Assembly (NCBI RefSeq): GCF_000332175.1
Contig: NZ_KB235910.1
Coordinates: 559,278-623,277 of the forward strand
DNA length: 64,000 nt
Source of the DNA: Pseudanabaena sp. PCC 6802
Lineage (GTDB): Bacteria > Cyanobacteriota > Cyanobacteriia > Pseudanabaenales > Pseudanabaenaceae
Direction of reading: 5' to 3'
Shown here piece after piece: positions 1 through 64,000 of this stretch. The notes beneath the pieces were generated by a model that ran no database searches, was not told where the DNA came from, and saw only the letters and a list, made by a program, of their open reading frames with translations. The first letter of the stretch is position 1. Each line of letters starts with the position of its first letter. The position numbers and the translations under genes were made by a program.

Positions 1-2
1 CA

Positions 3-3000
3 TGGTTAAAAGAATATCGCCAGGAACTGGAACCTCAGCCTTTCTACGGCGAAACTGCGCTTGACGAGCAAAAACTGCTGACCTATCAGACTGCCTTTGG
101 CTACACATCGGAAGATGTGGATATGGTCGTAGAAGCGATGGCACAGGATGGAAAAGAGCCGGTTTTCTGCATGGGCGATGATGCGCCTTTAGCCGTACTT
201 TCTAACAGTCCCCATTTACTGTACGACTACTTCAAGCAGCGGTTCGCCCAGGTAACGAATCCTCCCATCGATCCTCTACGCGAGGGCATGGTGATGTCGC
301 TGGCAATGAACTTGGGGTCGCGCGGCAATTTGCTGGAAGCAAGACCCGAGTACGCTCGACAGCTCAAAATTAATAGCCCTGTTTTGAATGAGAGCGAACT
401 GGCAAAAATCCAGCAAATGGGATTTAAGGCACAAACTCTCGATATTGTTTTTCCCATTGCAGCGGGGCCAAGCGGTCTCAAAATTGCGATCGCTACTCTC
501 TGCGATGCCGCGATCGCAGCGGTCAAGGATGGAGTCGAAATCTTAATCCTCAGCGATCGCGCCCTCGATGCCAATCGCGCCTTCGTGCCGCCCATTCTGG
601 CCGTGGGAGCAGTCCACCACCACCTGATCGCGGCTGGTTTGCGCATGAAAGCTTCGATTGTGGTGGAAACGGCGCAATGCTGGAGCACGCATCATTTTGC
701 TTGTCTGATTGGTTACGGAGCCAGTGCGATTTGTCCCTATCTAGCGCTCGAAACCACCAGGCAGTGGTGGGGCAAGCCTAAAACTCAAATGCAAATGCAG
801 CAGGGCAAAATCAAACATCTCACAGTGGCGCAGGTGCAGGAAAAATATCGTCAGGCAGTGGAAGGGGGCTTGCTCAAGATTCTCTCGAAAATGGGAATTT
901 CTTTGCTATCGAGTTACAATGGCGCGCAGATTTTTGAAGCGATCGGTATTGGCAGTGAAGTAGTCGATCTTTGCCTGCGCGGTACGACTTCGCGCGTCGG
1001 TGGAATGGAATTAGATGATATTGCTTCCGAAGTGATTAGCTTCCACAGTCGTGCTTTCCCAGAGTTACAGTCTAAGAAATTAGAAAACTTTGGCTTCGTG
1101 CAGTACCGCCCCGGTGGTGAATATCACATGAATAGCCCTGAAATGGCGAAGGCGCTGCATAAAGCCGTGGCGGGAGAAGACTACGATCACTACGAAATCT
1201 ACAAGCAACAATTGCAAAATCGTCCTCCCACGGCGCTAAGGGATTTGTTGGAATTCAAGAGCGATCGCGCTCCTATCCCTATCGAACAAGTCGAACCCCT
1301 CACCGAAATTGTCAAGCGTTTCTGTACGGGAGCGATGTCCCTAGGGGCGCTCAGTCGGGAGGCACATGAAGTGCTGGCGATCGCCATGAATCGCGTGGGT
1401 GGCAAGTCTAACTGTGGCGAAGGTGGCGAGGATGCCATTCGCTATCTCAAACTCAACGATGTCGATCCGGAGACGGGGTTATCTCCCACATTCCCGCACC
1501 TGAAGGGATTGCAGAATGACGATACCGCTAACTCCGCGATCAAGCAGGTAGCATCGGGGCGATTTGGCGTTACGCCCGCCTACCTGGTGAGTTCCGATCA
1601 ATTGGAAATCAAAGTCGCTCAGGGGGCAAAACCAGGCGAAGGCGGGCAACTGCCAGGGCCAAAGGTAAGTCCCTACATTGCGATGTTGCGCCATTCCAAG
1701 CCGGGCGTACCGCTGATTTCGCCACCGCCTCACCACGACATCTACTCGATTGAAGACCTAGCTCAACTAATCTTTGACCTGCATCAAATCAATCCCACTG
1801 CAAAAGTCTCAGTCAAACTAGTTGCTGAAATTGGGATCGGCACGATTGCGGCTGGAGTCGCCAAAGCCAATGCCGATATCATCCAAATTTCCGGTCACGA
1901 CGGTGGCACGGGCGCTTCGCCACTGAGTTCGATCAAGCACGCTGGCGCGCCCTGGGAGTTGGGTCTCACCGAAGTTCATACGGTTTTGATGCAGAATCAA
2001 CTGCGCGATCGCGTTCTGTTGCGCGTTGATGGCGGCTTTAAGACGGGTTGGGATGTCGCGATCGCAGCCTTACTGGGCGGTGAAGAGTACGGATTCGGTA
2101 CCGCTGCCATGATTGCTGAAGGTTGCATTATGGCGCGGGTCTGCCATACGAATAAATGTCCGGTGGGCGTGACCTCTCAGATGGAAAATCTGCGCAAACG
2201 GTTCCCCGGCACGCCGGAACACGTAGTCAATTTCCTCTACTTCGTGGCGGAGGAAGTACGAACGATCCTGGCTAAGCTCGGCTATACCTCTTTGGATGAG
2301 ATTATTGGGCGCTCCGATCTGCTGGTGCAAAGACAGGACGTGAAGCTAGCCAAACTCAAACACCTAAATCTCGATTGCCTGATGCAGTTACCGGATGCAA
2401 AAGCCGATCGCAGTTGGCTCCAGCACCCCGAAACAGCCCACGGTAATGGTGCAGTTTTAGACGATCGCATCCTTGCCGATCCAGAAATTCAGGCGGCGAT
2501 CGCTAACCAAACCGATCTAAGTAAGTCTTATGCGATCGTGAATACCGATCGCTCCGTAGGGGCAAGGGTATCGGGCGCGATCGCGAAACTGTACGGCAAC
2601 TCCGGTTTGGCGAGTCAGCTTAACCTGGAATTCACGGGTAGTGCGGGCCAGAGCTTCGGTGCGTTTAACTCGCCCGGCATGTACCTCAGCATTACGGGCG
2701 AAGCCAATGACTACGTGGGCAAGGGGATGCGTGGCGGTGAAATTGCGATTAAGCTCCTACCGACTGCGCTCTACGATCCTGCCGAGAACGTAATTTTGGG
2801 CAATACCTGTCTCTACGGTGCGACAGGTGGTTATCTGCTGGCAAATGGCAGGGCGGGCGAGCGCTTTGGCGTGCGCAACTCCGGCGCGAAGGCAGTAGTT
2901 GAGGGCGCTGGCGATCATTGCTGCGAATATATGACTGGCGGTGTCATCGTGGTATTGGGCAAAACCGGACGCAACGTCGGTGCGGGCATGACGGGCGGCA

Positions 3001-3266
3001 TTGCCTACTTCCTCGACGAAGATGGCAGATTCACCGAACGGCTCAGCCAGGAAACGTTCAAGGTGCAGCGCGTCACTACCCAAGCGGGCGAACAGCAACT
3101 GAAGGAGTTGATTCAAGCCAGTTGCGATCGCACGGGTAGCGCTAAAGCCAAAGCGATTCTGTCTAACTGGTCGAACTACCTGCCCATGTTCTGGCAAATC
3201 GTGCCACCATCAGAGGAGAACAGTCCTGAAGCTAGCGATACAGTTGCAGTAGCTTCAGCCGTATAG
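3..3266 (+). CDS. gltS: Ferredoxin-dependent glutamate synthase, C-terminal two thirds (5' partial)
   Basis: Catalyses reductive transfer of the glutamine amide to 2-oxoglutarate, giving two glutamates, with reduced ferredoxin as donor; it is the second half of the GS-GOGAT ammonium assimilation cycle. The frame is open from base 3, so the start and the N-terminal glutamine amidotransferase domain lie outside the window; about 1,087 of the usual ~1,550 residues are present. Visible in order: the central domain, the FMN-binding synthase domain ([28 protein letters not shown]), a cysteine cluster CxxxxxCxxxxC near bases 2120-2165 fitting the 3Fe-4S ligands, and the C-terminal beta-helix with GxxGG repeats. 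Ends 16 bp before aguB, so the two are probably co-transcribed. Length and lack of a GltD partner favour the ferredoxin form over the NADPH form. Confidence 0.95.
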
Positions 3267-3282
3267 TCGTACTACCGTAAAT

Positions 3283-4161
3283 ATGATGACTCAATCCGAA
3301 CGACAAGTAGCGATCGCCGTGGTTCAGGCTGCCCTGAATGCTGATGTGGCTGCGAATGTTGCCAAAATTACGGATCTAGTAATTAAAGCGGCGGAGCAAG
3401 GCGCGCAGATAATTCTGCCGCCGGAGTTGTTTGAAGGGCCATACTTTTGTCGCGAAGAAAGGGATACGTTCTTTGACTGGGCGCGATCGGTGGAAAATCA
3501 TCCCACAATCTTGCATTTTCAAGCACTTGCCCAAAAGCTCAATATCGTAATCCCAATATCCTTTTTTGAGCGCGCCGGACAGGCATACTATAACAGTCTG
3601 GCAATGGTGGATGCCGACGGGTCGTTACTTGGCGTTTATCGCAAGAGCCACATTCCTGATGGCCCAGGATATGAAGAAAAGTTCTATTTCCGTCCTGGCA
3701 ATACGGGTTTCAAGGTGTGGTCAACTGCCTTTTGCCAGCTTGGTGTAGGCATCTGCTGGGATCAATGGTTTCCTGAGTGTGCCAGAGCCATGATGCTAAT
3801 GGGAGCCGATCTGCTGCTGTATCCCACTGCCATTGGCACGGAGCCATTAGAGCCGGATTTATTTACCAAAGATCCCTGGCAGAGAGCGATGATCGGCCAT
3901 GCGGTCAGTAATGTCGTGCCCGTGGCTGCGGCTAATCGCATTGGCGTGGAAGGCAACCAGACCTTTTACGGACACTCATTTATTGCTAACCATCGCGGTG
4001 ATGTGGTCGCAGAACTGGGCGATCGCGAAGAAGGGATAATCCTGGCTCGATTCAATCTGGACCAAATTCGACGCAACCGCGCGTCATTCGGTTTCTTCCG
4101 CGATCGCCGTCCCGATCTGTACGATATCTTAACTACAGCCGACGGCAGAGCGTCAGTATAG
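3283..4161 (+). CDS. aguB: N-carbamoylputrescine amidase
   Basis: Nitrilase-superfamily enzyme that hydrolyses N-carbamoylputrescine to putrescine, ammonia and CO2, the last step of the arginine decarboxylase/agmatine route to polyamines. At 292 residues it has the family length. The catalytic triad is visible: Glu48 (PPELFEGPYFC), Lys121 (YRKSHIPDGPGY) and Cys158 (GVGICWDQWFPE). The substrate-binding FRPGNTGF and FYGHSF segments also match AguB rather than other nitrilases. Two ATG codons in tandem start the frame; either may be used. It follows gltS by 16 bp on the same strand, linking nitrogen assimilation and polyamine synthesis, and ends at a strong hairpin shared with the convergent radical SAM gene. 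Confidence 0.93.
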   Translation: MMTQSERQVAIAVVQAALNADVAANVAKITDLVIKAAEQGAQIILPPELFEGPYFCREERDTFFDWARSVENHPTILHFQALAQKLNIVIPISFFERAGQAYYNSLAMVDADGSLLGVYRKSHIPDGPGYEEKFYFRPGNTGFKVWSTAFCQLGVGICWDQWFPECARAMMLMGADLLLYPTAIGTEPLEPDLFTKDPWQRAMIGHAVSNVVPVAAANRIGVEGNQTFYGHSFIANHRGDVVAELGDREEGIILARFNLDQIRRNRASFGFFRDRRPDLYDILTTADGRASV

Positions 4162-4181
4162 CTGCGGGAATCGCTTTTGCT

Positions 4182-4224
4182 GGTAATGCCTGCGCTTGCC
4201 GTCAGAGCGATCGCAGGCATTACC
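4182..4224. terminator. Bidirectional hairpin between convergent genes
   Basis: A perfect 13-bp inverted repeat (GGTAATGCCTGCG and its complement) with a 17-nt loop sits in the 77-bp gap between aguB (+) and the radical SAM gene (-). There is no long T-tract, but position and stem strength fit a shared terminator. Confidence 0.6.
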
Positions 4225-4238
4225 CAGATCGGGATTGC

Positions 4239-5843
4239 CTAGGCAACTTTCTCAACGACTTCTGTCTTTGACTTTTGAGACTGCCTAGGTAACTCGTAGG
4301 GTTTTTCTGCTCCCTGCGCTAGGTATGCTGCCAACTGACTTTCGATTTGATCGCGCACAATTTGGCGATATTCCAAGAAATGTTCGTTATGGGCGCAAGC
4401 CGCCAGATAATGTTCGGTCACGCGGGGATTATGTTTGATAATACTAAACAAATGATGCCAAAACTTCCAACGGGTTTCGCGCTTGATGCCTTGTCGCCAA
4501 ATTACCGTGAGGAATGCCTTCACAATTATCCACTCGGGCATTTTAGCTGGCGCTGTCCAACTAGGCCCGCCCATCATTAAAAAGCAGCGATAGGTGCGAT
4601 CTAAATATTTGACGGGATCGTACAAAGCGCAAAACGCTTCAATATATTCCCTCGCAATGTCTTCGAGGGGTCGAGTGGCAATAAAGTTCATCAAAGTAGT
4701 CTGGTTGATGTTGCCATCTGTGTTTTCTCGCAAGCGACCCTCTTTGTGAAGGCGATGCCACAGGGCAGTGTTCGGTAAAGCCTGTAACATGGCGAATGTG
4801 GTGGAAGGAATGCCAGCTTGCTCGGCAAACCGGACAATGCGATCGCCTGCTCCTGCTTTTTCACCATCGAAGCCAATAATAAATCCAGCCATCGGACGCA
4901 ATCCGGCTTTGATAATGCTTTGCACCGCATCGGTGAGGGAACTGCGGGTATTTTGGAACTTCTTCGTCAGTTGGAGACTGTCTTCATCAGGGGTTTCAAT
5001 CCCCAGAAATACAGCGGCAAATCCACATTCCACCATTAACTCCATCAGTTCTGGATCTTGAGCCAAATCCACTGATGCTTCCGTATCAAAGCGGAAGGGA
5101 TATTGATGCTCTTTCATCCAGGTTTTCAGTTCGTGCAGCAATAGCTTGACATTGCGCTTGTTCCCAATGAAGTTGTCATCGACCATAAAAATACCCCGTC
5201 GCCAGCCTAGCTCGTAGAGACAATCTAGTTCCGCTAGCAATTGTGCTGGAGTTTTGGTACGCGGTTTGCGCCCGTACAGGACGATGATGTCGCAGAACTC
5301 GCATTGGAACGGACATCCCCGTGAAAACTGGATCGACATCATATCATAGGCATCAAAATCTAATAAATCGAAGCGTGGGATGGGAGTGCTTGTCACATCT
5401 GGTTTTTCTGTAGCCCGAAAAATACCTGAAGTCTCGCCCCGTTGAATTGCCTCGACAAACATCGGTAGCGTAATTTCTCCCTCATCAAGAATGAGAAAAT
5501 CTGTACCTACTCCTTGCACTTCATGGGGGACTGAAGTCGGATAAGGACCACCTACAGCGACCAACTTACCGCGACGTTTTGCCTCTTTGATTTGGTCGAG
5601 CAAATCTTCTTTTTGTACGATCATGGCAGAGAGAATGACTAAATCCGCCCATTCCCATTCTGATTCGGTTACCGCTCGAATATTCCGATCTACCAGCTTA
5701 AAATTCCATTCCTGCGGTAAGATTGCTGCAACTGTGACCAATCCTAAAGGCGGCAGCAGAACCTTACGATCTACTAATTCTAAAATCTTTTCATAGGACC
5801 AGAATGTTTTAGGAAATATTGGATAGATTAGTAATATATTCAT
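4239..5843 (-). CDS. B12-binding domain radical SAM protein (DUF4070 type)
   Basis: 534 residues. The first ~140 residues resemble a cobalamin-binding Rossmann domain, and the radical SAM core follows with the cluster motif CxxxCxxC at Cys177, Cys181 and Cys184 (RGCPFQCEFCDI). The C-terminal part matches the DUF4070 extension of the family that includes the hopanoid methylase HpnP and many uncharacterised cyanobacterial paralogues. The N-terminus (YPIFPKTFWSYEKILELV) is the usual one for the cyanobacterial group. Likely a methyltransferase or other radical enzyme acting on a lipid or pigment, but the substrate cannot be told from sequence. No hopanoid genes are nearby. It is divergent from ruvB across ~115 bp, which must hold both promoters. 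Confidence 0.85.
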   Translation of the reverse strand: MNILLIYPIFPKTFWSYEKILELVDRKVLLPPLGLVTVAAILPQEWNFKLVDRNIRAVTESEWEWADLVILSAMIVQKEDLLDQIKEAKRRGKLVAVGGPYPTSVPHEVQGVGTDFLILDEGEITLPMFVEAIQRGETSGIFRATEKPDVTSTPIPRFDLLDFDAYDMMSIQFSRGCPFQCEFCDIIVLYGRKPRTKTPAQLLAELDCLYELGWRRGIFMVDDNFIGNKRNVKLLLHELKTWMKEHQYPFRFDTEASVDLAQDPELMELMVECGFAAVFLGIETPDEDSLQLTKKFQNTRSSLTDAVQSIIKAGLRPMAGFIIGFDGEKAGAGDRIVRFAEQAGIPSTTFAMLQALPNTALWHRLHKEGRLRENTDGNINQTTLMNFIATRPLEDIAREYIEAFCALYDPVKYLDRTYRCFLMMGGPSWTAPAKMPEWIIVKAFLTVIWRQGIKRETRWKFWHHLFSIIKHNPRVTEHYLAACAHNEHFLEYRQIVRDQIESQLAAYLAQGAEKPYELPRQSQKSKTEVVEKVA

Positions 5844-5960
5844 CCGGCTTCCGTACTTATAGTTTGACTTTTAACTCGATTTTTATCAAAGCTAACTTAA
5901 GCATTATCACATTCCCACAAATAAAGCTACTTGCCAAGGTAGTATGGCAACATAGCAGTT

Positions 5961-7091
5961 ATGGCAATTATTTCTTCTCACAAAAGCAATAGTAGTAAAG
6001 ATGACTCCGAGCGGGGTATCGATCGCAAAGTTAACCGGAGCGATCGCAGCGCTCTGGGAACCGAGCTACTGCAAAGCGCTGCCAATCAAGAGGAGAAAAT
6101 TGCCGAAGCAAGCCCCACATCGATTGAGACTAACATTCGCCCCCAAAGCCTTAGCGATTACATCGGGCAAAAAGATCTCAAAGAATTGCTCCAAATTGCG
6201 ATCGCCGCCGCCAGATCGCGTCAGTCCGCCCTGGATCACGTGCTGTTTTACGGCTCGGCGGGCTTAGGTAAAACTTCGCTAGCGCTGATTATGGCAGCAG
6301 AAATGGGCGTGCAGTGCAAAATTACATCCGCCCCGGCGCTAGAACGCCCGCGCGATGTGGCAGGGTTACTAGTAAGTTTGCAACCCGGCGATATTTTATT
6401 CATTGACGAAATTCATCGCCTGCCCCACGTCACTGAGGAAATTCTTTACCCCGCCATGGAGGACTACCGCCTCGACATCACGATTGGTAAAGGGCAAGCA
6501 GCACGGATCCGCAGCGTGCAGTTGCAAAGGTTTACCCTGGTTGGAGCCACCACCAGAATTGGAGCATTATCCTCGCCCCTGCGCGATCGCTTTGGGTTCG
6601 TGCAGCACCTCCGCTTTTACGAGGTGGACGAACTGGCCGCGATTGTAGAGCGCAGTGCCAAAATTCTCGGCACGCCCCTCGATGAGGCTGGCGCGCTCGC
6701 GCTCGCCACCCGCGCTCGCGGTACGCCGCGCATCGCCAACCGCCTCCTGCGGCGGGTGCGCGACTACGCCGAGGTGAAGGCTAATGGCGCAATTACGGGG
6801 GCGATCGCCGAAGCTGCCCTAGAGCTATTTAATGTCGATCCGCGCGGTCTGGACTGGATCGATCGCAAGTTGTTGACCGTGATGATTGAAAATTTTAACG
6901 GCGGCCCCGTCGGCTTGGAAACGATGGCAGCAGCAACGGGTGAAGATACGCAAACCATAGAAGAAGTTTACGAACCATACCTGTTGCAAATTGGCTACCT
7001 CAACCGTACCCCAAGGGGGCGCGTTGCCACCGCTGCAGCCTGGCGGCACCTGGGCTACCCTTCGCAAACAGAATTTAAGTTACAGCCGTAG
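5961..7091 (+). CDS. ruvB: Holliday junction branch migration helicase RuvB
   Basis: Hexameric AAA+ motor that drives branch migration of Holliday junctions together with RuvA. 376 residues: a ~55-residue poorly conserved N-terminal extension, then the AAA+ core with Walker A (GSAGLGKTS, residues 98-106), Walker B (LFIDEIHR, about 147-153), sensor 1 (GATTR), the arginine-finger region (SSPLRDRFG) and the C-terminal winged helix ending RGRVAT. Such N-terminal extensions occur in other cyanobacterial RuvB proteins. ATG at 5961 is chosen because nothing upstream is in frame. ruvA and ruvC are not adjacent; another Holliday junction enzyme, ruvX, lies elsewhere in the window. Confidence 0.96.
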
Positions 7092-7182
7092 ACAACAAGC
7101 TTAGGATGAGGTGCAGCAAGGATATAACCCTATCCGAGCGATCGACTTCAACACCCCTGTACTCACAGACTTGACAAAAACG

Positions 7183-7214
7183 TATAGCCGTATGCAGATC
7201 TGCATACGGCTATA
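7183..7214. repeat. Perfect 32-bp palindrome (paired MITE ends)
   Basis: A perfect palindrome beginning TATAGCCGTATGCAGA, centred between 7198 and 7199, with no spacer. Its arm equals the terminal inverted repeat of the MITE-like elements at 11489, 18392 and 52874. It therefore looks like two element ends joined back to back, with the interior lost. It lies between ruvB and tRNA-fMet and could also act as a terminator hairpin. Confidence 0.75.
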
Positions 7215-7221
7215 AAACAAA

Positions 7222-7295
<74 letters not shown>

Positions 7296-7399
7296 TCAGC
7301 TTAGCTAGCATAACACAATACCATCTGCTCTGTACATATTTTTGAAAAATTGTTGCAGTTCTGACTGAAATTGTCCAATGCACAACAAAATTAGAGTTG

Positions 7400-7512
7400 A
7401 AATTTTGTTAGGAGGAGGTGCGGGGGATGCGGCAGTGGTTCTAAAGGAAGCCCCCCAAGACTGCCCTGCCTCCCCTGCGTGGGGCGCAGCCCCCACACCC
7501 ACCTTAAACCAG
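7400..7512. repeat. GC-rich palindromic element, MITE-like family (variant)
   Basis: About 110 bp holding the hairpin CGTGGGGCGCAGCCCCCACA and the block GCGGCAGTGGTTCTA, also present in the element at 34054. It shares the fold of the other elements in the window, but its outer ends are not clear; a 9-bp inverted repeat (AACAAAATT) overlaps its left edge at 7384-7410. Confidence 0.5.
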
Positions 7513-7563
7513 ACCGCTTAGGGCTTATAGTTAGATTGTTAAAACTTATTTGAGATAGCAAGT

Positions 7564-7953
7564 ATGCAACTGTGGGTGTTGCTATTTAATACAGATCCTG
7601 ATAATCAGGGGATTTATGCCCGCTGGGAAGGCGGCCAGAATATCGTCCTTGCCTTTACCGATGAAGATGATGCCACGCGCTATAGCCTGATGCTGGAAGC
7701 TCAGGATTTTTTGTGCCCGCAGCCCGAACCGATAGACGAAGAGGAATTAAAGGCTTTTTGTGAAGAGGCGGGCTATAGATTAGAGATCGTCCGCGAGGAC
7801 GACCTGGCACTACCACCCGAGCGCAATCTGGAAGAAACGGACTGGCAATCGCATTCTGAAGATCGAGACGTAAATTCTTTAAAATCTACGGCTCGAAATG
7901 ATGAAGCCGATGAAATTGAAATTATGCGTCGTCGGTTAGAGGGGTTACTTTAG
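7564..7953 (+). CDS. DUF3110 domain protein
   Basis: 129 residues. The N-terminal ~80 residues (WVLLFNTDPDNQGIYA, then a region rich in acidic residues, then CEEAGYRLEIV) match the DUF3110 family, found in cyanobacteria and plastids. No catalytic motif, signal peptide or membrane segment is seen; the C-terminal 45 residues are charged and probably disordered. Function is unknown. It ends 4 bp before the thioesterase gene, so the two are one transcription unit. Confidence 0.8.
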   Translation: MQLWVLLFNTDPDNQGIYARWEGGQNIVLAFTDEDDATRYSLMLEAQDFLCPQPEPIDEEELKAFCEEAGYRLEIVREDDLALPPERNLEETDWQSHSEDRDVNSLKSTARNDEADEIEIMRRRLEGLL

Positions 7954-7957
7954 ACCT

Positions 7958-8416
7958 ATGGTAAAAATCCTTTCCCCATCTACCTATAATGGTTGGTTTC
8001 ATTTTCCCGTGCGCGCGCAACCCCATAACACTGACTACGGTGGTGTAGTTTGGCATGGTGCTTACCTCAGTTGGATGGAATCTGCCAGGGTTGAGTGCTT
8101 GCAAGCTGCAGGTATCAGCTTTGCCGATCTAGTGGCTGAGGGGATCGATCTGCCAGTCGTTAATATGTACCTGCGGTATCATGTAGCCGTTAAAATGGGC
8201 GAAGCAGTTGATGTGATGACTAGATTAGCACCGCTGGAAAGGCTGCGACTAAACTGGGAATATGAAATTAGAACTACAGGTAAACTGTGCGTATCTGCCC
8301 AAGTTAGCCTCGTGGCGATCGATCGCGCTAAAGGTAAAGTCATGCGCTCCATGCCGCCTATCCTGGAAAAGGCACTAGAACGCATAGCGATCGCGCAGTC
8401 GAAACAACCCACCTAG
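7958..8416 (+). CDS. Acyl-CoA thioesterase, hotdog fold (4HBT / DHNA-CoA type)
   Basis: 152 residues with the 4-hydroxybenzoyl-CoA thioesterase signature HNTDYGGVVWHGAYLSWMESAR near residues 22-45, including the catalytic Asp. Cyanobacterial members of this group include the 1,4-dihydroxy-2-naphthoyl-CoA thioesterase of phylloquinone synthesis, which is the best functional guess; a general YbgC-like short acyl-CoA thioesterase is the alternative. No other phylloquinone genes are adjacent. The start codon follows the DUF3110 stop by 4 bp, indicating translational coupling or a shared transcript. Confidence 0.8.
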   Translation: MVKILSPSTYNGWFHFPVRAQPHNTDYGGVVWHGAYLSWMESARVECLQAAGISFADLVAEGIDLPVVNMYLRYHVAVKMGEAVDVMTRLAPLERLRLNWEYEIRTTGKLCVSAQVSLVAIDRAKGKVMRSMPPILEKALERIAIAQSKQPT

Positions 8417-8445
8417 CCTGGACGTTAAATCATTGGGGCAAATTT

Positions 8446-9039
8446 ATGTTTGGTAGCTTATTTTCAAAGTCACGATCGGAGCATAGCGATCGCGTCCCAC
8501 CCGGACAGCATCTCACCAATGGATTTCCCGTATTAACCTATGGCCCGACGCAAAGCGTCGATCCTCAGGCATGGCGATTGCGCGTTTGGGGATTGGCAAA
8601 GGAGAAGACTTTTACCTGGGATGACTTGATGAACATGCCCCAGCACGATTTTACGGCTGATTTCCATTGCGTTACCAGTTGGTCTAAACTCGACGTGCAG
8701 TGGTGGGGCATCAAAGTGACGGATTTTATGAAACACGTCGAACTCGATCCTAAAGCTTTGCACGTCATGCAGCACTCCTATGGTGGCTATACCACCAACG
8801 TTACGCTGGATGATTTCCAACGCGAGGAGAACTTTTTTGCCCACACCCTATTTGGCGAACCGCTACCCGCAGAGCACGGTGGCCCTATGCGCCTTGTCGT
8901 ACCTCACCTTTATGCCTGGAAAAGTGCTAAATGGATCGAAGGTTTGGAGTTCGCAGATCGAGAAGAATTGGGATTTTGGGAAAGGAACGGGTACCACCGT
9001 CGCGGCGAGCCTTGGGCTGAAGAACGTTACAGTTTGTAG
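8446..9039 (+). CDS. Molybdopterin-dependent oxidoreductase, sulfite oxidase-like
   Basis: 197 residues, essentially only the molybdopterin-binding (SUOX-fold) domain. The molybdenum-ligating cysteine is in DFHCVTSWSKLD (about residues 68-79), and the C-terminal segment GGPMRLVVPHLYAWKSAKW binds the cofactor in this family. There is no heme domain, dimerisation domain or Tat signal, so it is likely cytoplasmic and takes electrons from an unknown partner. Similar to the YuiH group. The physiological substrate is unknown. Convergent with nusA. Confidence 0.85.
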   Translation: MFGSLFSKSRSEHSDRVPPGQHLTNGFPVLTYGPTQSVDPQAWRLRVWGLAKEKTFTWDDLMNMPQHDFTADFHCVTSWSKLDVQWWGIKVTDFMKHVELDPKALHVMQHSYGGYTTNVTLDDFQREENFFAHTLFGEPLPAEHGGPMRLVVPHLYAWKSAKWIEGLEFADREELGFWERNGYHRRGEPWAEERYSL

Positions 9040-9082
9040 TTGGAGCGATCGTTACCTAGGGGAGAACAGATAGATGTTTCCC

Positions 9083-9114
9083 CTACACAAACAAAGTCCG
9101 CCTGCGCGGACTTC
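9083..9114 (-). repeat. Short dispersed repeat with hairpin, possible terminator
   Basis: Contains the 8-bp stem AAGTCCGC/GCGGACTT (9094-9113, loop CTGC) between the convergent oxidoreductase and nusA genes. On the minus strand, GCGGACTTTGTTTGTGTAG is shared with the repeats at 17053 and 18377. It is therefore one copy of a dispersed repeat that may also serve as a two-way terminator. Confidence 0.6.
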
Positions 9115-9153
9115 AAGTAAACAGGGGGTAACTAAACAGGATTTGGTTATTAC

Positions 9154-10434
9154 TTAAACTTCTACCTCTTCTAACTCCTCTTCTGTTTCATCTACTTCTT
9201 CTATCTCTTCCATCTCTTCTTCCTCTTCCTCTTGCGCTAGGGCTTGACGGCGTGCTTCTTCTTCCCTAGCTTTGCGATCTTCCTCGGCATAGTCATACTT
9301 AGATGCATCTTTAATGTCAATCTTCCATCCGGTCAATCGCGCTGCTAAACGTACATTCTGACCTTCTTTCCCGATCGCCAGGCTCAATTGGTCGTCCGGC
9401 ACGAGTACGTGTGCCTGGCGTTCCTCGGCATTAATCAATCTGACTTCTTGAATGCGGGCGGGGCTGAGGGCATTAGCTATATAGGTAGCGGGGTCGGGCG
9501 ACCACCGGATCACGTCAATCTTCTCACCTCGTAACTCCGCTACCACGGATTGAATCCGCGCGCCCCTAGCACCAATACAAGCACCAACCGGATCGACATC
9601 GCGCTCTAGGGTGTCAACGGCAATTTTAGTGCGCGGCCCCACAGCGTAGGAAGCATAGGATGGGGGATTCGCTTCCCTTGCCACTGCCACGATCCTGACA
9701 ACTTCATCCTCGATCTCCGGCACTTCGTTGGCGAACAGATAAACTACTAAGCCAGCATCCGCACGAGATACCATCAGTTGCGGCCCGCGTCGCGATCCTT
9801 CATAGACTTTCTTCAGGTAAACCTTGAGCGTGGAATTAGGACGATAGGGGCGCTCGTTGGGTAATTGTTCGCGCTTTGGTAGCTCTGCCTCTACTTCTGG
9901 CTGTCCAAAGCCGCTGCTTACTGCCATAACTACCGAACTATTCTCGAATCGCAGCACTCGCCCCTGGAGTACAGTCCCCTCTAGATCTTGGAATTCTTCT
10001 TGAATCAAGCGGCGCTGTTGATCGCGCAGTTTTTGAGCTAATACCTGTTTGGTTTGAATTGCCGCCATCCGACCAAAATCATTTTGTTCGGGCGTGACAT
10101 CGACTACTACGGTACCGCCTGCCTGCGCTTCTGGCGCTACCTCGCGCACTTCCGCCAATGAAATTTGATGATCGGTGTTATCTACCTCTTCTAAAATTGT
10201 CTTCGTGGCCAGGACTCGAAATCCCTCATTTTCGATATCCAGTTCCACGTCAAAGTTCTCAAAATATTCCTCATCAAAGTTAATTTCTTCCGTTCGATAG
10301 GTTTTGCGAAATTTCTCGTAGCCCTTAAGCAGTGCTTCGCGCAGAGCATTTTGAACGGCATGTTTGGGCAGATTGCGTTCTTTACTAATCACCTCTACCA
10401 TATTGCCCAGTCCTGGCAGCTTCAGCATTGACAT
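9154..10434 (-). CDS. nusA: Transcription termination/antitermination factor NusA
   Basis: Binds RNA polymerase and nascent RNA to modulate pausing, termination and antitermination. 426 residues with, in order, the N-terminal polymerase-binding domain (to ~130), an S1 domain (GTVLQGRVLRFENSSVVM), KH1 (DPVGACIGARGARIQ) and KH2 (LAIGKEGQNVRLAARLTGWKIDI). The C-terminal ~40 residues are a Glu-rich acidic tail instead of the AR repeats of enterobacterial NusA, as is usual in cyanobacteria. It follows rimP by 80 bp. The ylxR and infB genes that commonly come next are absent; the neighbour is a convergent oxidoreductase. Confidence 0.96.
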   Translation of the reverse strand: MSMLKLPGLGNMVEVISKERNLPKHAVQNALREALLKGYEKFRKTYRTEEINFDEEYFENFDVELDIENEGFRVLATKTILEEVDNTDHQISLAEVREVAPEAQAGGTVVVDVTPEQNDFGRMAAIQTKQVLAQKLRDQQRRLIQEEFQDLEGTVLQGRVLRFENSSVVMAVSSGFGQPEVEAELPKREQLPNERPYRPNSTLKVYLKKVYEGSRRGPQLMVSRADAGLVVYLFANEVPEIEDEVVRIVAVAREANPPSYASYAVGPRTKIAVDTLERDVDPVGACIGARGARIQSVVAELRGEKIDVIRWSPDPATYIANALSPARIQEVRLINAEERQAHVLVPDDQLSLAIGKEGQNVRLAARLTGWKIDIKDASKYDYAEEDRKAREEEARRQALAQEEEEEEMEEIEEVDETEEELEEVEV

Positions 10435-10514
10435 ATTATTTCTATCTCCTGATTAAACTTCTCGATTGATGTCATCAAACAAATATTGGGTAGATTGGGA
10501 AACCGTCGAGGTCT

Positions 10515-10967
10515 TCAACTAAGCTCGACCCCTGTTACCAGTTCCCACGGTATTTCGATTAACTTGCCTTTCTGGCTCAGGGTCAGTAGCTCGGCACTGC
10601 GACTTACTAGCTGACCCGTCCAACTTTGCTTGCCAGCGTGGGGCGCACGGGTGCTAGCAGTAACCGTGAATCCCCGAAAAGCCACAAACTCGCGATCGCT
10701 TTTGAGCTGCCGATCCGTACCCGGGCTAGATACTTCTAATACATAGGCATGGGGAATAATATCGGCTCGGTCGAGGGCAGGTTCGAGGGCGAGGCTCATG
10801 CGTTCGCAGTCTGATAAGCTGGTATCTCCTTCAGGGATGCGAATATCTACGCGCAGTACCGCCGGATTTTTATGCGTGTGGAACACCACATCCACCACTT
10901 CTAATCCTAGGGACGGCGCGATCGCTTCAGCGATCTGTAAAATTTGCGGAATCAACGGATGGCTCAT
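10515..10967 (-). CDS. rimP: Ribosome maturation factor RimP
   Basis: Needed for maturation of the 30S subunit. The product from ATG at 10967 (MSHPLIPQ) is 150 residues, the normal size. A longer frame opens upstream to 11036, but that stretch contains a terminator-like hairpin and has no family match, so I prefer 10967. Family features seen: LGLEVVDVVF, DISLSDCERMS-like region (DTSLSDCERMSLALEPALD), and YVLEVSSPGTDRQL. Forms a rimP-nusA unit on the minus strand. Confidence 0.92.
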   Translation of the reverse strand: MSHPLIPQILQIAEAIAPSLGLEVVDVVFHTHKNPAVLRVDIRIPEGDTSLSDCERMSLALEPALDRADIIPHAYVLEVSSPGTDRQLKSDREFVAFRGFTVTASTRAPHAGKQSWTGQLVSRSAELLTLSQKGKLIEIPWELVTGVELS

Positions 10968-11016
10968 ATGTACTTGGTATGTACGTGAATGCAAATCAAT
11001 CCGAGCTAAAAACAGA

Positions 11017-11040
11017 AAAAGTGGGCTTATTCCCACTTTT
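11017..11040 (-). terminator. Hairpin with T-tract upstream of rimP
   Basis: A 9-bp perfect stem (AAAAGTGGG/CCCACTTTT) with a 6-nt loop, followed on the minus strand by T-rich sequence. It lies between the ferredoxin gene and rimP, both on the minus strand, so it could terminate the ferredoxin transcript or attenuate rimP-nusA. Confidence 0.6.
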
Positions 11041-11191
11041 CCACAAAACTCCTGCGCAATCTAACTCACAATTAGCTCGATCGCTAGTCAGGGCGCAGAT
11101 TAATCTCTAGCAGCATTAAGGCAATTGCGATCGCAATTGCTCTAGATATCTCTAGCTTGCTGCGTAGGGTTGATTCATGCTAGCACAACTG

Positions 11192-11419
11192 TCAATCGTG
11201 CATTTTTTGCAGTTCCGGTCTTTCTTCTGGTTCGATCGCGCCCTTAACGGGACAAACTTCCAGGCACACACCACAGTCAATGCAAGTATCGAAGTCGATC
11301 CAATACCAGGAAGTACCTTTAATATTAGTCCCTGGCCCTGGATGAATGCAGGCCACCGGACAGGCTGGCACGCAAGCCGCCACACCTTCGCAGATATCAG
11401 TTGCAATTGTATAAGCCAT
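11192..11419 (-). CDS. Bacterial-type 4Fe-4S ferredoxin
   Basis: 75 residues from ATG at 11419 (MAYTIATDICEG). A longer frame extends to 11554 but runs into a repeat element (11489-11589) and has no family match, so the short start is chosen. Two cysteine clusters are visible: CEGVAACVPACPVAC and CIDCGVCLEVCPV, fitting two Fe-S clusters, and the conserved stretch WYWIDFDTC between them. Resembles the small cyanobacterial ferredoxin family that includes Synechocystis Ssr3184. It is a cytoplasmic electron carrier; the partner is unknown. Confidence 0.88.
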   Translation of the reverse strand: MAYTIATDICEGVAACVPACPVACIHPGPGTNIKGTSWYWIDFDTCIDCGVCLEVCPVKGAIEPEERPELQKMHD

Positions 11420-11488
11420 ATGGTGGTTTGAACGGATGCAGGCAAATAGTTTTCTTAATATAACTTTACCAATTTTGCCGATCTTAAA

Positions 11489-11589
11489 TATAGCCGTAGA
11501 CAGATCTGTTAGGACAGGGGGTGTGGGGGCTGCGCCCCCACGCAGAGGTTCCACCCCTGCACCCTGTCCTAAGCCTATTGGCAGCTATA
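11489..11589. mobile_element. MITE-like palindromic element, copy A
   Basis: 101 bp bounded by TATAGCC at the left and GCTATA at the right. Inside are a closing stem (GGACAGGG/CCCTGTCC), hairpin 1 (GTGGGGGCTGCGCCCCCAC) and hairpin 2 (GCAGAGGTTCCACCCCTGC). Over 80% identical by eye to the copies at 18392 and 52874. Non-coding. Confidence 0.75.
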
Positions 11590-11685
11590 GCAAGATTCGC
11601 TGGCGATCGCAAATTCCGCCACAATATATATTGGTAATTGTCTAGCTAATCCACTGAGCCATTTGGTCAATAGGCAGAGGAACTT

Positions 11686-12090
11686 ATGCCAAATACCCGC
11701 AAAGCTAAAAATATCAAGCAACAAATGCAACAGCAAATGCAGCAGAGTCTAGATGCGCTGAAAGCAGAAGCCCAACGCAAATACGACCAGTCCCTACACC
11801 ACGCCGAACGAGAACTGAAAAAACAACAACATGCCGCCCGCGAACAACTCGATCGCGCCGACCAATGGGCGCTCGATCGGGTTAACGAAGCCCTGGATAA
11901 AGCTACCGCAGAGTTTAACCGCGCCAAAGACAAAGCCAAGCGTAGGTATGACAAAGCGATCGAAGAAGCCCAAGAAAGCTTACAAAAGCAACTAGAACAA
12001 ACCAGCACCGAAGTCAGCAAACAGATTGGTAAAATGGGCTATCGACTCAAAAAAGCAGCCCGCTCCGCCTGGCACAAACTAATTGATTGA
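11686..12090 (+). CDS. Hypothetical coiled-coil protein
   Basis: 134 residues, very rich in Ala, Gln, Lys and Glu, with heptad-like spacing over nearly the whole length (residues 5-120), so mostly a long coiled coil. No signal peptide, membrane segment or known motif. I do not recognise the family; apolipoprotein- or LEA-like helical proteins have similar composition. It ends 38 bp before the chosen ispG start on the same strand and may be co-transcribed with it. Confidence 0.65.
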
Positions 12091-12128
12091 TCGGCGCTAA
12101 ACTTCATATAAGTAAACACAAAGTACCT

Positions 12129-13367
12129 ATGCAGACTCTGCCTGTAAATACAACTAACTCAGCCAATAATGGCGCAACCTCATCTGAGAATGATTTATCG
12201 GGCGCGATCGTGCGTCGCAAAACCCGTCCTGTTAAGGTAGGCAGCGTGACAATTGGTGGTGGTTATCCAGTGGTCGTGCAGTCCATGATTAATGAGGATA
12301 CCCTCGACATTGATGGCTCAGTGGCAGGAATTCGCCGTCTCCACGAAATTGGATGCGAAATTGTGCGCGTTACAGTGCCCAGTCTGGCTCACGCCCACGC
12401 TCTGGCAGAAATACGCCAAAAACTAATCGCTACCTATCAAAATGTGCCTTTAGTTGCCGACGTACATCACAATGGCATGAAAATTGCCTTAGAAGTTGCC
12501 AAACACGTGGATAAAGTCCGAATTAATCCGGGGCTGTATGTATTTGAGAAACCCAAGAGCGATCGCACCGAATATACAGCCGCCGAGTTTGAGGAAATCG
12601 GCGAAAAGATTAAGGAAACTCTCAAGCCATTGGTAATATCCCTACGAGACCAGGGAAAGGCCATGCGCATTGGTGTTAATCACGGTTCTCTAGCCGAACG
12701 GATGCTGTTTACCTACGGCGATACGCCGCAGGGCATGGTGGAATCTGCTCTGGAGTTTATTCGCATTTGCGAGGATCTGGATTTCCACAACCTGGTGATT
12801 TCCATGAAGGCATCCCGCGTACCTGTAATGATTTCTGCCTATAAGCTCATGGCACAGCGAATGGATGAATTGGGGATGGATTATCCCCTCCATCTCGGCG
12901 TAACGGAAGCAGGTGATGGCGAATACGGACGGATTAAATCTACGGCTGGAATTGGCACTCTCTTGGCCCAGGGTATTGGCGACACGATCCGCGTATCCCT
13001 CACAGAAGCTCCGGAGAAGGAAATTCCAGTCTGCTACAGTATTTTGCAAGCTTTGGGATTGCGCAAGACGATGGTGGAATACGTGGCTTGCCCATCCTGC
13101 GGTCGCACGTTATTTAATCTGGAAGAAGTGTTGCACAAAGTAAGAGAAGCAACGAAACACCTGACGGGTTTGGACATTGCTGTAATGGGCTGTATTGTCA
13201 ATGGCCCTGGAGAGATGGCAGATGCTGACTATGGCTACGTGGGTAAGACACCTGGATATATTTCTCTCTATCGGGGCAGGGAAGAGATCGAGCGCGTACC
13301 CGAAGAGCGAGGCGTAGAAGCGTTAATTGCCCTGATTAAATCCGACGATCGCTGGGTCGATCCGTAG
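12129..13367 (+). CDS. ispG: 4-hydroxy-3-methylbut-2-enyl diphosphate synthase (ferredoxin)
   Basis: Fe-S enzyme of the MEP isoprenoid pathway that converts MEcPP to HMBPP; in cyanobacteria it uses reduced ferredoxin. ATG at 12129 gives 412 residues; an in-frame TTG at 12087 overlaps the upstream stop and is less likely. TIM-barrel signatures near the N-terminus ([34 protein letters not shown]) and the C-terminal cluster cysteines ([12 protein letters not shown] and later [10 protein letters not shown]) are all present. Supplies carotenoid, phytol and quinone side chains. Confidence 0.95.
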
Positions 13368-13863
13368 CGAAACGTTAGCCTGCTTCAGCGCTGGGTATAA
13401 GGAACTCAAACTCCTGTTGCTTCGCCGACTGTATAAAATTAGTCGTCGACCGCAAATATTTTGGCGATGGGTGAAGCGGAACGTTATTTTGCATTTTGTT
13501 AAATAAAACCCTAAATAAGGACGTTATCTAACAAAAGTGTGGATAATAACCCTGATAGTTGATTTATTTTGCAAATAGCAAGGTAACAACCCTCTAGAGG
13601 TATTTATCTAGAATTTTGCATAGTAATGTATAGTTATACGTACCGATATCGCCGAATGAGACCGTTGAGATTGTCTGAGTGCGATCGCAGTTAGGCAAGC
13701 AAGACGCATCGACTACGTTTTCCAGTACCGAAAACAGATCGGCGATCGCATAGATAAGCAGTTTGAGGTTAGGCAAGCATGACGGGTCTGTTTTCCGCTC
13801 AAGTTCGGACAGTGGATTGGGGCGATCGCTAAGGATAAATAATTGTGAAGCGATCGGGGTATA
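13368..13863. other. Intergenic region, no gene seen
   Basis: About 500 bp between ispG and the group II intron. Short open frames on the minus strand show no family features. A motif GTTAGGCAAGCA(A/T)GACG occurs twice, at about 13690 and 13767, each near a HIP1 site; I cannot assign a function. Confidence 0.5.
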
Positions 13864-15796
13864 ATCGGGTCGAGAAGGGTGTTTAGCCCTTCCCTCCCAC
13901 ACCACCCGGCATGCGGGTCCGCACCGGGCGGTTCATAATCGCCGCGCAAACAAACCTCAAGAAAATCAGGCATAACCCTGGACTTTCATCCAAAGTTCTC
14001 GCACTGAAAGCCAACCCTGTAACTGTAACCACTGATTCGTCATTCCCGTATGGGTTGCCAGAGTCTTTGACAAACGCCAATAGCCTTTGCGACTAATGCC
14101 GGTCAAAATCGCCTGTCGTTTACTAGTGCCTAGAGCCAGCAGATGTCGGATACGAGTGCGAGGTCTGCGCCACTGTTGACCGTAACACATACGAATTCGT
14201 CGCCGCAACCAACCATCCAACTGCTCAATTGGACTGTAATGCTGGGAAATGCCGTAGTAGTTCATCCAACCTCGTAAGTATCGGTTCAACCGTTCCATGC
14301 GGTACTCCATTGAAACACCCCAACTACGTGACGTTAAGCCCCGCAGTCGATGTATGAAATCCCGATAGGCTTGGTCTGACCACCAAATCCGAATTCCTCG
14401 GAACGTAAATCCCAGAAATTCTAATTTGTCAGTCCTGACCACACGACTTTTCTGCCGATTTACTTTGAGCTTCAGCTTTTGGCTCAGGTATCGGCTGATA
14501 TTAGCCAACACCCTCTGCCCTGCCCGTCTACTTTTGACCAGAATTACCAAGTCATCCATATAGCGAGCAAAGCGATGTCCTCTTGCCTCTAACTCTTTGT
14601 CGAGGTCATCCAACAAGATGTTGGCGAGCAACGGTGACAGTGGCGACCCTTGTGGAGTGCCCCAATCCGTTGCCGCGAAAGTGTGACCGACCATAACTCC
14701 CGCTCGCAGATACCGTCCGATTAAACCCAGAAGTACCTTATCGGTTACTTTCCGAGCAATGCGGGACATCAGCATGTCGTGGTCTACATTGTCAAAGAAT
14801 TTCTCCAAATCAATGTCTACCGCAACTTGATACCCTGCTTTGATGGCGGACTTTACCTGCCGAATTGCTCCGTGGGCAGATCGCTTGGGTCGACTGCCAT
14901 AGCTTGAGTCCGAAAATCCTGGCTCAAACATTGGCGATAACACTTGTAGAATGGCTTGCTGGATTACCCGGTCTATGACACAAGGTATTCCTAGCTTTCT
15001 CTCGCCGCCTCTTGGCTTTGGTATTACTACCTGTCGCACTGGCTGCGGTTGATACGTACCATCCTTCAGGGAAGCGCGAATCTCTGTCCAATGCTCCCTT
15101 GCATAGTCGAGGAAATCTCCTATAGTCATACCGTCGATTCCGGCTGCTCCTTGGTTCGATTTCACCCTTCCCCATGCCTGTTGCACATTGTTGCGCTCTA
15201 ATATTCGCGCCATCAGGTTGTCTAAGGCTGGCTTTATGTCAGCACGCCATCCGTCATCTCCCCCGGTCGGGTTCATCGATGCGTCTGAGTTGTTCATTGC
15301 TCCTCCTTATGGCAATTATGTTCTGTCCTTCGTCCTGGATTGGACTACTATGACTTCTGCTGACTTCTGCAAGGCTTGACACCAAGAGTTCCCTCTTAGT
15401 GGGCTGTCCTTTTTGCTTTAGGGTTCTGTGGCTTCCTAACCGTTTCCGGCTCTTACCTCATTCAGACTCCCTTTACTCTTAGAACCGCAACCTTACAGAC
15501 CTCCCCAGATAAGAACGTGAACTGTCCCGCCGCAACCGTGTCATTTACTGTGCCCCTTGAACCAGAGGTTTTGTTGTGTTGTGCCAACTCACCCAGGGGT
15601 CTCAGCCTTCTATGACATTTCTGTTCGTCGGCTCGTCGGTTTGCTATCCGGCTTCCTTCAAACACTTCCTCGCGAAAGCATTCTTGCCTTAAGCTAGTAG
15701 TGGTCGTCACTCGGATCTGTAAATTGATCATTTGGACGCTGGTTCTCCTACAGGGGACTTTCACCCCATTAGTTCACGCCCATGCTGGGCGTACAC
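13864..15796 (-). mobile_element. Group II intron
   Basis: Retroelement of ~1.93 kb read on the minus strand. The predicted 5' end is GTGTACGCCCAGC at 15796, near the GUGYG consensus. Near the 3' end, 13901-13934 folds as domain V (GAACCGCCCGG... with its complement), and the intron ends in CCCGAT at 13864. The maturase gene occupies domain IV. The 5' splice site lies 76 bp beyond the gshA stop codon, so no gene is interrupted. Ends are inferred from consensus and not proven. Confidence 0.85.
13966..15297 (-). CDS. ltrA: Group II intron reverse transcriptase/maturase
   Basis: 443 residues. Copies the intron RNA into DNA and assists splicing. RT motifs are clear: the N-terminal RNA-binding start (GIDGMTIGDF), VVIPKPRGGERKLGIP, SYGSRPKRSAHGA, the catalytic RYMDDLVIL, and KLEFLGFTFRG. 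The maturase (X) domain follows with YLRGWMNYYGIS. The protein stops after X; there is no HNH endonuclease domain, so it should integrate by the endonuclease-independent route. The frame is intact, so the intron may be active. A good Shine-Dalgarno (AAGGAGG) precedes the start. Confidence 0.95.
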   Translation of the reverse strand: MNNSDASMNPTGGDDGWRADIKPALDNLMARILERNNVQQAWGRVKSNQGAAGIDGMTIGDFLDYAREHWTEIRASLKDGTYQPQPVRQVVIPKPRGGERKLGIPCVIDRVIQQAILQVLSPMFEPGFSDSSYGSRPKRSAHGAIRQVKSAIKAGYQVAVDIDLEKFFDNVDHDMLMSRIARKVTDKVLLGLIGRYLRAGVMVGHTFAATDWGTPQGSPLSPLLANILLDDLDKELEARGHRFARYMDDLVILVKSRRAGQRVLANISRYLSQKLKLKVNRQKSRVVRTDKLEFLGFTFRGIRIWWSDQAYRDFIHRLRGLTSRSWGVSMEYRMERLNRYLRGWMNYYGISQHYSPIEQLDGWLRRRIRMCYGQQWRRPRTRIRHLLALGTSKRQAILTGISRKGYWRLSKTLATHTGMTNQWLQLQGWLSVRELWMKVQGYA

Positions 15797-15872
15797 AACG
15801 CTGTTGCAACGGATGGTATTCAAACTCTGGAAATGACTCGAAAACTTGTGCCGCCGCTGAACAGCAACGTTA

Positions 15873-17021
15873 TTAGGCGATCGCCAGTACCTTGGCAAGA
15901 TCGGATTCTTGTTGCTCGGCTGAGGCGATCGCGTCGGTGATAATTTGACGGGGGCTGAGACCGCTGCTATAGGCGGCTAACCAGCGCTGGGCATCGTTGC
16001 CCTGGGAGAGAATCTTCTGTAGCGGTGCGAGGAAGCAAGCAGTACCTGTTTGACTGGCGATCGCCTGCGACGATTCATACAGTGCGGCAATCCAATCGCG
16101 AGCCGCGATCTGTTCGCCCGTTTGCCAATGGACGAGAACCGCATCGAGGCTAGAGCGGGCAACTGCCGACTCGTTGCGATCGGTAATCTCGATCAGTTCC
16201 TCGGGCGTGAAGGGGCTGCTACCTGGTGCAATGGGATCGAGTGCGGTTGAGAAATCGCGATCGGACAACAGCGCGAGCAGGCGCATTTCCAATAGAGCGG
16301 TAATCGCCAACAATGCCGCAGGATCGAGGACTAAATCGCAAATGCGTAATTCTAAGCGATTGATGGAGTAGGGACGGCGATCGCCGTTGGGACGCACCGA
16401 TGACCACAGGTGGCGCACGTTTTGCATCGTGCCCAGCCTTAGCTGCTCCTCCGTCCATGCAATAAAATCGTCGTGATTCCGAAACAGCGGCACGTAGGCA
16501 GGCGTTTTGGGAAACATTTGCCAGCGCGTGGAATGGAAGCCAGTAACTTTGCCGTTGAGAAAAGGCGATGAAGCGCTAAGCGCCAGGTAGAGCGGAGCTT
16601 CGACCCGCACCAAACGGCAAGCTTTAATCAGAGTTTCCGTATCGGGAATGCCGACGTTGATGTGAATGCTGGCGGTTACGACATCGGTACCGTAGGTTTG
16701 CTCGATATAACTGTGATAGGGATTGTTGGGATCGGAGCGCTCGAAGCGATCGCTGCCACCCAGTGCCAGCGTACTGCCCGGTGTAATCGTGAAATCGCCC
16801 AGCGATCGCAGGTATTTCCGCAAGCGCTGCCGAGGTTCGATCAACGCCAGAAACAAACGTTCGTATTGCGTAAATGGCGCGGTTGTATATTCAACATTGC
16901 GGTTGTCCGGTTCGCGCACGAATCCGTCCAGATGCGCCACAATGCGATCGGAAAATCCCCGGATATCTCCAGTCGGCGTGCAGGTATAAACTTCGACTTC
17001 AAATCCCTTTGATAAAAGCAC
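15873..17021 (-). CDS. gshA: Glutamate-cysteine ligase, cyanobacterial type
   Basis: Makes gamma-glutamylcysteine, the first step of glutathione synthesis. 382 residues, the length of the distinct cyanobacterial GshA family. Typical features are the N-terminal MLLSKGFEVEVYTCTPTGDI, the segment TPGSTLALGGSDRF, SIHINVGIPD, and RLELRICDLV, the ATP-grasp-like GCS core. It is transcribed away from chlI's promoter side and is the nearest gene upstream of the group II intron; the coding sequence is undamaged. Confidence 0.92.
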   Translation of the reverse strand: MLLSKGFEVEVYTCTPTGDIRGFSDRIVAHLDGFVREPDNRNVEYTTAPFTQYERLFLALIEPRQRLRKYLRSLGDFTITPGSTLALGGSDRFERSDPNNPYHSYIEQTYGTDVVTASIHINVGIPDTETLIKACRLVRVEAPLYLALSASSPFLNGKVTGFHSTRWQMFPKTPAYVPLFRNHDDFIAWTEEQLRLGTMQNVRHLWSSVRPNGDRRPYSINRLELRICDLVLDPAALLAITALLEMRLLALLSDRDFSTALDPIAPGSSPFTPEELIEITDRNESAVARSSLDAVLVHWQTGEQIAARDWIAALYESSQAIASQTGTACFLAPLQKILSQGNDAQRWLAAYSSGLSPRQIITDAIASAEQQESDLAKVLAIA

Positions 17022-17052
17022 GCTCTTTCCTCTATTACTATCAGGACTGATA

Positions 17053-17140
17053 TCAAATCCTGGTTTGTTAACCCCTTTTCTTCGAGTCTGCGCGCGCAGA
17101 CTTTGTTTGTGTAGCCGAGACTTCTAGTCGCCAGGCAATA
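17053..17140 (+). repeat. Dispersed repeat, uninterrupted copy
   Basis: Begins CAAATCCTGGTTTGTTA and continues through a GC-rich hairpin (AGTCTGCGCGCGCAGACT) to TTTGTTTGTGTAGCCG and CGCCAGGC. The same unit occurs at 18377, where it is split by a MITE-like element, and its core also occurs at 9083. This copy is the empty-site reference for that insertion. Confidence 0.75.
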
Positions 17141-17199
17141 TTAGGGGTAATTAACGCTTTGGGTGCGTCCATCACCAGGAATCCAGATTCGTGCCGAAT

Positions 17200-18300
17200 C
17201 TATTCTTCTTCCACAATCCCAAATACCTCTCTAAAGACTTTCTGCACTTTGTAACCCGAGTCGATCGATTCCAGCGGATCTTTACGGAGACGATGGCGCA
17301 GGCAGAGCGTAATCACGCGCTTGATGTCGTCAACCGTCACTTCTGTACGACCTTCGAGGGCGGCGATCGCCTTCGAGGCGCGGTTAGTGACAATGTCACC
17401 GCGCAGGCCGTCCACATCGAGATCGGCACAAACCTGAGAAATATTCAGGCGCAGATCCGTGGGGATAGTAACAGAATTAAGTAGCTCCTGTGCCCGCACG
17501 ATTTGCTCTTGAATCTCTATTTGCTTATCGGAGTAGTGGCTGAGGAATTGCTGGGGATTGCGATCGAAGTCCGTGCGTTGCTCCACGATCTGGACGCGCA
17601 ATTCGGGCGTTTTAACCGTGCGAATCTCAGCGTGCATGCCAAAGCGGTCTAATAATTGGGGACGCAGTTCGCCTTCTTCGGGGTTGCCGGAACCAACTAA
17701 GACAAATCTAGCGGGATGGCGGATCGAGATGCCTTCGCGCTCGACAGTATTCCATCCCGATGCTGCCGAGTCCAGCAATACATCTACGAGGTGATCGTCA
17801 AGTAGATTAACCTCATCGATGTAGAGGATGCCGCGATTGGCCTTAGCGAGCAATCCAGGTTCAAATGCCTTTACACCTTCAGAAAGGGCTTTTTCAATAT
17901 CGATCGTGCCGCAGACGCGATCTTCCGTCGCACCTAACGGTAAATCCACCATCGGCACCTGTTTTTGGGCAATCGGCAAATTGTCGCCCTTCAACAGCCG
18001 CTGGCGCACTTCGTCGCTCTGCAGATCCGCATCCGTGGGGTGGCTGTTAAACGGATCGTCGGCAACGATATCAATCTCTGGCAACAGATCGGCGAGGGCG
18101 CGAATAGTCGTGGATTTACCCGTGCCGCGATCGCCCATGATCATGACACCACCGATCTTAGGATCGATGATATTGAGCATGAGCGCCAATTTCATTTCCT
18201 CTTGCCCCACGATCGCGCTGAAAGGGAACACCGGGCGCTTTTTGACTGATGGCTTAGCCTGAGTGATAGTCAAGGTTTTAATTTCTTCACAATTTTGCAA
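17200..18300 (-). CDS. chlI: Magnesium chelatase ATPase subunit I
   Basis: AAA+ motor subunit that, with ChlD and ChlH, inserts Mg2+ into protoporphyrin IX, the first committed step of chlorophyll synthesis. 366 residues with Walker A GDRGTGKST (residues 56-64), Walker B (GILYIDEVNLLDDHLVD), the ChlI/BchI insertions (ATEDRVCGTIDIEKAL) and arginine-finger region RPQLLDRFGMHAEI. Monocistronic here; flanked on both sides by copies of a dispersed repeat. Confidence 0.96.
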   Translation of the reverse strand: MQNCEEIKTLTITQAKPSVKKRPVFPFSAIVGQEEMKLALMLNIIDPKIGGVMIMGDRGTGKSTTIRALADLLPEIDIVADDPFNSHPTDADLQSDEVRQRLLKGDNLPIAQKQVPMVDLPLGATEDRVCGTIDIEKALSEGVKAFEPGLLAKANRGILYIDEVNLLDDHLVDVLLDSAASGWNTVEREGISIRHPARFVLVGSGNPEEGELRPQLLDRFGMHAEIRTVKTPELRVQIVEQRTDFDRNPQQFLSHYSDKQIEIQEQIVRAQELLNSVTIPTDLRLNISQVCADLDVDGLRGDIVTNRASKAIAALEGRTEVTVDDIKRVITLCLRHRLRKDPLESIDSGYKVQKVFREVFGIVEEE

Positions 18301-18376
18301 CTAACAGCAATATAGCCTAAAACGCGATCGCCTTGTAGGGGCATCCCTTTGCGCCCACCTTTGCGTCTATTCATCC

Positions 18377-18565
18377 CAAATCCTGGTTTGTTATAGCCGT
18401 ATGCAGATTCTGTTAGGACAGGGGGAGTGGGGGCACAGCCCCCACGCAGGGGTGTAACCCCTGCACCCCGTCCTAAGCCTGTTGACTACAGCTATAACTC
18501 CTTTTCTTAGAGTCCGCGCAGTCAGACTTTGTTTGTGTAGCCGCGACTTCCAGTCGCCAGACAAA
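18377..18565 (+). repeat. Dispersed repeat split by a MITE-like element
   Basis: The left part (18377-18393) and right part (18495-18565) together match the uninterrupted repeat at 17053-17140. Between them sits the element at 18394-18494. Comparison shows the insertion duplicated the dinucleotide TA. Confidence 0.75.
18392..18496. mobile_element. MITE-like palindromic element, copy B, with TA target duplication
   Basis: Element 18394-18494 (101 bp) starting TAGCCGTATGCAG and ending CTACAGCTA, flanked by TA at 18392-18393 and 18495-18496. The interior has hairpin 1 (GTGGGGGCACAGCCCCCAC), hairpin 2 (GCAGGGGTGTAACCCCTGC) and a closing stem. The TA duplication is the hallmark of IS630/Tc1/mariner-type transposition. 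Non-coding. Confidence 0.8.
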
Positions 18566-18616
18566 CAGGAATAATCGATCCAGATGTGGTATCGCTCCCG
18601 AGAGCAGATCGGCAGA

Positions 18617-19891
18617 TCAGCGAATTAATCTTTGCAACAGGGCATCCTGTCCATCTCGAAACCCATCGATATCGCCGCCGCGATTGATAATCGCAAACCA
18701 CACGCGACCGTGTCTGGATGTCGCGATCGCGCCGCCCAGAGCGCTGACATTAGCCAGGGTTCCGGTTTTAATTACGGAATTGCGGGGGATATAGCGATCG
18801 CGCGCCACACCAGGATCCTGTCCCGACACAAAAAACACATCGCCAACCGTCAGGCGTTGGGCTTGCAGGTAGCGATCGATTGCCATAAACATGGCGCAAA
18901 TCGCGCGGGGCGAAATGCGATTTTCTTCGCCCAGGCCAGAACCGTTCGCAATTTGAACTTCCGCGCTCGGCACGCCTGTAATCTGCACTACCTTTTGGCG
19001 CACGGCTGAGGCACCACCCACTGCCCGTGCCAGCATCTCCGCCATGGCGTTATTGCTGTACATGTTCATTTTTTTCAGGATCGTCGCCAATGGCAGGGAA
19101 GGGTATTGCACGATTACTTGCATTTGGCCGGGCAGCCTGGACGCTACCTGGACGCTGCCGCGTATGACTACCTGCGATCGCGGCGTGCCACGGGGCAAAG
19201 TGTAGTACTGGGTTTCGACTTCCGACGACCAGAGCTGCGAGTCCAGCCCTTGTTTGAGCAAATTGCCAGCGGTGCGGGGATTGCTTTCAAAATTCATATA
19301 AAAGCGCCCCACAACAATCAAATTGCCATTTACTTGCCTAATTCCGGCCTGTTTGAGCGCATCGCCCAGCAAGATGGCGTTCTCCCACACAAAAAAGGGA
19401 TCTTCGCTACCCTGCACGATCAGATCGCCTTGCAGCACGCCATTTTGTAACGTCCCCGTTTTACCAATTATGGTGACAAACTTGTGTTGCGCGCCAAAGG
19501 TCTGCAAAGCCGCCAGCGTTGTTGCCACTTTGGTCAAAGAGGCGGCGGGTAATGGTGTAGTGCCCTGATGTCCCGCCAGATAGTTGGTATCGGTTTGCAA
19601 CCATACGCCTTGACTGCCGCTACCATAGCCTTGCGCTGCCAGGGAACCAACGTATTGCTGCACGATCGCGCTGTAAGCAGAATCTGGATTACCTGCCACT
19701 AATACGGGAATATCTACACGATCCTGTTGGAGATCGCTTTGCAATTTATCGTGAGCCTCCTGCCCCGATTTGGTACTAACAGCAGACTCAGCCGCCACCG
19801 ACGTAACTTTATTGGGCGTGACTAACGAGCAACCAGAAATTGCCGCGATCGCAGCCAGCAAAGTTACGGTTAAGCAAGAGTTGCGCATCAC
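18617..19891 (-). CDS. dacB: D-alanyl-D-alanine carboxypeptidase/endopeptidase, PBP4 type (peptidase S13)
   Basis: Penicillin-binding enzyme that trims or cleaves peptidoglycan cross-links in the periplasm. 424 residues. The N-terminus has a lipoprotein signal with lipobox ISGC (Cys21), so it is predicted to be membrane anchored. The active-site motifs are SLTK (Ser118-Lys121), SNN (279-281) and KTG (375-377). At ~424 residues it is close to the family's usual 450-480 but with a shorter inserted domain. It is alone on its transcript; the next genes leftwards are repeats and chlI. Confidence 0.9.
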   Translation of the reverse strand: MMRNSCLTVTLLAAIAAISGCSLVTPNKVTSVAAESAVSTKSGQEAHDKLQSDLQQDRVDIPVLVAGNPDSAYSAIVQQYVGSLAAQGYGSGSQGVWLQTDTNYLAGHQGTTPLPAASLTKVATTLAALQTFGAQHKFVTIIGKTGTLQNGVLQGDLIVQGSEDPFFVWENAILLGDALKQAGIRQVNGNLIVVGRFYMNFESNPRTAGNLLKQGLDSQLWSSEVETQYYTLPRGTPRSQVVIRGSVQVASRLPGQMQVIVQYPSLPLATILKKMNMYSNNAMAEMLARAVGGASAVRQKVVQITGVPSAEVQIANGSGLGEENRISPRAICAMFMAIDRYLQAQRLTVGDVFFVSGQDPGVARDRYIPRNSVIKTGTLANVSALGGAIATSRHGRVWFAIINRGGDIDGFRDGQDALLQRLIR

Positions 19892-20082
19892 GATCTTGAA
19901 GTTAATAGCAAAGGCGATCGCATTGTAATGTCATGTGCCAGTTTTTGCTACCCAGGAAGCTTATAAGCTATTTGGATTTTTATAGCAGAAATGTTATACT
20001 GAAATCGCCCATTCACCCCAAGACCGAATTCATGGCATAAAACTAGTTCTAAATACTCGATTCACGATAGTTGGAGGGGTGA

Positions 20083-20382
20083 GTGCGTTTTCGCTTTAAA
20101 GACAAAAAACTGGAAGCCCTTTACACCGAAGAGAAAGATGCTCGCAAATACCCAAATGTAGTTGATGATTTCTTTGAGGTTATGGCGATCGTTGATGCGG
20201 CGTTGGACGAACGAGACTTGTATGCCCAGAAGGGATTGCATTTTGAGAAGCTCGCCGGACAACGTGGGAAAAAGGGAGAGCGATCGCTGCGTTTGAATAA
20301 GCAGTGGCGGTTAATTGTCACCTTGGAAAAAGACGATGCAGGCTCGTACCTCCAGATCGTCGCTATTGAAGACTATCACTAA
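20083..20382 (+). CDS. higB: HigB/RelE-family toxin
   Basis: 99 residues from a GTG start at 20083, preceded by GGAGG. The RelE/HigB fold is suggested by FEKLAGQRGKKGERSLRLNKQWRLIVTL, with the conserved RLNKQWRLI strand that carries catalytic basic residues. Members are ribosome-dependent mRNA interferases. It is followed after 26 bp by a HigA-type antitoxin, the toxin-first order typical of higBA. The family fit is good; activity is inferred. Confidence 0.88.
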   Translation: MRFRFKDKKLEALYTEEKDARKYPNVVDDFFEVMAIVDAALDERDLYAQKGLHFEKLAGQRGKKGERSLRLNKQWRLIVTLEKDDAGSYLQIVAIEDYH

Positions 20383-20408
20383 ATGAGAGAGCTAAGGAAG
20401 TGGCAACA

Positions 20409-21494
20409 ATGATTCAAGCATTAACACCAGCAAGAGTTCCGCCCCCAGGAAGGATTTTGAGCCGCGAGTTGGAAGCTCGTGGCTGGACGCAGAAGGATCT
20501 AGCTGAAATTACAGGTCGTCCAATTCAAACAATCAATGAGATCGTTCAGGCAAAGAAACAAATTACACCTGATACAGCGTTGGATTTGGGCGAAGCTTTT
20601 GGAACTTCTGCCGAGTTTTGGACAAATTTGGAAACGAAATATCGGCTATATCTAGCACGGAAAGACGATCGAGAACGAGAAATTGCCCGTAAAAGCCAGC
20701 TTTATAGCTTAGCTCCAATTTCGGAGTTAATTAAGCGAGACTGGATTCAAGCGACGGATAGCCTTGACGATCTGGAAAGGCAAGTCTGCAAATTTTTTGG
20801 CATTGATTCGATCGATCGACCTCCTAAACTGGCAATTAATTTTCGCTGTTCGCAAGAGCGCAGTCCTGAAGCGATCGCCCAACTTGCATGGGCGAAGCAA
20901 GTTGAGAATCTAGCAAAGCAGCAAACGGTAGGGAATTTCGATCGCAAGCGCTTACAAGCAGCGATTCCGAAGATTCTGGCATGTGCAGAGCATCCAGAAG
21001 ACTTAGCAAAAGTACCTGACTTATTGCGATCGCTAGGCATCTATTTTGTTATTGTGCCGCATCTCAGTAAGACTTATCTAGATGGCGCTGCGTTCTATTT
21101 AGCAAAGCATCCTGTGATAGCGCTGACATTGCGATATGACCGCATAGATTCGTTTTGGTTTACCCTCATGCATGAGTTAGGACATATTGTGGCGGGGCAT
21201 CAGGGCAGCTATCTAGACGATCTGGGCAATCTTGCCCCAACGGATGAAGAAACGGAAGCCAACCAACTTGCTGCCAACTGGCTAATCGATCCACTTGCAT
21301 TTCAGGATTTTGTGCGTAAGAACCAACCTCGTTTCTCTCGCAGGGTGATCGAGCAATTTGCCCATAGCCAAAAGCGACATCCTGGCATTATTTTAGGACG
21401 CTTGCACAACGACCAACTAGTTCCTCACAAAAACTTGAGAGCATTGCTAGTTAAAATTAGTCTATTGCTAGTTGCAATAGATGGCATACCGTAA
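20409..21494 (+). CDS. higA: HigA-type antitoxin fused to an ImmA/IrrE metallopeptidase domain
   Basis: 361 residues from ATG 20409; an in-frame GTG at 20400 abuts the Shine-Dalgarno AAGGAAG and leaves no spacer, so ATG is preferred. Residues ~10-90 are a HigA-type XRE helix-turn-helix (PPGRILSRELEARGWTQKDLAE, GRPIQTINEIV). Residues ~200-330 are an ImmA/IrrE zinc peptidase with HELGH at about 255-259 and the downstream EEEANQLAA-like helix (DEETEANQLAANWL) for the third ligand. Classical HigA is ~100 residues, so the extra domain more than triples its size. Likely represses its own operon and neutralises HigB; the peptidase could cleave a regulator or itself on stress. Confidence 0.88.
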   Translation: MIQALTPARVPPPGRILSRELEARGWTQKDLAEITGRPIQTINEIVQAKKQITPDTALDLGEAFGTSAEFWTNLETKYRLYLARKDDREREIARKSQLYSLAPISELIKRDWIQATDSLDDLERQVCKFFGIDSIDRPPKLAINFRCSQERSPEAIAQLAWAKQVENLAKQQTVGNFDRKRLQAAIPKILACAEHPEDLAKVPDLLRSLGIYFVIVPHLSKTYLDGAAFYLAKHPVIALTLRYDRIDSFWFTLMHELGHIVAGHQGSYLDDLGNLAPTDEETEANQLAANWLIDPLAFQDFVRKNQPRFSRRVIEQFAHSQKRHPGIILGRLHNDQLVPHKNLRALLVKISLLLVAIDGIP

Positions 21495-22126
21495 GGAATG
21501 CATCCATAAAATGAGAGAGTAAGTAAACAAGTTTAAAGGTATATTTCAAACAATTTAGTTCACATTGAGAAGACTTATGGATCTAGCATGGGTAAAGTTC
21601 ACGTGGTATAAACGCTTAGAATCTTCGACTCTCAAGACATCGGGGAAAGTTATTGCCTTGGCAATAAAATAGAATGCAATCTATAGCGCAGCATAAATAA
21701 TAGATGGATGCTTAAAGTAACTCCTAATGTGGGCAGGCAATCTCTGCAATTTCTGCAGTTGAGATAGCACTCTATGTTTTAATTGACTCAGGTTTCGCGT
21801 CAAAGGTTTGGCATGAACTCGCTGTTTAACATCACCATTGAGGTACTCTACTGGATTCAACTGCGGTGAATAGGAAGGTAAATAAAATAACTCGATCTCC
21901 TGGGAGTGCTGCTCTAACCATTGCTGGACGGGGCGCTCTCGGTGGACGGGATGACGATCCACGATCCAAAACAGTTTGGCTGAGCGCTTGTCAATCAACC
22001 GTTGCAGAAATTCAATAAATACTGGAGCCGTCAAGGTACAGGTGTAAAGCATAAATTGAATCGTACCTTGATGGCTGATGCTAGCAATGAAATTCAACCT
22101 TGTCCGTTCGCGTTTACTGGGACGAA

Positions 22127-23476
22127 GAGACTGATCAGAATTTTGTGTAAGCGGTCTAGAATCACAAAAACCAAGGAGACCGCAACATGTTAAGAGGCAA
22201 ACAAGCAACTAATCGTACAGATGAACTACTAGACGAGTTGGTGTCAGAGTGCCATAGCCCCGAGGACATTCTAGGAGAATCGGGCTTACTGAAGCAACTG
22301 AGTCAACGACTAATCGAGCGAGCGCTCACGGGAGAGCTGAGCCATCACCTCAAATCAAGCACGCCTAAGGGAGAGGAAGCGGTAGAAGACGAAGTTGTGC
22401 GACGCAACAGCCGCAATGGCTACTCGCAGAAGACGGTGCAGTCGCAACAGGGCGAAATGGAGTTGTCGATACCGCGAGACCGTAACGGCGAGTTTGACCC
22501 CGTGCTGGTACCGAAACACCAAAGGCGAATAGCAGGACTCGATGAGAAAATCCTGGCTATGTATGCACGGGGATTAAGCACCCGAGACATTAGTGCTCAA
22601 CTCGAAGAACTCTATGGTGCCAAGATCTCCGCCGCACTCATCAGTGAGGTCACTGATGCAGTTAGCGACGAGGTCAAGGCTTGGCAGTGCCGTCCCCTGG
22701 AACCTGTATATCCCATCATTTACCTCGATGCCCTCTACGTGAATATCAAGGTGTCGGGTCGGGTGAGCAAGCGAGCGGTCTATGTCGTCTTGGGTATTAC
22801 GGTTGAGGGCAACAAAGAATTGCTTGGGCTGTGGATTGGGGAGGTGGAATCCGAAGGCGCTAAGTTCTGGCTCAAGGTGCTGACTGACCTCAAAAACCGT
22901 GGGGTCAAGGACATTCTGATTGCCTGTTGCGATGGCTTAGTGGGATTCCCCAGGCGATTGAGGCTGTTTTCCCGCAAACCCAGGTGCAACTATGTATTGT
23001 GCATCTGATCCGCAACTGTTTGCGTCATGTGCCCTGGAAAGACGCTAAAGCTGTTGTGGCTGACCTCAAGCCCATTTATCATGCTGCCACTTTGGCAGAA
23101 GCCGAAGCTGCGCTTGAGGCTTTTGCCGCCAAGTGGGATCGCCTATACCCCGCGATTAGCCAAATCTGGCTGCGCCATTGGCAGAACATTATCCCCATCT
23201 TTGACTATCCCATGGACATCCGCAAAGTCATCTACACTACCAATGCCATTGAATCCCTCAATCGCTCCCTGCGCAAGGTGATTAAAACCAAGGCTGTCTT
23301 CCCCGATGAGGAATCTGTCTTCAAGCTCATGTTCTTGGCCATGCATAACATTGCCAAGCGTTGGACTCGCCCCCTTAAAGATTGGAAGGCAGCGTTGTCA
23401 TATTTTGCTATCCTATTCCCAGGACGTTTAAATTACTGACCTTATTTCTCGCTTACACAAAAATCTGAGCACTCTC
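22127..23476 (+). mobile_element. IS256-family insertion sequence
   Basis: 1,350 bp. Imperfect terminal inverted repeats of ~26 bp (GAGACTGATCAGAATTTTGT on the left; GAGAGTGCTCAGATTTTTGT reading inward on the right). Flanked by an 8-bp target duplication GGGACGAA at 22119-22126 and 23477-23484, the length expected for IS256. Inserted in the IS630 transposase gene. Confidence 0.92.
22187..23439 (+). pseudogene. IS256-family (mutator type) transposase, frameshifted
   Basis: Frame 1 runs 22187-23008 with LDEKILAMYARGLSTRDI and the first catalytic Asp region YPIIYLDALYVNIK. Frame 2 resumes from ~22951 with QAIEAVFPQTQVQLCIVHLIRN and continues to YTTNAIESLNRSLRKVI, ending at 23439. The break falls in a run of four C at 22948-22951: one more C would give the family sequence DGLxGFPQAIEAVFP. 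Restored, the protein would be ~417 residues, near the family's ~400. The single-base loss makes this copy inactive unless ribosomes slip. Confidence 0.88.
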
Positions 23477-23977
23477 GGGACGAATTTCAGGCGGATGTCC
23501 CTTGGGGGCGTAGCCTCGCCCCCCATACTCATCAGAACTGAGTCCCGATTCATCTCCCCACTCGATGTCGGCACCTTCTGCTTGCGCTTGGCGCTCAATC
23601 GCGGGATATTCTTCCTGTAACCAGCGTTTCACGGCGGCGGGGTCTTGCTCGTAAGCACGTTCGATGGGCTTCTGAGGGCTGTAGCCCCATCGTTGGAGAT
23701 ATTCCCCCACTGTGCGTATCGGCATCTCCACTCCTAATTCTTGCTCGATTAGTGTTTGCACGGCTCGTCTAGTCCACAAGGCGCTCTCGATCTGGTAATC
23801 CTCTGGACTATGCCCCTGCAGCATCGCCGCAATGGTTGCTTCCTCTGCCGCACTTAAAGTTCGCCCTTCCCCCACCTCTCGTCCTCGTCTCTGCTGAAAC
23901 AGGGCTGCTTCTCCATAATCTTGATACGCCCACCACCACTCGCTAATCGTGTTACGATGAATCCCCAGGTACTCACT

Positions 23978-24924
23978 AGACCTCTTGCAGATTAGGTTGA
24001 GGTTGAGTTGCCAAAGAACCCCAAGATAGGAAAATATCAGGACATAGCAATAACGAAAAAGCGTCCTGATGATGAACTATATAATAGCGCAAACCCTACC
24101 TGCTGCACACTTTAAGCGTCGATTTGGTATCGAGACTAATACGTTCAAAGCAATTGTGAAAGTGCTTAAACCAGAGTGGCGAGCAACGCCAACACCTGGA
24201 GCCAAGCCTAAACTCGGACTAGAAGACCGCATATTGGTTGCCTTCGAGTATTGGCGGGAATATCGCACCTACTTTCACATCGCCACTAGTTGGGGCATCA
24301 GCGAGTCTACAGTTTGTCGAATAGTGCATTGGGTAGAGGAGACTTTAATCCGCTCACGTCGCTTTCGACTACCTGGGAAGCGCCAGTTGGTGCGGGGCTT
24401 TGGGATACCTACAGTCGCGACGTTGATGTGACTGAAACTCGCATTGAGCGTCCTAAGCGGCACCAACGTGCCTTTTATAGCGGCAAACAGAAAGGGCACA
24501 CGCTCAAATGTCAACTCATAATTGACGCTCTTACTGGGCAGATTATCTGTACGTTTTTCGGCAAGGGGCGACGGCATGATTTCAAGCTGTTCAAAGCTTC
24601 TGGCATCCATTTCCATCCTCAAACCGAGAGTTTGCAGGACAAGGGTTATCAAGGCATCCAGAAACTGCATCTCTACTGCCGCTTACCCCACAAGAAACCG
24701 AAAGGTGGTCAGCTTACGCCTGAGCAGAAAGCGTTCAACCGCCAACTTGCGCGCCAACGGGTTGGCATTGAGCATGTTAATCGCCGCTTGAAGATCTTCC
24801 GCATCTTATCTGGACGCTATCGCAATCGTCGTCACCGCTTTGGTTTGCGTTGCAATCTAATTGCTGGTCTCTACAATTTTGAACGCTCTCAAGGCTCCTC
24901 AGTTGGCTAATTTGCAAGAGGTCT
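23978..24924 (+). mobile_element. IS5-family insertion sequence (DDE_Tnp_4 type)
   Basis: 947 bp with terminal inverted repeats AGACCTCTTGCAGATTAG on the left and AGACCTCTTGCAAATTAG reading inward on the right (one mismatch). Flanked by a 3-bp duplication ACT (23975-23977 and 24925-24927). Inserted near the 5' end of the IS630 transposase gene. Confidence 0.9.
24069..24910 (+). pseudogene. IS5-family transposase in two frames
   Basis: The first frame (24069-24431, 120 residues) carries the N-terminal helical region and the helix-turn-helix (SWGISESTVCRIVHWVEE). The second (usable from ~24415 to 24910) carries the catalytic part: DVTETRIERPKRHQ with the first Asp, YSGKQKGHTLKCQ, HDFKLFK, DKGYQGI and RVGIEHVNRRLKIFRIL. 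The catalytic frame is -1 relative to the first. Some IS5 relatives use programmed frameshifting, but I find no convincing slippery heptamer before the TGA at 24429, so a mutation is equally likely. Confidence 0.8.
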
Positions 24925-26298
24925 ACTGATATCACATACTCGTTTCCCTTGCTCTCGCAGTCGGATCGCTTGCTGACGAAGGTAATTTTGCGTCTCTATC
25001 GATAGGTGTCGGCCATCGGGTTTATCCATGTCAAACCTCCTTGTGCCTTTACTTCTATTATCCTATGCTTTCTTTTTCATTGCCGAAGCAATATAGCAAT
25101 TGTTGGGCCGAATGAAGCAGGGAAGAGTTCAATCCTCAAAGCTCTAGAACATCTAAACCATAACGATTCTTTTTCGCAAAGTGATTTAACTCGTGGTAAA
25201 GAGATCCAAGAAAATGATGTAGTAATTGAAGCCTGCTTTCTTCTTGAAGATTGCGATCGTGAAGTACTTTCAGGTTTATATGAAGGTGCCAACATTAGGC
25301 AATTTAGGGTTCGCAAGTTGTCTAATGGGCATAGAGAATATGACACTATACCCTCAATACAGCGAGATCCCTCACATCGACATCATTTATTGAGTTGTTT
25401 GAAAACAGCTTTAGATAGCACAGAACTCAGCGGGCTAGATATTAACAATAATGAAGAATTCCTTGCAGAGGAAGTAGAAAAGCTGATTTATGAATTAGAA
25501 AATACTGATAAAGATCTTGATGGGAATACATTGCAGAAATTAAATGAATTGAAATCTGCTCTTACCTTAGAAAATGAGGAAAAAGGATCGCAAATTCTTA
25601 ATGACTTATGTTCTGCTATAGATTCTTTAATTGCTAGTGAACAGGACATAGAACCAAATAAAAGGGCACAGGAAATGTTAATTTCGCGAGTTCCCAAAAT
25701 ACTGCTTTTTAGCGAGGATCAGCGTAAATTAGAGTCTACATATAATTTGTCTCACTCTGATTTTTCCCTATCCCCTGCACTCCAAAACCTGACAAATTTA
25801 GCAAATTTAGATTTAGCCAACCTTAAAAGTGCTATTTCCAAAAATGACCAAGCTAGGATTGGAACTATTTTAAATAAAGCAAACGATCAAATAACTAGAG
25901 TTGTTCAAGGCAAGTGGTCACAGTCAGGAGTTAAAGTCACTTTATCAATCAGTAACAATTATACATTAAATGTTCTTATTGAAGATGAGCGAAGAGACTG
26001 TACTAACCTGTACGATCGCAGTGATGGGTTACGCCAATTTGTAGCATTAATAAACTTCCTCGAAGCAGAACATGCCGATCAAAAACCAATCTTGTTAATT
26101 GATGAGGCAGAAACTCACCTGCACTATGATGCACAAGCAGATTTAATGAATATGTTTGCGACGCAACAACTAGCATCAAAAATCATATACACAACGCATT
26201 CGGCAGGCTGTTTACCTGAAGATTGAAGTGGCCCCAATCGCCTGAACAACTTTGAGGGATCTCTAAGCTCTGAGAAATTGAGATCTCTAATTTCCTCA

Positions 26299-27147
26299 TC
26301 AAGTGGTTTTAGGAAATGATTCTCCAGTGGAGACACTACCTGAAAGCCTTTCCCAGTAAACAAGTTCTGGGGTGCGATAATTCAATGCTTGATGCGGACG
26401 CTCTTGATTATACCAATTAAACCATTTTCGTACTTCCTTATTCAAATGAATACCATCTTCGAAAGCGATTAAGTAAATCAACTCGTATTTCAGCGATCGC
26501 CACAACCGTTCGATGAAAATGTTGTCGTAAAACCGTCCACGCCCATCCATGCTGATTTGCACTCCAGAGGCTTTCAGACATCCTGTAAAGGCATTTGCGG
26601 TAAACTGACTGCCTCGATCCGAGTTAAAAATCTCAGGACTGCCATACTGAGCAATTGCCTCCTGCAAGGCTTCAATGCAAAACCTTACTTCTAAGGTGTT
26701 TGAAATCCGCCAAGACAAGACTTTCCGACTGTACCAGTCCATCATTGCCACGAGATAGAAATGCCCTTTCAGTACTGGCAAATAGGTGATATCAGTACAC
26801 CAGACCTGATTGGCGTCGGTAATAGCTAATCCACGCAGCAGATAGGGATATACCTGATGCTCTGGATGTGCCTGGCTTAAACGGGGCTTGGGATAAATCG
26901 CTGCTATCCCCAACTGACGCATCAACCGTTGTACCCGTTTGCGATTCACCTCATGACCTTGTTGGCGCAGCACTACGGTCATGCGACGACTACCATAAAA
27001 TGGTGTTTCTAAGTATTGCTGGTCAATCAGCTTTAACAATCTCAACTCTTCCTCTGTGGGTGCTTGCGGTTGATAGTAGAAGCTGGAACGAGCAATCCCT
27101 AGCAATTGGCATTGCCGCACCATACTCAGTTCACAATGGTCAGACAC
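26299..27147 (-). CDS. IS3-family transposase OrfB (integrase catalytic subunit)
   Basis: 282 residues with an N-terminal HTH_21 region (YGSRRMTVVLRQQGHEVNRKRVQRLM) and the rve integrase core: WCTDITYLP (first Asp), NSDRGSQFTANAF (second Asp) and the Glu in FIERLWRSLKYE. Ends with NWYNQERPHQALNYRTP, typical of IS3. Its GTG start overlaps the orfA stop (TAGTG), suggesting stop-start coupling or a frameshift product. The frame is intact. Confidence 0.93.
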   Translation of the reverse strand: MSDHCELSMVRQCQLLGIARSSFYYQPQAPTEEELRLLKLIDQQYLETPFYGSRRMTVVLRQQGHEVNRKRVQRLMRQLGIAAIYPKPRLSQAHPEHQVYPYLLRGLAITDANQVWCTDITYLPVLKGHFYLVAMMDWYSRKVLSWRISNTLEVRFCIEALQEAIAQYGSPEIFNSDRGSQFTANAFTGCLKASGVQISMDGRGRFYDNIFIERLWRSLKYELIYLIAFEDGIHLNKEVRKWFNWYNQERPHQALNYRTPELVYWERLSGSVSTGESFPKTT

Positions 27148-27464
27148 TACCAGGGCTTTGCGTTCTTCAACCCCAACTGTGCTGACCTGTTGGCTAAAAA
27201 ATCCCGTTCTACCTTCAACTGTCCGATCTGACGATATAACTCGTCAATCTCGGCTTGTTGGCTCTCATCAGCTTTATGCGCCCCACTACTTTTCTCAAAC
27301 AGGCTAATGGCTTCATCCAGCAACTGTCGTTTCCAGTTGTTAATCAGCGTTGCATGAACTTCATACTGACTTACCAATTCCGAGATGGTCTTCTCGCCCC
27401 GAATCGCTTCCAGGGCAACTTTCGCTTTGAATTGCGGATTGTACTGCTTGCGTTTGTTACTCAT
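27147..27464 (-). CDS. IS3-family transposase OrfA
   Basis: 105 residues. N-terminal helix-turn-helix of the HTH_Tnp_1 type (YNPQFKAKVALEAIRGEKTISELVSQYEVHATLINNWK split over residues 8-46) followed by a leucine-zipper-like coiled coil (QQAEIDELYRQIGQLKVERDFL). Directs binding to the element ends and pairs with OrfB. The stop codon overlaps the orfB start. Confidence 0.92.
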   Translation of the reverse strand: MSNKRKQYNPQFKAKVALEAIRGEKTISELVSQYEVHATLINNWKRQLLDEAISLFEKSSGAHKADESQQAEIDELYRQIGQLKVERDFLANRSAQLGLKNAKPW

Positions 27465-27624
27465 GAACTACTCCTATCATTATTTTGTGTGGTTCAGAGC
27501 TTAACCCCCTGTCCAGTTTTTGGGGTCCACCTCAAGAAAAAGGCGTGGTGTCAGACAAAGAAGTAAAGTTGAGGGACTGCGCCCGATGAATTTAGAGTCC
27601 ATAGTAAACGAGCAGTCCAAGCAC

Positions 27625-28038
27625 CTAAACGTTAGCGTCCTGTTTTTCGGCTAGACTCCAGCCCAAAGGAGCGGCTACTTTCTCAGCCAGTTCTATGGCA
27701 TCAAATGGTTTAGAGATGGCAGCCATAATACCCAGGGCGGCATAGTATTCCAGATCGGATTCCTGCACTCTACCCGTCAGCAGGATGACGGGAATCTCCT
27801 TAGTGGCAGGGTCATTCTGTAAATATTGAAAGGTGGTCAATCCATCCATACCTGGCATCATTACATCTAATAAAATTACATCAGGTTTTTCTGCCCCCGC
27901 GATCGCCAGACCCTCCTGCCCCGAGCTGGCAGTAATGACTTCCCAGCCTGCCACTGTTTCCAAGCAAATCTGTGCCACTTCGCGAATATACTCTTCGTTA
28001 TCAATTACTAAAACGCGCTTAACCTTTTTGTCCAACAT
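27625..28038 (-). CDS. Single-domain response regulator
   Basis: 137 residues, one CheY-like receiver domain. Phospho-acceptor Asp58 (ILLDVMMPGMDG), acidic pocket near residues 13-16 (IDNEE) and conserved Lys110 (ISKPF) are present. There is no output domain, so it acts as a phosphorelay shuttle or by protein contact. Its start lies 20 bp inside the 3' end of the upstream REC-wHTH-GGDEF gene, showing tight translational coupling. The Hpt domain in that partner is a plausible phosphate donor. Confidence 0.93.
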   Translation of the reverse strand: MLDKKVKRVLVIDNEEYIREVAQICLETVAGWEVITASSGQEGLAIAGAEKPDVILLDVMMPGMDGLTTFQYLQNDPATKEIPVILLTGRVQESDLEYYAALGIMAAISKPFDAIELAEKVAAPLGWSLAEKQDANV

Positions 28039-30466
28039 ACAATTCCCTCTCCTCAGATTCTTTCTTTGGTTCCGTATTTGTTGGGGATATGCGATCGCGC
28101 CCTGCTTTTTTGGCTTGATAGAGAGCCAGATCGGCAGCGAGATATAGAGACTGTAAGTCTAAACCGTCTTCAGGATATTGAGCCACACCAGCACTAAAAG
28201 TTACTTGAAACCGATCGCCGCTTGGAGCAGTAAACTTCTCGCTACGCAATGAATTTAGTATAGTAGTTAATCTTTGCACGCCATCCTGTTTAGTCATGCC
28301 ATACATACCGATCGCAAATTCCTCTCCCCCCCAACGCGCTACTGAATCTTCGCTGCGGAGCGATCGATTTAATAGCTGCCCCACATGACACAATACTAAA
28401 TCCCCAGCCGCATGACCGTAGAGATCGTTAACCTGTTTGAAGCAGTCCAGATCGAGGATAGCAAAGCATACCGGCTGTTGGTTGCGTTGCGCCAAATGCA
28501 AGTACTCTTCCAATGTTTGGGTTGACGTGTGCCGATTCGCGACCTTAGTGAGCGGGTCAATTTCAGCCATGCGTTTGATAAGCTTGATGCGATCCAGGCG
28601 ATTGATAATGCGGGTAACTAGCTCTGGCCCGACAATCGGCTTGCAGACAAAATCATCGGCACCCACAGCAAATACGGTATTTACGATCTGCGGATCGGTA
28701 TGGGCAGTCAGGAAGAGAATTGGTAAGCTACTCCAACGCGAGTCGTTCCGCACGATCTGGCATAACTCAATTCCATTTAAATTCGGCATTTCAATATCTA
28801 GAATTAGTAGATCTGGGACGTAAGCGTCCAGCAATTCTAATAGTTGGGTGGGATCGCTCAGTGTCACTAACTTCAGCCCCCAAGGCTCCAGGAGAGTTCG
28901 CAAAACTGCCAGTACTTTCGGATCGTCATCTACCGCTACAACCCTGGCAGTTAACGATTCCATGCGTCTAAGGATTTGCGAAACGGCATCCAGCACCTGA
29001 GCGGGTTGGGCAGGCTTGCGTAGAAAAGTGCGCCCACCTAGCTTTGCTACCTCCAGTCTTTCTGATATATTGCCGCGATCGCTAAACACCAGTACGGGTA
29101 TGGGAGGAGTACGCTGGCTCAAACTAGAGAGAAGGGACAAACTATCTGCGATCGAGTCGGAAACCGACAGATCTAACAGCACGACACTGGGAGTTTGTCG
29201 TTCGATCTTATCCAGAGCGATCGCCAGATTAGTGGCAATATCAACCCTTATTCCCCAAGAGTTACTCTCAAGCGATAATTCCTGCACCGACTGTAAGTCT
29301 CGGTCAATTACTAGTAACAAAGGAAGATCGCGATCGCTGAGAGTACTGCCATCGAGAGATGGGTTAACGGAGTCTAACCTATGTTCTGGAGGTAGATCTC
29401 GACCGATCTCTAGTCTTAGAGCAGCTACCAGGTTTTGTAACTCTGCTGTTTCGCGCGAGGTAAATATCTTTTTTTTCGTTAAAATTTGTTCGATTTGTCG
29501 GGATAGGCGGGAACCTTCATGAAATCCAAACGTCGCCAGCGAACCTGCTAGGGTATGACTTTCCGCGATCGCGCTGGCTAAAACATCCTCAAAATTCCGC
29601 GCGCGTTGCTCTAGACCGGCTGCGGCCTTCTCAATGGTCTCGACCTGCTCGCTGACCCTATGTTTAAAGCGCGCCCAAATACTAGATAGACCTGCTTGGA
29701 TCTGCTGACGTGTAGAGCGATCGGGATTGCTGTCTGTAGCATGTTCGTTAGGGTGTTCCTGGGACTCAAACCCTGCCTGGTTGTCTGCCCCTGCAATGGG
29801 TTTGAGGCGATAGCCGATCCCGTAAACTGTTTCGATCAGCTCTCGATCCGCTCCTACTGCTTTTAGCTTGTGGCGCAGTCCTTTAATCTGGGTACGGACT
29901 GCCTCTTCGCTGGGGGGTTTCTTATACGACCAAATGTGATCTAGAAGGGCACTACAACTAAAAACACGATGATGGTTGCGCAGAAACACCTCCAGGAGCG
30001 AATATTCCTTAGGTGTAAGTTGCAAAGGCCGATCGCCATAGCTTGCAGTACACGTACTGGGATCTAATTTGAGCTCGCCCCACACCAAAACGGGCATTAC
30101 CGCAGCCCCACCCCGACGCAGTAAAGCCCGAATGCGCGCCACTAATTCCTCAGGATCGAATGGCTTCACAATATAGTCATCGGCACCTGCATCTAAGCCC
30201 ATTGCCTTATCATGACCGCTGTCGCGACTCGTCAGAAGAACTATTGGCATTCGGTATCCTAGCGATCGCAACTGACGACAAAGATTGATGCCGTCTAGTT
30301 TGGGAAGTACGTAGTCCATCAAAACTAGATCGTAGTCAAATGCTTCTACTAGCTCTCTACCAGATTGTCCGTCTACAGCAACTTCTACAGCATAGTTTTG
30401 TCTGGAGAGGATAGTTTTGAGCATACTCGCAGTAAATTCGTCATCCTCTACAACCAGAATCTTCAT
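28019..30466 (-). CDS. Multi-domain response regulator: REC, OmpR-type wHTH, Hpt, REC, REC, GGDEF
   Basis: 815 residues. Order: REC1 (1-118; Asp51, Lys101), OmpR/PhoB winged helix (125-225; QLTPKEYSLLEVFLRN, TVYGIGYRL), a Hpt-like helical region (~285-355; His304 in AESHTLAGSL), REC2 (~382-502; Asp432), REC3 (~508-628; Asp557) and GGDEF (~633-790). The GGEEF active site (713-717) with an upstream RxxD inhibitory site (RSED, 704-707) indicates an active, feedback-controlled diguanylate cyclase. It joins DNA binding, phosphorelay and c-di-GMP synthesis in one chain. No sensor kinase is nearby. Confidence 0.93.
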   Translation of the reverse strand: MKILVVEDDEFTASMLKTILSRQNYAVEVAVDGQSGRELVEAFDYDLVLMDYVLPKLDGINLCRQLRSLGYRMPIVLLTSRDSGHDKAMGLDAGADDYIVKPFDPEELVARIRALLRRGGAAVMPVLVWGELKLDPSTCTASYGDRPLQLTPKEYSLLEVFLRNHHRVFSCSALLDHIWSYKKPPSEEAVRTQIKGLRHKLKAVGADRELIETVYGIGYRLKPIAGADNQAGFESQEHPNEHATDSNPDRSTRQQIQAGLSSIWARFKHRVSEQVETIEKAAAGLEQRARNFEDVLASAIAESHTLAGSLATFGFHEGSRLSRQIEQILTKKKIFTSRETAELQNLVAALRLEIGRDLPPEHRLDSVNPSLDGSTLSDRDLPLLLVIDRDLQSVQELSLESNSWGIRVDIATNLAIALDKIERQTPSVVLLDLSVSDSIADSLSLLSSLSQRTPPIPVLVFSDRGNISERLEVAKLGGRTFLRKPAQPAQVLDAVSQILRRMESLTARVVAVDDDPKVLAVLRTLLEPWGLKLVTLSDPTQLLELLDAYVPDLLILDIEMPNLNGIELCQIVRNDSRWSSLPILFLTAHTDPQIVNTVFAVGADDFVCKPIVGPELVTRIINRLDRIKLIKRMAEIDPLTKVANRHTSTQTLEEYLHLAQRNQQPVCFAILDLDCFKQVNDLYGHAAGDLVLCHVGQLLNRSLRSEDSVARWGGEEFAIGMYGMTKQDGVQRLTTILNSLRSEKFTAPSGDRFQVTFSAGVAQYPEDGLDLQSLYLAADLALYQAKKAGRDRISPTNTEPKKESEERELYVGQKG

Positions 30467-30736
30467 GGACTTTACCAGTAACCTATATGGTCTTTGTAAA
30501 TGGTACTACTGCTGCCCCATTCACAAAGTAGATCAATAACCAGTTTAAGCCATTTTTATTAAGATCTCGCGGTATGCATAAAACTCAGTGACTCATTGAC
30601 TGACAAAAGTTTTGAGCAGCCAAGCTCGTCGTAGGGGCGTTTTTTGCCTAAAAGCTCTGTATGCAATCGTTTGCTTACTTGCTAAACCCCCCTTACAGGA
30701 TTTGCCAGGCAACCAGGCAACCAGGCTATAACAAAT

Positions 30737-31003
30737 TCAAGCACCACGGAATATCCAAAGGCCTTTTAATATATATGCTTCCCGGTGCACTGACTCGGAA
30801 AACATAGCAGCCGTTTCTTGATACTTATCTTTGCGAGCCACACTAGAACTGGTGGCAGTAAAAGGGGTTGTGAATAAGGGACAAGCATCCCATTTACTTT
30901 CAACTAGAGAATTCAGTTGTCCGCAATAACCACCGCGCCGTCCTTGTGGTGCGTAATGAGCGCATAAACTGCAATTGGATGCCAAAAAATCGATATCACT
31001 CAT
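30737..31003 (-). CDS. Small cysteine-motif protein, cyanobacterial, unknown function
   Basis: 88 residues. The N-terminal part has four cysteines in CxxC-x13-C-x14-C spacing (CSLCAHYAPQGRRGGYCGQL and DACPLF), fitting a small metal-binding or Fe-S knuckle. The block CAHYAPQGRRGG is, from memory, conserved in small cyanobacterial proteins. The C-terminal half has no feature. It lies ~270 bp upstream of the hybrid response-regulator gene on the same strand and could be linked to it. Confidence 0.7.
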   Translation of the reverse strand: MSDIDFLASNCSLCAHYAPQGRRGGYCGQLNSLVESKWDACPLFTTPFTATSSSVARKDKYQETAAMFSESVHREAYILKGLWIFRGA

Positions 31004-31284
31004 AAAACTACTACTAAGTATTTATCTCCATCCCATTCACTGCTTCCTTATACATGTAGCTAAAAGTAGCTATCAGCAGCTCCTCCCCCTTAAAATAGCT
31101 AACGGCTGGGCTTACGATCGCTAGCAATTGAGCATTCACACTTACTTGGCAGGCAGGCTCACCAGCTCTTACATAGTTTAGACATAAACTTTGAGGAAAT
31201 TGTGAGGAATCTAACCGATCGGTGCAAAACTTTCATAGATGCCTAAGCGGGTGTCAATAATACTTAAAACACTTAAGAAGCGTT

Positions 31285-32802
31285 ATGCCAACTTTACGTG
31301 CGCGGCTCGATCGCCTTGGGGAAGTATTTACTCCCCCCCAATGGGCATGTTGGCTGATCGATCGGTTCCAAATTCTAGACGAATGGTATTCGGGTGCATC
31401 TGTCGCAGACCCTACGGCAGGCAATGGATCCTTTGCGATCGCGCTTTGCTGCGAAGCTGTCAAACGAGGTTACAGCCTTAACCATCAGAATATTTCAAGG
31501 CTATTTCTTGCCGAACGCCAAGCAACGCTAATTGAGGAGTTTAAGCAGAAGTTTTACAACCTGTTCGGTTTATATTTCCCCGAAAAAAACATAGTTTGTA
31601 CCGATGTAGTACTTTCTCCCCCTTGTTTTACTGTAGATATACTGATAGGTAACCCCCCCTGGATCAATTTTGCCGACCTACCAACAGATTACAAGGAGAT
31701 CCTGAAACCATACTTTGTAGCAGAAGGTCTGGTGCCGGATAAACGCCAAGTATTGCTAGGGGCATCCAGGATGGATTTGTCAGCGCTGATCTTGAAAGTA
31801 TGTTTGTCAAGACTTTTAAACAGGAATGGCAAAGGGTTCTTCTTTATCCCATCATCATTATTTTTTGGCGACGACGCGCACCGTGGGTTTCGCTCCTATC
31901 TAGCTGGCACGCGCAGCTTTCGGATCGAACAGATCTGGGATTTTGTGGGGGTAAGAGTATTTGATTCCGTCTCAACCGCCTACTGCGCTGCCAGTTTTTA
32001 TCTCGATCGCGCCCCAAATTTCCCAATTGCATATTTTCGCGGTGACGGCTTAGTGTGGGAGCAATATCATGCAGTTCCCCTCAGCCACCCTAGCGATCCG
32101 CTGAGAATATTACAAGTATCCCAGCCATTAGGGTACCCAAAATTATCGCTCTCAAAGTCGAAAGTAGATATCCCTAAAGAACAACAACCTCGTCAGGGAG
32201 CTAACACCTGTGGCGCAAATGCAATTTATATCTTTGCGGACAAACCTGCTTTTCTACCTGATGAATTCCTATATCCTTTAGCGACTAAAGAGTTGTTTCA
32301 TCGATCGCCCGATCGCGCGTATATTGAAGCTCAAAAATGGATATTAATTCCATATAACAGAGCTACTGGGAAGCCACTAACTGCATCTGAGGTGCAGGCA
32401 TGTGCGGACTTGTGGAGTTATCTGCTAAAGCATCGTTTGCAACTACAGTCTCGTAAAGGAGCCTTACTGGGAGCGCAGATCGCACGAGGTTACTGGTGGT
32501 CATTATTGGGTGTGGGAGTCTACTCATTCCTTCCCTACAAAGTTATGTGGGAATCATATGGCGAGAGGATTTTTAACCCTACAATAATTTCTACCTGCGA
32601 TGGGAAACCGTGGCAGGGGAACCAGGCCATGCATGCCTTTATACCCTGTCGCGATCGCGCACAAGCGGAGGAAATTTTAGCGCAGTTGCAATCTACTGAA
32701 TTTCAAACAACTTTAACCGAATTAAACGGAGCTGGCAAACGTAACTGGGCGCAACCCGGCAAAATAAAAAAGTTACTTTCTCTCTACTGTTCGCGATCGT
32801 AG
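31285..32802 (+). CDS. N6-adenine DNA methyltransferase (orphan, gamma-class order)
   Basis: 505 residues. Motif I for S-adenosylmethionine is VADPTAGNGSF (residues ~40-50) and the catalytic motif IV is NPPW (123-126 in DILIGNPPWINFADL), so an Eco57I/TaqI-like N6-adenine enzyme. The C-terminal ~250 residues are a likely target-recognition region (DKPAFLPDEFLYPLA, SYGERIFNPTI). No nuclease motif and no restriction or specificity gene is adjacent, so it is either an orphan regulatory methylase or a defence enzyme separated from its partner. The gene contains HIP1 sites like its surroundings, so recent import is not evident. Confidence 0.85.
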   Translation: MPTLRARLDRLGEVFTPPQWACWLIDRFQILDEWYSGASVADPTAGNGSFAIALCCEAVKRGYSLNHQNISRLFLAERQATLIEEFKQKFYNLFGLYFPEKNIVCTDVVLSPPCFTVDILIGNPPWINFADLPTDYKEILKPYFVAEGLVPDKRQVLLGASRMDLSALILKVCLSRLLNRNGKGFFFIPSSLFFGDDAHRGFRSYLAGTRSFRIEQIWDFVGVRVFDSVSTAYCAASFYLDRAPNFPIAYFRGDGLVWEQYHAVPLSHPSDPLRILQVSQPLGYPKLSLSKSKVDIPKEQQPRQGANTCGANAIYIFADKPAFLPDEFLYPLATKELFHRSPDRAYIEAQKWILIPYNRATGKPLTASEVQACADLWSYLLKHRLQLQSRKGALLGAQIARGYWWSLLGVGVYSFLPYKVMWESYGERIFNPTIISTCDGKPWQGNQAMHAFIPCRDRAQAEEILAQLQSTEFQTTLTELNGAGKRNWAQPGKIKKLLSLYCSRS

Positions 32803-32868
32803 CGATCCCGTAATAATTTCAAAATCAGGATGTCTGGTATAAACGATTGATTATTGTAAGGAGAATAG

Positions 32869-33531
32869 ATGCTAGAGTTGCCAAAATTTCAAAATAGAAA
32901 TCTGCTCTTACAGGCTCTTACCCATCGCTCGTACAGTAACGAGTCGCCAGAGAGCGAAGACGATAATCAAAGATTAGAGTTTCTTGGTGATTGCGTCCTT
33001 GGTTTTTTAGTAGGAGCAATGCTATACGAATATTTCCCCGATCTACCAGAAGGAGAATTAACGCGAAGGCGCTCTGCTCTGGTTGACGAACTCAATTTGA
33101 CCCATTTAGCCAGGGAGTTAGAACTTGGGAGCAAACTCCGCATAGGTAAAGGCACAGAACGAGATGGAGGAAGAGATGCGCCATCGCTTCTTAGCGATGC
33201 CTTTGAAGCCATAATTGGGGCATATTTCCTAGATTCTGGCATTGATGCGGTCAAGTTATATGTGGAACAAGTTTTTACCCCATTAATTAGAAATGCACCT
33301 CAATATCGATCGCCGATCGATGCTAAATCTCAGCTACAAGAATGGGTTCAATCTAATTTTAATGGCTCGTTACCAGAGTATCGTACTGTCAGTGCATCGG
33401 GACAGGATCATGCCAAAGTTTTTACTGTGGAAGTATGGATAGGAGATAAATGCTATGGTACTGGAACCGGACGTAGTAAGAAGAATGCGGAAAAACAGGC
33501 TGCTACTGATGCATTGAGTCGCCTGTCTTAA
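32869..33531 (+). CDS. rnc: Ribonuclease III
   Basis: Double-strand-specific endoribonuclease that processes rRNA precursors. 220 residues with signature NQRLEFLGD (33-41), the second acidic motif in DAFEAIIGAYFLDSG (~108-122), and a C-terminal dsRBD (YRTVSASGQDHAKVFTVEVW, KKNAEKQAATDAL). ATG at 32869 is preceded by AAGGAG. The next gene begins 35 bp later. Confidence 0.95.
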   Translation: MLELPKFQNRNLLLQALTHRSYSNESPESEDDNQRLEFLGDCVLGFLVGAMLYEYFPDLPEGELTRRRSALVDELNLTHLARELELGSKLRIGKGTERDGGRDAPSLLSDAFEAIIGAYFLDSGIDAVKLYVEQVFTPLIRNAPQYRSPIDAKSQLQEWVQSNFNGSLPEYRTVSASGQDHAKVFTVEVWIGDKCYGTGTGRSKKNAEKQAATDALSRLS

Positions 33532-33566
33532 TTGACAGATTGACAGACAGTAATAGAGGAGAAACC

Positions 33567-34049
33567 ATGAGCCAGTTTAGTTCTAGTTATATAAGATTCT
33601 ATGTAATTACGATCGCCTTTGTAGTTGCACTTTTCAGCACAGTCACGTCCTATGGGGAAAAAAACTTACTACCTCCACCCAAGGTTAGCGGCTCGTACAA
33701 AATCGAACCCCTAAGTCTGCCCAATTGCTTAAAAGATAAACCACTAGAGCTTGAAATTGCGCAATCAGGTATTTATCTCAGCGGTTCGTTGCGATCGATC
33801 GCCCCCGATCGCGCTCGACGCAGATCGACACCACAGGAAAACTTACCTCTAACAGGTATGTGGACGGATAATAAACTATCGCTGGTGGGGACAATTACGC
33901 ATGTGGAAGGGTGCGATCGCCATCAAAATCTATCGATTGTCGCAACGCAAATGGCAAAGAAATTAGAGGGTCAGATTTCGTTTGCTGGCAGTACATCCAA
34001 CTTCAGTGCCGAGCGCCAGGAAGAAACCAAGCGCAAGAAAGAAGAATAA
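33567..34049 (+). CDS. Hypothetical exported protein
   Basis: 160 residues from ATG 33567, which has a GAGGAG ribosome site 6 nt upstream; an in-frame TTG at 33540 is less likely. Residues ~8-28 form a hydrophobic segment (FYVITIAFVVALFSTVTSYG), a signal peptide or anchor. The rest looks like a small beta-rich domain with two cysteines (NCLKDKP, GCDRHQN) that could form a disulphide. A Lys/Glu-rich tail ends the protein. I do not recognise it. It may be co-transcribed with rnc. Confidence 0.7.
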   Translation: MSQFSSSYIRFYVITIAFVVALFSTVTSYGEKNLLPPPKVSGSYKIEPLSLPNCLKDKPLELEIAQSGIYLSGSLRSIAPDRARRRSTPQENLPLTGMWTDNKLSLVGTITHVEGCDRHQNLSIVATQMAKKLEGQISFAGSTSNFSAERQEETKRKKEE

Positions 34050-34053
34050 AGAT

Positions 34054-34209
34054 ATAGCGGTTTTCACTTGAGAACGGGTTTTATTTTTGGGGTGAAGGGG
34101 TGGAACACGGCAGTGGCTCTAGCGGGGAACCCCCAAGACCGCCCTGCCTCCCCTTCTTGGGGGCAACGCCCCCAAACCCCCTTCTCGTTTTCATCTGAAA
34201 ACCGCTATA
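34054..34209. mobile_element. MITE-like palindromic element, second sequence type, long form
   Basis: 156 bp bounded by TATAGCGGTTTTCA and its inverted copy TGAAAACCGCTATA. The interior has hairpin TTGGGGGCAACGCCCCCAA and a longer second hairpin with the block CGGCAGTGGCTCTA shared with 7400-7512. It lies in opposite orientation to the related element at 62740. Confidence 0.75.
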
Positions 34210-34250
34210 ACACGCACTTTAAATTGGCATAACTTAAAAAAGTCGAATCG

Positions 34251-36320
<2,070 letters not shown>

Positions 36321-36384
36321 CTATTCCAATTTAAATTGTTGAGGTTACGGATGGAGTGTGTGGGGGCATTGTCCCCACGAAGTG

Positions 36385-36660
36385 TCAGCTTGCGCCATTT
36401 TGATATTTAATCTTGAGCGCTAGAATTATTGAGGCAAGTATTAGAGTCACCACATTAGCTGCAATGATGGGAATATCTTGGATTGAGAAGCCATAAACCA
36501 GCCACAGCACAATGCCGATACAGAGTACGATCAACATGCTCCAGGAGAGATCTTGCGCCGATTTAGATTTCCAAGTTTTAATCACCTGAGGCAAATAGGC
36601 AAGAGTAGTGAGGACTCCTGCTACTAAACCTAGAGTAGTTATGTAGTTAAATTCCATCAT
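36385..36660 (-). CDS. SemiSWEET-type PQ-loop transporter
   Basis: 91 residues forming one triple-helix bundle, the half-transporter size of bacterial SemiSWEETs, which dimerise to move sugars. Three hydrophobic helices are visible and the PQ motif is in LAYLPQVIKTWKSKSA (TM1-loop). The second motif LIVLCIGIVLWLVYG also matches. Substrate cannot be told from sequence; sucrose or glucose are family substrates. It lies upstream of ligA on the same strand, 94 bp away. Confidence 0.88.
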   Translation of the reverse strand: MMEFNYITTLGLVAGVLTTLAYLPQVIKTWKSKSAQDLSWSMLIVLCIGIVLWLVYGFSIQDIPIIAANVVTLILASIILALKIKYQNGAS

Positions 36661-36803
36661 GTCAAACCAGATCGCGTAGAGCTATAATACCAATTCTCTA
36701 AAGTAAATTAGACAGACGCGAGAAATCCCCACCGCACCTTTCATGAAAAAACGCAATGGGGGATTTATTAGGTTGAAACTTTGTGGTTGGGAGCAGACTT
36801 AAC

Positions 36804-37799
36804 TTACACGGTGATAAAACTCGTTCCAGTCACCAGGAAAGCTTGCGTATTAACCAACACCATCAAATCTTCGCCGCTAGAGTTTAGCCTGAGTACGGTG
36901 TCGTTACCGCTTTGGAAAATTGAAATGTCTCCAAACTGCAATCCACCTGTTAGCGCCAAGAGGTCTTCGCTCACAGTAAAGTCTGCCACATAGTCGGTTT
37001 GTTTACCTGCCTGAATTGCGAATCTGTCCGAGCCACCCGCGCCAGCTAAGACATCAACACCGATATCACCAGCAAGGAAATCATTACCATCATTGCCATA
37101 GATGGTGTCGTTCCCCTGACCGCCGTAGAGAATATCATCTCCCTCTCCACCAAAGAGGTTGTCATTTCCCTTATTGCCAAACAGAAAATCGTTATCGTCG
37201 TTGCCAAACAATACGTCCTGATCCTGGCCGCCATATAACGTGTCATTCCCAAATAACCCAGTCAACGAGTCATTTCCCTTGCCGCCATAGAGCGTATCGT
37301 TCCCACCCGTACCGACAACTTCGTTATTACCATCAACAAACGTTGGGAAGAACGGGGCTTCTGGCCCAAATGTGGGGTTAGATCCAGGCGGCACAGTCGC
37401 GCCTTGCCCGCTATCATTGTCTAGGATATTGATAACTACAGACCGCGTTCCAGCTCCTGAAGCTCCATTAATACTTATGATGTCTAAGACAAAACTCTCG
37501 GTAATTTCTGCATCCGTATCGTCGATGATTGGGATCGTAACAGGGATGCTCCTAGGATCGGGATCTTGAGGAAAGCTTATTGATGACTCTCTGGCAATTG
37601 CCAGATAATCTTGTCCTTCAGTGGCAGCATTTGTATTAGTCCCGTTTCTCGTACCGTAGGTAATGGTTACTTTTGCAGTATTCCCCTGGTCGTCTACTGC
37701 TGGGAACAGATCGCCACTGTAGAGAATGGGAATAGTAACTGAACCAACGTTCTCGTCTACGTTTATAACGACGGTATTACCAAAACCTATAGTTCCCAT
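36804..37799 (-). CDS. Calx-beta and RTX (hemolysin-type Ca2+-binding) repeat protein
   Basis: 331 residues. Residues ~10-130 form one Calx-beta domain (DENVGSVTIPILYSGD, EGQDYLAI, ITESFVLDI, VVINILDNDSG). Residues ~158-260 contain about ten GGxGxDxLx nonapeptides (GGNDTLYGG, GNDSLTG, GDDILYGG), the Ca2+-binding beta roll of type I-secreted proteins. The tail (DYVADFTVSEDLLALTGG) is typical of cyanobacterial RTX proteins. There is no N-terminal signal peptide, which fits type I export. No secretion genes are near. No HIP1 octamer is seen in the gene, unlike its neighbours. Confidence 0.88.
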   Translation of the reverse strand: MGTIGFGNTVVINVDENVGSVTIPILYSGDLFPAVDDQGNTAKVTITYGTRNGTNTNAATEGQDYLAIARESSISFPQDPDPRSIPVTIPIIDDTDAEITESFVLDIISINGASGAGTRSVVINILDNDSGQGATVPPGSNPTFGPEAPFFPTFVDGNNEVVGTGGNDTLYGGKGNDSLTGLFGNDTLYGGQDQDVLFGNDDNDFLFGNKGNDNLFGGEGDDILYGGQGNDTIYGNDGNDFLAGDIGVDVLAGAGGSDRFAIQAGKQTDYVADFTVSEDLLALTGGLQFGDISIFQSGNDTVLRLNSSGEDLMVLVNTQAFLVTGTSFITV

Positions 37800-38105
37800 A
37801 AAGCTTCACTCCTCAACACACAATTTGTCTAAACCTAAATCTGTCAGTTAAAAATTCTTACAGAAGTGACTAGAATACTACCCTAAAAACAGTAGTTTTA
37901 GTCATCACGAAAATGATGATTTTTCTGCATATTACATCTTGTTAAATCCGACTTTAACTGCAAAGTTAATTGCATTTTCCGGCAATATTAATTGCCAGTT
38001 GTAGAATATCTGACTCAAGTTTCCTACAGTTTCTTTGCTGCTTCTAGCTTTTGACAACCACCCCAAACTGCTAGGATCGATTCAAGCGTTTTTTTGAGCA
38101 AAACT

Positions 38106-38714
38106 ATGATTGCAGTTACTCAATTACAACAAGACCTAAATTTTGAGCAATTTTTGGCGCAATGTCCTGAAGATGGTCGCTACGAACTTGTGGATGGCAA
38201 GATGGTAAGAATTTTAGCAACAAGAAGACATTATGATGTCGCTGGGTTAATTCAAAAAAGCTTCGATCGCGAGATCGATCGCCTGGGGATGAATTACGTA
38301 GTCAATAATGCGATCGTACTGCTTACCACCAATAAACAAGGTAAAGAGCAAGGCAGAAATCCTGATGTGAGTGTAATCGATCGCAATGTTTGGCGCTCTG
38401 AACGCCTGAATCATCGAGGTATACGAGAACCAATTCAAATTGCGGTTGAGGTGGTTTCAACCAATTGGGAAGATGATTATATTGACAAACTTGATGAATA
38501 TGAACGCTTAGGTATTTGCGAATATTGGATTGTTGATTATTTAGCTCTGGGCAGTCGAACTTACCTGGGCAACCCCAAAGAACCTTCCGTTTTGGTCTTT
38601 ACCCTGGATGCCGAAAGAAAGTATCAGTTTACTCGGTTTCAAAATAGCGATCGCATTGTATCTCCGACCTTTCCAGAACTAGCACTCACAGTTGAGCAAA
38701 TTCTTAAAGCTTAG
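38106..38714 (+). CDS. Uma2/DUF820 family protein (PD-(D/E)XK nuclease fold)
   Basis: About 202 residues from ATG 38106 (TTG 38094 is an alternative). Uma2 signatures: YELVDGKMVRI, RNPDVSVID (Asp of the active site) and IAVEVVSTNW (Glu), then YWIVDYLALG. This family is greatly expanded in cyanobacteria, and its role is not established. Some members have been suggested to be linked to mobile DNA, but no such gene is adjacent here. Confidence 0.88.
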   Translation: MIAVTQLQQDLNFEQFLAQCPEDGRYELVDGKMVRILATRRHYDVAGLIQKSFDREIDRLGMNYVVNNAIVLLTTNKQGKEQGRNPDVSVIDRNVWRSERLNHRGIREPIQIAVEVVSTNWEDDYIDKLDEYERLGICEYWIVDYLALGSRTYLGNPKEPSVLVFTLDAERKYQFTRFQNSDRIVSPTFPELALTVEQILKA

Positions 38715-38865
38715 GGAATTGTCAACAAATAATGTCCCAACCGTAGGGCGTATTAGGCGCTAGCCGTAACGCGCCGCTGGTATTTTATTTCTGAGCAAAT
38801 CCCTTAACTGGTGCTGCGAACTCAATGCTATCCTAGGCAGCGATAGGCCGGTAAATCTAGATCGT

Positions 38866-39651
38866 ATGAAAAGCTTAGGCAATTGGTTTGTCAAACTCAT
38901 CCAGACTTTTTTTCTGTTCGGACAGGTAATCTTTCACGTTCTGATCGAGCGGCGACTGCACTGGCGTAACAGCGTAGAACAGATGTCGGTGGTTGGGACG
39001 GAATCGCTGATAATTACGCTAATCACCGCTAGTTTTGTGGGTGGCGTGTTTACGATTCAAGTGGCGAAAGAGTTTATTAATTTTGGGGCACAGCAGGCGA
39101 TTGGGGGTGTCCTGGCGATCGCCCTTACCCGAGAACTAGCGCCGACGCTTACCGCTGTGGTGATTGCGGGTCGGGTTGGGTCGGCATTTGCAGCGGAAAT
39201 TGGTACGATGCAGGTAACCGAGCAAATCGATGCGCTCTACATGCTGCGAACTAATCCCATTGACTATCTGGTGACACCTCGCATTGTAGCTTGCGTGTTG
39301 ATGATGCCAGTGTTGACAATTCTATCGCTGATTACAGGTATGACCGGAGGTTTATTTATCTCTGAGGCTCTGTATGGCATTCCACAATCGGTATTTTTAG
39401 ATTCGGTTCAGACCTTTCTCAAAACCTGGGATGTAATTACGGCGATCGTCAAAGCGGGAGTATTTGGAGTTTTAATTGCTACGATTGGAACTAACTGGGG
39501 GCTAACTACGACGGGTGGCGCTAAGGGTGTAGGTGAATCGACTACCACAGCAGTCGTAACGGCATTATTAGCGATTTTTGCCTCTAATTTCTTTATGTCC
39601 TGGATTCTCTACAGTGACGCACTCTCATCGGTAGCAGGCGCGGTCAATTAA
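38866..39651 (+). CDS. mlaE: MlaE-type ABC transporter permease
   Basis: 261 residues, the permease of a lipid-trafficking ABC system (Mla/TGD type). Signature blocks: VGGVFTIQVAKEF, ALTRELAPTLTAVVIAGRVGSAFAAEIGTM (spread over ~75-115), QIDALYMLRTNPIDYLVTPR and the C-terminal GESTTTAVV. Five or six membrane helices. In cyanobacteria the ATPase and MCE-domain partners are frequently encoded elsewhere, as here. It ends 7 bp from the convergent bvdR stop. Confidence 0.92.
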   Translation: MKSLGNWFVKLIQTFFLFGQVIFHVLIERRLHWRNSVEQMSVVGTESLIITLITASFVGGVFTIQVAKEFINFGAQQAIGGVLAIALTRELAPTLTAVVIAGRVGSAFAAEIGTMQVTEQIDALYMLRTNPIDYLVTPRIVACVLMMPVLTILSLITGMTGGLFISEALYGIPQSVFLDSVQTFLKTWDVITAIVKAGVFGVLIATIGTNWGLTTTGGAKGVGESTTTAVVTALLAIFASNFFMSWILYSDALSSVAGAVN

Positions 39652-39658
39652 GAACATT

Positions 39659-40618
39659 TTAGACATCGATTACCTGATTCGTCCTGGCGGCTTTTTCCGC
39701 AGCACAGGCAACTGCTAGGGCATGTAAGGCGCTGGCAGGCGTGACGTAGAGGGGCGTGCCGTTAAATAGATGTGACAAGACATTTTCGGTATCTTTTTTA
39801 AATAATCCTCGACTAGGCCCTGCTGGCAAGGTTTCTTCCCCGTTAGCGGCAATCAATTTTCCGGTTTCCGCCTCAAAAATTATTGCTCCTTGGCTGCCCT
39901 GAATTTCCAGAGAGCGCTCGGGCTTCCAGACATGTTCGCCTTTACTGTAGCCGACATCAGCAATCAAACCGCTATCGAACTGTAGTTGAGCATTACAAAC
40001 GCAGGCAGTGAATTGCTTGGGTAAATTTCCCCCTTCGTAGCGCAGTTGGCATGAAACAGAGCGCACTTGCCCGAACATGGCGGTAAGTCGATGAATGCGC
40101 GATACGGCTGCGATGAGAGGAAATCCAAATAAATCCGGCATGTAAGTCCATTTTTCAGGGGCAGGCGTTTGCGGGTTTTGGGTGGCATAGCGCGCATAAA
40201 AAGGCTTGCCAATTCTAGGTAGTGCTTCTACAGCCGCCTGGTGGACTCCGCCAAGCAGTTCGATATGCTCGACATGCAGCATGAGTTGCTTTTGCTGGGC
40301 TAACTGCACCAGTTCCGTTGCCTCTGCCAGACTAAAAGAGAGGGGATATTCGACAATTACGTGTTTGCCGCTTAGCAATGCTTTGGATACTACGGTGCTG
40401 TGCTCGCGATTGATCGTGGCGACAACGATCGCTTCGAGATCGGGTCGGACAACCAGGTCAGACCAATACTCGTGGGCATCCATACCAAACATTTGCCCCA
40501 GTTCTTGGGCTTTAGTGAAGTTGCCAGCGATCGCTTTGAGTTGTACCCTTTCATCCTGTGAAAAAATCTCTGCGCGGAGCTTTGCCACGAAACCCGTACC
40601 AACAATACCAATTCTCAA
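39659..40618 (-). CDS. bvdR: Biliverdin reductase (Gfo/Idh/MocA family)
   Basis: 319 residues. N-terminal Rossmann motif GIVGTGFVAKLRAEIF for NAD(P)H, then the Gfo/Idh segment GKHVIVEYPLSFSLAEA. The stretch LHVEHIELLGGVHQA and FYARYATQNPQTPAPEKW closely match Synechocystis BvdR as I remember it, and the C-terminal PLYVTPASALHALAVA also fits. Reduces biliverdin IX-alpha to bilirubin and affects phycobiliprotein levels in Synechocystis. A generic oxidoreductase is the fallback call. Confidence 0.82.
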   Translation of the reverse strand: MRIGIVGTGFVAKLRAEIFSQDERVQLKAIAGNFTKAQELGQMFGMDAHEYWSDLVVRPDLEAIVVATINREHSTVVSKALLSGKHVIVEYPLSFSLAEATELVQLAQQKQLMLHVEHIELLGGVHQAAVEALPRIGKPFYARYATQNPQTPAPEKWTYMPDLFGFPLIAAVSRIHRLTAMFGQVRSVSCQLRYEGGNLPKQFTACVCNAQLQFDSGLIADVGYSKGEHVWKPERSLEIQGSQGAIIFEAETGKLIAANGEETLPAGPSRGLFKKDTENVLSHLFNGTPLYVTPASALHALAVACAAEKAARTNQVIDV

Positions 40619-40815
40619 TTGTAGTTATTCCTAAAGTTCAAGGGTATAAATGTTCAGTAGGGGGCAGGTTTGGCTGAAAGCCTTACAGTGAGCTAATAAC
40701 GGCTCTACTAAACCTGCCAGATCCAATCAGTCAACCAGATTGAGTGCTCTGATGCGTTACGCTGGCACTAACGGCATCCTACGGGGAGATGACATTTGTG
40801 CCAATCCCTAGCCTT

Positions 40816-41079
40816 CTAAAGCCGATTCAACTTAGAAGGGGGCAGGCGCTTGACTTTTACTTTGACGCGAAAAATGCGCTTGCCTGTAATTGTATTTGCC
40901 CAAACTGCAATCTTATTCCAGGTCATTTCCGAAATGTAGCGATTGCATACGCTTGCCAGGGCTATAACAGTAGCGATCGGGAAAATCGTATCCAAGGAGT
41001 TACCATCGCGGCTGCCGACTAGCAGACAGACAACGGAGGCAACAAGCGATGAAATCAGAAAGAACTGGAACTTAGTCAT
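40816..41079 (-). CDS. Small membrane protein, unknown
   Basis: 87 residues. One hydrophobic segment at the N-terminus (FFLISSLVASVVCLLVG) and a second at about 32-46 (IFPIATVIALASVC), then a very basic tail (VKVKVKRLPPSKLNRL). I do not recognise a family. Coding is supported by an uninterrupted frame with plausible membrane topology, but the evidence is weak and an overlapping frame on the other strand exists. Confidence 0.45.
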   Translation of the reverse strand: MTKFQFFLISSLVASVVCLLVGSRDGNSLDTIFPIATVIALASVCNRYISEMTWNKIAVWANTITGKRIFRVKVKVKRLPPSKLNRL

Positions 41080-41177
41080 AGTTTAGATAATTAATCAGAA
41101 ATCTCTGAACAAAAAAGTTAGCTGTTGGCTGTTAGCTATTAGCTGTTAGCTAGCTTATAGAGTAATCATAGCAAGCC

Positions 41178-42086
41178 TTAGAGACTCGTGTAAGTTGTAC
41201 CTTGCTTAGCTATACTCAGGCATTTTTTAGTTGCTTTAACGCCAACCTGCCCCCAGGCTTTAACCATAGATTCGGCGATCGCTTCAATCTGTCCCGCACT
41301 GCCCAAAGCCAATAGGGTCGGCCCCGCACCACTGATGACAACGCCATGCGCTCCGGCGGCGATCGCGGCGGCTTGCACTGCTTCCATGCCAGGAATTAAA
41401 CTCTGGCGGTAGGGCTGATGTAGTTTATCCTGGAGGGCAGACTGCAACCAGGAGGGATTAGCACTGGTTAAGGCTTGCACGAGGAGGGCGAGATGAGAGG
41501 CGTTAAAAATGGCATCCTTAAGCGCAACTTCCTTGGGTACTACCTGACGAGCTTTGGCTGTAGGTAGCTCGAAGTCAGGAATTGCCACCGCGATCGCAAT
41601 ATCTTTGTGCCACGGCAACGCGCAAAATTCCCAGCCGCCGCACTTAGCAGAGGCAATCAACTGACAGCCACCCAACATGGCTGGAGTGACGTTATCGGGA
41701 TGCCCCTCCATATCGATCGCCAGTTGCAATAATTCCTTTTGACTGAGGGGCGAGCCAGCCAACAAATTTCCCCCAATAATTCCAGCCACGATTGCGGTAG
41801 CAGAACTACCTAACCCCCTTGCGAGGGGAACCTGCAAATCGACATGAAGCGAGATGACGGGCTTGGGTTTGCCAATGCGTTCGTAAAACTGTTCCAGGCT
41901 TTGGTAGACCAGATTCGTTTTGTTCTTGGCAATTTTGTCAGCGGCTGCACCGGAGGCGGTAATCCGAAATTCATCGGACAGGGCGATTTCAAATTTGTTG
42001 AACAGGGTGAGAGCCGCACCCAAACAATCATAGCCAGGTCCAAGATTTGCCGTAGTTGCTGGCACTGCGATCGCATAAGAGGACAT
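41178..42086 (-). CDS. thrB: Homoserine kinase
   Basis: GHMP kinase that phosphorylates L-homoserine in threonine synthesis. 302 residues. N-terminal VPATTANLGPGYDCLGAAL, the ATP-binding motif PLARGLGSSATAIVAG (~87-102), GHPDNVTPAMLGG and the C-terminal AHGVVISGAGPTLLAL are all present. Divergent from the GTPase gene across ~73 bp. Downstream a tract repeats AGCTGTTAGCT. Confidence 0.95.
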   Translation of the reverse strand: MSSYAIAVPATTANLGPGYDCLGAALTLFNKFEIALSDEFRITASGAAADKIAKNKTNLVYQSLEQFYERIGKPKPVISLHVDLQVPLARGLGSSATAIVAGIIGGNLLAGSPLSQKELLQLAIDMEGHPDNVTPAMLGGCQLIASAKCGGWEFCALPWHKDIAIAVAIPDFELPTAKARQVVPKEVALKDAIFNASHLALLVQALTSANPSWLQSALQDKLHQPYRQSLIPGMEAVQAAAIAAGAHGVVISGAGPTLLALGSAGQIEAIAESMVKAWGQVGVKATKKCLSIAKQGTTYTSL

Positions 42087-42159
42087 GCTTGTGTGAAGAG
42101 TAAAAAGAACTGATCTAAGATTATTCCACGCCTGTCAATTACTGCTTTTATTAATTTTC

Positions 42160-43497
42160 ATGTCAGATTTGCGATCGGATCCATCATTAAAAGATCGATT
42201 ACCAACTCAACCCACTCCAGATTTCCTCAATTTAGCTCGCGATCGCATTGCTAAATACCTCGATCGCTACGCGGGCGATCTGGATAGTTCCGAAATAGAG
42301 AAGCTCAAAGAACTAGAACTCAAGCTGGCAGAACACCAGGTGGAAATAGCTGTTTTTGGTTTGGTGTCGCGGGGTAAAACTGCGGTAATTAATGCTTTGC
42401 TGGGCAGAAAAGTTGGTATAACAGGTGCAACGCACGGCACTACGCAGACCCCCACGGGCGTGCAATTCGATCTCAGTCGGTCTAGCAATAATACAGAGCA
42501 ATTACCAATTGATGCGCCTGCGCCAGCCAGGAAAGTTCAACTCAAACTGATCGATACGCCTGGATTAGATGAGATCGACGGCGAAGATAAAGGTGAAATG
42601 GCGAAAGCGATCGCTAAGCAAGCCGACCTGATTTTGTTTGTAGTTGCAGGGGACATGACCCGCCTGGAGTTGGAGACACTATCCGAGTTGCGATCGGCCT
42701 CTAAACCAATCCTGTTGGTTTTTAACAAAGTAGATCTCTATCCCGAAAGCGATCGCGCTGCCATCCATGCTGCACTACAAAACAAGCAATTGCAACACCT
42801 GATTTCACCCGATGAAATTATCTTGACGGCAGCGGAACCGCTACCAACAAAGGTGAGAGTGCAATATGCCGGAATGCATGGGTCGCAAAATCCTGCAAGT
42901 ATTGCAGAGACGTGGGAACCGCAGCCGCCACAGATACAAGCGCTCAAGCAAAAAATTCTCGATCTGCTCAACCAGGAGGGCAAGGCTCTATTAGCGATCG
43001 ATGCACTGAGAACCCTAGCTCAGATACAGGATACTGCCAGCGATCGCCGTATTCAGAAATTACCGCGCCTGCGTAGTGTTGCGTCTCTGGTATTTGCAAT
43101 TAAAGCGATCGCCTCGATCCTGTCACCTTCATTCTGGCTAGATGCAATTATTAGTGCTGGCATCGATCTGCCTGTAGCATTGGTATGGACGCGATCGGGG
43201 CAAGCATTACCAGGAGCGAGCCTGCCGCTGTGGTTGGGGGCAATTTTGCTGAATGCTGCGGTTACATCCGCCTGGGGACTGGAAGCCCAGATTACTCAAA
43301 TTGGCTGGTTGGGCATCACCACCCCATTCCTACTCCAGAGCTTGCAGGCCGCCATGCACCGCCATAGTGGTTGGGGTAAAACTGGAGCCAGGACGCTCGC
43401 GCAAGAAATCCTGCAACAAGTACCTACAAATTCCATCCTCAGCCGTATTTCTCCAGAATTAGAACCAGCATCAATTGCTCGAGTTATGGGTAACTGA
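42160..43497 (+). CDS. Era-like/dynamin-like GTPase with C-terminal membrane region
   Basis: 445 residues. G1 GLVSRGKT (67-74), G3 DTPG (132-135) and G4 NKVD (189-192) are present. The Ser-Arg in the P-loop differs from the usual xxxxGKS form but is shared by cyanobacterial relatives. The C-terminal third has hydrophobic helices (~300-390) resembling the DUF697-type region, so it is likely membrane bound. Function unknown; proteins of this class are proposed to act in membrane remodelling or chloroplast-like division. It lies head to head with thrB. Confidence 0.85.
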   Translation: MSDLRSDPSLKDRLPTQPTPDFLNLARDRIAKYLDRYAGDLDSSEIEKLKELELKLAEHQVEIAVFGLVSRGKTAVINALLGRKVGITGATHGTTQTPTGVQFDLSRSSNNTEQLPIDAPAPARKVQLKLIDTPGLDEIDGEDKGEMAKAIAKQADLILFVVAGDMTRLELETLSELRSASKPILLVFNKVDLYPESDRAAIHAALQNKQLQHLISPDEIILTAAEPLPTKVRVQYAGMHGSQNPASIAETWEPQPPQIQALKQKILDLLNQEGKALLAIDALRTLAQIQDTASDRRIQKLPRLRSVASLVFAIKAIASILSPSFWLDAIISAGIDLPVALVWTRSGQALPGASLPLWLGAILLNAAVTSAWGLEAQITQIGWLGITTPFLLQSLQAAMHRHSGWGKTGARTLAQEILQQVPTNSILSRISPELEPASIARVMGN

Positions 43498-43532
43498 CTC
43501 CGCAGTGTCAAGAATACTTTCAGGGGGCATTA

Positions 43533-43982
43533 ATGGAATTACTCTTTAAGATTTCTTTCTTACTTCTTTCCTCTCTTTTTACTGGAATCGTAATATTTCT
43601 TTCCACAGTCCTTAGAGGAACATTTAACGCATTAACAGAAGCACAGTATTACTCTTTTTATTCAGAAATCATCGTAAGAGGAAGAAAATCGGTTGTTATT
43701 AACACAATTGTGTCGGTACCAATTCTGATATTTGCAGCATATCTTCTTTATGGCTTCAGGAACTCGTTCTTTATCACTGGCTCGTTGTTATACATATCAG
43801 GTTCTTTTGTAGCGTCAATAATAATCAATGAACCTGCATATGCACAATTACTCAAAATGGATATAAACGATCGCGCAGAAATAATTAAGATTCGTGGCTT
43901 ACTAAACAAAGGTAATATCACCAGAGCCGTTTTATCTCTGTTTGGTATACTCTTAGTCGGAATATCAATCTCAGGTTATTGA
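43533..43982 (+). CDS. Membrane protein, DUF1772-like
   Basis: 149 residues with four hydrophobic helices and a central loop containing NEPAYAQLLKMD, a position like the conserved N-x-P of DUF1772 proteins. The match is only by pattern. Codon use is AT-richer than that of its neighbours, with no HIP1 octamer. Its stop overlaps the next start (TGATG), so the two membrane proteins are co-translated. Confidence 0.65.
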   Translation: MELLFKISFLLLSSLFTGIVIFLSTVLRGTFNALTEAQYYSFYSEIIVRGRKSVVINTIVSVPILIFAAYLLYGFRNSFFITGSLLYISGSFVASIIINEPAYAQLLKMDINDRAEIIKIRGLLNKGNITRAVLSLFGILLVGISISGY

Positions 43983-44407
43983 TGTTTCGCCCAATATCGG
44001 GATTCGCTATGAATTTACTCGTTGCCAAGATGAAGTGGGTTATGTTAGTGTCTGGCGCACTGACATGCACGATGTTCTATGCTGCTGTAGACCCACAAGC
44101 TGCTCTAAACTCGATGTTTGGAGCAGCGCTTCAAGGCCCCCTTGCTGAAATTGTCGTGCGTAATTGGGGCGCGCTAATCGCGCTCGTCGGTGCAATGCTA
44201 ATTTACGGTGCGTTCGATCCGCCGAGTCGCCCTTTAGTCCTTACCGTTGCTGGTCTCAGCAAACTGATCTTCATCGGCCTGGTTCTCTTCTATGGCACGC
44301 AATATCTAGGGCAACAGGCTGGTCTGGCGATCGCTATCGATCTGGTCATGGTGGTGCTTTTCGTCAGTTACCTCGTCGCTGTCCGTCGCCATAAGACTGC
44401 TGCCTAA
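43979..44407 (+). CDS. Membrane protein of unknown function (DoxX- or DUF4345-like)
   Basis: 142 residues with four hydrophobic helices (starting around KWVMLVSGALTCTMFYAA). A better start may be the internal ATG at 44029 (MKWVML), since the first ~17 residues are atypical. The pattern ALIALVGAMLIYGAF and ending LVAVRRH resemble DoxX/DUF4345 proteins, but I cannot assign it. Overlaps the upstream membrane protein gene by 4 bp. Confidence 0.65.
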   Translation: MMFRPISGFAMNLLVAKMKWVMLVSGALTCTMFYAAVDPQAALNSMFGAALQGPLAEIVVRNWGALIALVGAMLIYGAFDPPSRPLVLTVAGLSKLIFIGLVLFYGTQYLGQQAGLAIAIDLVMVVLFVSYLVAVRRHKTAA

Positions 44408-44490
44408 GCTGTTGGTGAAACTGCTACAAATAGCTGGCAAATACCCAGACAAGAATCTATATAATAAGCAGAAAGAATAAATTTATCTAT

Positions 44491-45597
44491 ATGACTGATT
44501 TACCTAGCGATCGCGCAATTCTGCAAGTACTCGCCCCCATTTCAGATCCACAGCAGGGCAAGAGTTTGGTGGAACTCAATATGATTCGTGATGTGGTGGT
44601 GAAGCCATCGGGAGTAGTTAGCTTTACGCTGGTGCTGGCAAATCCCAACAGCCCGCATCGCGATACGATTATCGACAAGTGCAAAACTGCAATTAAAGCT
44701 CTGGATGGCGTTACAGATGTCTGGGCCAAGGTGATTTCCGATAGCCCTGCCACTAACCCTAACCCTGTGGCTCCACCCAAACCAGGTGGCGATCGCATGG
44801 CAATTCCGGGCATCAAACATATTATTGCCGTCTCTAGTGGCAAGGGTGGCGTGGGCAAAACCACCGTATCGGTTAACCTGGCAGTCGGTCTGGCCGAGAT
44901 GGGCGCAAAAGTCGGCATCCTCGACGCGGATATTTACGGGCCAAACGTGCCGCTGATGCTGGGCATGGATGACTTTCGCTTCAGTGCCGAGCATATCAGC
45001 ACCGATGCCAATGGTATGGATGTCGTGCAACCCGCATTTAACTACGGAGTCAAAATTGTCTCCAGGGCATTCACCCACGGCCACCAGCCGTTACCCTGGC
45101 GCGGGCCAATGCTGCACGGCATTATTCGCCAATTCCTCACCCAGGTGAATTGGGGCGAGCTGGATTATTTAATCGTGGACATGCCACCTGGCACTGGTGA
45201 TGCCCAAATGACACTGATTCAATCGGTGGCAACTTCCGGAGCAGTAATTGTCACGACACCGCAAAATGTATCGCTGCTGGATTCCTATAAAGGCTTGCAG
45301 ATGTTTGAGAATATGGGCGTTCCCATTCTCGGCATCGTGGAAAACATGAGTTACTTCATCCCCCCAGATATGCCCGATAAGCAGTACGACATTTTTGGCT
45401 CCGGCGGCGGTACGAAGACGGCATCTGAACTGGGCATTCCTTTACTGGGCTGCGTGCCGTTGGAAATTGGTTTGCGCGAAGGAGGGGATCGCGGCGTGCC
45501 TATCACGCTCAGTCATCCTGAATCTGCTTCTGCCCAGGCTTTAAAAGCGATCGCTCAAGCAGTTGCTAGTAAAATAGAAACATTGGGACAAGCCTAA
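44491..45597 (+). CDS. apbC: Mrp/NBP35-type P-loop ATPase, Fe-S cluster carrier
   Basis: 368 residues. N-terminal MIP18/DUF59-like domain (~6-85), then the deviant Walker A SSGKGGVGKTT (115-125), VDMPPGTGDAQMT and ENMSYF. Loads or carries Fe-S clusters in the cytoplasm. The canonical CPxC after ENMSYF in many Mrp proteins is absent here (FIPPDMPDKQYDIFG), a form common in cyanobacteria as I recall, so cluster binding must differ. ATG at 44491 is used. Confidence 0.9.
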   Translation: MTDLPSDRAILQVLAPISDPQQGKSLVELNMIRDVVVKPSGVVSFTLVLANPNSPHRDTIIDKCKTAIKALDGVTDVWAKVISDSPATNPNPVAPPKPGGDRMAIPGIKHIIAVSSGKGGVGKTTVSVNLAVGLAEMGAKVGILDADIYGPNVPLMLGMDDFRFSAEHISTDANGMDVVQPAFNYGVKIVSRAFTHGHQPLPWRGPMLHGIIRQFLTQVNWGELDYLIVDMPPGTGDAQMTLIQSVATSGAVIVTTPQNVSLLDSYKGLQMFENMGVPILGIVENMSYFIPPDMPDKQYDIFGSGGGTKTASELGIPLLGCVPLEIGLREGGDRGVPITLSHPESASAQALKAIAQAVASKIETLGQA

Positions 45598-45717
45598 ATA
45601 CTCAAGTTTGCTGCTACATCAAAGGGGATTGGCGGTGGAGCGTTTGCAGAGGGCGCTCCCTGTTGCTTAAGCTTAGTGTGAGCGATCGCTTTGGGCAACT
45701 TGCTAGCTGGCTCTGAT

Positions 45718-46668
45718 CTAGTCTCGCCACTCAGGCGATCCAAACTCGGTCTCGAAATCATTGTCGATGTGCAGGAGGGTAACGTCGCGACCGTTGCGTC
45801 CTAGGACTCGGGTTGCGGCAAGCCAACACTCTGCCTGCTCAGATCTTTTTAGGATAAGATCCTGACTCCAGATTCCGTTGCGGGCATGAAAAGAAACGCG
45901 GTAGTATGCGGCTGGAAGCAGCGACCAGCGACCAATCAGAAAGTCGGCGGGGGAGTTGATCTCGCCCCAATACTTCTTGAAGATATCTCGCGACGCATCC
46001 ATGTCTCTCACTCGAATTCGAAGATCATACAGTGGGAATTCACCTATTCTTATAACCACGATGTTCTGCGCAATAGAAAGCCCCAAGTCAAAGTGATAGA
46101 GCATAAAATAACAGAACGAATCACCTCCAGTCTGTACACTCTCTATACGCTTCTGGATAGAGAGCATCTCTTCTCTAAGTTTGGTAAGTTGTTGTGAAGT
46201 ATCCAATTCAAGATAGTCAATTCCAAGGAATTGTTTGCGTATGGATGCAAAAGCAGGAGTGTCCAAGATGGTGGTCATACGCTCCAAGTGATAAATTTCT
46301 GTCCGAATATCTGTCGCAGAATTGGCAAGATCCCGACGTTCAGCAAGCATGAGTTCCTGATTGGTCACGAAAACAAATCCTTCGGCGCTGTTCTTGCGCG
46401 CACCTTTTGCGTCACTTAGAAACTTCTTTTTTATACAAGCGAAGGATTGCTGACCACTAGGAAAATAAACACCCATCACCCAAAGTTGCCCATCTTTGCT
46501 GCACATCGCATCCTTGCCACCATCTTTGCCGCCGAGGGGGTGACTCGGGTCAAGATCAGAAAACCCATCGGCCAGTAGCACTTGCGCGGAGAGACGCTCC
46601 GATAATCCCTGTCCAGAAGTCCATTCGCGCAGGCGATGCCATGTCTCGTCCCAACGAGGTGTCGTCAT
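45718..46668 (-). CDS. Uncharacterised protein with a possible nuclease-like N-terminal module
   Basis: 316 residues. Residues ~28-110 have the pattern LLADGFSDLDPSHPLGGKDGGKDAM...WVMGVYFP...KKKFLSD, then EGFVFVTNQELMLAERRDL and IYHLERMTTILDTP. The G-x-D-G-x-K-D stretch followed by a strand and a Lys-rich helix could be a PD-(D/E)XK-type site. I recall this module in proteins of defence-type loci, but I cannot name the family. A coiled coil follows (~155-185), and the last 120 residues form an unknown beta-rich domain. No HIP1 octamer is present in 950 bp, unlike the surroundings, which suggests acquisition by transfer. Confidence 0.7.
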   Translation of the reverse strand: MTTPRWDETWHRLREWTSGQGLSERLSAQVLLADGFSDLDPSHPLGGKDGGKDAMCSKDGQLWVMGVYFPSGQQSFACIKKKFLSDAKGARKNSAEGFVFVTNQELMLAERRDLANSATDIRTEIYHLERMTTILDTPAFASIRKQFLGIDYLELDTSQQLTKLREEMLSIQKRIESVQTGGDSFCYFMLYHFDLGLSIAQNIVVIRIGEFPLYDLRIRVRDMDASRDIFKKYWGEINSPADFLIGRWSLLPAAYYRVSFHARNGIWSQDLILKRSEQAECWLAATRVLGRNGRDVTLLHIDNDFETEFGSPEWRD

Positions 46669-46890
46669 GAATCGAGGTCTCCAAAAGTCCAGCTAACGGC
46701 AAAATTCACCTACTATCATAGCTTTCCATTTCTATAAGAGACAAACAAAATTATTCAGATATAACGATTCTATTCGGTGCGATCGCCTTTGCTATTAACC
46801 AACCTCCCTCCTCCCAAATTATCTCTGCAAACTAACTTAGCGATTTCAAATGAGAAAATGTGCGATCGCTCTTCCTCAAAATGATTGATG

Positions 46891-47160
46891 TCAGACTTCG
46901 CAAGGGTCGCTTGTTGGTGACTGATTGGCATTTTGAGCGGCAAGCATTGCATTCATATGCATAAAGATACGATCTAGTTCTCCAATCATCTCTAGCTCAG
47001 GAATTTCTTCTAGTGTAAGTTCATCCACTTTCTTTTTATCAAGAAGCTGCTCCATGCGAGTCTGCAACTGCTCGCTAAATTTAAAAAGCTTGAACTGCCC
47101 AACTTGTTCAAGTTGGATCTCGTGGAGTAATAGTGACGGCTTGACAATAGTTGTAACCAT
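46891..47160 (-). CDS. Small hypothetical protein in the VapBC cluster
   Basis: 89 residues, helical and rich in Leu, Glu and Gln, without known motifs. A second, partial copy of its C-terminus (MNAVLATQNANQ) lies at 48150-48188. It follows the 66-residue gene by 18 bp on the same strand, as the last of four small genes starting with vapB. Confidence 0.6.
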   Translation of the reverse strand: MVTTIVKPSLLLHEIQLEQVGQFKLFKFSEQLQTRMEQLLDKKKVDELTLEEIPELEMIGELDRIFMHMNAMLAAQNANQSPTSDPCEV

Positions 47161-47178
47161 GTTTGTATTTAAACCATG

Positions 47179-47379
47179 TCATTTTATGTGTTGCAAAGAA
47201 AAAGTTGTTAGCTCAAGCCGATCTTGCTCAGTCCAGGTATCACTAATATCAATAAGACTAACATTTTGCTGAGTTAGATCGTTCAGGATTAAAGCAGCCA
47301 GATGCAGGCGATCGCTCAGTGGCAGCTTGCCGACAATATTTTGGTAAATTTCTTGGACAGTCTGGGTAGTGTTGGGCAT
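47179..47379 (-). CDS. Small hypothetical protein, antitoxin-like
   Basis: 66 residues from ATG 47379, chosen because AGGAGG lies 7 nt upstream; longer in-frame starts overlap vapC. The sequence TVQEIYQNIVGKLPLSDRLHLAALILNDL followed by DISDTWTEQDRLELTTFSL is a pattern found in small cyanobacterial proteins next to PIN toxins. Role not known; may be an accessory antitoxin. It follows vapC by 17 bp. Confidence 0.6.
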   Translation of the reverse strand: MPNTTQTVQEIYQNIVGKLPLSDRLHLAALILNDLTQQNVSLIDISDTWTEQDRLELTTFSLQHIK

Positions 47380-47396
47380 AGCTATTCCTCCTGTCA

Positions 47397-47810
47397 TTAT
47401 CTTAATCCCAACTGCCGCCAATTCTCGGTTTGCAAACCAGGAACTCGACCGAATTCCCGTTGGTTTGCGGTGACCATGAGAAGATTATACTGAAGAGCAG
47501 TAGCAGCTATCAAAACATCGTAAGCACCTATCGGCTGACCTTGAGATTTTAAAATGGCACGGATGTGAGCTGCTCGCTCAGCTTCTAGATTTCTAAAAGG
47601 GAGAATTGTCACCGAAGTAAGAAAGCTAGCGATCGTTGATTCAATTTTTTGAGCGCGTTGAGGATTGATGAGCAAGCCGTAACGTAACTCCATGACCGTA
47701 ATAATTGAAACCGCAACACTGCTAGGCGGTGTTTGCTTAAGTCTGCTTTGAGTGCCGAGTTCACCCTTGATAAAATCGCTGATGACGCAAGTATCGAGTA
47801 GATATTGCAT
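47397..47810 (-). CDS. vapC: PIN-domain toxin VapC
   Basis: 137 residues. PIN nuclease with acidic residues at Asp6 (YLLDTCVISDF), Glu41 (VMELRYGL) and Asp98 (IGAYDVLIAATAL), fitting the metal-binding site. Members cleave tRNA or rRNA when freed from antitoxin. Its ATG overlaps the stop of the upstream vapB-like gene (TGATG), the usual toxin-antitoxin coupling. Confidence 0.93.
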   Translation of the reverse strand: MQYLLDTCVISDFIKGELGTQSRLKQTPPSSVAVSIITVMELRYGLLINPQRAQKIESTIASFLTSVTILPFRNLEAERAAHIRAILKSQGQPIGAYDVLIAATALQYNLLMVTANQREFGRVPGLQTENWRQLGLR

Positions 47811-48052
47811 CAGAAAAGCTCAGGTTCACTTGGGGTTAGGAGTTCACTGCGATAGGACTCAAAAGCAGGGAAGTCTGGCATCCCCTCATAGGATAAAACA
47901 GTATCAGACCACTTATCCACTATATTCGGTGTAGTTTGGGTTAGCTGACGTAAAGCCTCAAGAATCAGGGTTTGAAGCGGAATATTCGATTGAGCCGCCT
48001 GGCGAATAAGGTCTTGTTCGAGATCTTGAGGTAGGTCAAGCATGATTTGCAT
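47810..48052 (-). CDS. vapB: VapB-like antitoxin
   Basis: 80 residues. The N-terminal MQIMLDLPQDLEQDLIRQAAQSNIPLQTLILEAL resembles a ribbon-helix-helix DNA-binding domain, and the acidic, Pro/Ser-rich C-terminus (FPAFESYRSELL) would wrap the toxin. First gene of the cluster and probable autorepressor. Subfamily assignment is by pattern and position. Confidence 0.8.
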   Translation of the reverse strand: MQIMLDLPQDLEQDLIRQAAQSNIPLQTLILEALRQLTQTTPNIVDKWSDTVLSYEGMPDFPAFESYRSELLTPSEPELF

Positions 48053-48149
48053 GAGTTACTTTTCTTAATTTAGGGTTGGTAGTAGGGTTCTTGTGCAATT
48101 TTATAAAGCGACATCAATCAGGGTTGCTTCAAAATCACTAAGCTCTGCT

Positions 48150-48188
48150 TCACTGATTAGCATTTTGAGTGGCAAGCACTGCATTCAT
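48150..48188 (-). pseudogene. Remnant of a copy of the 46891-47160 gene
   Basis: On the minus strand this reads MNAVLATQNANQ then stop, matching MNAMLAAQNANQ near the C-terminus of the 89-residue gene at 46891. About 39 bp match, with few differences. It suggests a tandem duplication of the small-gene cluster followed by decay. Confidence 0.5.
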
Positions 48189-48199
48189 AATAATGCGGG

Positions 48200-48493
48200 C
48201 TAGTCTTCAAAATTCCTGAGAACATCTAGCAAAGCTGACTGTGCCTGAGTTGGCACCAGATCGTTCAAGGGAAGTTCTCGCTTGCCGCCGCCAACCTTGA
48301 CCATCGTGCTACCCAGCACCCGATCCACTGCATCGGCATTTATGCCGTCGGCAAGCATGGGGTAAAACTTTTCTGCCAGGACGGTGTGTAAATGTGCTTC
48401 GCCTAGATATAAATGCCATTTCGCAATATCGATGTAGACTTCCTCGGCGATCGCGGCTGCTAATTTTTCGATACTTTCTGAAGTCATAGACAT
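48200..48493 (-). CDS. DUF3181 family protein
   Basis: 97 residues. The stretch IEKLAAAIAEEVYIDIAKWHLYLGEAHLHTVLAEKFYPML is typical of DUF3181, a small cyanobacterial family of unknown function. No membrane segment or cofactor motif is seen. Alone on the minus strand between the VapBC cluster and a two-helix membrane protein. Confidence 0.82.
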   Translation of the reverse strand: MSMTSESIEKLAAAIAEEVYIDIAKWHLYLGEAHLHTVLAEKFYPMLADGINADAVDRVLGSTMVKVGGGKRELPLNDLVPTQAQSALLDVLRNFED

Positions 48494-48543
48494 AATTTTT
48501 ATTGCTCCCTAGCGCTGAATTTACTTGTCGGAGTTCTTAAGTT

Positions 48544-48777
48544 TCATTTCTTCGTGAAGACCCAGATTGCGTGTCCCAAAAGGAGTAACGCCCAAACTCC
48601 AGTTACCTGAATTGTCCAATCCCAATCAGCATAGAGCACGGAACGCACGAACCACATACCCGAAACTGTGGCAGCAAAGATACCAACGTGCAAAGCAAAA
48701 TTAACCCGTCTTTCCAGGCTTTGATATTCAGGATCTCTGGGATCGGGTGGCTTCGATAAACTGAGAGGCATGGGCAA
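48544..48777 (-). CDS. Two-helix membrane protein, cyanobacterial
   Basis: 77 residues. A Pro-rich N-terminus with PDPRDPEYQSLERRVNFALH, then two hydrophobic helices (VGIFAATVSGMWFV and VTGVWALLLLGHAIWVF). The pattern is a small thylakoid or plasma membrane protein conserved in cyanobacteria as far as I recall; role unknown. Lies 51 bp upstream of the DUF3181 gene. Confidence 0.72.
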   Translation of the reverse strand: MPMPLSLSKPPDPRDPEYQSLERRVNFALHVGIFAATVSGMWFVRSVLYADWDWTIQVTGVWALLLLGHAIWVFTKK

Positions 48778-48832
48778 TTGCTAATCGTTAATTAAGTTAG
48801 GTTAGGGTGAGCATTGACCACCTTAACACTAG

Positions 48833-50005
48833 TTAACTCAATGCTAGCTCAGATTGGCATTTTGTCAGGCAGTTAACTAAAGCTTCGATCTGCTCGATGG
48901 TATGGGTTGCCATCAGCGTCAGGCGAATGCGAGCCGTCGGTACAGTAGGGGGACGGATGGCGGGTGCAAATATGTCATTTTGTCTGAGATAGGCAGCTAC
49001 GTTTAAGGTTTGGGTTGTATCGCCAACTTTAAGCGCGACGATCTGCGAGTCGGTGCTGAAAGGTTCTATCTGGACTGCACTCAGAGCTTGTTTCAGAGCT
49101 GTCAAATTCTGCCATAGCTGCTGGCGGCGTTGCGGTTCGGTTTGAATAATCTTCACTGCTGCCAAAGCAGCGGCAGTATCAGCCGGAGACAGACCCGTCG
49201 TATAAATCCAACTGGCGGCACGGTTCCGCAAAAAATCGATTAACTCCGCCGAGCCAGCTACATATCCCCCTAAACTCCCCAACGCTTTACTCAGCGTACC
49301 TACTTGAATTAACGGCCTATTAATACCCAAAGCATTGGTGACACCCGCGCCGCGATCGCCAAATACCCCAGTGGCATGGGCTTCATCCACCAGCACCATG
49401 CAGTCGTAGCGATCGGCTAGATCCATAATTTCTCCCAACGGACAAAGATCGCCATCCATGCTGAACACCGTATCGGTAGTAATTAGACAGCGACGGTAGC
49501 GATCGCGATGCTGCTCCAATTCCCGCGCCAAGCTGCTTATATTAGCGTGGCTGTAGGTAATTACCTGCGCTCCACTGAGAATAGCGCCATTTTTGAGGCA
49601 GGAATGATTGTAGGCATCCTGTAAAACTAAATCGCGAGCGCCAACCACTGATGCGATCGCGCCTAAATTCGCCAAATAACCGGAGCTAAATACAAGTGCG
49701 GCTTCGGTCTGCTTGAGCGAGGCGATCGCGGTTTCCAGTTCCTGATGCAAATCTAAATGCCCGGATACGAGGCGCGAACCCGTAGCTCCAGTGCCATAGG
49801 TTTGCGTTGCGGCGATCGCTGCCTCAATTAGACGCGGATCCCCCGCCAGACCCAAGTAATTATTGCTGGCAAACATCAGCGTATCGCGATCGTCGATCTT
49901 GACTACAGTGTCAGCGCGACTGGAAATTGTGACAGGCGATCGATGCCAATTCGCTTGGTGAACTACCTGTAGAGCATGGCCGATCCAGTCATAGGGTTTT
50001 GCCAT
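48833..50005 (-). CDS. bioF: 8-amino-7-oxononanoate synthase
   Basis: PLP enzyme that condenses pimeloyl-thioester with alanine in biotin synthesis. 390 residues from ATG 50005 (MAKPYDWIGHAL); an upstream TTG adds 5 residues. PLP-binding lysine about residue 240 (GTLSKALGSLGGYVAG), DEAHATGVFG and GTGATGSRLVSG confirm the alpha-oxoamine synthase family. Specificity for biotin rather than 2-amino-3-ketobutyrate ligase is by length and motif only. No other bio genes are adjacent. Confidence 0.9.
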   Translation of the reverse strand: MAKPYDWIGHALQVVHQANWHRSPVTISSRADTVVKIDDRDTLMFASNNYLGLAGDPRLIEAAIAATQTYGTGATGSRLVSGHLDLHQELETAIASLKQTEAALVFSSGYLANLGAIASVVGARDLVLQDAYNHSCLKNGAILSGAQVITYSHANISSLARELEQHRDRYRRCLITTDTVFSMDGDLCPLGEIMDLADRYDCMVLVDEAHATGVFGDRGAGVTNALGINRPLIQVGTLSKALGSLGGYVAGSAELIDFLRNRAASWIYTTGLSPADTAAALAAVKIIQTEPQRRQQLWQNLTALKQALSAVQIEPFSTDSQIVALKVGDTTQTLNVAAYLRQNDIFAPAIRPPTVPTARIRLTLMATHTIEQIEALVNCLTKCQSELALS

Positions 50006-50101
50006 AGATTTTGACCGCAAACGTATTGAGAATCAGATGCAACCTGGATACTAATTTATGTTAAGTTCACAAAGGTACAATTAATTTTTGGTAGTCCTGA
50101 A

Positions 50102-50167
50102 GAAGTAATGATATTTAACGATTGGGGTTGGGGGGCAAGCCCCCCAACCCCACGGTAACCATTACTT
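50102..50167. repeat. Hairpin element with outer inverted repeat
   Basis: A 13-bp perfect stem GGGGTTGGGGGGC/GCCCCCCAACCCC with a 2-nt loop (50123-50150), flanked by an outer inverted repeat AAGTAATG/CATTACTT. The GC-rich core resembles hairpin 1 of the MITE-like family. It lies in the divergent gap between bioF and the desaturase gene. Confidence 0.55.
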
Positions 50168-50267
50168 GCATACCACTACCTAATTTTTGTATCACATGTG
50201 CTTGACGGAGATTTTAGTTGCTGTGGTGGCGCTAAGAGATTAAAGTCCCGTGGGGAGCAGCAACTAA

Positions 50268-51374
50268 ATGACATATGGGAAGGTTTTTGACGACATGAAC
50301 CAAGCAAGGGTGACTTTTGCTAAGAGTGTAGGTTTCAAAAAAGAATTAAATCGGCGAGTTGAAAACTATTTCAATTCTAACCAAATTAAGCCCCGCGATA
50401 ATTTGGCGATGTATTTCAAAACTGCCATCATTTTGGGATGGTTGCTCTCAGCCTGGTCAATTACCGTATTTGCACCATTACCTCTGGGCGCAAGGGTAAT
50501 TGGCTGTATGGTTGTGGGATTGGCACTGGGAGGCGTGGGTATGAGTATCGGGCATGATGCCAATCATGGGGGCTATTCCAGCAATCATCGCGTCAATAGA
50601 GCGATCGGCTTGCTCTACGATGTCATCGGGCTATCCAGCTATCTCTGGCGCTTCCGCCATAATTTCTTGCATCACACCTATACAAATATGTTGGGACACG
50701 ATGTGGAAATTCATGGTGACGGTTTAGTGCGGATGTCACCGACGATGGAGCATAAGTGGTACCACAGGTTTCAGCATCTATTTGTCTGGTTCATCTACCC
50801 AATTATTCCCTTCTATTGGTCTTATGGCGATATCAAACTGGGATTTTTCGATCGCCAATACCACACACATAAAATTCCCAAACTCTCAGTTTCAGAATCA
50901 ATTACTTTAGTTGGTTTGAAGTTATTGGGGATGGCATGGTTGATTGGGGTTCCCATTTACGTGGGCTACTCTCCTCTAGAGGCGATTCTTGGTTACCTGA
51001 TTGCTTACATGACCTACGGCTTTGTAATTTGCATAATTTTCATGTTGGCGCACGTACTGGAGCCAGCCGAATTTATCGAACCGGATCCTGATTCCAACAG
51101 TATTAGCGATGAATGGGCAATTCTACAGGTGAAAACTACGGTCGATTTTGCGCCTCATAATCATATCCTTAACTGGTATGTTGGCGGTCTTAACTATCAA
51201 GTGATTCACCATCTATTTCCCCATGTCTGCCACATCCATTATCCCAAGCTGGCTCCCATCGTGGCGGATGTTTGCCGGGAGTTTGGGGTCAAATATAATG
51301 TTTATGACAGCTTTGGTGGAGCGATCGCTGCTAATTACAATTGGCTAAAAGCAATGGGTCAGCAAGCATCCTGA
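50268..51374 (+). CDS. desD: Acyl-lipid delta-6 desaturase
   Basis: Introduces a double bond at the delta-6 position of membrane-lipid fatty acids, giving gamma-linolenic or stearidonic acid. 368 residues, close to Synechocystis DesD, with which the sequence agrees over long stretches. Three iron-binding histidine boxes: HDANH (96-100), HNFLHH (131-136) and QVIHH (about 313), with the Q of front-end desaturases. Four membrane helices. GGGGAG precedes the chosen ATG. No fused cytochrome b5, so ferredoxin is the likely donor. Confidence 0.92.
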   Translation: MTYGKVFDDMNQARVTFAKSVGFKKELNRRVENYFNSNQIKPRDNLAMYFKTAIILGWLLSAWSITVFAPLPLGARVIGCMVVGLALGGVGMSIGHDANHGGYSSNHRVNRAIGLLYDVIGLSSYLWRFRHNFLHHTYTNMLGHDVEIHGDGLVRMSPTMEHKWYHRFQHLFVWFIYPIIPFYWSYGDIKLGFFDRQYHTHKIPKLSVSESITLVGLKLLGMAWLIGVPIYVGYSPLEAILGYLIAYMTYGFVICIIFMLAHVLEPAEFIEPDPDSNSISDEWAILQVKTTVDFAPHNHILNWYVGGLNYQVIHHLFPHVCHIHYPKLAPIVADVCREFGVKYNVYDSFGGAIAANYNWLKAMGQQAS

Positions 51375-51460
51375 GACTCATAAGGGTGTAGCCCGTAGCT
51401 CCTCAAGACAGATATCCCGGCTCTTTTGTGTAAGCCCTAAGTACAAATGATTTGGGATTG

Positions 51461-52804
51461 CTATAGACGACCGGGATTTAGGATCCCCTGGGGATCGAAT
51501 TTCTGTTGTAGCGCTTGCATAACATGGAGCGCATTCCCCGTGTAACCCCATACGTCCATCTCTTGTTTTAACTCATTTGGCGCTTCTAGCACGGAGAGAA
51601 ATCCATCTGTTTTCTCAGCTAGAGTTCTGATTTTGAGAATCTGGTGCACCCGATCTGCAATTGAAGCTTCTGCGCGGAAGTCACAACGCAGAACACCTAA
51701 GCCACTACCAGCATGAACCTGTGCGCAAGCGGACAAATCGGGAGAGATACCTGACAGCGATCTCAACACAGAACAAGCTTCTGAACCTAAAATCCCCACT
51801 TTGCAGATTACAGTGCGATCGCGATCGCTAACCTGCCAAATTAAATTCCGTAACTGAGGCCAAAAGCGCTTGGAGTCTTCAATCTTTGTCGCCTTAAGAT
51901 TGAGAGTCTTAGCAAGTTCGGCAAGGCGATCGCACTGCTGGGTCACGCTTTGCGCAATACTATCAAACCTCACAGCCAGCCCCAAGCCGTTACCCAATCC
52001 CGAATCCAAGCTCGATACTATGCGATCGGATAGCAAATCAACCGCGCTCGGTGTTAGCGATGACATCGGAATTTCAGTTCTGGCTCGCGCGATCGCATCC
52101 ATGTCGCCCGTTAGCAACATCGTGGCAGAGGCTGCGGCCAAAGGATATAAGCGAAAAGTAACCTGAGCGATCGCCCCCAGGGTACCGTAGGAGCCGGTCA
52201 ATAATTTCATCATGTCGTAGCCCGCTACATTCTTAACTACGCGCCCCCCTGCTTTCACCAGTTCGCCATCCGATCGCACGAACGAAACCCCGATGCACAT
52301 GTCTCGCACGCTGTTGTAGCGGTGGCGCAGCGAACCAGTATCTCCCGCTGCCACAATACCGCCAATCGTAGCGCGATCGGCATATGCTGGGTCAATTGCT
52401 AAAAACTGACCGGATTTTGCCAAGATTGCCTGCAAATCTGCAAACCGCATCCCAGCCTCCACCGTGACGGTCAGATCGCCCTCAGCATGTTCGATTAAGC
52501 GATTTAACCTTGCCGTACTAACTACCAGTTGTACGCTACCTACTGCATTACCCCAACTTAACTTACTCCCCGCACCGCATAAGAGCAGTTTGTAATTATT
52601 TTCATGGGCAAACGCGATCGCCGCGCTCAGTTGCTCGACCGTAGACGGATAGATCGCATGGCTGGGCGTATTGTCTGGTAAGAGCGATCGAGATATTCGC
52701 TGTCTGAAATCGCGATCGAGGCTGTCCCACTCCACAACACCGTCGGCATCGACAATTTGAGCTAAGGTAGCTGTACTGATTAAACTTGACGACATGGATG
52801 GCAT
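51461..52804 (-). CDS. glcE: Glycolate oxidase/dehydrogenase FAD-binding subunit GlcE
   Basis: 447 residues. FAD-binding type 4 domain: KLLLCGAGSKLSWGN, TVEAGMRFADLQAILAKSGQF, ATIGGIVAAGDTGSLRHRYNSVRD and GGRVVKNVAGYDMMKLLTGSYGTLG, then the ending FDPQGILNPGRL. It works with GlcD and GlcF to oxidise photorespiratory glycolate to glyoxylate. glcD and glcF are not in the window, which is usual for dispersed cyanobacterial genes. Confidence 0.9.
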   Translation of the reverse strand: MPSMSSSLISTATLAQIVDADGVVEWDSLDRDFRQRISRSLLPDNTPSHAIYPSTVEQLSAAIAFAHENNYKLLLCGAGSKLSWGNAVGSVQLVVSTARLNRLIEHAEGDLTVTVEAGMRFADLQAILAKSGQFLAIDPAYADRATIGGIVAAGDTGSLRHRYNSVRDMCIGVSFVRSDGELVKAGGRVVKNVAGYDMMKLLTGSYGTLGAIAQVTFRLYPLAAASATMLLTGDMDAIARARTEIPMSSLTPSAVDLLSDRIVSSLDSGLGNGLGLAVRFDSIAQSVTQQCDRLAELAKTLNLKATKIEDSKRFWPQLRNLIWQVSDRDRTVICKVGILGSEACSVLRSLSGISPDLSACAQVHAGSGLGVLRCDFRAEASIADRVHQILKIRTLAEKTDGFLSVLEAPNELKQEMDVWGYTGNALHVMQALQQKFDPQGILNPGRL

Positions 52805-52873
52805 TTCAAGAATGGGCTGCCATCATCGTATTTTTTCCTGGATCTTATGTCTAGCTCAAAGGACTTACGCATT

Positions 52874-52981
52874 TATAGCCGTAGACAGATCTGTTAGGAC
52901 AGGGGGTGTGGGGGCTGCGCCCCCACGCAGGGGTGGAACCCCTGCACCCCGCCCGTCCTAAGCCTATTGGCTATAGCTATA
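52874..52981. mobile_element. MITE-like palindromic element, copy C
   Basis: 108 bp bounded by TATAGCC and AGCTATA. Hairpin 1 (GTGGGGGCTGCGCCCCCAC) and hairpin 2 (GCAGGGGTGGAACCCCTGC) are perfect. The left half is nearly identical to copy A at 11489; the right side has a 4-bp insertion in the closing stem. Non-coding, between glcE and ruvX. Confidence 0.75.
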
Positions 52982-53036
52982 AATAAATAAAGCATAGGTC
53001 GCATTCTATAATTCGTATGGAATTACTAGAGTAATC

Positions 53037-53456
53037 ATGATGTACGTTGCCGCACTGGGCCTAGATGTAGGACGCAAGCGCATCGGAGTTGCCGGATGCG
53101 ATCGCACTGGATTAATCGCCCACGGAATTACGACGATCGAACGGCGATCTTGGCAAGCAGATCTAGAACAGTTGCAAGCCCTGGTGGATAGCCGTCAGAT
53201 CGACACCCTGGTTGTGGGGTTACCCTACAACATGGATGGCACGCTGGGCTATCAGGCGCGTCAAGTGCAGAAGTTTGCCCGTGCTGCCGCTAAGCAACTA
53301 AACTTAACCCTGGAATACGTTGACGAGCGACTAACTTCGTTTGAGGCAGAGCAGATGATGCACGCACAGGGAATTTCCACGCGATCGCACAAAGGGGTAG
53401 TCGATCGCAAAGCAGCGGCGATTATCTTGCAGCAATGGCTGGAACAACAACGATAG
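53037..53456 (+). CDS. ruvX: Pre-16S rRNA nuclease / Holliday junction resolvase-like YqgF
   Basis: 139 residues, RNase H-like fold. N-terminal AALGLDVGRKRIGVAG with the first Asp, VVGLPYNMDGTLG, and YVDERLTSFEAEQMM with further acidic residues; a C-terminal DRKAAAIILQQWL helix. YqgF processes the 5' end of 16S rRNA in E. coli; resolvase activity was the earlier proposal. Followed by DUF3727, mltG and yqeG in an order I have seen in other cyanobacteria. Confidence 0.93.
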   Translation: MMYVAALGLDVGRKRIGVAGCDRTGLIAHGITTIERRSWQADLEQLQALVDSRQIDTLVVGLPYNMDGTLGYQARQVQKFARAAAKQLNLTLEYVDERLTSFEAEQMMHAQGISTRSHKGVVDRKAAAIILQQWLEQQR

Positions 53457-53719
53457 TCTATGCGGGGGAATTATCGAAATATCTAATGAATTATCTCGGA
53501 TTTCTATAGCTAAGTATTTTGGCTACCAAAAACTGTCATAATCTTTAAAACAATTACCCAAGTTATTCCAAATCTAGAGCTTTATAGCGGTTTACAAGCA
53601 AGTAAGTACATTTATCTATGCGTGCTGAACTACTTGGATCGCATAAAAGCTACAAGCATTAAACCTGGGTATTAGCTAGATCGAATTAAACTCGCACTGG
53701 TACAACTTCACCCCAACAT

Positions 53720-54256
53720 ATGGACGAATCAATTTTGAGTTTGACTGATGAAACAGGTAAGACGCTTCCTTGCCAGGTTGAAATTACCCTAGAGGTCGAT
53801 CGAGAGGAGTATTTTCTGTTAAAACCAATCGACCATGCTGTATATATCTTTGCTTGGGGTGAGGGGGATGACGAAGAAGACCAACTCTTGCTTGATATTG
53901 AGGAAGAGGAGCTAGACCGCGTTTTTTCAATTGCTCAAGCCGTGCTGTCGGAGCAAAACCTTAAGCTCCAGCGCACCGCCTATACATTAACTGCCTCAGG
54001 AGAATTGCCGGAGCTAGATGAGGATGAAATCTTTACAATTGATGCCGAGGATGAGGAAGCTAGCGAAGAATTCCAGGAGCTAGCCCACTTTTTCTATGAG
54101 GAACAAGAGTATTCGATATTTACGTCGTTAGATCCGCTCATGTTTTTTGCCAAGCTAGATAGCAGCGGCAAACCCCAGTTACTTACCCCAGAGGAAATAC
54201 AGCGGATTCAACCCTATGTTGAAGAGCATTTGATGGATCTAGATGAAGAAATCTAA
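53720..54256 (+). CDS. DUF3727 family protein (with DUF1292-like N-terminus)
   Basis: 178 residues, strongly acidic. The N-terminal ILSLTDETGKTLPCQVEITLEVDREEYFLLKPIDHAV is DUF1292-like, and the C-terminal half (YSIFTSLDPLMFFAKLDSSGKPQLLT split by residues) matches DUF3727. Function unknown. Its last codons overlap the mltG start by 14 bp, so they are translationally coupled, linking it to cell-wall metabolism. Confidence 0.85.
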   Translation: MDESILSLTDETGKTLPCQVEITLEVDREEYFLLKPIDHAVYIFAWGEGDDEEDQLLLDIEEEELDRVFSIAQAVLSEQNLKLQRTAYTLTASGELPELDEDEIFTIDAEDEEASEEFQELAHFFYEEQEYSIFTSLDPLMFFAKLDSSGKPQLLTPEEIQRIQPYVEEHLMDLDEEI

Positions 54257-55391
54257 GCAGTTATTCTATGGTTTTTTCTTCCCGATCGCTATCTTAGGAA
54301 GTGCTTGGGGCGGAGGTTTATGGTGGTTATGGGTCAGTGCCGCACCCACTAATAATACTACTACCAGTTCTCCCATCAGGCTGGTTATTCCTGAAGGCAC
54401 GCCCATGCAGGTAATTGGACAGGAACTAGAATCTACAGGAGTAATCCGCTCTAGTTTGGCCCTGAGGTTGTGGTTGCAATGGCTGGCAATTAAAGAAGGC
54501 AATACTCGCTCTCTTCAAGCTGGTACGTACGACTTTAATCTGAACCAGCCCCTTAGTGAGGTTGTGTCGCAGATGCAGACAGGGAAACCCACAGAGGTGC
54601 GCTTCACCATACCTGAAGGGTGGTCGCTAGAGCAAATGGCCGAATTCTTCGAGCAAAAAGGCTATTTCCCTGCTAAAGACTTTATTGCTGCTACGGGCAA
54701 AAGCGCGATCGGTCGCAGACCCTGGCTACCCAAAGATATTGCGAGTCTGGAGGGGTTTCTGTTTCCCGATACCTACCAAATAGTGGAAAAGGAGATTACC
54801 CCAGAGCAGGTAGTTGACCTCATGCTCAACCGCTTTGAAGAGGTAGCATTACCGCTGTATCAGTCTCACACAAAAACTCAACCCAAGCCGTCCTTGAGTT
54901 TGGCAGAATGGGTCACTCTATCAAGCATTGTGGAGAAAGAGTCGGTATTAGACAAGGAGCGTAAAATAATTGCAAGTGTATTTTTGCAGCGCCTGAAGCG
55001 AAATATGCGTCTCGAAGCTGACCCCACGGTTGAATACGGACTTAAAATCAAGCAAACCAAGGAAAAGCCGCTGACCATCGAGCAAGTCCGCACGCCTTCG
55101 CCATATAATACCTATCTCAATCCTGGGTTGCCCCCAGGGGCGATCGCCGCGCCCGGACTCGCCAGCCTCGAAGCTGTTCTGTCTCCCGAGCCTACTGAAT
55201 ATCTGTTTTTTGTGGCGCGCTACGATGGCAGTCATATCTTTAGTCGCACATTGGCGGAACACAATAAAGCCCTAAATCAGGTTGACCATAGCATCAAACA
55301 GCAAACCGATAAACTCCAGACTGAAAAAACACAACCTGAGAAACCAAAAACTGAAAAACCTCGGTCAGAAAAACCGAAACCACGTTCGTGA
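54243..55391 (+). CDS. mltG: Endolytic peptidoglycan transglycosylase MltG
   Basis: 382 residues. One N-terminal membrane helix (YGFFFPIAILGSAWGGGLWWLW), a LysM-like/YceG region (RLVIPEGTPMQVIGQEL; FTIPEGWSLEQMAEFF), and the catalytic Glu in WVTLSSIVEKESVLDKE, then LEADPTVEYG and SPYNTYLNPGLPPGAIAAPG. Cleaves nascent glycan strands and is a proposed terminator of chain growth. The C-terminal ~35 residues are a low-complexity Glu-Lys-Pro tract (repeats of EKPK/EKTQ) not found in typical MltG. Confidence 0.93.
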   Translation: MKKSKQLFYGFFFPIAILGSAWGGGLWWLWVSAAPTNNTTTSSPIRLVIPEGTPMQVIGQELESTGVIRSSLALRLWLQWLAIKEGNTRSLQAGTYDFNLNQPLSEVVSQMQTGKPTEVRFTIPEGWSLEQMAEFFEQKGYFPAKDFIAATGKSAIGRRPWLPKDIASLEGFLFPDTYQIVEKEITPEQVVDLMLNRFEEVALPLYQSHTKTQPKPSLSLAEWVTLSSIVEKESVLDKERKIIASVFLQRLKRNMRLEADPTVEYGLKIKQTKEKPLTIEQVRTPSPYNTYLNPGLPPGAIAAPGLASLEAVLSPEPTEYLFFVARYDGSHIFSRTLAEHNKALNQVDHSIKQQTDKLQTEKTQPEKPKTEKPRSEKPKPRS

Positions 55392-55452
55392 ATATGTTCG
55401 CGGGTATAATTACTGGAAACCCATAGCAGACCCAATCTCGTTCTAACCCATA

Positions 55453-55971
55453 ATGCATCCATGGCAGCTAATTACTCCCGATCTTGTTTTACGCAAGCCC
55501 ATTTGGGAACTCACACCCGCGCTTTTATCGGAGCACAAGCTGCGCGGGCTAGTTCTGGATGTAGATAACACGATTATTGGTGATAGCGAAACGGAAGTAT
55601 GTCAGGAAGTACGGCAGTGGCTTGATGCCATGCGGCATGACTATAATATCTGGCTGATTAGCAATAATTTTAGTAATCGGCGCATTCAGGGCATTGCCGA
55701 GTCCTTAAACTTACCTTATCGCAGCCGTGCTGGGAAGCCATCACGACGCGCAGTTAGGCAGGCCTTAGAGGTAATGGAAATGCAACCGGCAGAGGTAGGC
55801 ATGGTAGGAGATCGCCTGTTCACCGATGTCCTGGTTGGCAACAGGTTAGGCATGTTTACGATATTAGTACAGCCGATCGATAACAAAAAAGCCTCCTGGC
55901 TGGGCGAGCGATCGCGCCTATTACGCAATTGGGAACTCTGGCTTGCCCGTATATCTGGGGTTAATATTTAG
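55453..55971 (+). CDS. YqeG-family HAD phosphatase
   Basis: 172 residues, HAD superfamily subclass IIIA. Motif 1 LVLDVDNTIIGD, motif 2 WLISNNFSNRR, and motif 3/4 AGKPSRRAVRQAL and VGMVGDRLFTDVLVGNRLGM. Plant and yeast relatives (Gep4/PGPP1 type) are phosphatidylglycerophosphate phosphatases, which would place it in phosphatidylglycerol synthesis; that role is inferred. Follows mltG by 61 bp. Confidence 0.88.
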   Translation: MHPWQLITPDLVLRKPIWELTPALLSEHKLRGLVLDVDNTIIGDSETEVCQEVRQWLDAMRHDYNIWLISNNFSNRRIQGIAESLNLPYRSRAGKPSRRAVRQALEVMEMQPAEVGMVGDRLFTDVLVGNRLGMFTILVQPIDNKKASWLGERSRLLRNWELWLARISGVNI

Positions 55972-55995
55972 AGTTTAGAGCGATCTGCGATCGCC

Positions 55996-56033
55996 GAATT
56001 AGCTAAGTACCGATAGCGATACTTAGCTAATTC
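55996..56033. terminator. Bidirectional hairpin between convergent genes
   Basis: A perfect 14-bp inverted repeat GAATTAGCTAAGTA/TACTTAGCTAATTC with a 10-nt loop, in the gap between yqeG (+) and the Psb34-like gene (-). Placement fits a shared terminator. Confidence 0.6.
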
Positions 56034-56072
56034 CAAGACACTGCAGCAAACGCATTGCGTGTAAATCCCGAC

Positions 56073-56291
56073 CTAACCAATTGCAAAGCTAAAAGCAGTC
56101 AGTATTGTCACCAGCAACAGCAGGATACCCCCTATCATGAAAGACATATAGCGGCGTTGCGCTTGCGGTGTAATGGGTTCTTCCAGATACATGGTCGGTT
56201 CAATCGCATAAACGTTGAACGTTCCTTCCTCATCTACGGTGTATCCAGGGCGGAGAAGCTCGTTTTTCTTTTCTTGTTTAAGAGTACGCAT
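56073..56291 (-). CDS. Small single-helix protein, Psb34-like
   Basis: 72 residues. YTVDEEGTFNVYAIEPTMYLEEP followed by one hydrophobic helix (FMIGGILLLLVTILTAFSF). The arrangement of a short N-terminus ending in an N-x-YA-x-EP-x-MY motif and one membrane helix resembles Psb34, an assembly factor of photosystem II that binds near CP47. The call is from memory of the motif and should be tested. AGAGGAGG lies upstream of the ATG. Confidence 0.6.
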   Translation of the reverse strand: MRTLKQEKKNELLRPGYTVDEEGTFNVYAIEPTMYLEEPITPQAQRRYMSFMIGGILLLLVTILTAFSFAIG

Positions 56292-56530
56292 TTGTGCCTC
56301 CTCTTTAATGCTTCATACTAAAATCATAACAGGTTTTTAAGAAAAATTGACAATATTAAGCTGTTTATGGTAGCCTAGGTGGCTTTGTTTTATTCAATAG
56401 ATCTGGCTTGCAGAACCACCATGCACGCAAGAGATCTTATGCGCGTGCTGGTGCAGTGAGATGGTTTGCAGGCAGACGAGAATGGGGTTATTCACCTATC
56501 TATTGCTCAGTTCAGCTTGTGAACTAGCAC

Positions 56531-56639
56531 CTAGTGTTGCAAATCATAAATTTTGCAACATGGGGGAATGGGGGCAAAGCCCCCAGAAGGGGGTTTCACC
56601 CCCTCCACCCCCTCCAAAACTTTGGTTTTGGTGTACTAG
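56531..56639. repeat. GC-rich palindromic element, MITE-like fold, third sequence type
   Basis: Contains hairpin 1 TGGGGGCAAAGCCCCCA and hairpin 2 GAAGGGGGTTTCACCCCCTC, closed by GGGGG/CCCCC stretches and flanked by CTAGTG and ACTAG. Its right edge supplies the stop codon of the neighbouring coiled-coil gene. End assignment is uncertain. Confidence 0.55.
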
Positions 56640-57028
56640 TAATCAATTGACATGCTCTTAAAGGAAGATTTAGGGGTATTGTTAGCGCTAGTATTGCTTT
56701 TGGGTTTGGGCTTCTGCTCTGGTGAGGGTTTGGTAGGCGCGCCGGAAGCATTGATGAGGTCGGCTTTAAGTCGATCCAAACTATCATCGAGCTTGGTACC
56801 GCTTTCTGTAGCTTCGGCTTCTAGCTTGGTACGTTCGCGTTCTAGATCGTCCAACCGTTGTAAAATTTGCTGGGAGCGATCGTGTAAGGTCTGGAGTTCT
56901 TTTTTTAACCGTTCCTTTTCGCTCGCCAACTGATGCAATTGCAAGTAGATTGACGAAGAATTCTTTTGCAGCGGCATAGAATGTAACTTCTGCGATCGCC
57001 TGCCAGCAGTCCGGTTTGATGTACTCAT
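56636..57028 (-). CDS. Hypothetical coiled-coil protein
   Basis: 130 residues. A basic N-terminus (RRSQKLHSMPLQKNSSS), a central coiled coil (~28-90: IYLQLHQLASEKERLKKEL, RLDDLERERTKLEAE) and a Pro/Lys/Ser/Asn-rich tail that is likely disordered. The coiled-coil part recalls small gas-vesicle accessory proteins such as GvpV, but no gvp genes are near, so that is only a weak suggestion. The stop codon lies at the edge of a repeat element, so the C-terminus may be altered. Confidence 0.65.
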   Translation of the reverse strand: MSTSNRTAGRRSQKLHSMPLQKNSSSIYLQLHQLASEKERLKKELQTLHDRSQQILQRLDDLERERTKLEAEATESGTKLDDSLDRLKADLINASGAPTKPSPEQKPKPKSNTSANNTPKSSFKSMSIDY

Positions 57029-57192
57029 AAGCCTCTATTTCGAGCCTGGTTGCGGATTAGCTTTAACTCGACCATAACACAGATCGCGATCGGCACAAAT
57101 AGCAGGGCTGTCTTGCCTCTTTTTCTGTAAACTAGATGAAAGCAGATATTAAGTTTAAACTAATTACACTAAATCCTTATTTTTAATTACCT

Positions 57193-57678
57193 ATGAGTAT
57201 AGTTAGTAAAGTTTTACTCAGAGCCGACGATGAGTTGCGCTATCCCACGATCGCCGAACTAAACAGCATCGGCAGCTTTTTACAAACAGGTGCCCAACGC
57301 TTGCGAATTGCCACCTTACTGACAGAAAACGAAGATAAAATTGTTAAGAAAGCCAGCGGCGAGCTTTGGAAGATTCACCCAGACTACATTTCCCCAGGTG
57401 GTAACGCCTACGGACAAAGGCAACGCGCCCAATGTCTGCGCGACTATGGCTGGTATTTACGCCTGGTCACCTATGGTGTCGTAGCTGGGGACAAGGAACC
57501 AATTGAAACGATCGGTTTGATCGGCGCGCGTGAAATGTATTCTTCTCTGGGAGTACCCCTAGTAGGTATGGCTGATTCGATTCGCTGCCTAAAAGATGCT
57601 TCGCTGGCTCTAATGAGCAAAGAAGATGCTGATGCTACTGCACCTTATTTCGACTATATAATCCAGGGAATGTCTTAA
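57193..57678 (+). CDS. apcD: Allophycocyanin-B alpha subunit
   Basis: 161 residues. Phycobiliprotein of the phycobilisome core; a terminal emitter that passes energy to photosystem I/II. Chromophore-binding Cys81 ([16 protein letters not shown]) is present. The N-terminus [12 protein letters not shown] and [19 protein letters not shown], with the ending [12 protein letters not shown], match ApcD rather than ApcA or ApcF. It stands alone, as in other cyanobacteria, away from apcABC. A hairpin terminator follows. Confidence 0.94.
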
Positions 57679-57793
57679 TCCAAGGAATATCTTGAGTCTT
57701 TGTACGGTCGGCTTTGAAATATTTTGAAATATCTTGATGCTGCAAGCGCTTCAGCAGCTAAACACGCTCTAACTCACTTGCAAACTGGTACCT

Positions 57794-57834
57794 AATCCCG
57801 CTTAACTTTTGTCAAGGCAAAGGTAGGCGGGATT
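57794..57834 (+). terminator. Terminator after apcD
   Basis: Inverted repeat AATCCCGC (57794-57801) and GCGGGATT (57827-57834) followed by GGTTTT. Lies between apcD (+) and the convergent ictB-like gene. Confidence 0.55.
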
Positions 57835-57873
57835 GGTTTTCGCTTGGAGCGTTCCAGCAAATTCTGTCTGCGG

Positions 57874-59292
57874 CTATATTTGTGTTTCGCTGTCTGGTGA
57901 TGGCTGTTCGGGCGCGCGCGCTTGGTCGATCGGTTGAATGCAGAAGCTGGCGATCAGAGCGATCGCCAACCACCAGATAATCTGGACTTGAGGGCGATAC
58001 CAAATGGTGTCAAATAAGCCTTGAGCCATTAGTCCTACTATGATGCTCAAGGAGGCTGCAATCCATAACCCCTCTGAGGCTCGCTCGGCTCGCAAGCGGT
58101 TGAAGTTCTGCCATCCATACCGTATGACCGTAGCTACTAACCAGATATAGCAAGCTAAACCAACAATGCCAGACTCAAATGTAATTTCTAAAGGTACGGA
58201 ATAAGCGCCTAAGGCGCTATAACCGGGTCTTTGGTAGTAGGGGTAAATTTGATTGAATACTCTGTTGCCTGGCCCATAACCTAGAACGGGTTTCTTCTTA
58301 ATCATTTGCAAGACAGACATCCACACATTCAAGCGAAAGTTATTACTGCTGTCATTGCGTCCAAAAAAGATACTGAGGAATCGCACTCTTTGCTTGGGGA
58401 AGATGACAAGCGCTAGAGCGATCGCACCCACTGCACCACTAAGTACTCCTGGGATCGTCCATTTTGGTAGCCGACTGGCCCACCAGTGTGCCAGACAAAT
58501 AAGCAGTGCTAAACCTTCCGCAATCTGCCCTATTTGCCCCGCACGGCTGTAGGTGAGAGATGTGCAGTACCAGGCAGCGATCGCGACACCGAGCGCCACA
58601 AACTTCACGCCCCAACTCCGCCAGTGAATTGCTCCTACCACACCCAAAGGGATAGCAGGTAAGAGATATCCAGCCAGCAGATTGGGATTGAGCAAGAAGC
58701 TATAGATTCTCGTAGTGCCTGCTAATTCGGAAGTAGGGTCAGTCCAGGTTGCCAAATCCTCCGCGCCTAAAATCGATTGCCGCATGCCATGAATGCAAAC
58801 TAAAACTGTCGTCAGCAGGTACGTGCCCACTAAAAGAGATCGCCACGGAATCTTGTTACTAGAGCGCATGACTCGGTTGAGGCAGGCAAAGATGATGAAG
58901 TATATGGTCAACTTGACCCAACCATCGATCGCTGCCCGTCGCGCTGGCGAGAGCATGGTAGCAATCGATGCAATGCCCCAATAGACAGCCAGAGGTAAAT
59001 GAATGGGAGTCCAGACTGAGGTGGCGGCATCTATTGCCTTGCTAGCGCGATCGCCAACCCAAAGGAATACCCAGTAAATCGCGATCGCAGCCGAAACAAT
59101 ACCGATCTGATTGTTTGAGAGATAGGGCAATAAAGCCAGCAAACCAATCAGTAATAGACCGCACAGACTGGTACTAACCAGGTAACTCCCCTGCTGCCAA
59201 TTGCCTAGGTAAAGCAAAATGGCGCGCATCTGGCTGTGATGCCACCATTCTTGCCATAGTTTGATGTTTGTAAATTTAAGTTTGGCATCCAT
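57874..59292 (-). CDS. ictB: IctB/O-antigen-ligase-like membrane protein
   Basis: 472 residues with about ten membrane helices. The Wzy_C/O-antigen ligase loop is visible near NLLAGYLLPAIPLGV, SLTYSRAGQIG and LGYGPGNRVFNQIYPYYQRPGYSALGAYSVPLEITFESGIVG (split over the loop). The N-terminal EWWHHSQMRAILLYLGNWQQGSYL is typical of cyanobacterial IctB. First described as a bicarbonate transporter in Synechococcus; its homology points instead to glycan ligation, so the function is open. Confidence 0.87.
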   Translation of the reverse strand: MDAKLKFTNIKLWQEWWHHSQMRAILLYLGNWQQGSYLVSTSLCGLLLIGLLALLPYLSNNQIGIVSAAIAIYWVFLWVGDRASKAIDAATSVWTPIHLPLAVYWGIASIATMLSPARRAAIDGWVKLTIYFIIFACLNRVMRSSNKIPWRSLLVGTYLLTTVLVCIHGMRQSILGAEDLATWTDPTSELAGTTRIYSFLLNPNLLAGYLLPAIPLGVVGAIHWRSWGVKFVALGVAIAAWYCTSLTYSRAGQIGQIAEGLALLICLAHWWASRLPKWTIPGVLSGAVGAIALALVIFPKQRVRFLSIFFGRNDSSNNFRLNVWMSVLQMIKKKPVLGYGPGNRVFNQIYPYYQRPGYSALGAYSVPLEITFESGIVGLACYIWLVATVIRYGWQNFNRLRAERASEGLWIAASLSIIVGLMAQGLFDTIWYRPQVQIIWWLAIALIASFCIQPIDQARAPEQPSPDSETQI

Positions 59293-59368
59293 AAGGTTTA
59301 GGGCGATCGGCTTTCAGCGGTCAGCTTTAGCATAACCATGAAACCGCAAAATATCATGACTTTGTATC

Positions 59369-59551
59369 TTAACTAAAAAGCGATGAATGCAACCTAACTG
59401 CTAGAACCCAATCCCTTAACCAGGAAAGATCGGTGGGGGCTGGCAACATTTCGCCACGCCAGTCTAATAGCTGCACCAAGATCAAATAGCCTACACCCAA
59501 AATGACGGTGATGGCACCCGTCAGAATTGCTACCCATTGCGATCGCTGCAT
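59369..59551 (-). CDS. Small membrane protein, cyanobacterial
   Basis: 60 residues from ATG 59551 (MQRSQWVAILTG); a longer frame to 59605 exists but the short start gives a clean membrane protein. One hydrophobic helix (WVAILTGAITVILGVGYLILVQLL) followed by DWRGEMLPAPTD. I recall similar small proteins in other cyanobacteria; function unknown. Confidence 0.65.
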   Translation of the reverse strand: MQRSQWVAILTGAITVILGVGYLILVQLLDWRGEMLPAPTDLSWLRDWVLAVRLHSSLFS

Positions 59552-59747
59552 AATTCTTATTATTTCAAACCAGGAACAGTACCTGCTATTATCGCTTTTG
59601 GACAAGGCTTAGCAATGGTAATAATTTAAATCGCAGTTCGTAACGCTGCATAAAATAACCAGAGTCTTCCTAGCACCGGACACCTAACGTCGGAACAATC
59701 CCATTTCCCAAAGCGTCACTATGCCCAGAGCAAACTTTTGGAGCTAG

Positions 59748-60410
59748 GTGATGAGCTATAGCCTTTCTTGGTCAACAAAAGCAGAGGTTGAATATCCCTC
59801 AGTCTCAGTGTCAGATGAAAAACTCTCTAATCTAGACTTGGTTTGCCTGTGCCAGCAAGGCTCGCAGCCCAGCAAGTCAGCTTTCGCCGAAATTATGCGT
59901 CGGCACCAGTCACATGTTGACCAATTGCTGTACAAGTTAGCACCAGATTGGCAAGATAGAGCAGATCTAGCCCAGGAAGTATGGCTGCGAGTCTATCGCA
60001 ATATCAAGCGCTTGCAGGAACCAGAGAAGTTTCGCGGTTGGCTGAGCAGAATCGCCACAAACCTGTTTTATGACGAACTGCGCAAGCGCAAGCGCGTTGG
60101 CACCTCAGTTTCGTTAGATAACCCCCTACAGACTGGTGATGGTGGAGAAATTGAATGGGAACTGCCCAGTAACGAACCTGGGCCCGTAGATAATTTGTCA
60201 ACTCAGGAATTTTACGAGTATCTGCGCAAAGCGATCGCCGATCTACCCGCAGGTTTCCGCGAAACGATTGTCTTGAGAGAAATTGAGGGGCTTTCCTACG
60301 AAGAAATTGCTGAGATTACAGGTGTATCTCTGGGTACTGTCAAATCGCGTATTGCCAGAGCTAGAATCAGGTTACAAACCCAACTTCAACCATACATATC
60401 CAGCCTGTGA
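59748..60410 (+). CDS. sigG: ECF (group IV) RNA polymerase sigma factor
   Basis: 220 residues. Region 2 (AFAEIMRRHQSHVDQLLYKL, DLAQEVWLRVYRNI, FRGWLSRIATNLFYDELRKRKR split) and region 4 (PAGFRETIVLREIEGLSYEEIAEITG, VSLGTVKSRIARARIRL) are clear. A ~35-residue N-terminal extension precedes region 2. Resembles cyanobacterial SigG/RpoE. Eighteen bp separate it from its probable anti-sigma factor. The symbol is by similarity, not proof. Confidence 0.88.
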   Translation: MMSYSLSWSTKAEVEYPSVSVSDEKLSNLDLVCLCQQGSQPSKSAFAEIMRRHQSHVDQLLYKLAPDWQDRADLAQEVWLRVYRNIKRLQEPEKFRGWLSRIATNLFYDELRKRKRVGTSVSLDNPLQTGDGGEIEWELPSNEPGPVDNLSTQEFYEYLRKAIADLPAGFRETIVLREIEGLSYEEIAEITGVSLGTVKSRIARARIRLQTQLQPYISSL

Positions 60411-60428
60411 AGTAGAGGTCTCCCAGTT

Positions 60429-60944
60429 ATGAATAACCTAAACGATAACAAAATGCACACTCCCGATCCTGAAGAGCAATTCGAGCTATTAAGTCTCTAC
60501 ATGGACAATGAAACTAGTCCTGCTGAGAAGCGCCAGGTCGAGCAATGGCTGGCAACAGAACCTAGCTTTCGCAATCTGTACCATCAACAACTCAGACTGC
60601 GCCAGTTACTGATCGATTTGCCTGTGCCCGGCAGCACTCGGGTGGAAGCACAAGCGAATAGAGACAAGACTGAGGTGGTAGTAAATCGAGTGCTGGCTAA
60701 GCTAGAGGAGCGCTCTAGGCACCGTCGCATGGCATGGGGAGGTATTGCGGCTGTAGCAGTACTGGTAGGTGCAGTTGGCTCGATATTAACTTTTAACTCG
60801 CCGACAAAAGATTTAAATTTTTCCACCGCCTCCAATACCATTAAACCTCAAGAAAGTATTACCCCCCAGGAACCACTGCTGCTAGCGATGGAGAGACCTT
60901 TGATTCCTATGCCAAAGTCAATGGCAGTTACGGATATTAAGTAA
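60429..60944 (+). CDS. Anti-sigma factor, membrane anchored
   Basis: 171 residues. N-terminal ~80 residues with LLSLYMDNETSPAEKRQVEQWLATEP, the pattern of cyanobacterial anti-sigma domains (zinc-finger-like but without a full His-Cys-Cys set), then one membrane helix (GIAAVAVLVGAVGSILTF) and a short outer tail. Lies directly after the ECF sigma gene and would hold it inactive until a signal reaches the membrane. Confidence 0.82.
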   Translation: MNNLNDNKMHTPDPEEQFELLSLYMDNETSPAEKRQVEQWLATEPSFRNLYHQQLRLRQLLIDLPVPGSTRVEAQANRDKTEVVVNRVLAKLEERSRHRRMAWGGIAAVAVLVGAVGSILTFNSPTKDLNFSTASNTIKPQESITPQEPLLLAMERPLIPMPKSMAVTDIK

Positions 60945-61035
60945 CTGACTTTACGCGGAATCCTTATATATTTTAACCTGTACTTACCTTTACACATAAG
61001 GGTCGCAGGGGCGTAGCCCCCGTCTTGGTTTTGTT

Positions 61036-61058
61036 CCCCTCTCCCTGAGGGAGAGGGG
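61036..61058. repeat. Hairpin repeat after the anti-sigma gene
   Basis: A perfect 10-bp stem CCCCTCTCCC/GGGAGAGGGG with loop TGA, in a tract (CAGGGGCGTAGCCCCCG before it, GGTTAGGGGTGAGGGTTT after it) that looks like a dispersed repeat. May end the sigma/anti-sigma transcript. Confidence 0.55.
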
Positions 61059-61225
61059 TTAGGGGTGAGGGTTTCAGGGTCTTCTACGTACAGTGAGTTA
61101 AGTAAATCCAAGACTGGAACTTAAGGGTGTGAAGAAAAATACCATACCGCATGTAGGGGCGAACGGTCGTTTGCCCCTGCTGGTGTTACGATAGGGCGTG
61201 GCTGAAGATCGCGCCTTTTTTATTT

Positions 61226-62710
61226 ATGCCTCAAACTGCAACATTAGAATCCAACCATAGCCTTACAATTGTTTGGCATCGACGCGATCTGCGGATTGAC
61301 GATAACCCTGCCCTCCATGCTGCCTCGCAGCAAGGCGCTATAGTAGTTGGCATATTTATCTTCGATCCGGCCATCCTTAAAAGTATGGAAACGGGTGGCG
61401 GTAAAGTGGATTTTATGTTGGGTTGTCTGCGGGAATTGCAGGCTAACTATCAGCAGCTAGGCAGCGATCTGCTGTGTTTTTATGGCGAACCAGTTCAAAC
61501 TCTACGACAAGTAGCTGAAGCATTCCAGGTGAAGCAGGTATTTTTTAACTGCGATATCGAGCCCTATGCCCGTCAAAGGGATGGGGCTGCCCGCGATGCT
61601 CTTAAAGGGATTGGCGTTGAGTTGAAAGGCTTTATCGACATTGGCTTGCACGATCCGGCCGCGATCGCGACCAATTCCGGCGAACCATATAAAGTCTATA
61701 CTCCCTTCTGGCGTAATTGGATAAGTTTACCCAAACCCCATCCTTACGGCGGTACGCATCCCGTAGGGAATCGCCCCCCTCGAATGGATAAAATTGCAAA
61801 TCTCGGCAATTACGATCGCGCCTGCCAACAAGCTGGAGCGATCGCTCTACCTACTCTATCGGAGTTGGGTTTTAGCCACAATCAAATTCTACCGAAATCT
61901 GGCGAGAGCGCTGCCCAATCGCTCCTCGATGCTTTCTGCGATTCCAATCTCATCCTGCGTTACAAAGAAGCGAGAGATATCCCATCCCAAGCTGGCACAT
62001 CTATGCTGAGTCCGCATCTGCGCTTCGGCACGATTGGAATTCGGCGGGTGTGGCAAAGCGCGATCGCTGCTACCGACCGCGTCCGCAGTGAAGAAGAAGC
62101 GAACGGCATCCAAACCTGGCAGCAGGAACTTGCCTGGCGCGAGTTCTATCAAAACGTGCTATTTCACTTTCCCGAACTGGCGATCGGTGCCTATCGTCCT
62201 CAGATGCAACGCTTTGAGTGGGATGATAATAGGGCATATTTTGCTGCCTGGTGCGAGGGGCGTACGGGATATCCTATTGTCGATGCCGCCATGCGACAAC
62301 TGAATCAAACTGGTTGGATGCACAATCGCTGTCGTATGATTGTGGCTAGCTTCTTAACTAAGGATCTATTGCTAAATTGGCAGTGGGGAGAACTATATTT
62401 CATGCAGCAGCTTGTGGATGGCGATCTTGCTGCCAATAATGGTGGCTGGCAATGGAGTGCTTCTAGCGGGATGGATACAAAACCATTGCGGATTTTCAAC
62501 CCCATGACGCAGGCGCGCAAATACGATCCTGAAGCCGAGTATATTTTGCAGTGGTTGCCCGAACTCCAAGGTTTAACCACAGCCGAGTTACTCAGTGGAA
62601 ATATCCCCCCCCATCAATGCCGAAAGCACAACTATCCCACACCCATAGTCGCGCATGACACCCAGCAAAGAATATTCAAATCGCGCTATCAGGCGGCTAA
62701 AGATGTATAG
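61226..62710 (+). CDS. phrB: Deoxyribodipyrimidine (CPD) photolyase, class I
   Basis: Light-driven repair of cyclobutane pyrimidine dimers. 494 residues. N-terminal antenna domain beginning IVWHRRDLRIDDNPAL, and the FAD-binding domain with LSPHLRFGTIG, WQQELAWREFYQNVLFHFPE, GRTGYPIVDAAMRQLNQTGWMHNR and DGDLAANNGGWQWSASSGMD, all standard. The antenna is probably 8-HDF, as in Synechococcus, but sequence alone does not decide. The segment after the FAD site, TKPLRIFNP, is intact. Confidence 0.95.
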   Translation: MPQTATLESNHSLTIVWHRRDLRIDDNPALHAASQQGAIVVGIFIFDPAILKSMETGGGKVDFMLGCLRELQANYQQLGSDLLCFYGEPVQTLRQVAEAFQVKQVFFNCDIEPYARQRDGAARDALKGIGVELKGFIDIGLHDPAAIATNSGEPYKVYTPFWRNWISLPKPHPYGGTHPVGNRPPRMDKIANLGNYDRACQQAGAIALPTLSELGFSHNQILPKSGESAAQSLLDAFCDSNLILRYKEARDIPSQAGTSMLSPHLRFGTIGIRRVWQSAIAATDRVRSEEEANGIQTWQQELAWREFYQNVLFHFPELAIGAYRPQMQRFEWDDNRAYFAAWCEGRTGYPIVDAAMRQLNQTGWMHNRCRMIVASFLTKDLLLNWQWGELYFMQQLVDGDLAANNGGWQWSASSGMDTKPLRIFNPMTQARKYDPEAEYILQWLPELQGLTTAELLSGNIPPHQCRKHNYPTPIVAHDTQQRIFKSRYQAAKDV

Positions 62711-62739
62711 CTTAGCGGTGCAACCATCTATTTCGCAGC

Positions 62740-62852
62740 TATAGCGGTTTTCAGATGAAAACGAGAAGGGGGTTTGGGGGCAACGCCCCCAAGAAGGGGT
62801 TCTACCCCTTCACCCCATCAATAAAACCCGTTCTCAATTGCAAAGCGCTATA
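62740..62852. mobile_element. MITE-like palindromic element, second sequence type, short form
   Basis: 113 bp bounded by TATAGCGGTTTTCA and GCGCTATA. Hairpin 1 TTGGGGGCAACGCCCCCAA and hairpin 2 GAAGGGGTTCTACCCCTTC are perfect. Its left 30 bp match, in reverse orientation, the right end of the element at 34054. Confidence 0.75.
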
Positions 62853-63007
62853 ACACAAACGAGTCATCACCCAATCGGGTGAATTAATTCTAGCCCAGTA
62901 GGGTTAGTCCTTTGGCGCGATCGGGCGAGATCCAGTTCAATCGACCAAGTGAAGCTTTCTCCAAGGATAGTAGTTACTATAAGAGAGTCTCAGATGAGGG
63001 GACACAA

Positions 63008-63178
63008 ATGTGTACTTACAGAATAGCCAAAAAGCAGACTAAACTTATTACTTACATACCTTGGGGGGATCGATGTATGGATATTATCGATTATTCTTTA
63101 ACTCAATCACAATATGACGCTCTGGCAGCGTTGCTAGCAGAAATTCAAAGTGAGGATTTCTTTGAGCTACCTGCCTAA
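63008..63178 (+). CDS. Small hypothetical protein
   Basis: 56 residues from ATG 63008, which has GAGGGG upstream; a longer frame to 62912 is less likely. MCTYRIAKKQTKLITYIPWGDRCMDI then a helical acidic end. No known family or membrane segment recognised. Lies 88 bp before der. Confidence 0.5.
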   Translation: MCTYRIAKKQTKLITYIPWGDRCMDIIDYSLTQSQYDALAALLAEIQSEDFFELPA

Positions 63179-63265
63179 TATTTTAGAGTGTCAAACTCTC
63201 GCCCCTTTGCAAAAGAAAAGGCTAGAATAAAAAGGTTTGACCTCTAATAACCCCATAAAAATCAT

Positions 63266-64000
63266 GCCGCTACCTATTGTTGCTATTGTTGGTCGTCCCA
63301 ATGTGGGGAAGTCTACGCTGGTAAACCGACTAGCAGGGGAGCAATTCGCCATCGTATTCGACGAGCCTGGAATTACGCGCGATCGCACCTATCGTAATTG
63401 CTTTTGGGGCAAGCATGATTTTACTGTAGTGGATACGGGTGGGCTGGTATTTGCCGACGATACGGAATTTTTACCACTGATCCGACAGCAGGCTTTTACG
63501 GCGATCGAGCAGTCCTGCGCCGTCATCTTTATGGTGGATGGTATTGATGGCATTACTGCTGCCGATTGGCAAATTGCCCAATGGCTCCGAACTCAGTCCG
63601 TGCCTGTGATTCTAGCGGTTAACAAATGCGAAGCTGCTAACTTTGGGCTGGCGCTCGCTGCCGAGTTTTGGCAATTGGGACTGGGCGAACCTATACCCAT
63701 CTCTGGTATTCATGGCAACGGTACGGGCGATCTCCTTGATGAGCTGGTCAAGCACTTCCCCGATCCGGAAACTGTGGAACCGGAAACCGATGAGATCAAA
63801 GTAGCCATCATCGGTCGTCCTAATGTGGGTAAATCTAGCTTGCTCAATGCGTTTACAGGTGAGGAGCGCTGCATTGTCAGCCCGATCGCGGGGACAACGA
63901 GAGATGCGATCGACTCGATCGTGACTAGAAACGGGCAGAAATATCGCCTGATCGACACGGCTGGTATTCGCCGCAAGAAAAATGTGGAATATGGAGCCGA
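63266..64000 (+). CDS. der: Ribosome biogenesis GTPase Der, N-terminal part (3' partial)
   Basis: Double-Era GTPase needed for 50S subunit assembly. 245 codons are visible, open at the window end; the full protein is ~450 residues. First GTPase domain: G1 GRPNVGKS (residues 9-16), G3 DTGG, G4 NKCE (varies from NKxD). Second: GRPNVGKSS near residue 181, then AGTTRDAID and DTAG. Start ATG at 63266 is the first in frame and gives [12 protein letters not shown]. The KH-like C-terminus lies outside. Confidence 0.95.

Follow-up and report, generated by a model that had tools for sequence, protein, structure and literature searches.

The 101-bp insert in the dispersed repeat at 18377-18565 is very probably a non-autonomous MITE of the IS630/Tc1/mariner group, moved by a transposase of a clade (clade A) whose source is gone from the lineage or was transient in it. 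The insert belongs to a high-copy MITE family (family A) that has no resident partner transposase, beside a sister family (family B) whose partner this genome still contains. A MITE that had no known origin thereby gains an identified partner clade. The window, that is, the whole stretch of 64,000 nucleotides analysed, corresponds to C1:559278-623277 of a 5.62-Mb genome in 6 contigs, and the assembly was rated 99.7% complete. Positions without a contig prefix are those of the window. Copy counts made at the sequence level refer to 2.05 Mb taken as stretches, which is the 36% of the genome read base by base.

The interrupted repeat and its single-TA paralogues

The insert reads TAGCCGTATGC...GACTACAGCTA and lies between two TA dinucleotides (Table 1). 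After removal of the insert and one TA, the filled repeat was aligned with the uninterrupted copy upstream, giving 77 identical positions in 88 alignment columns; the net length difference between the two was 103 bp. The 101-bp insertion in the host repeat is confirmed as a real observation, as had been described in an earlier note on this DNA (the repeat at 17053-17140 as the empty site, and the same repeat at 18377-18565 with a 101-bp insert and a doubled TA); only the coordinate 17053 is off by one base. The uninterrupted copy is a paralogue located 1.4 kb from the filled repeat and is not the pre-insertion site itself. A joined-flank search of the 2.05 Mb showed 22 uninterrupted paralogues spanning the junction, 15 of which had a single TA. 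Other family A copies were found at another TA of the same host repeat (C5:737551, C5:3392601 and C1:795496), indicating that this repeat was struck more than once. The element itself starts and ends with TA, and a doubled TA is inseparable by sequence from an insertion of 103 bp between T and A with no duplication; the IS630 affiliation of the element settles the matter in favor of TA duplication. The host repeat forms a dispersed family in its own right, with a palindrome that varies, and in the same-family genomes G011 and G012 the stretches related to it were found solely as MITE-core matches.

The same junction pattern was observed for other copies. For seven independent MITE insertions, a paralogue of 85-100% identity served as the empty site and contained exactly one TA, as determined by joining the flanks and requiring at least 85% identity in an ungapped alignment. 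Three of them belong to family A (C1:298379, C1:577671, which is the 18394-18494 element, and C5:737551) and four to family B (C2:29872, C1:440315, C5:590262 and C1:297101). Judged from such comparisons between sites, with paralogues serving as the empty sites, the elements are mobile. The earlier note had presented the interrupted repeat as direct proof of movement; the movement holds, whereas the word direct does not, as the evidence comes from paralogues and not from one site before and after insertion.

Table 1. Positions of the MITEs, target sites, host repeats and palindromes
Feature	Position	Strand	Remarks
Family A MITE, 101 bp, reported element	18394..18494	+	Sequence; profile match, model positions 1-100 of 100, E 8e-25
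Left TA of target duplication	18392..18393	.	Sequence
Right TA of target duplication	18495..18496	.	Sequence
Dispersed host repeat interrupted by MITE	18377..18565	+	Sequence; 39 matches in 2.05 Mb
Uninterrupted host-repeat paralogue	17054..17138	+	Sequence; one TA at junction
Family A MITE	11491..11587	+	Right end 3 nt shorter; TA both sides
Family A MITE	52876..52979	+	TA both sides
Degenerate family A copy	7085..7175	-	
Family B MITE, long form	34055..34207	-	Internal 43-nt module; TA both sides
Family B MITE, short form	62742..62850	+	TA both sides
Degenerate family B-type copy	7400..7500	-	
Empty site of family B insertion C2:29872-29981	15450..15571	+	C1:574727-574848; single TA, 100% identity over 122 bp
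Perfect 28-bp palindrome made of two left ends of family A	7185..7212	.	TA both sides; sole genome copy
A/B hybrid MITEs	C1:33248, C1:633344, C5:378376, C5:147192, C5:473579		
Exact 26-bp palindromes (L321-L325)	C1:261916, C5:97622, C5:230616, C5:1732878, C5:4474905		Unrelated sites

Profile searches of the 2.05 Mb yielded 104 unique full-length copies of family A, 77 with TA on both sides, and 102 of family B, 93 with TA on both sides. The profiles were seeded from TATAGC-ended copies, TA was not demanded of the matches, and nhmmer matches to these palindromic elements on both strands were counted once. TA is absent from at least one side in 27 of the 104 full-length copies of family A, which are presumably decayed. 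Across the genome, TATAGCCGTA was counted 119 times as opposed to 37 times for the reversed control, which, together with the 104 full-length copies, shows that the recurrence of family A is beyond chance. The family A consensus reads TAGCCGTAGACAGATCTGTTAGGACAGGGGG...GTCCTAAGCCTGTTGGCTATAGCTA. The median identity of the copies to the consensus was 94%, and current activity is therefore not implied. The family A element is short (101 bp), lacks coding capacity and is present in high copy number. It carries terminal inverted repeats, TAGCCGTA on the left and TAGCTGTA or TAGCTATA on the right, which are imperfect past 8 nt. Its two ends, TATAGC CGTAGACAGATCTG TTAGGAC and TATAGC TATAGCCAACAGGC TTAGGAC, share the layout TATAGC-N14-TTAGGAC.

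IS630 partners of the two families

Family B provided a positive control, with a partner IS630 element that has identical ends in the same genome. Among the 16 IS630-type (DDE_3) matches in the genome, the element L032 (C5:1425683) shows TATAGCGGTTTTCAGATG at both boundaries, 1,018 bp apart. Its ends are identical to the left end of family B over 21 nt, and TAGCGGTTTTCAGATGAGAAC, present at both of them, equals the family B consensus. The L032 transposase is encoded by two overlapping frames meeting at a run of A, which would be joined by frameshifting. Both of its parts are assigned to IS630 by Pfam and NCBIfam; the scores for L032 and the clade-A partners were 114.7 and 136.3 bits with DDE_3 (PF13358) and 124.4 and 146.2 bits with the IS630 model (NF033545), all above the cut-off.

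For family A, IS630 elements with TATAGC-N14-TTAGGAC ends were observed among 20 genomes rich in related MITEs. These clade-A elements are ~955-965 bp long, with the transposase in two overlapping frames. A profile constructed from five transposases with such ends matched 180 of 388 genomes at E ≤ 1e-25; the related clade B also passes this threshold. One of two findings that, by the earlier note, would speak against its interpretation was a lack of IS630 elements with matching ends in related genomes; such elements exist, the layout being found in 25 of the 30 best clade-A loci, occurring twice (at both ends) in 13 of them. The controls gave 1 of 29 loci retrieved with the clade-B query, 1 of 19 chlI loci, 1 of the 16 resident IS630 loci (L034) and none in shuffles. 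In 40 of 48 pairs, TATAGC and TTAGGAC were separated by exactly 14 nt. No IS630 ending in precisely TAGCCGTAGACAGATCTG was encountered; what matches is the layout and the conserved positions rather than every letter. Clades A and B were apart in a tree of the DDE domain, and the catalytic D, D, E/D residues, in the motifs DE, DN and IE, were invariant in the alignment of the five clade-A proteins. Clade-A members with these ends were also present in genomes of the taxonomic family to which the host belongs (G027, G021 and G017). Relatives considered for orthologous empty sites were distant, with protein identities of just 46-59% at the neighboring gene.

A whole-genome profile search did not find the clade-A transposase in this genome: the top match was L032 with 103.6 bits, as opposed to more than 300 bits for clade members, which indicates that clade A is missing from the assembly. 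A resident partner is not a requirement for a MITE. The absence agrees with the earlier proposal that the mobilizer lies elsewhere. The IS630 in the window was likewise correctly described as having different ends (TATTGCCTTGGCAAT), and on these ends it was rejected as a mobilizer of family A, as were 11 further relatives of it, complete or partial. The L046 IS630 was rejected on its ends as well (TACCCCCTTTAAGA); one or other of these two sequences terminates the resident IS630 elements apart from L032. Single-end matches (left-only or right-only) in other genomes were considered as autonomous elements, and all proved to be MITEs or fragments.

Further mobile DNA was noted around these loci. 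The IS630 in the window lies in three pieces (~21646-22126, 23477-23977 and 24919-25093). The pieces are separated by a Mutator-type (IS256-like) element of 1.35 kb, of which copies with 99.9% identity exist elsewhere, and by a ~0.94-kb stretch encoding HTH_Tnp_4 / DDE_Tnp_4 transposase parts. Repeats of ~86-110 bp with dozens of copies are located beside IS630 loci (L046, 1-86 and 2508-2753; L032 flank, 1-106). Some of them overlap family B MITEs, and others may represent further MITE families.

With family A ends matching clade-A IS630 and family B ends matching a resident IS630, the earlier interpretation of the elements as MITEs moved by IS630 transposases is supported overall, with small corrections. 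One of these concerns the statement that TA duplication is specific to the IS630/Tc1/mariner group, which is not strictly so, because other IS families can also generate TA-type duplications. The assignment to IS630 follows from the shared ends rather than from the TA duplication. In the proposed course of events, a clade-A transposase would have bound both ends of the element in trans, excised it and joined it at a TA, and gap repair would have doubled the target TA, as for ISY100. The source of the transposase would later have been lost from the lineage, or it may have been a short-lived copy on a plasmid or phage. The core, with two strong tandem hairpins within a long stem, would be passenger DNA to which no function is assigned. 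We infer the trans-mobilization of family A, the loss of its source and the order of these events from the sequence comparisons.

The shared core and the origin of the element

The central hairpins are common to families A and B, and with RNA parameters the whole family A element folds into a single stem bearing two hairpins, at -61 kcal/mol. Longer forms were found in 15 of 90 family A pairs and 29 of 98 family B pairs, and are probably explained by an optional inner module of 43 nt. By eye, the inner module AGGCAGGGCGGTCTTGGGGGTTCCCCGCTAGAGCCACTGCCGTG is located at the same core position in both families (in the long form at 34055-34207 and in other long copies). Among 388 cyanobacterial genomes, 64 contained matches to the core, which for the most part had other ends. 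Five of ~197 paired elements were A/B hybrids with one end from each family, always a left end paired with a right end, the outcome expected of exchange within the core.

A 26-bp palindrome consisting of two family B ends, with TA on both sides, was found at nine sites, five exact and four with up to 2 mismatches, and its exact pattern was found in none of the 387 other cyanobacterial genomes searched. It could have arisen by deletion between the TGAAAAC repeats of two ends and then spread, or it could have formed repeatedly. In a frame-restoring comparison, two of the 26-bp palindromes lay near the 3' end of long open frames, too close to that end for the comparison to carry weight. Perhaps, though we offer this only tentatively, one hairpin core spreads among cyanobacteria by swapping ends, carried by MITEs that respond to different IS630 clades, with core exchange leading to still-mobile A/B hybrids and, in this genome, down to 26-bp bare-end elements. 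With the shared core, the hybrids and the 26-bp palindromes, it becomes possible to address what portions of a MITE its movement requires and whether selection acts on the core.

The hybrids also bear on the origin of family A, which might have been cross-mobilized by the resident clade-B element L032 instead of by a lost clade-A element. L032 is the sole resident IS630 with ends starting with TATAGC, the outermost bases that both share, and four of the five hybrids have intact TATA ends on both sides. However, the family A ends are unlike those of L032 past TATAGC, and the TTAGGAC box is a clade-A-specific feature. The hybrids are, furthermore, few and always composed of one left and one right end, which fits exchange in the shared core, and we consider cross-mobilization unlikely. 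A mover from another TA-duplicating DDE family, or a route through replication or RNA, as has been proposed for cyanobacterial repeats of very small size, could be suspected because TA-type duplication is not exclusive to IS630 and the 26-bp palindromes are shorter than usual MITEs. Such a mover is extremely improbable given that the ends of both families match IS630 elements.

The order of events at the host repeat could also be reversed, with the repeat at 18377 representing the ancestral state and the element having been lost from the "empty" copies. Both filled and empty forms exist, and IS630/Tc1 elements can excise as well as insert. Tc1-type excision, however, mostly leaves extra bases behind, and an exact loss of 103 bp in many copies is unlikely. 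At the junction, the empty paralogues are far more common than the filled form, and the family A copies at other TA dinucleotides of the host repeat point to separate insertions, which makes an ancestral element highly unlikely. Insertion by a clade-A transposase is the reading we retain, and family A seems to be an ordinary kind of IS630-derived MITE that has outlived its mover gene.

Comparison with known systems

The element may already have been named. Small dispersed repeats (SDR) of Nostoc are 21-27 nt long and occur as nested insertions. The 26-bp palindromes resemble them in these two respects, a likeness of size and nesting rather than of compared sequences, but are made of IS630 ends.

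ISY100 of Synechocystis PCC 6803 inserts nearly always at TA, which is duplicated, and its cut-and-paste transposition has been shown biochemically (PMC2170065). L032 and the clade-A partners are similar to it in the TA target, the TA duplication, the inverted ends and the DDE transposase with an N-terminal helix-turn-helix (PMC2170065). In contrast, the partners differ from it in their end sequences and in their use of two overlapping frames, and the MITEs are gene-free. RUP of Streptococcus pneumoniae is a 107-bp repeat with ends like those of IS630-Spn1 (PMC3049150). By description, rather than by comparison of end sequences, it resembles the present MITEs in its length of ~100 bp, high copy number, IS630-like ends and folded palindromic core. 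The partner IS of RUP is common in pneumococcus, whereas that of family A is missing from this genome. Nezha, as far as it is described where cited in PMC3049150, is a cyanobacterial MITE with ISNpu3-like elements as its proposed mover, and by this description, not by sequence, it is also a cyanobacterial MITE whose ends link it to an IS. In Anabaena sp. 90, the type II MITEs lack a matching IS in the genome that carries them, and an autonomous route was suggested for them (PMC3542288). Family A is similarly a cyanobacterial MITE whose matching IS is missing from its own genome; however, it differs from the Anabaena elements in that other genomes proved to contain an IS630 clade that matches it.
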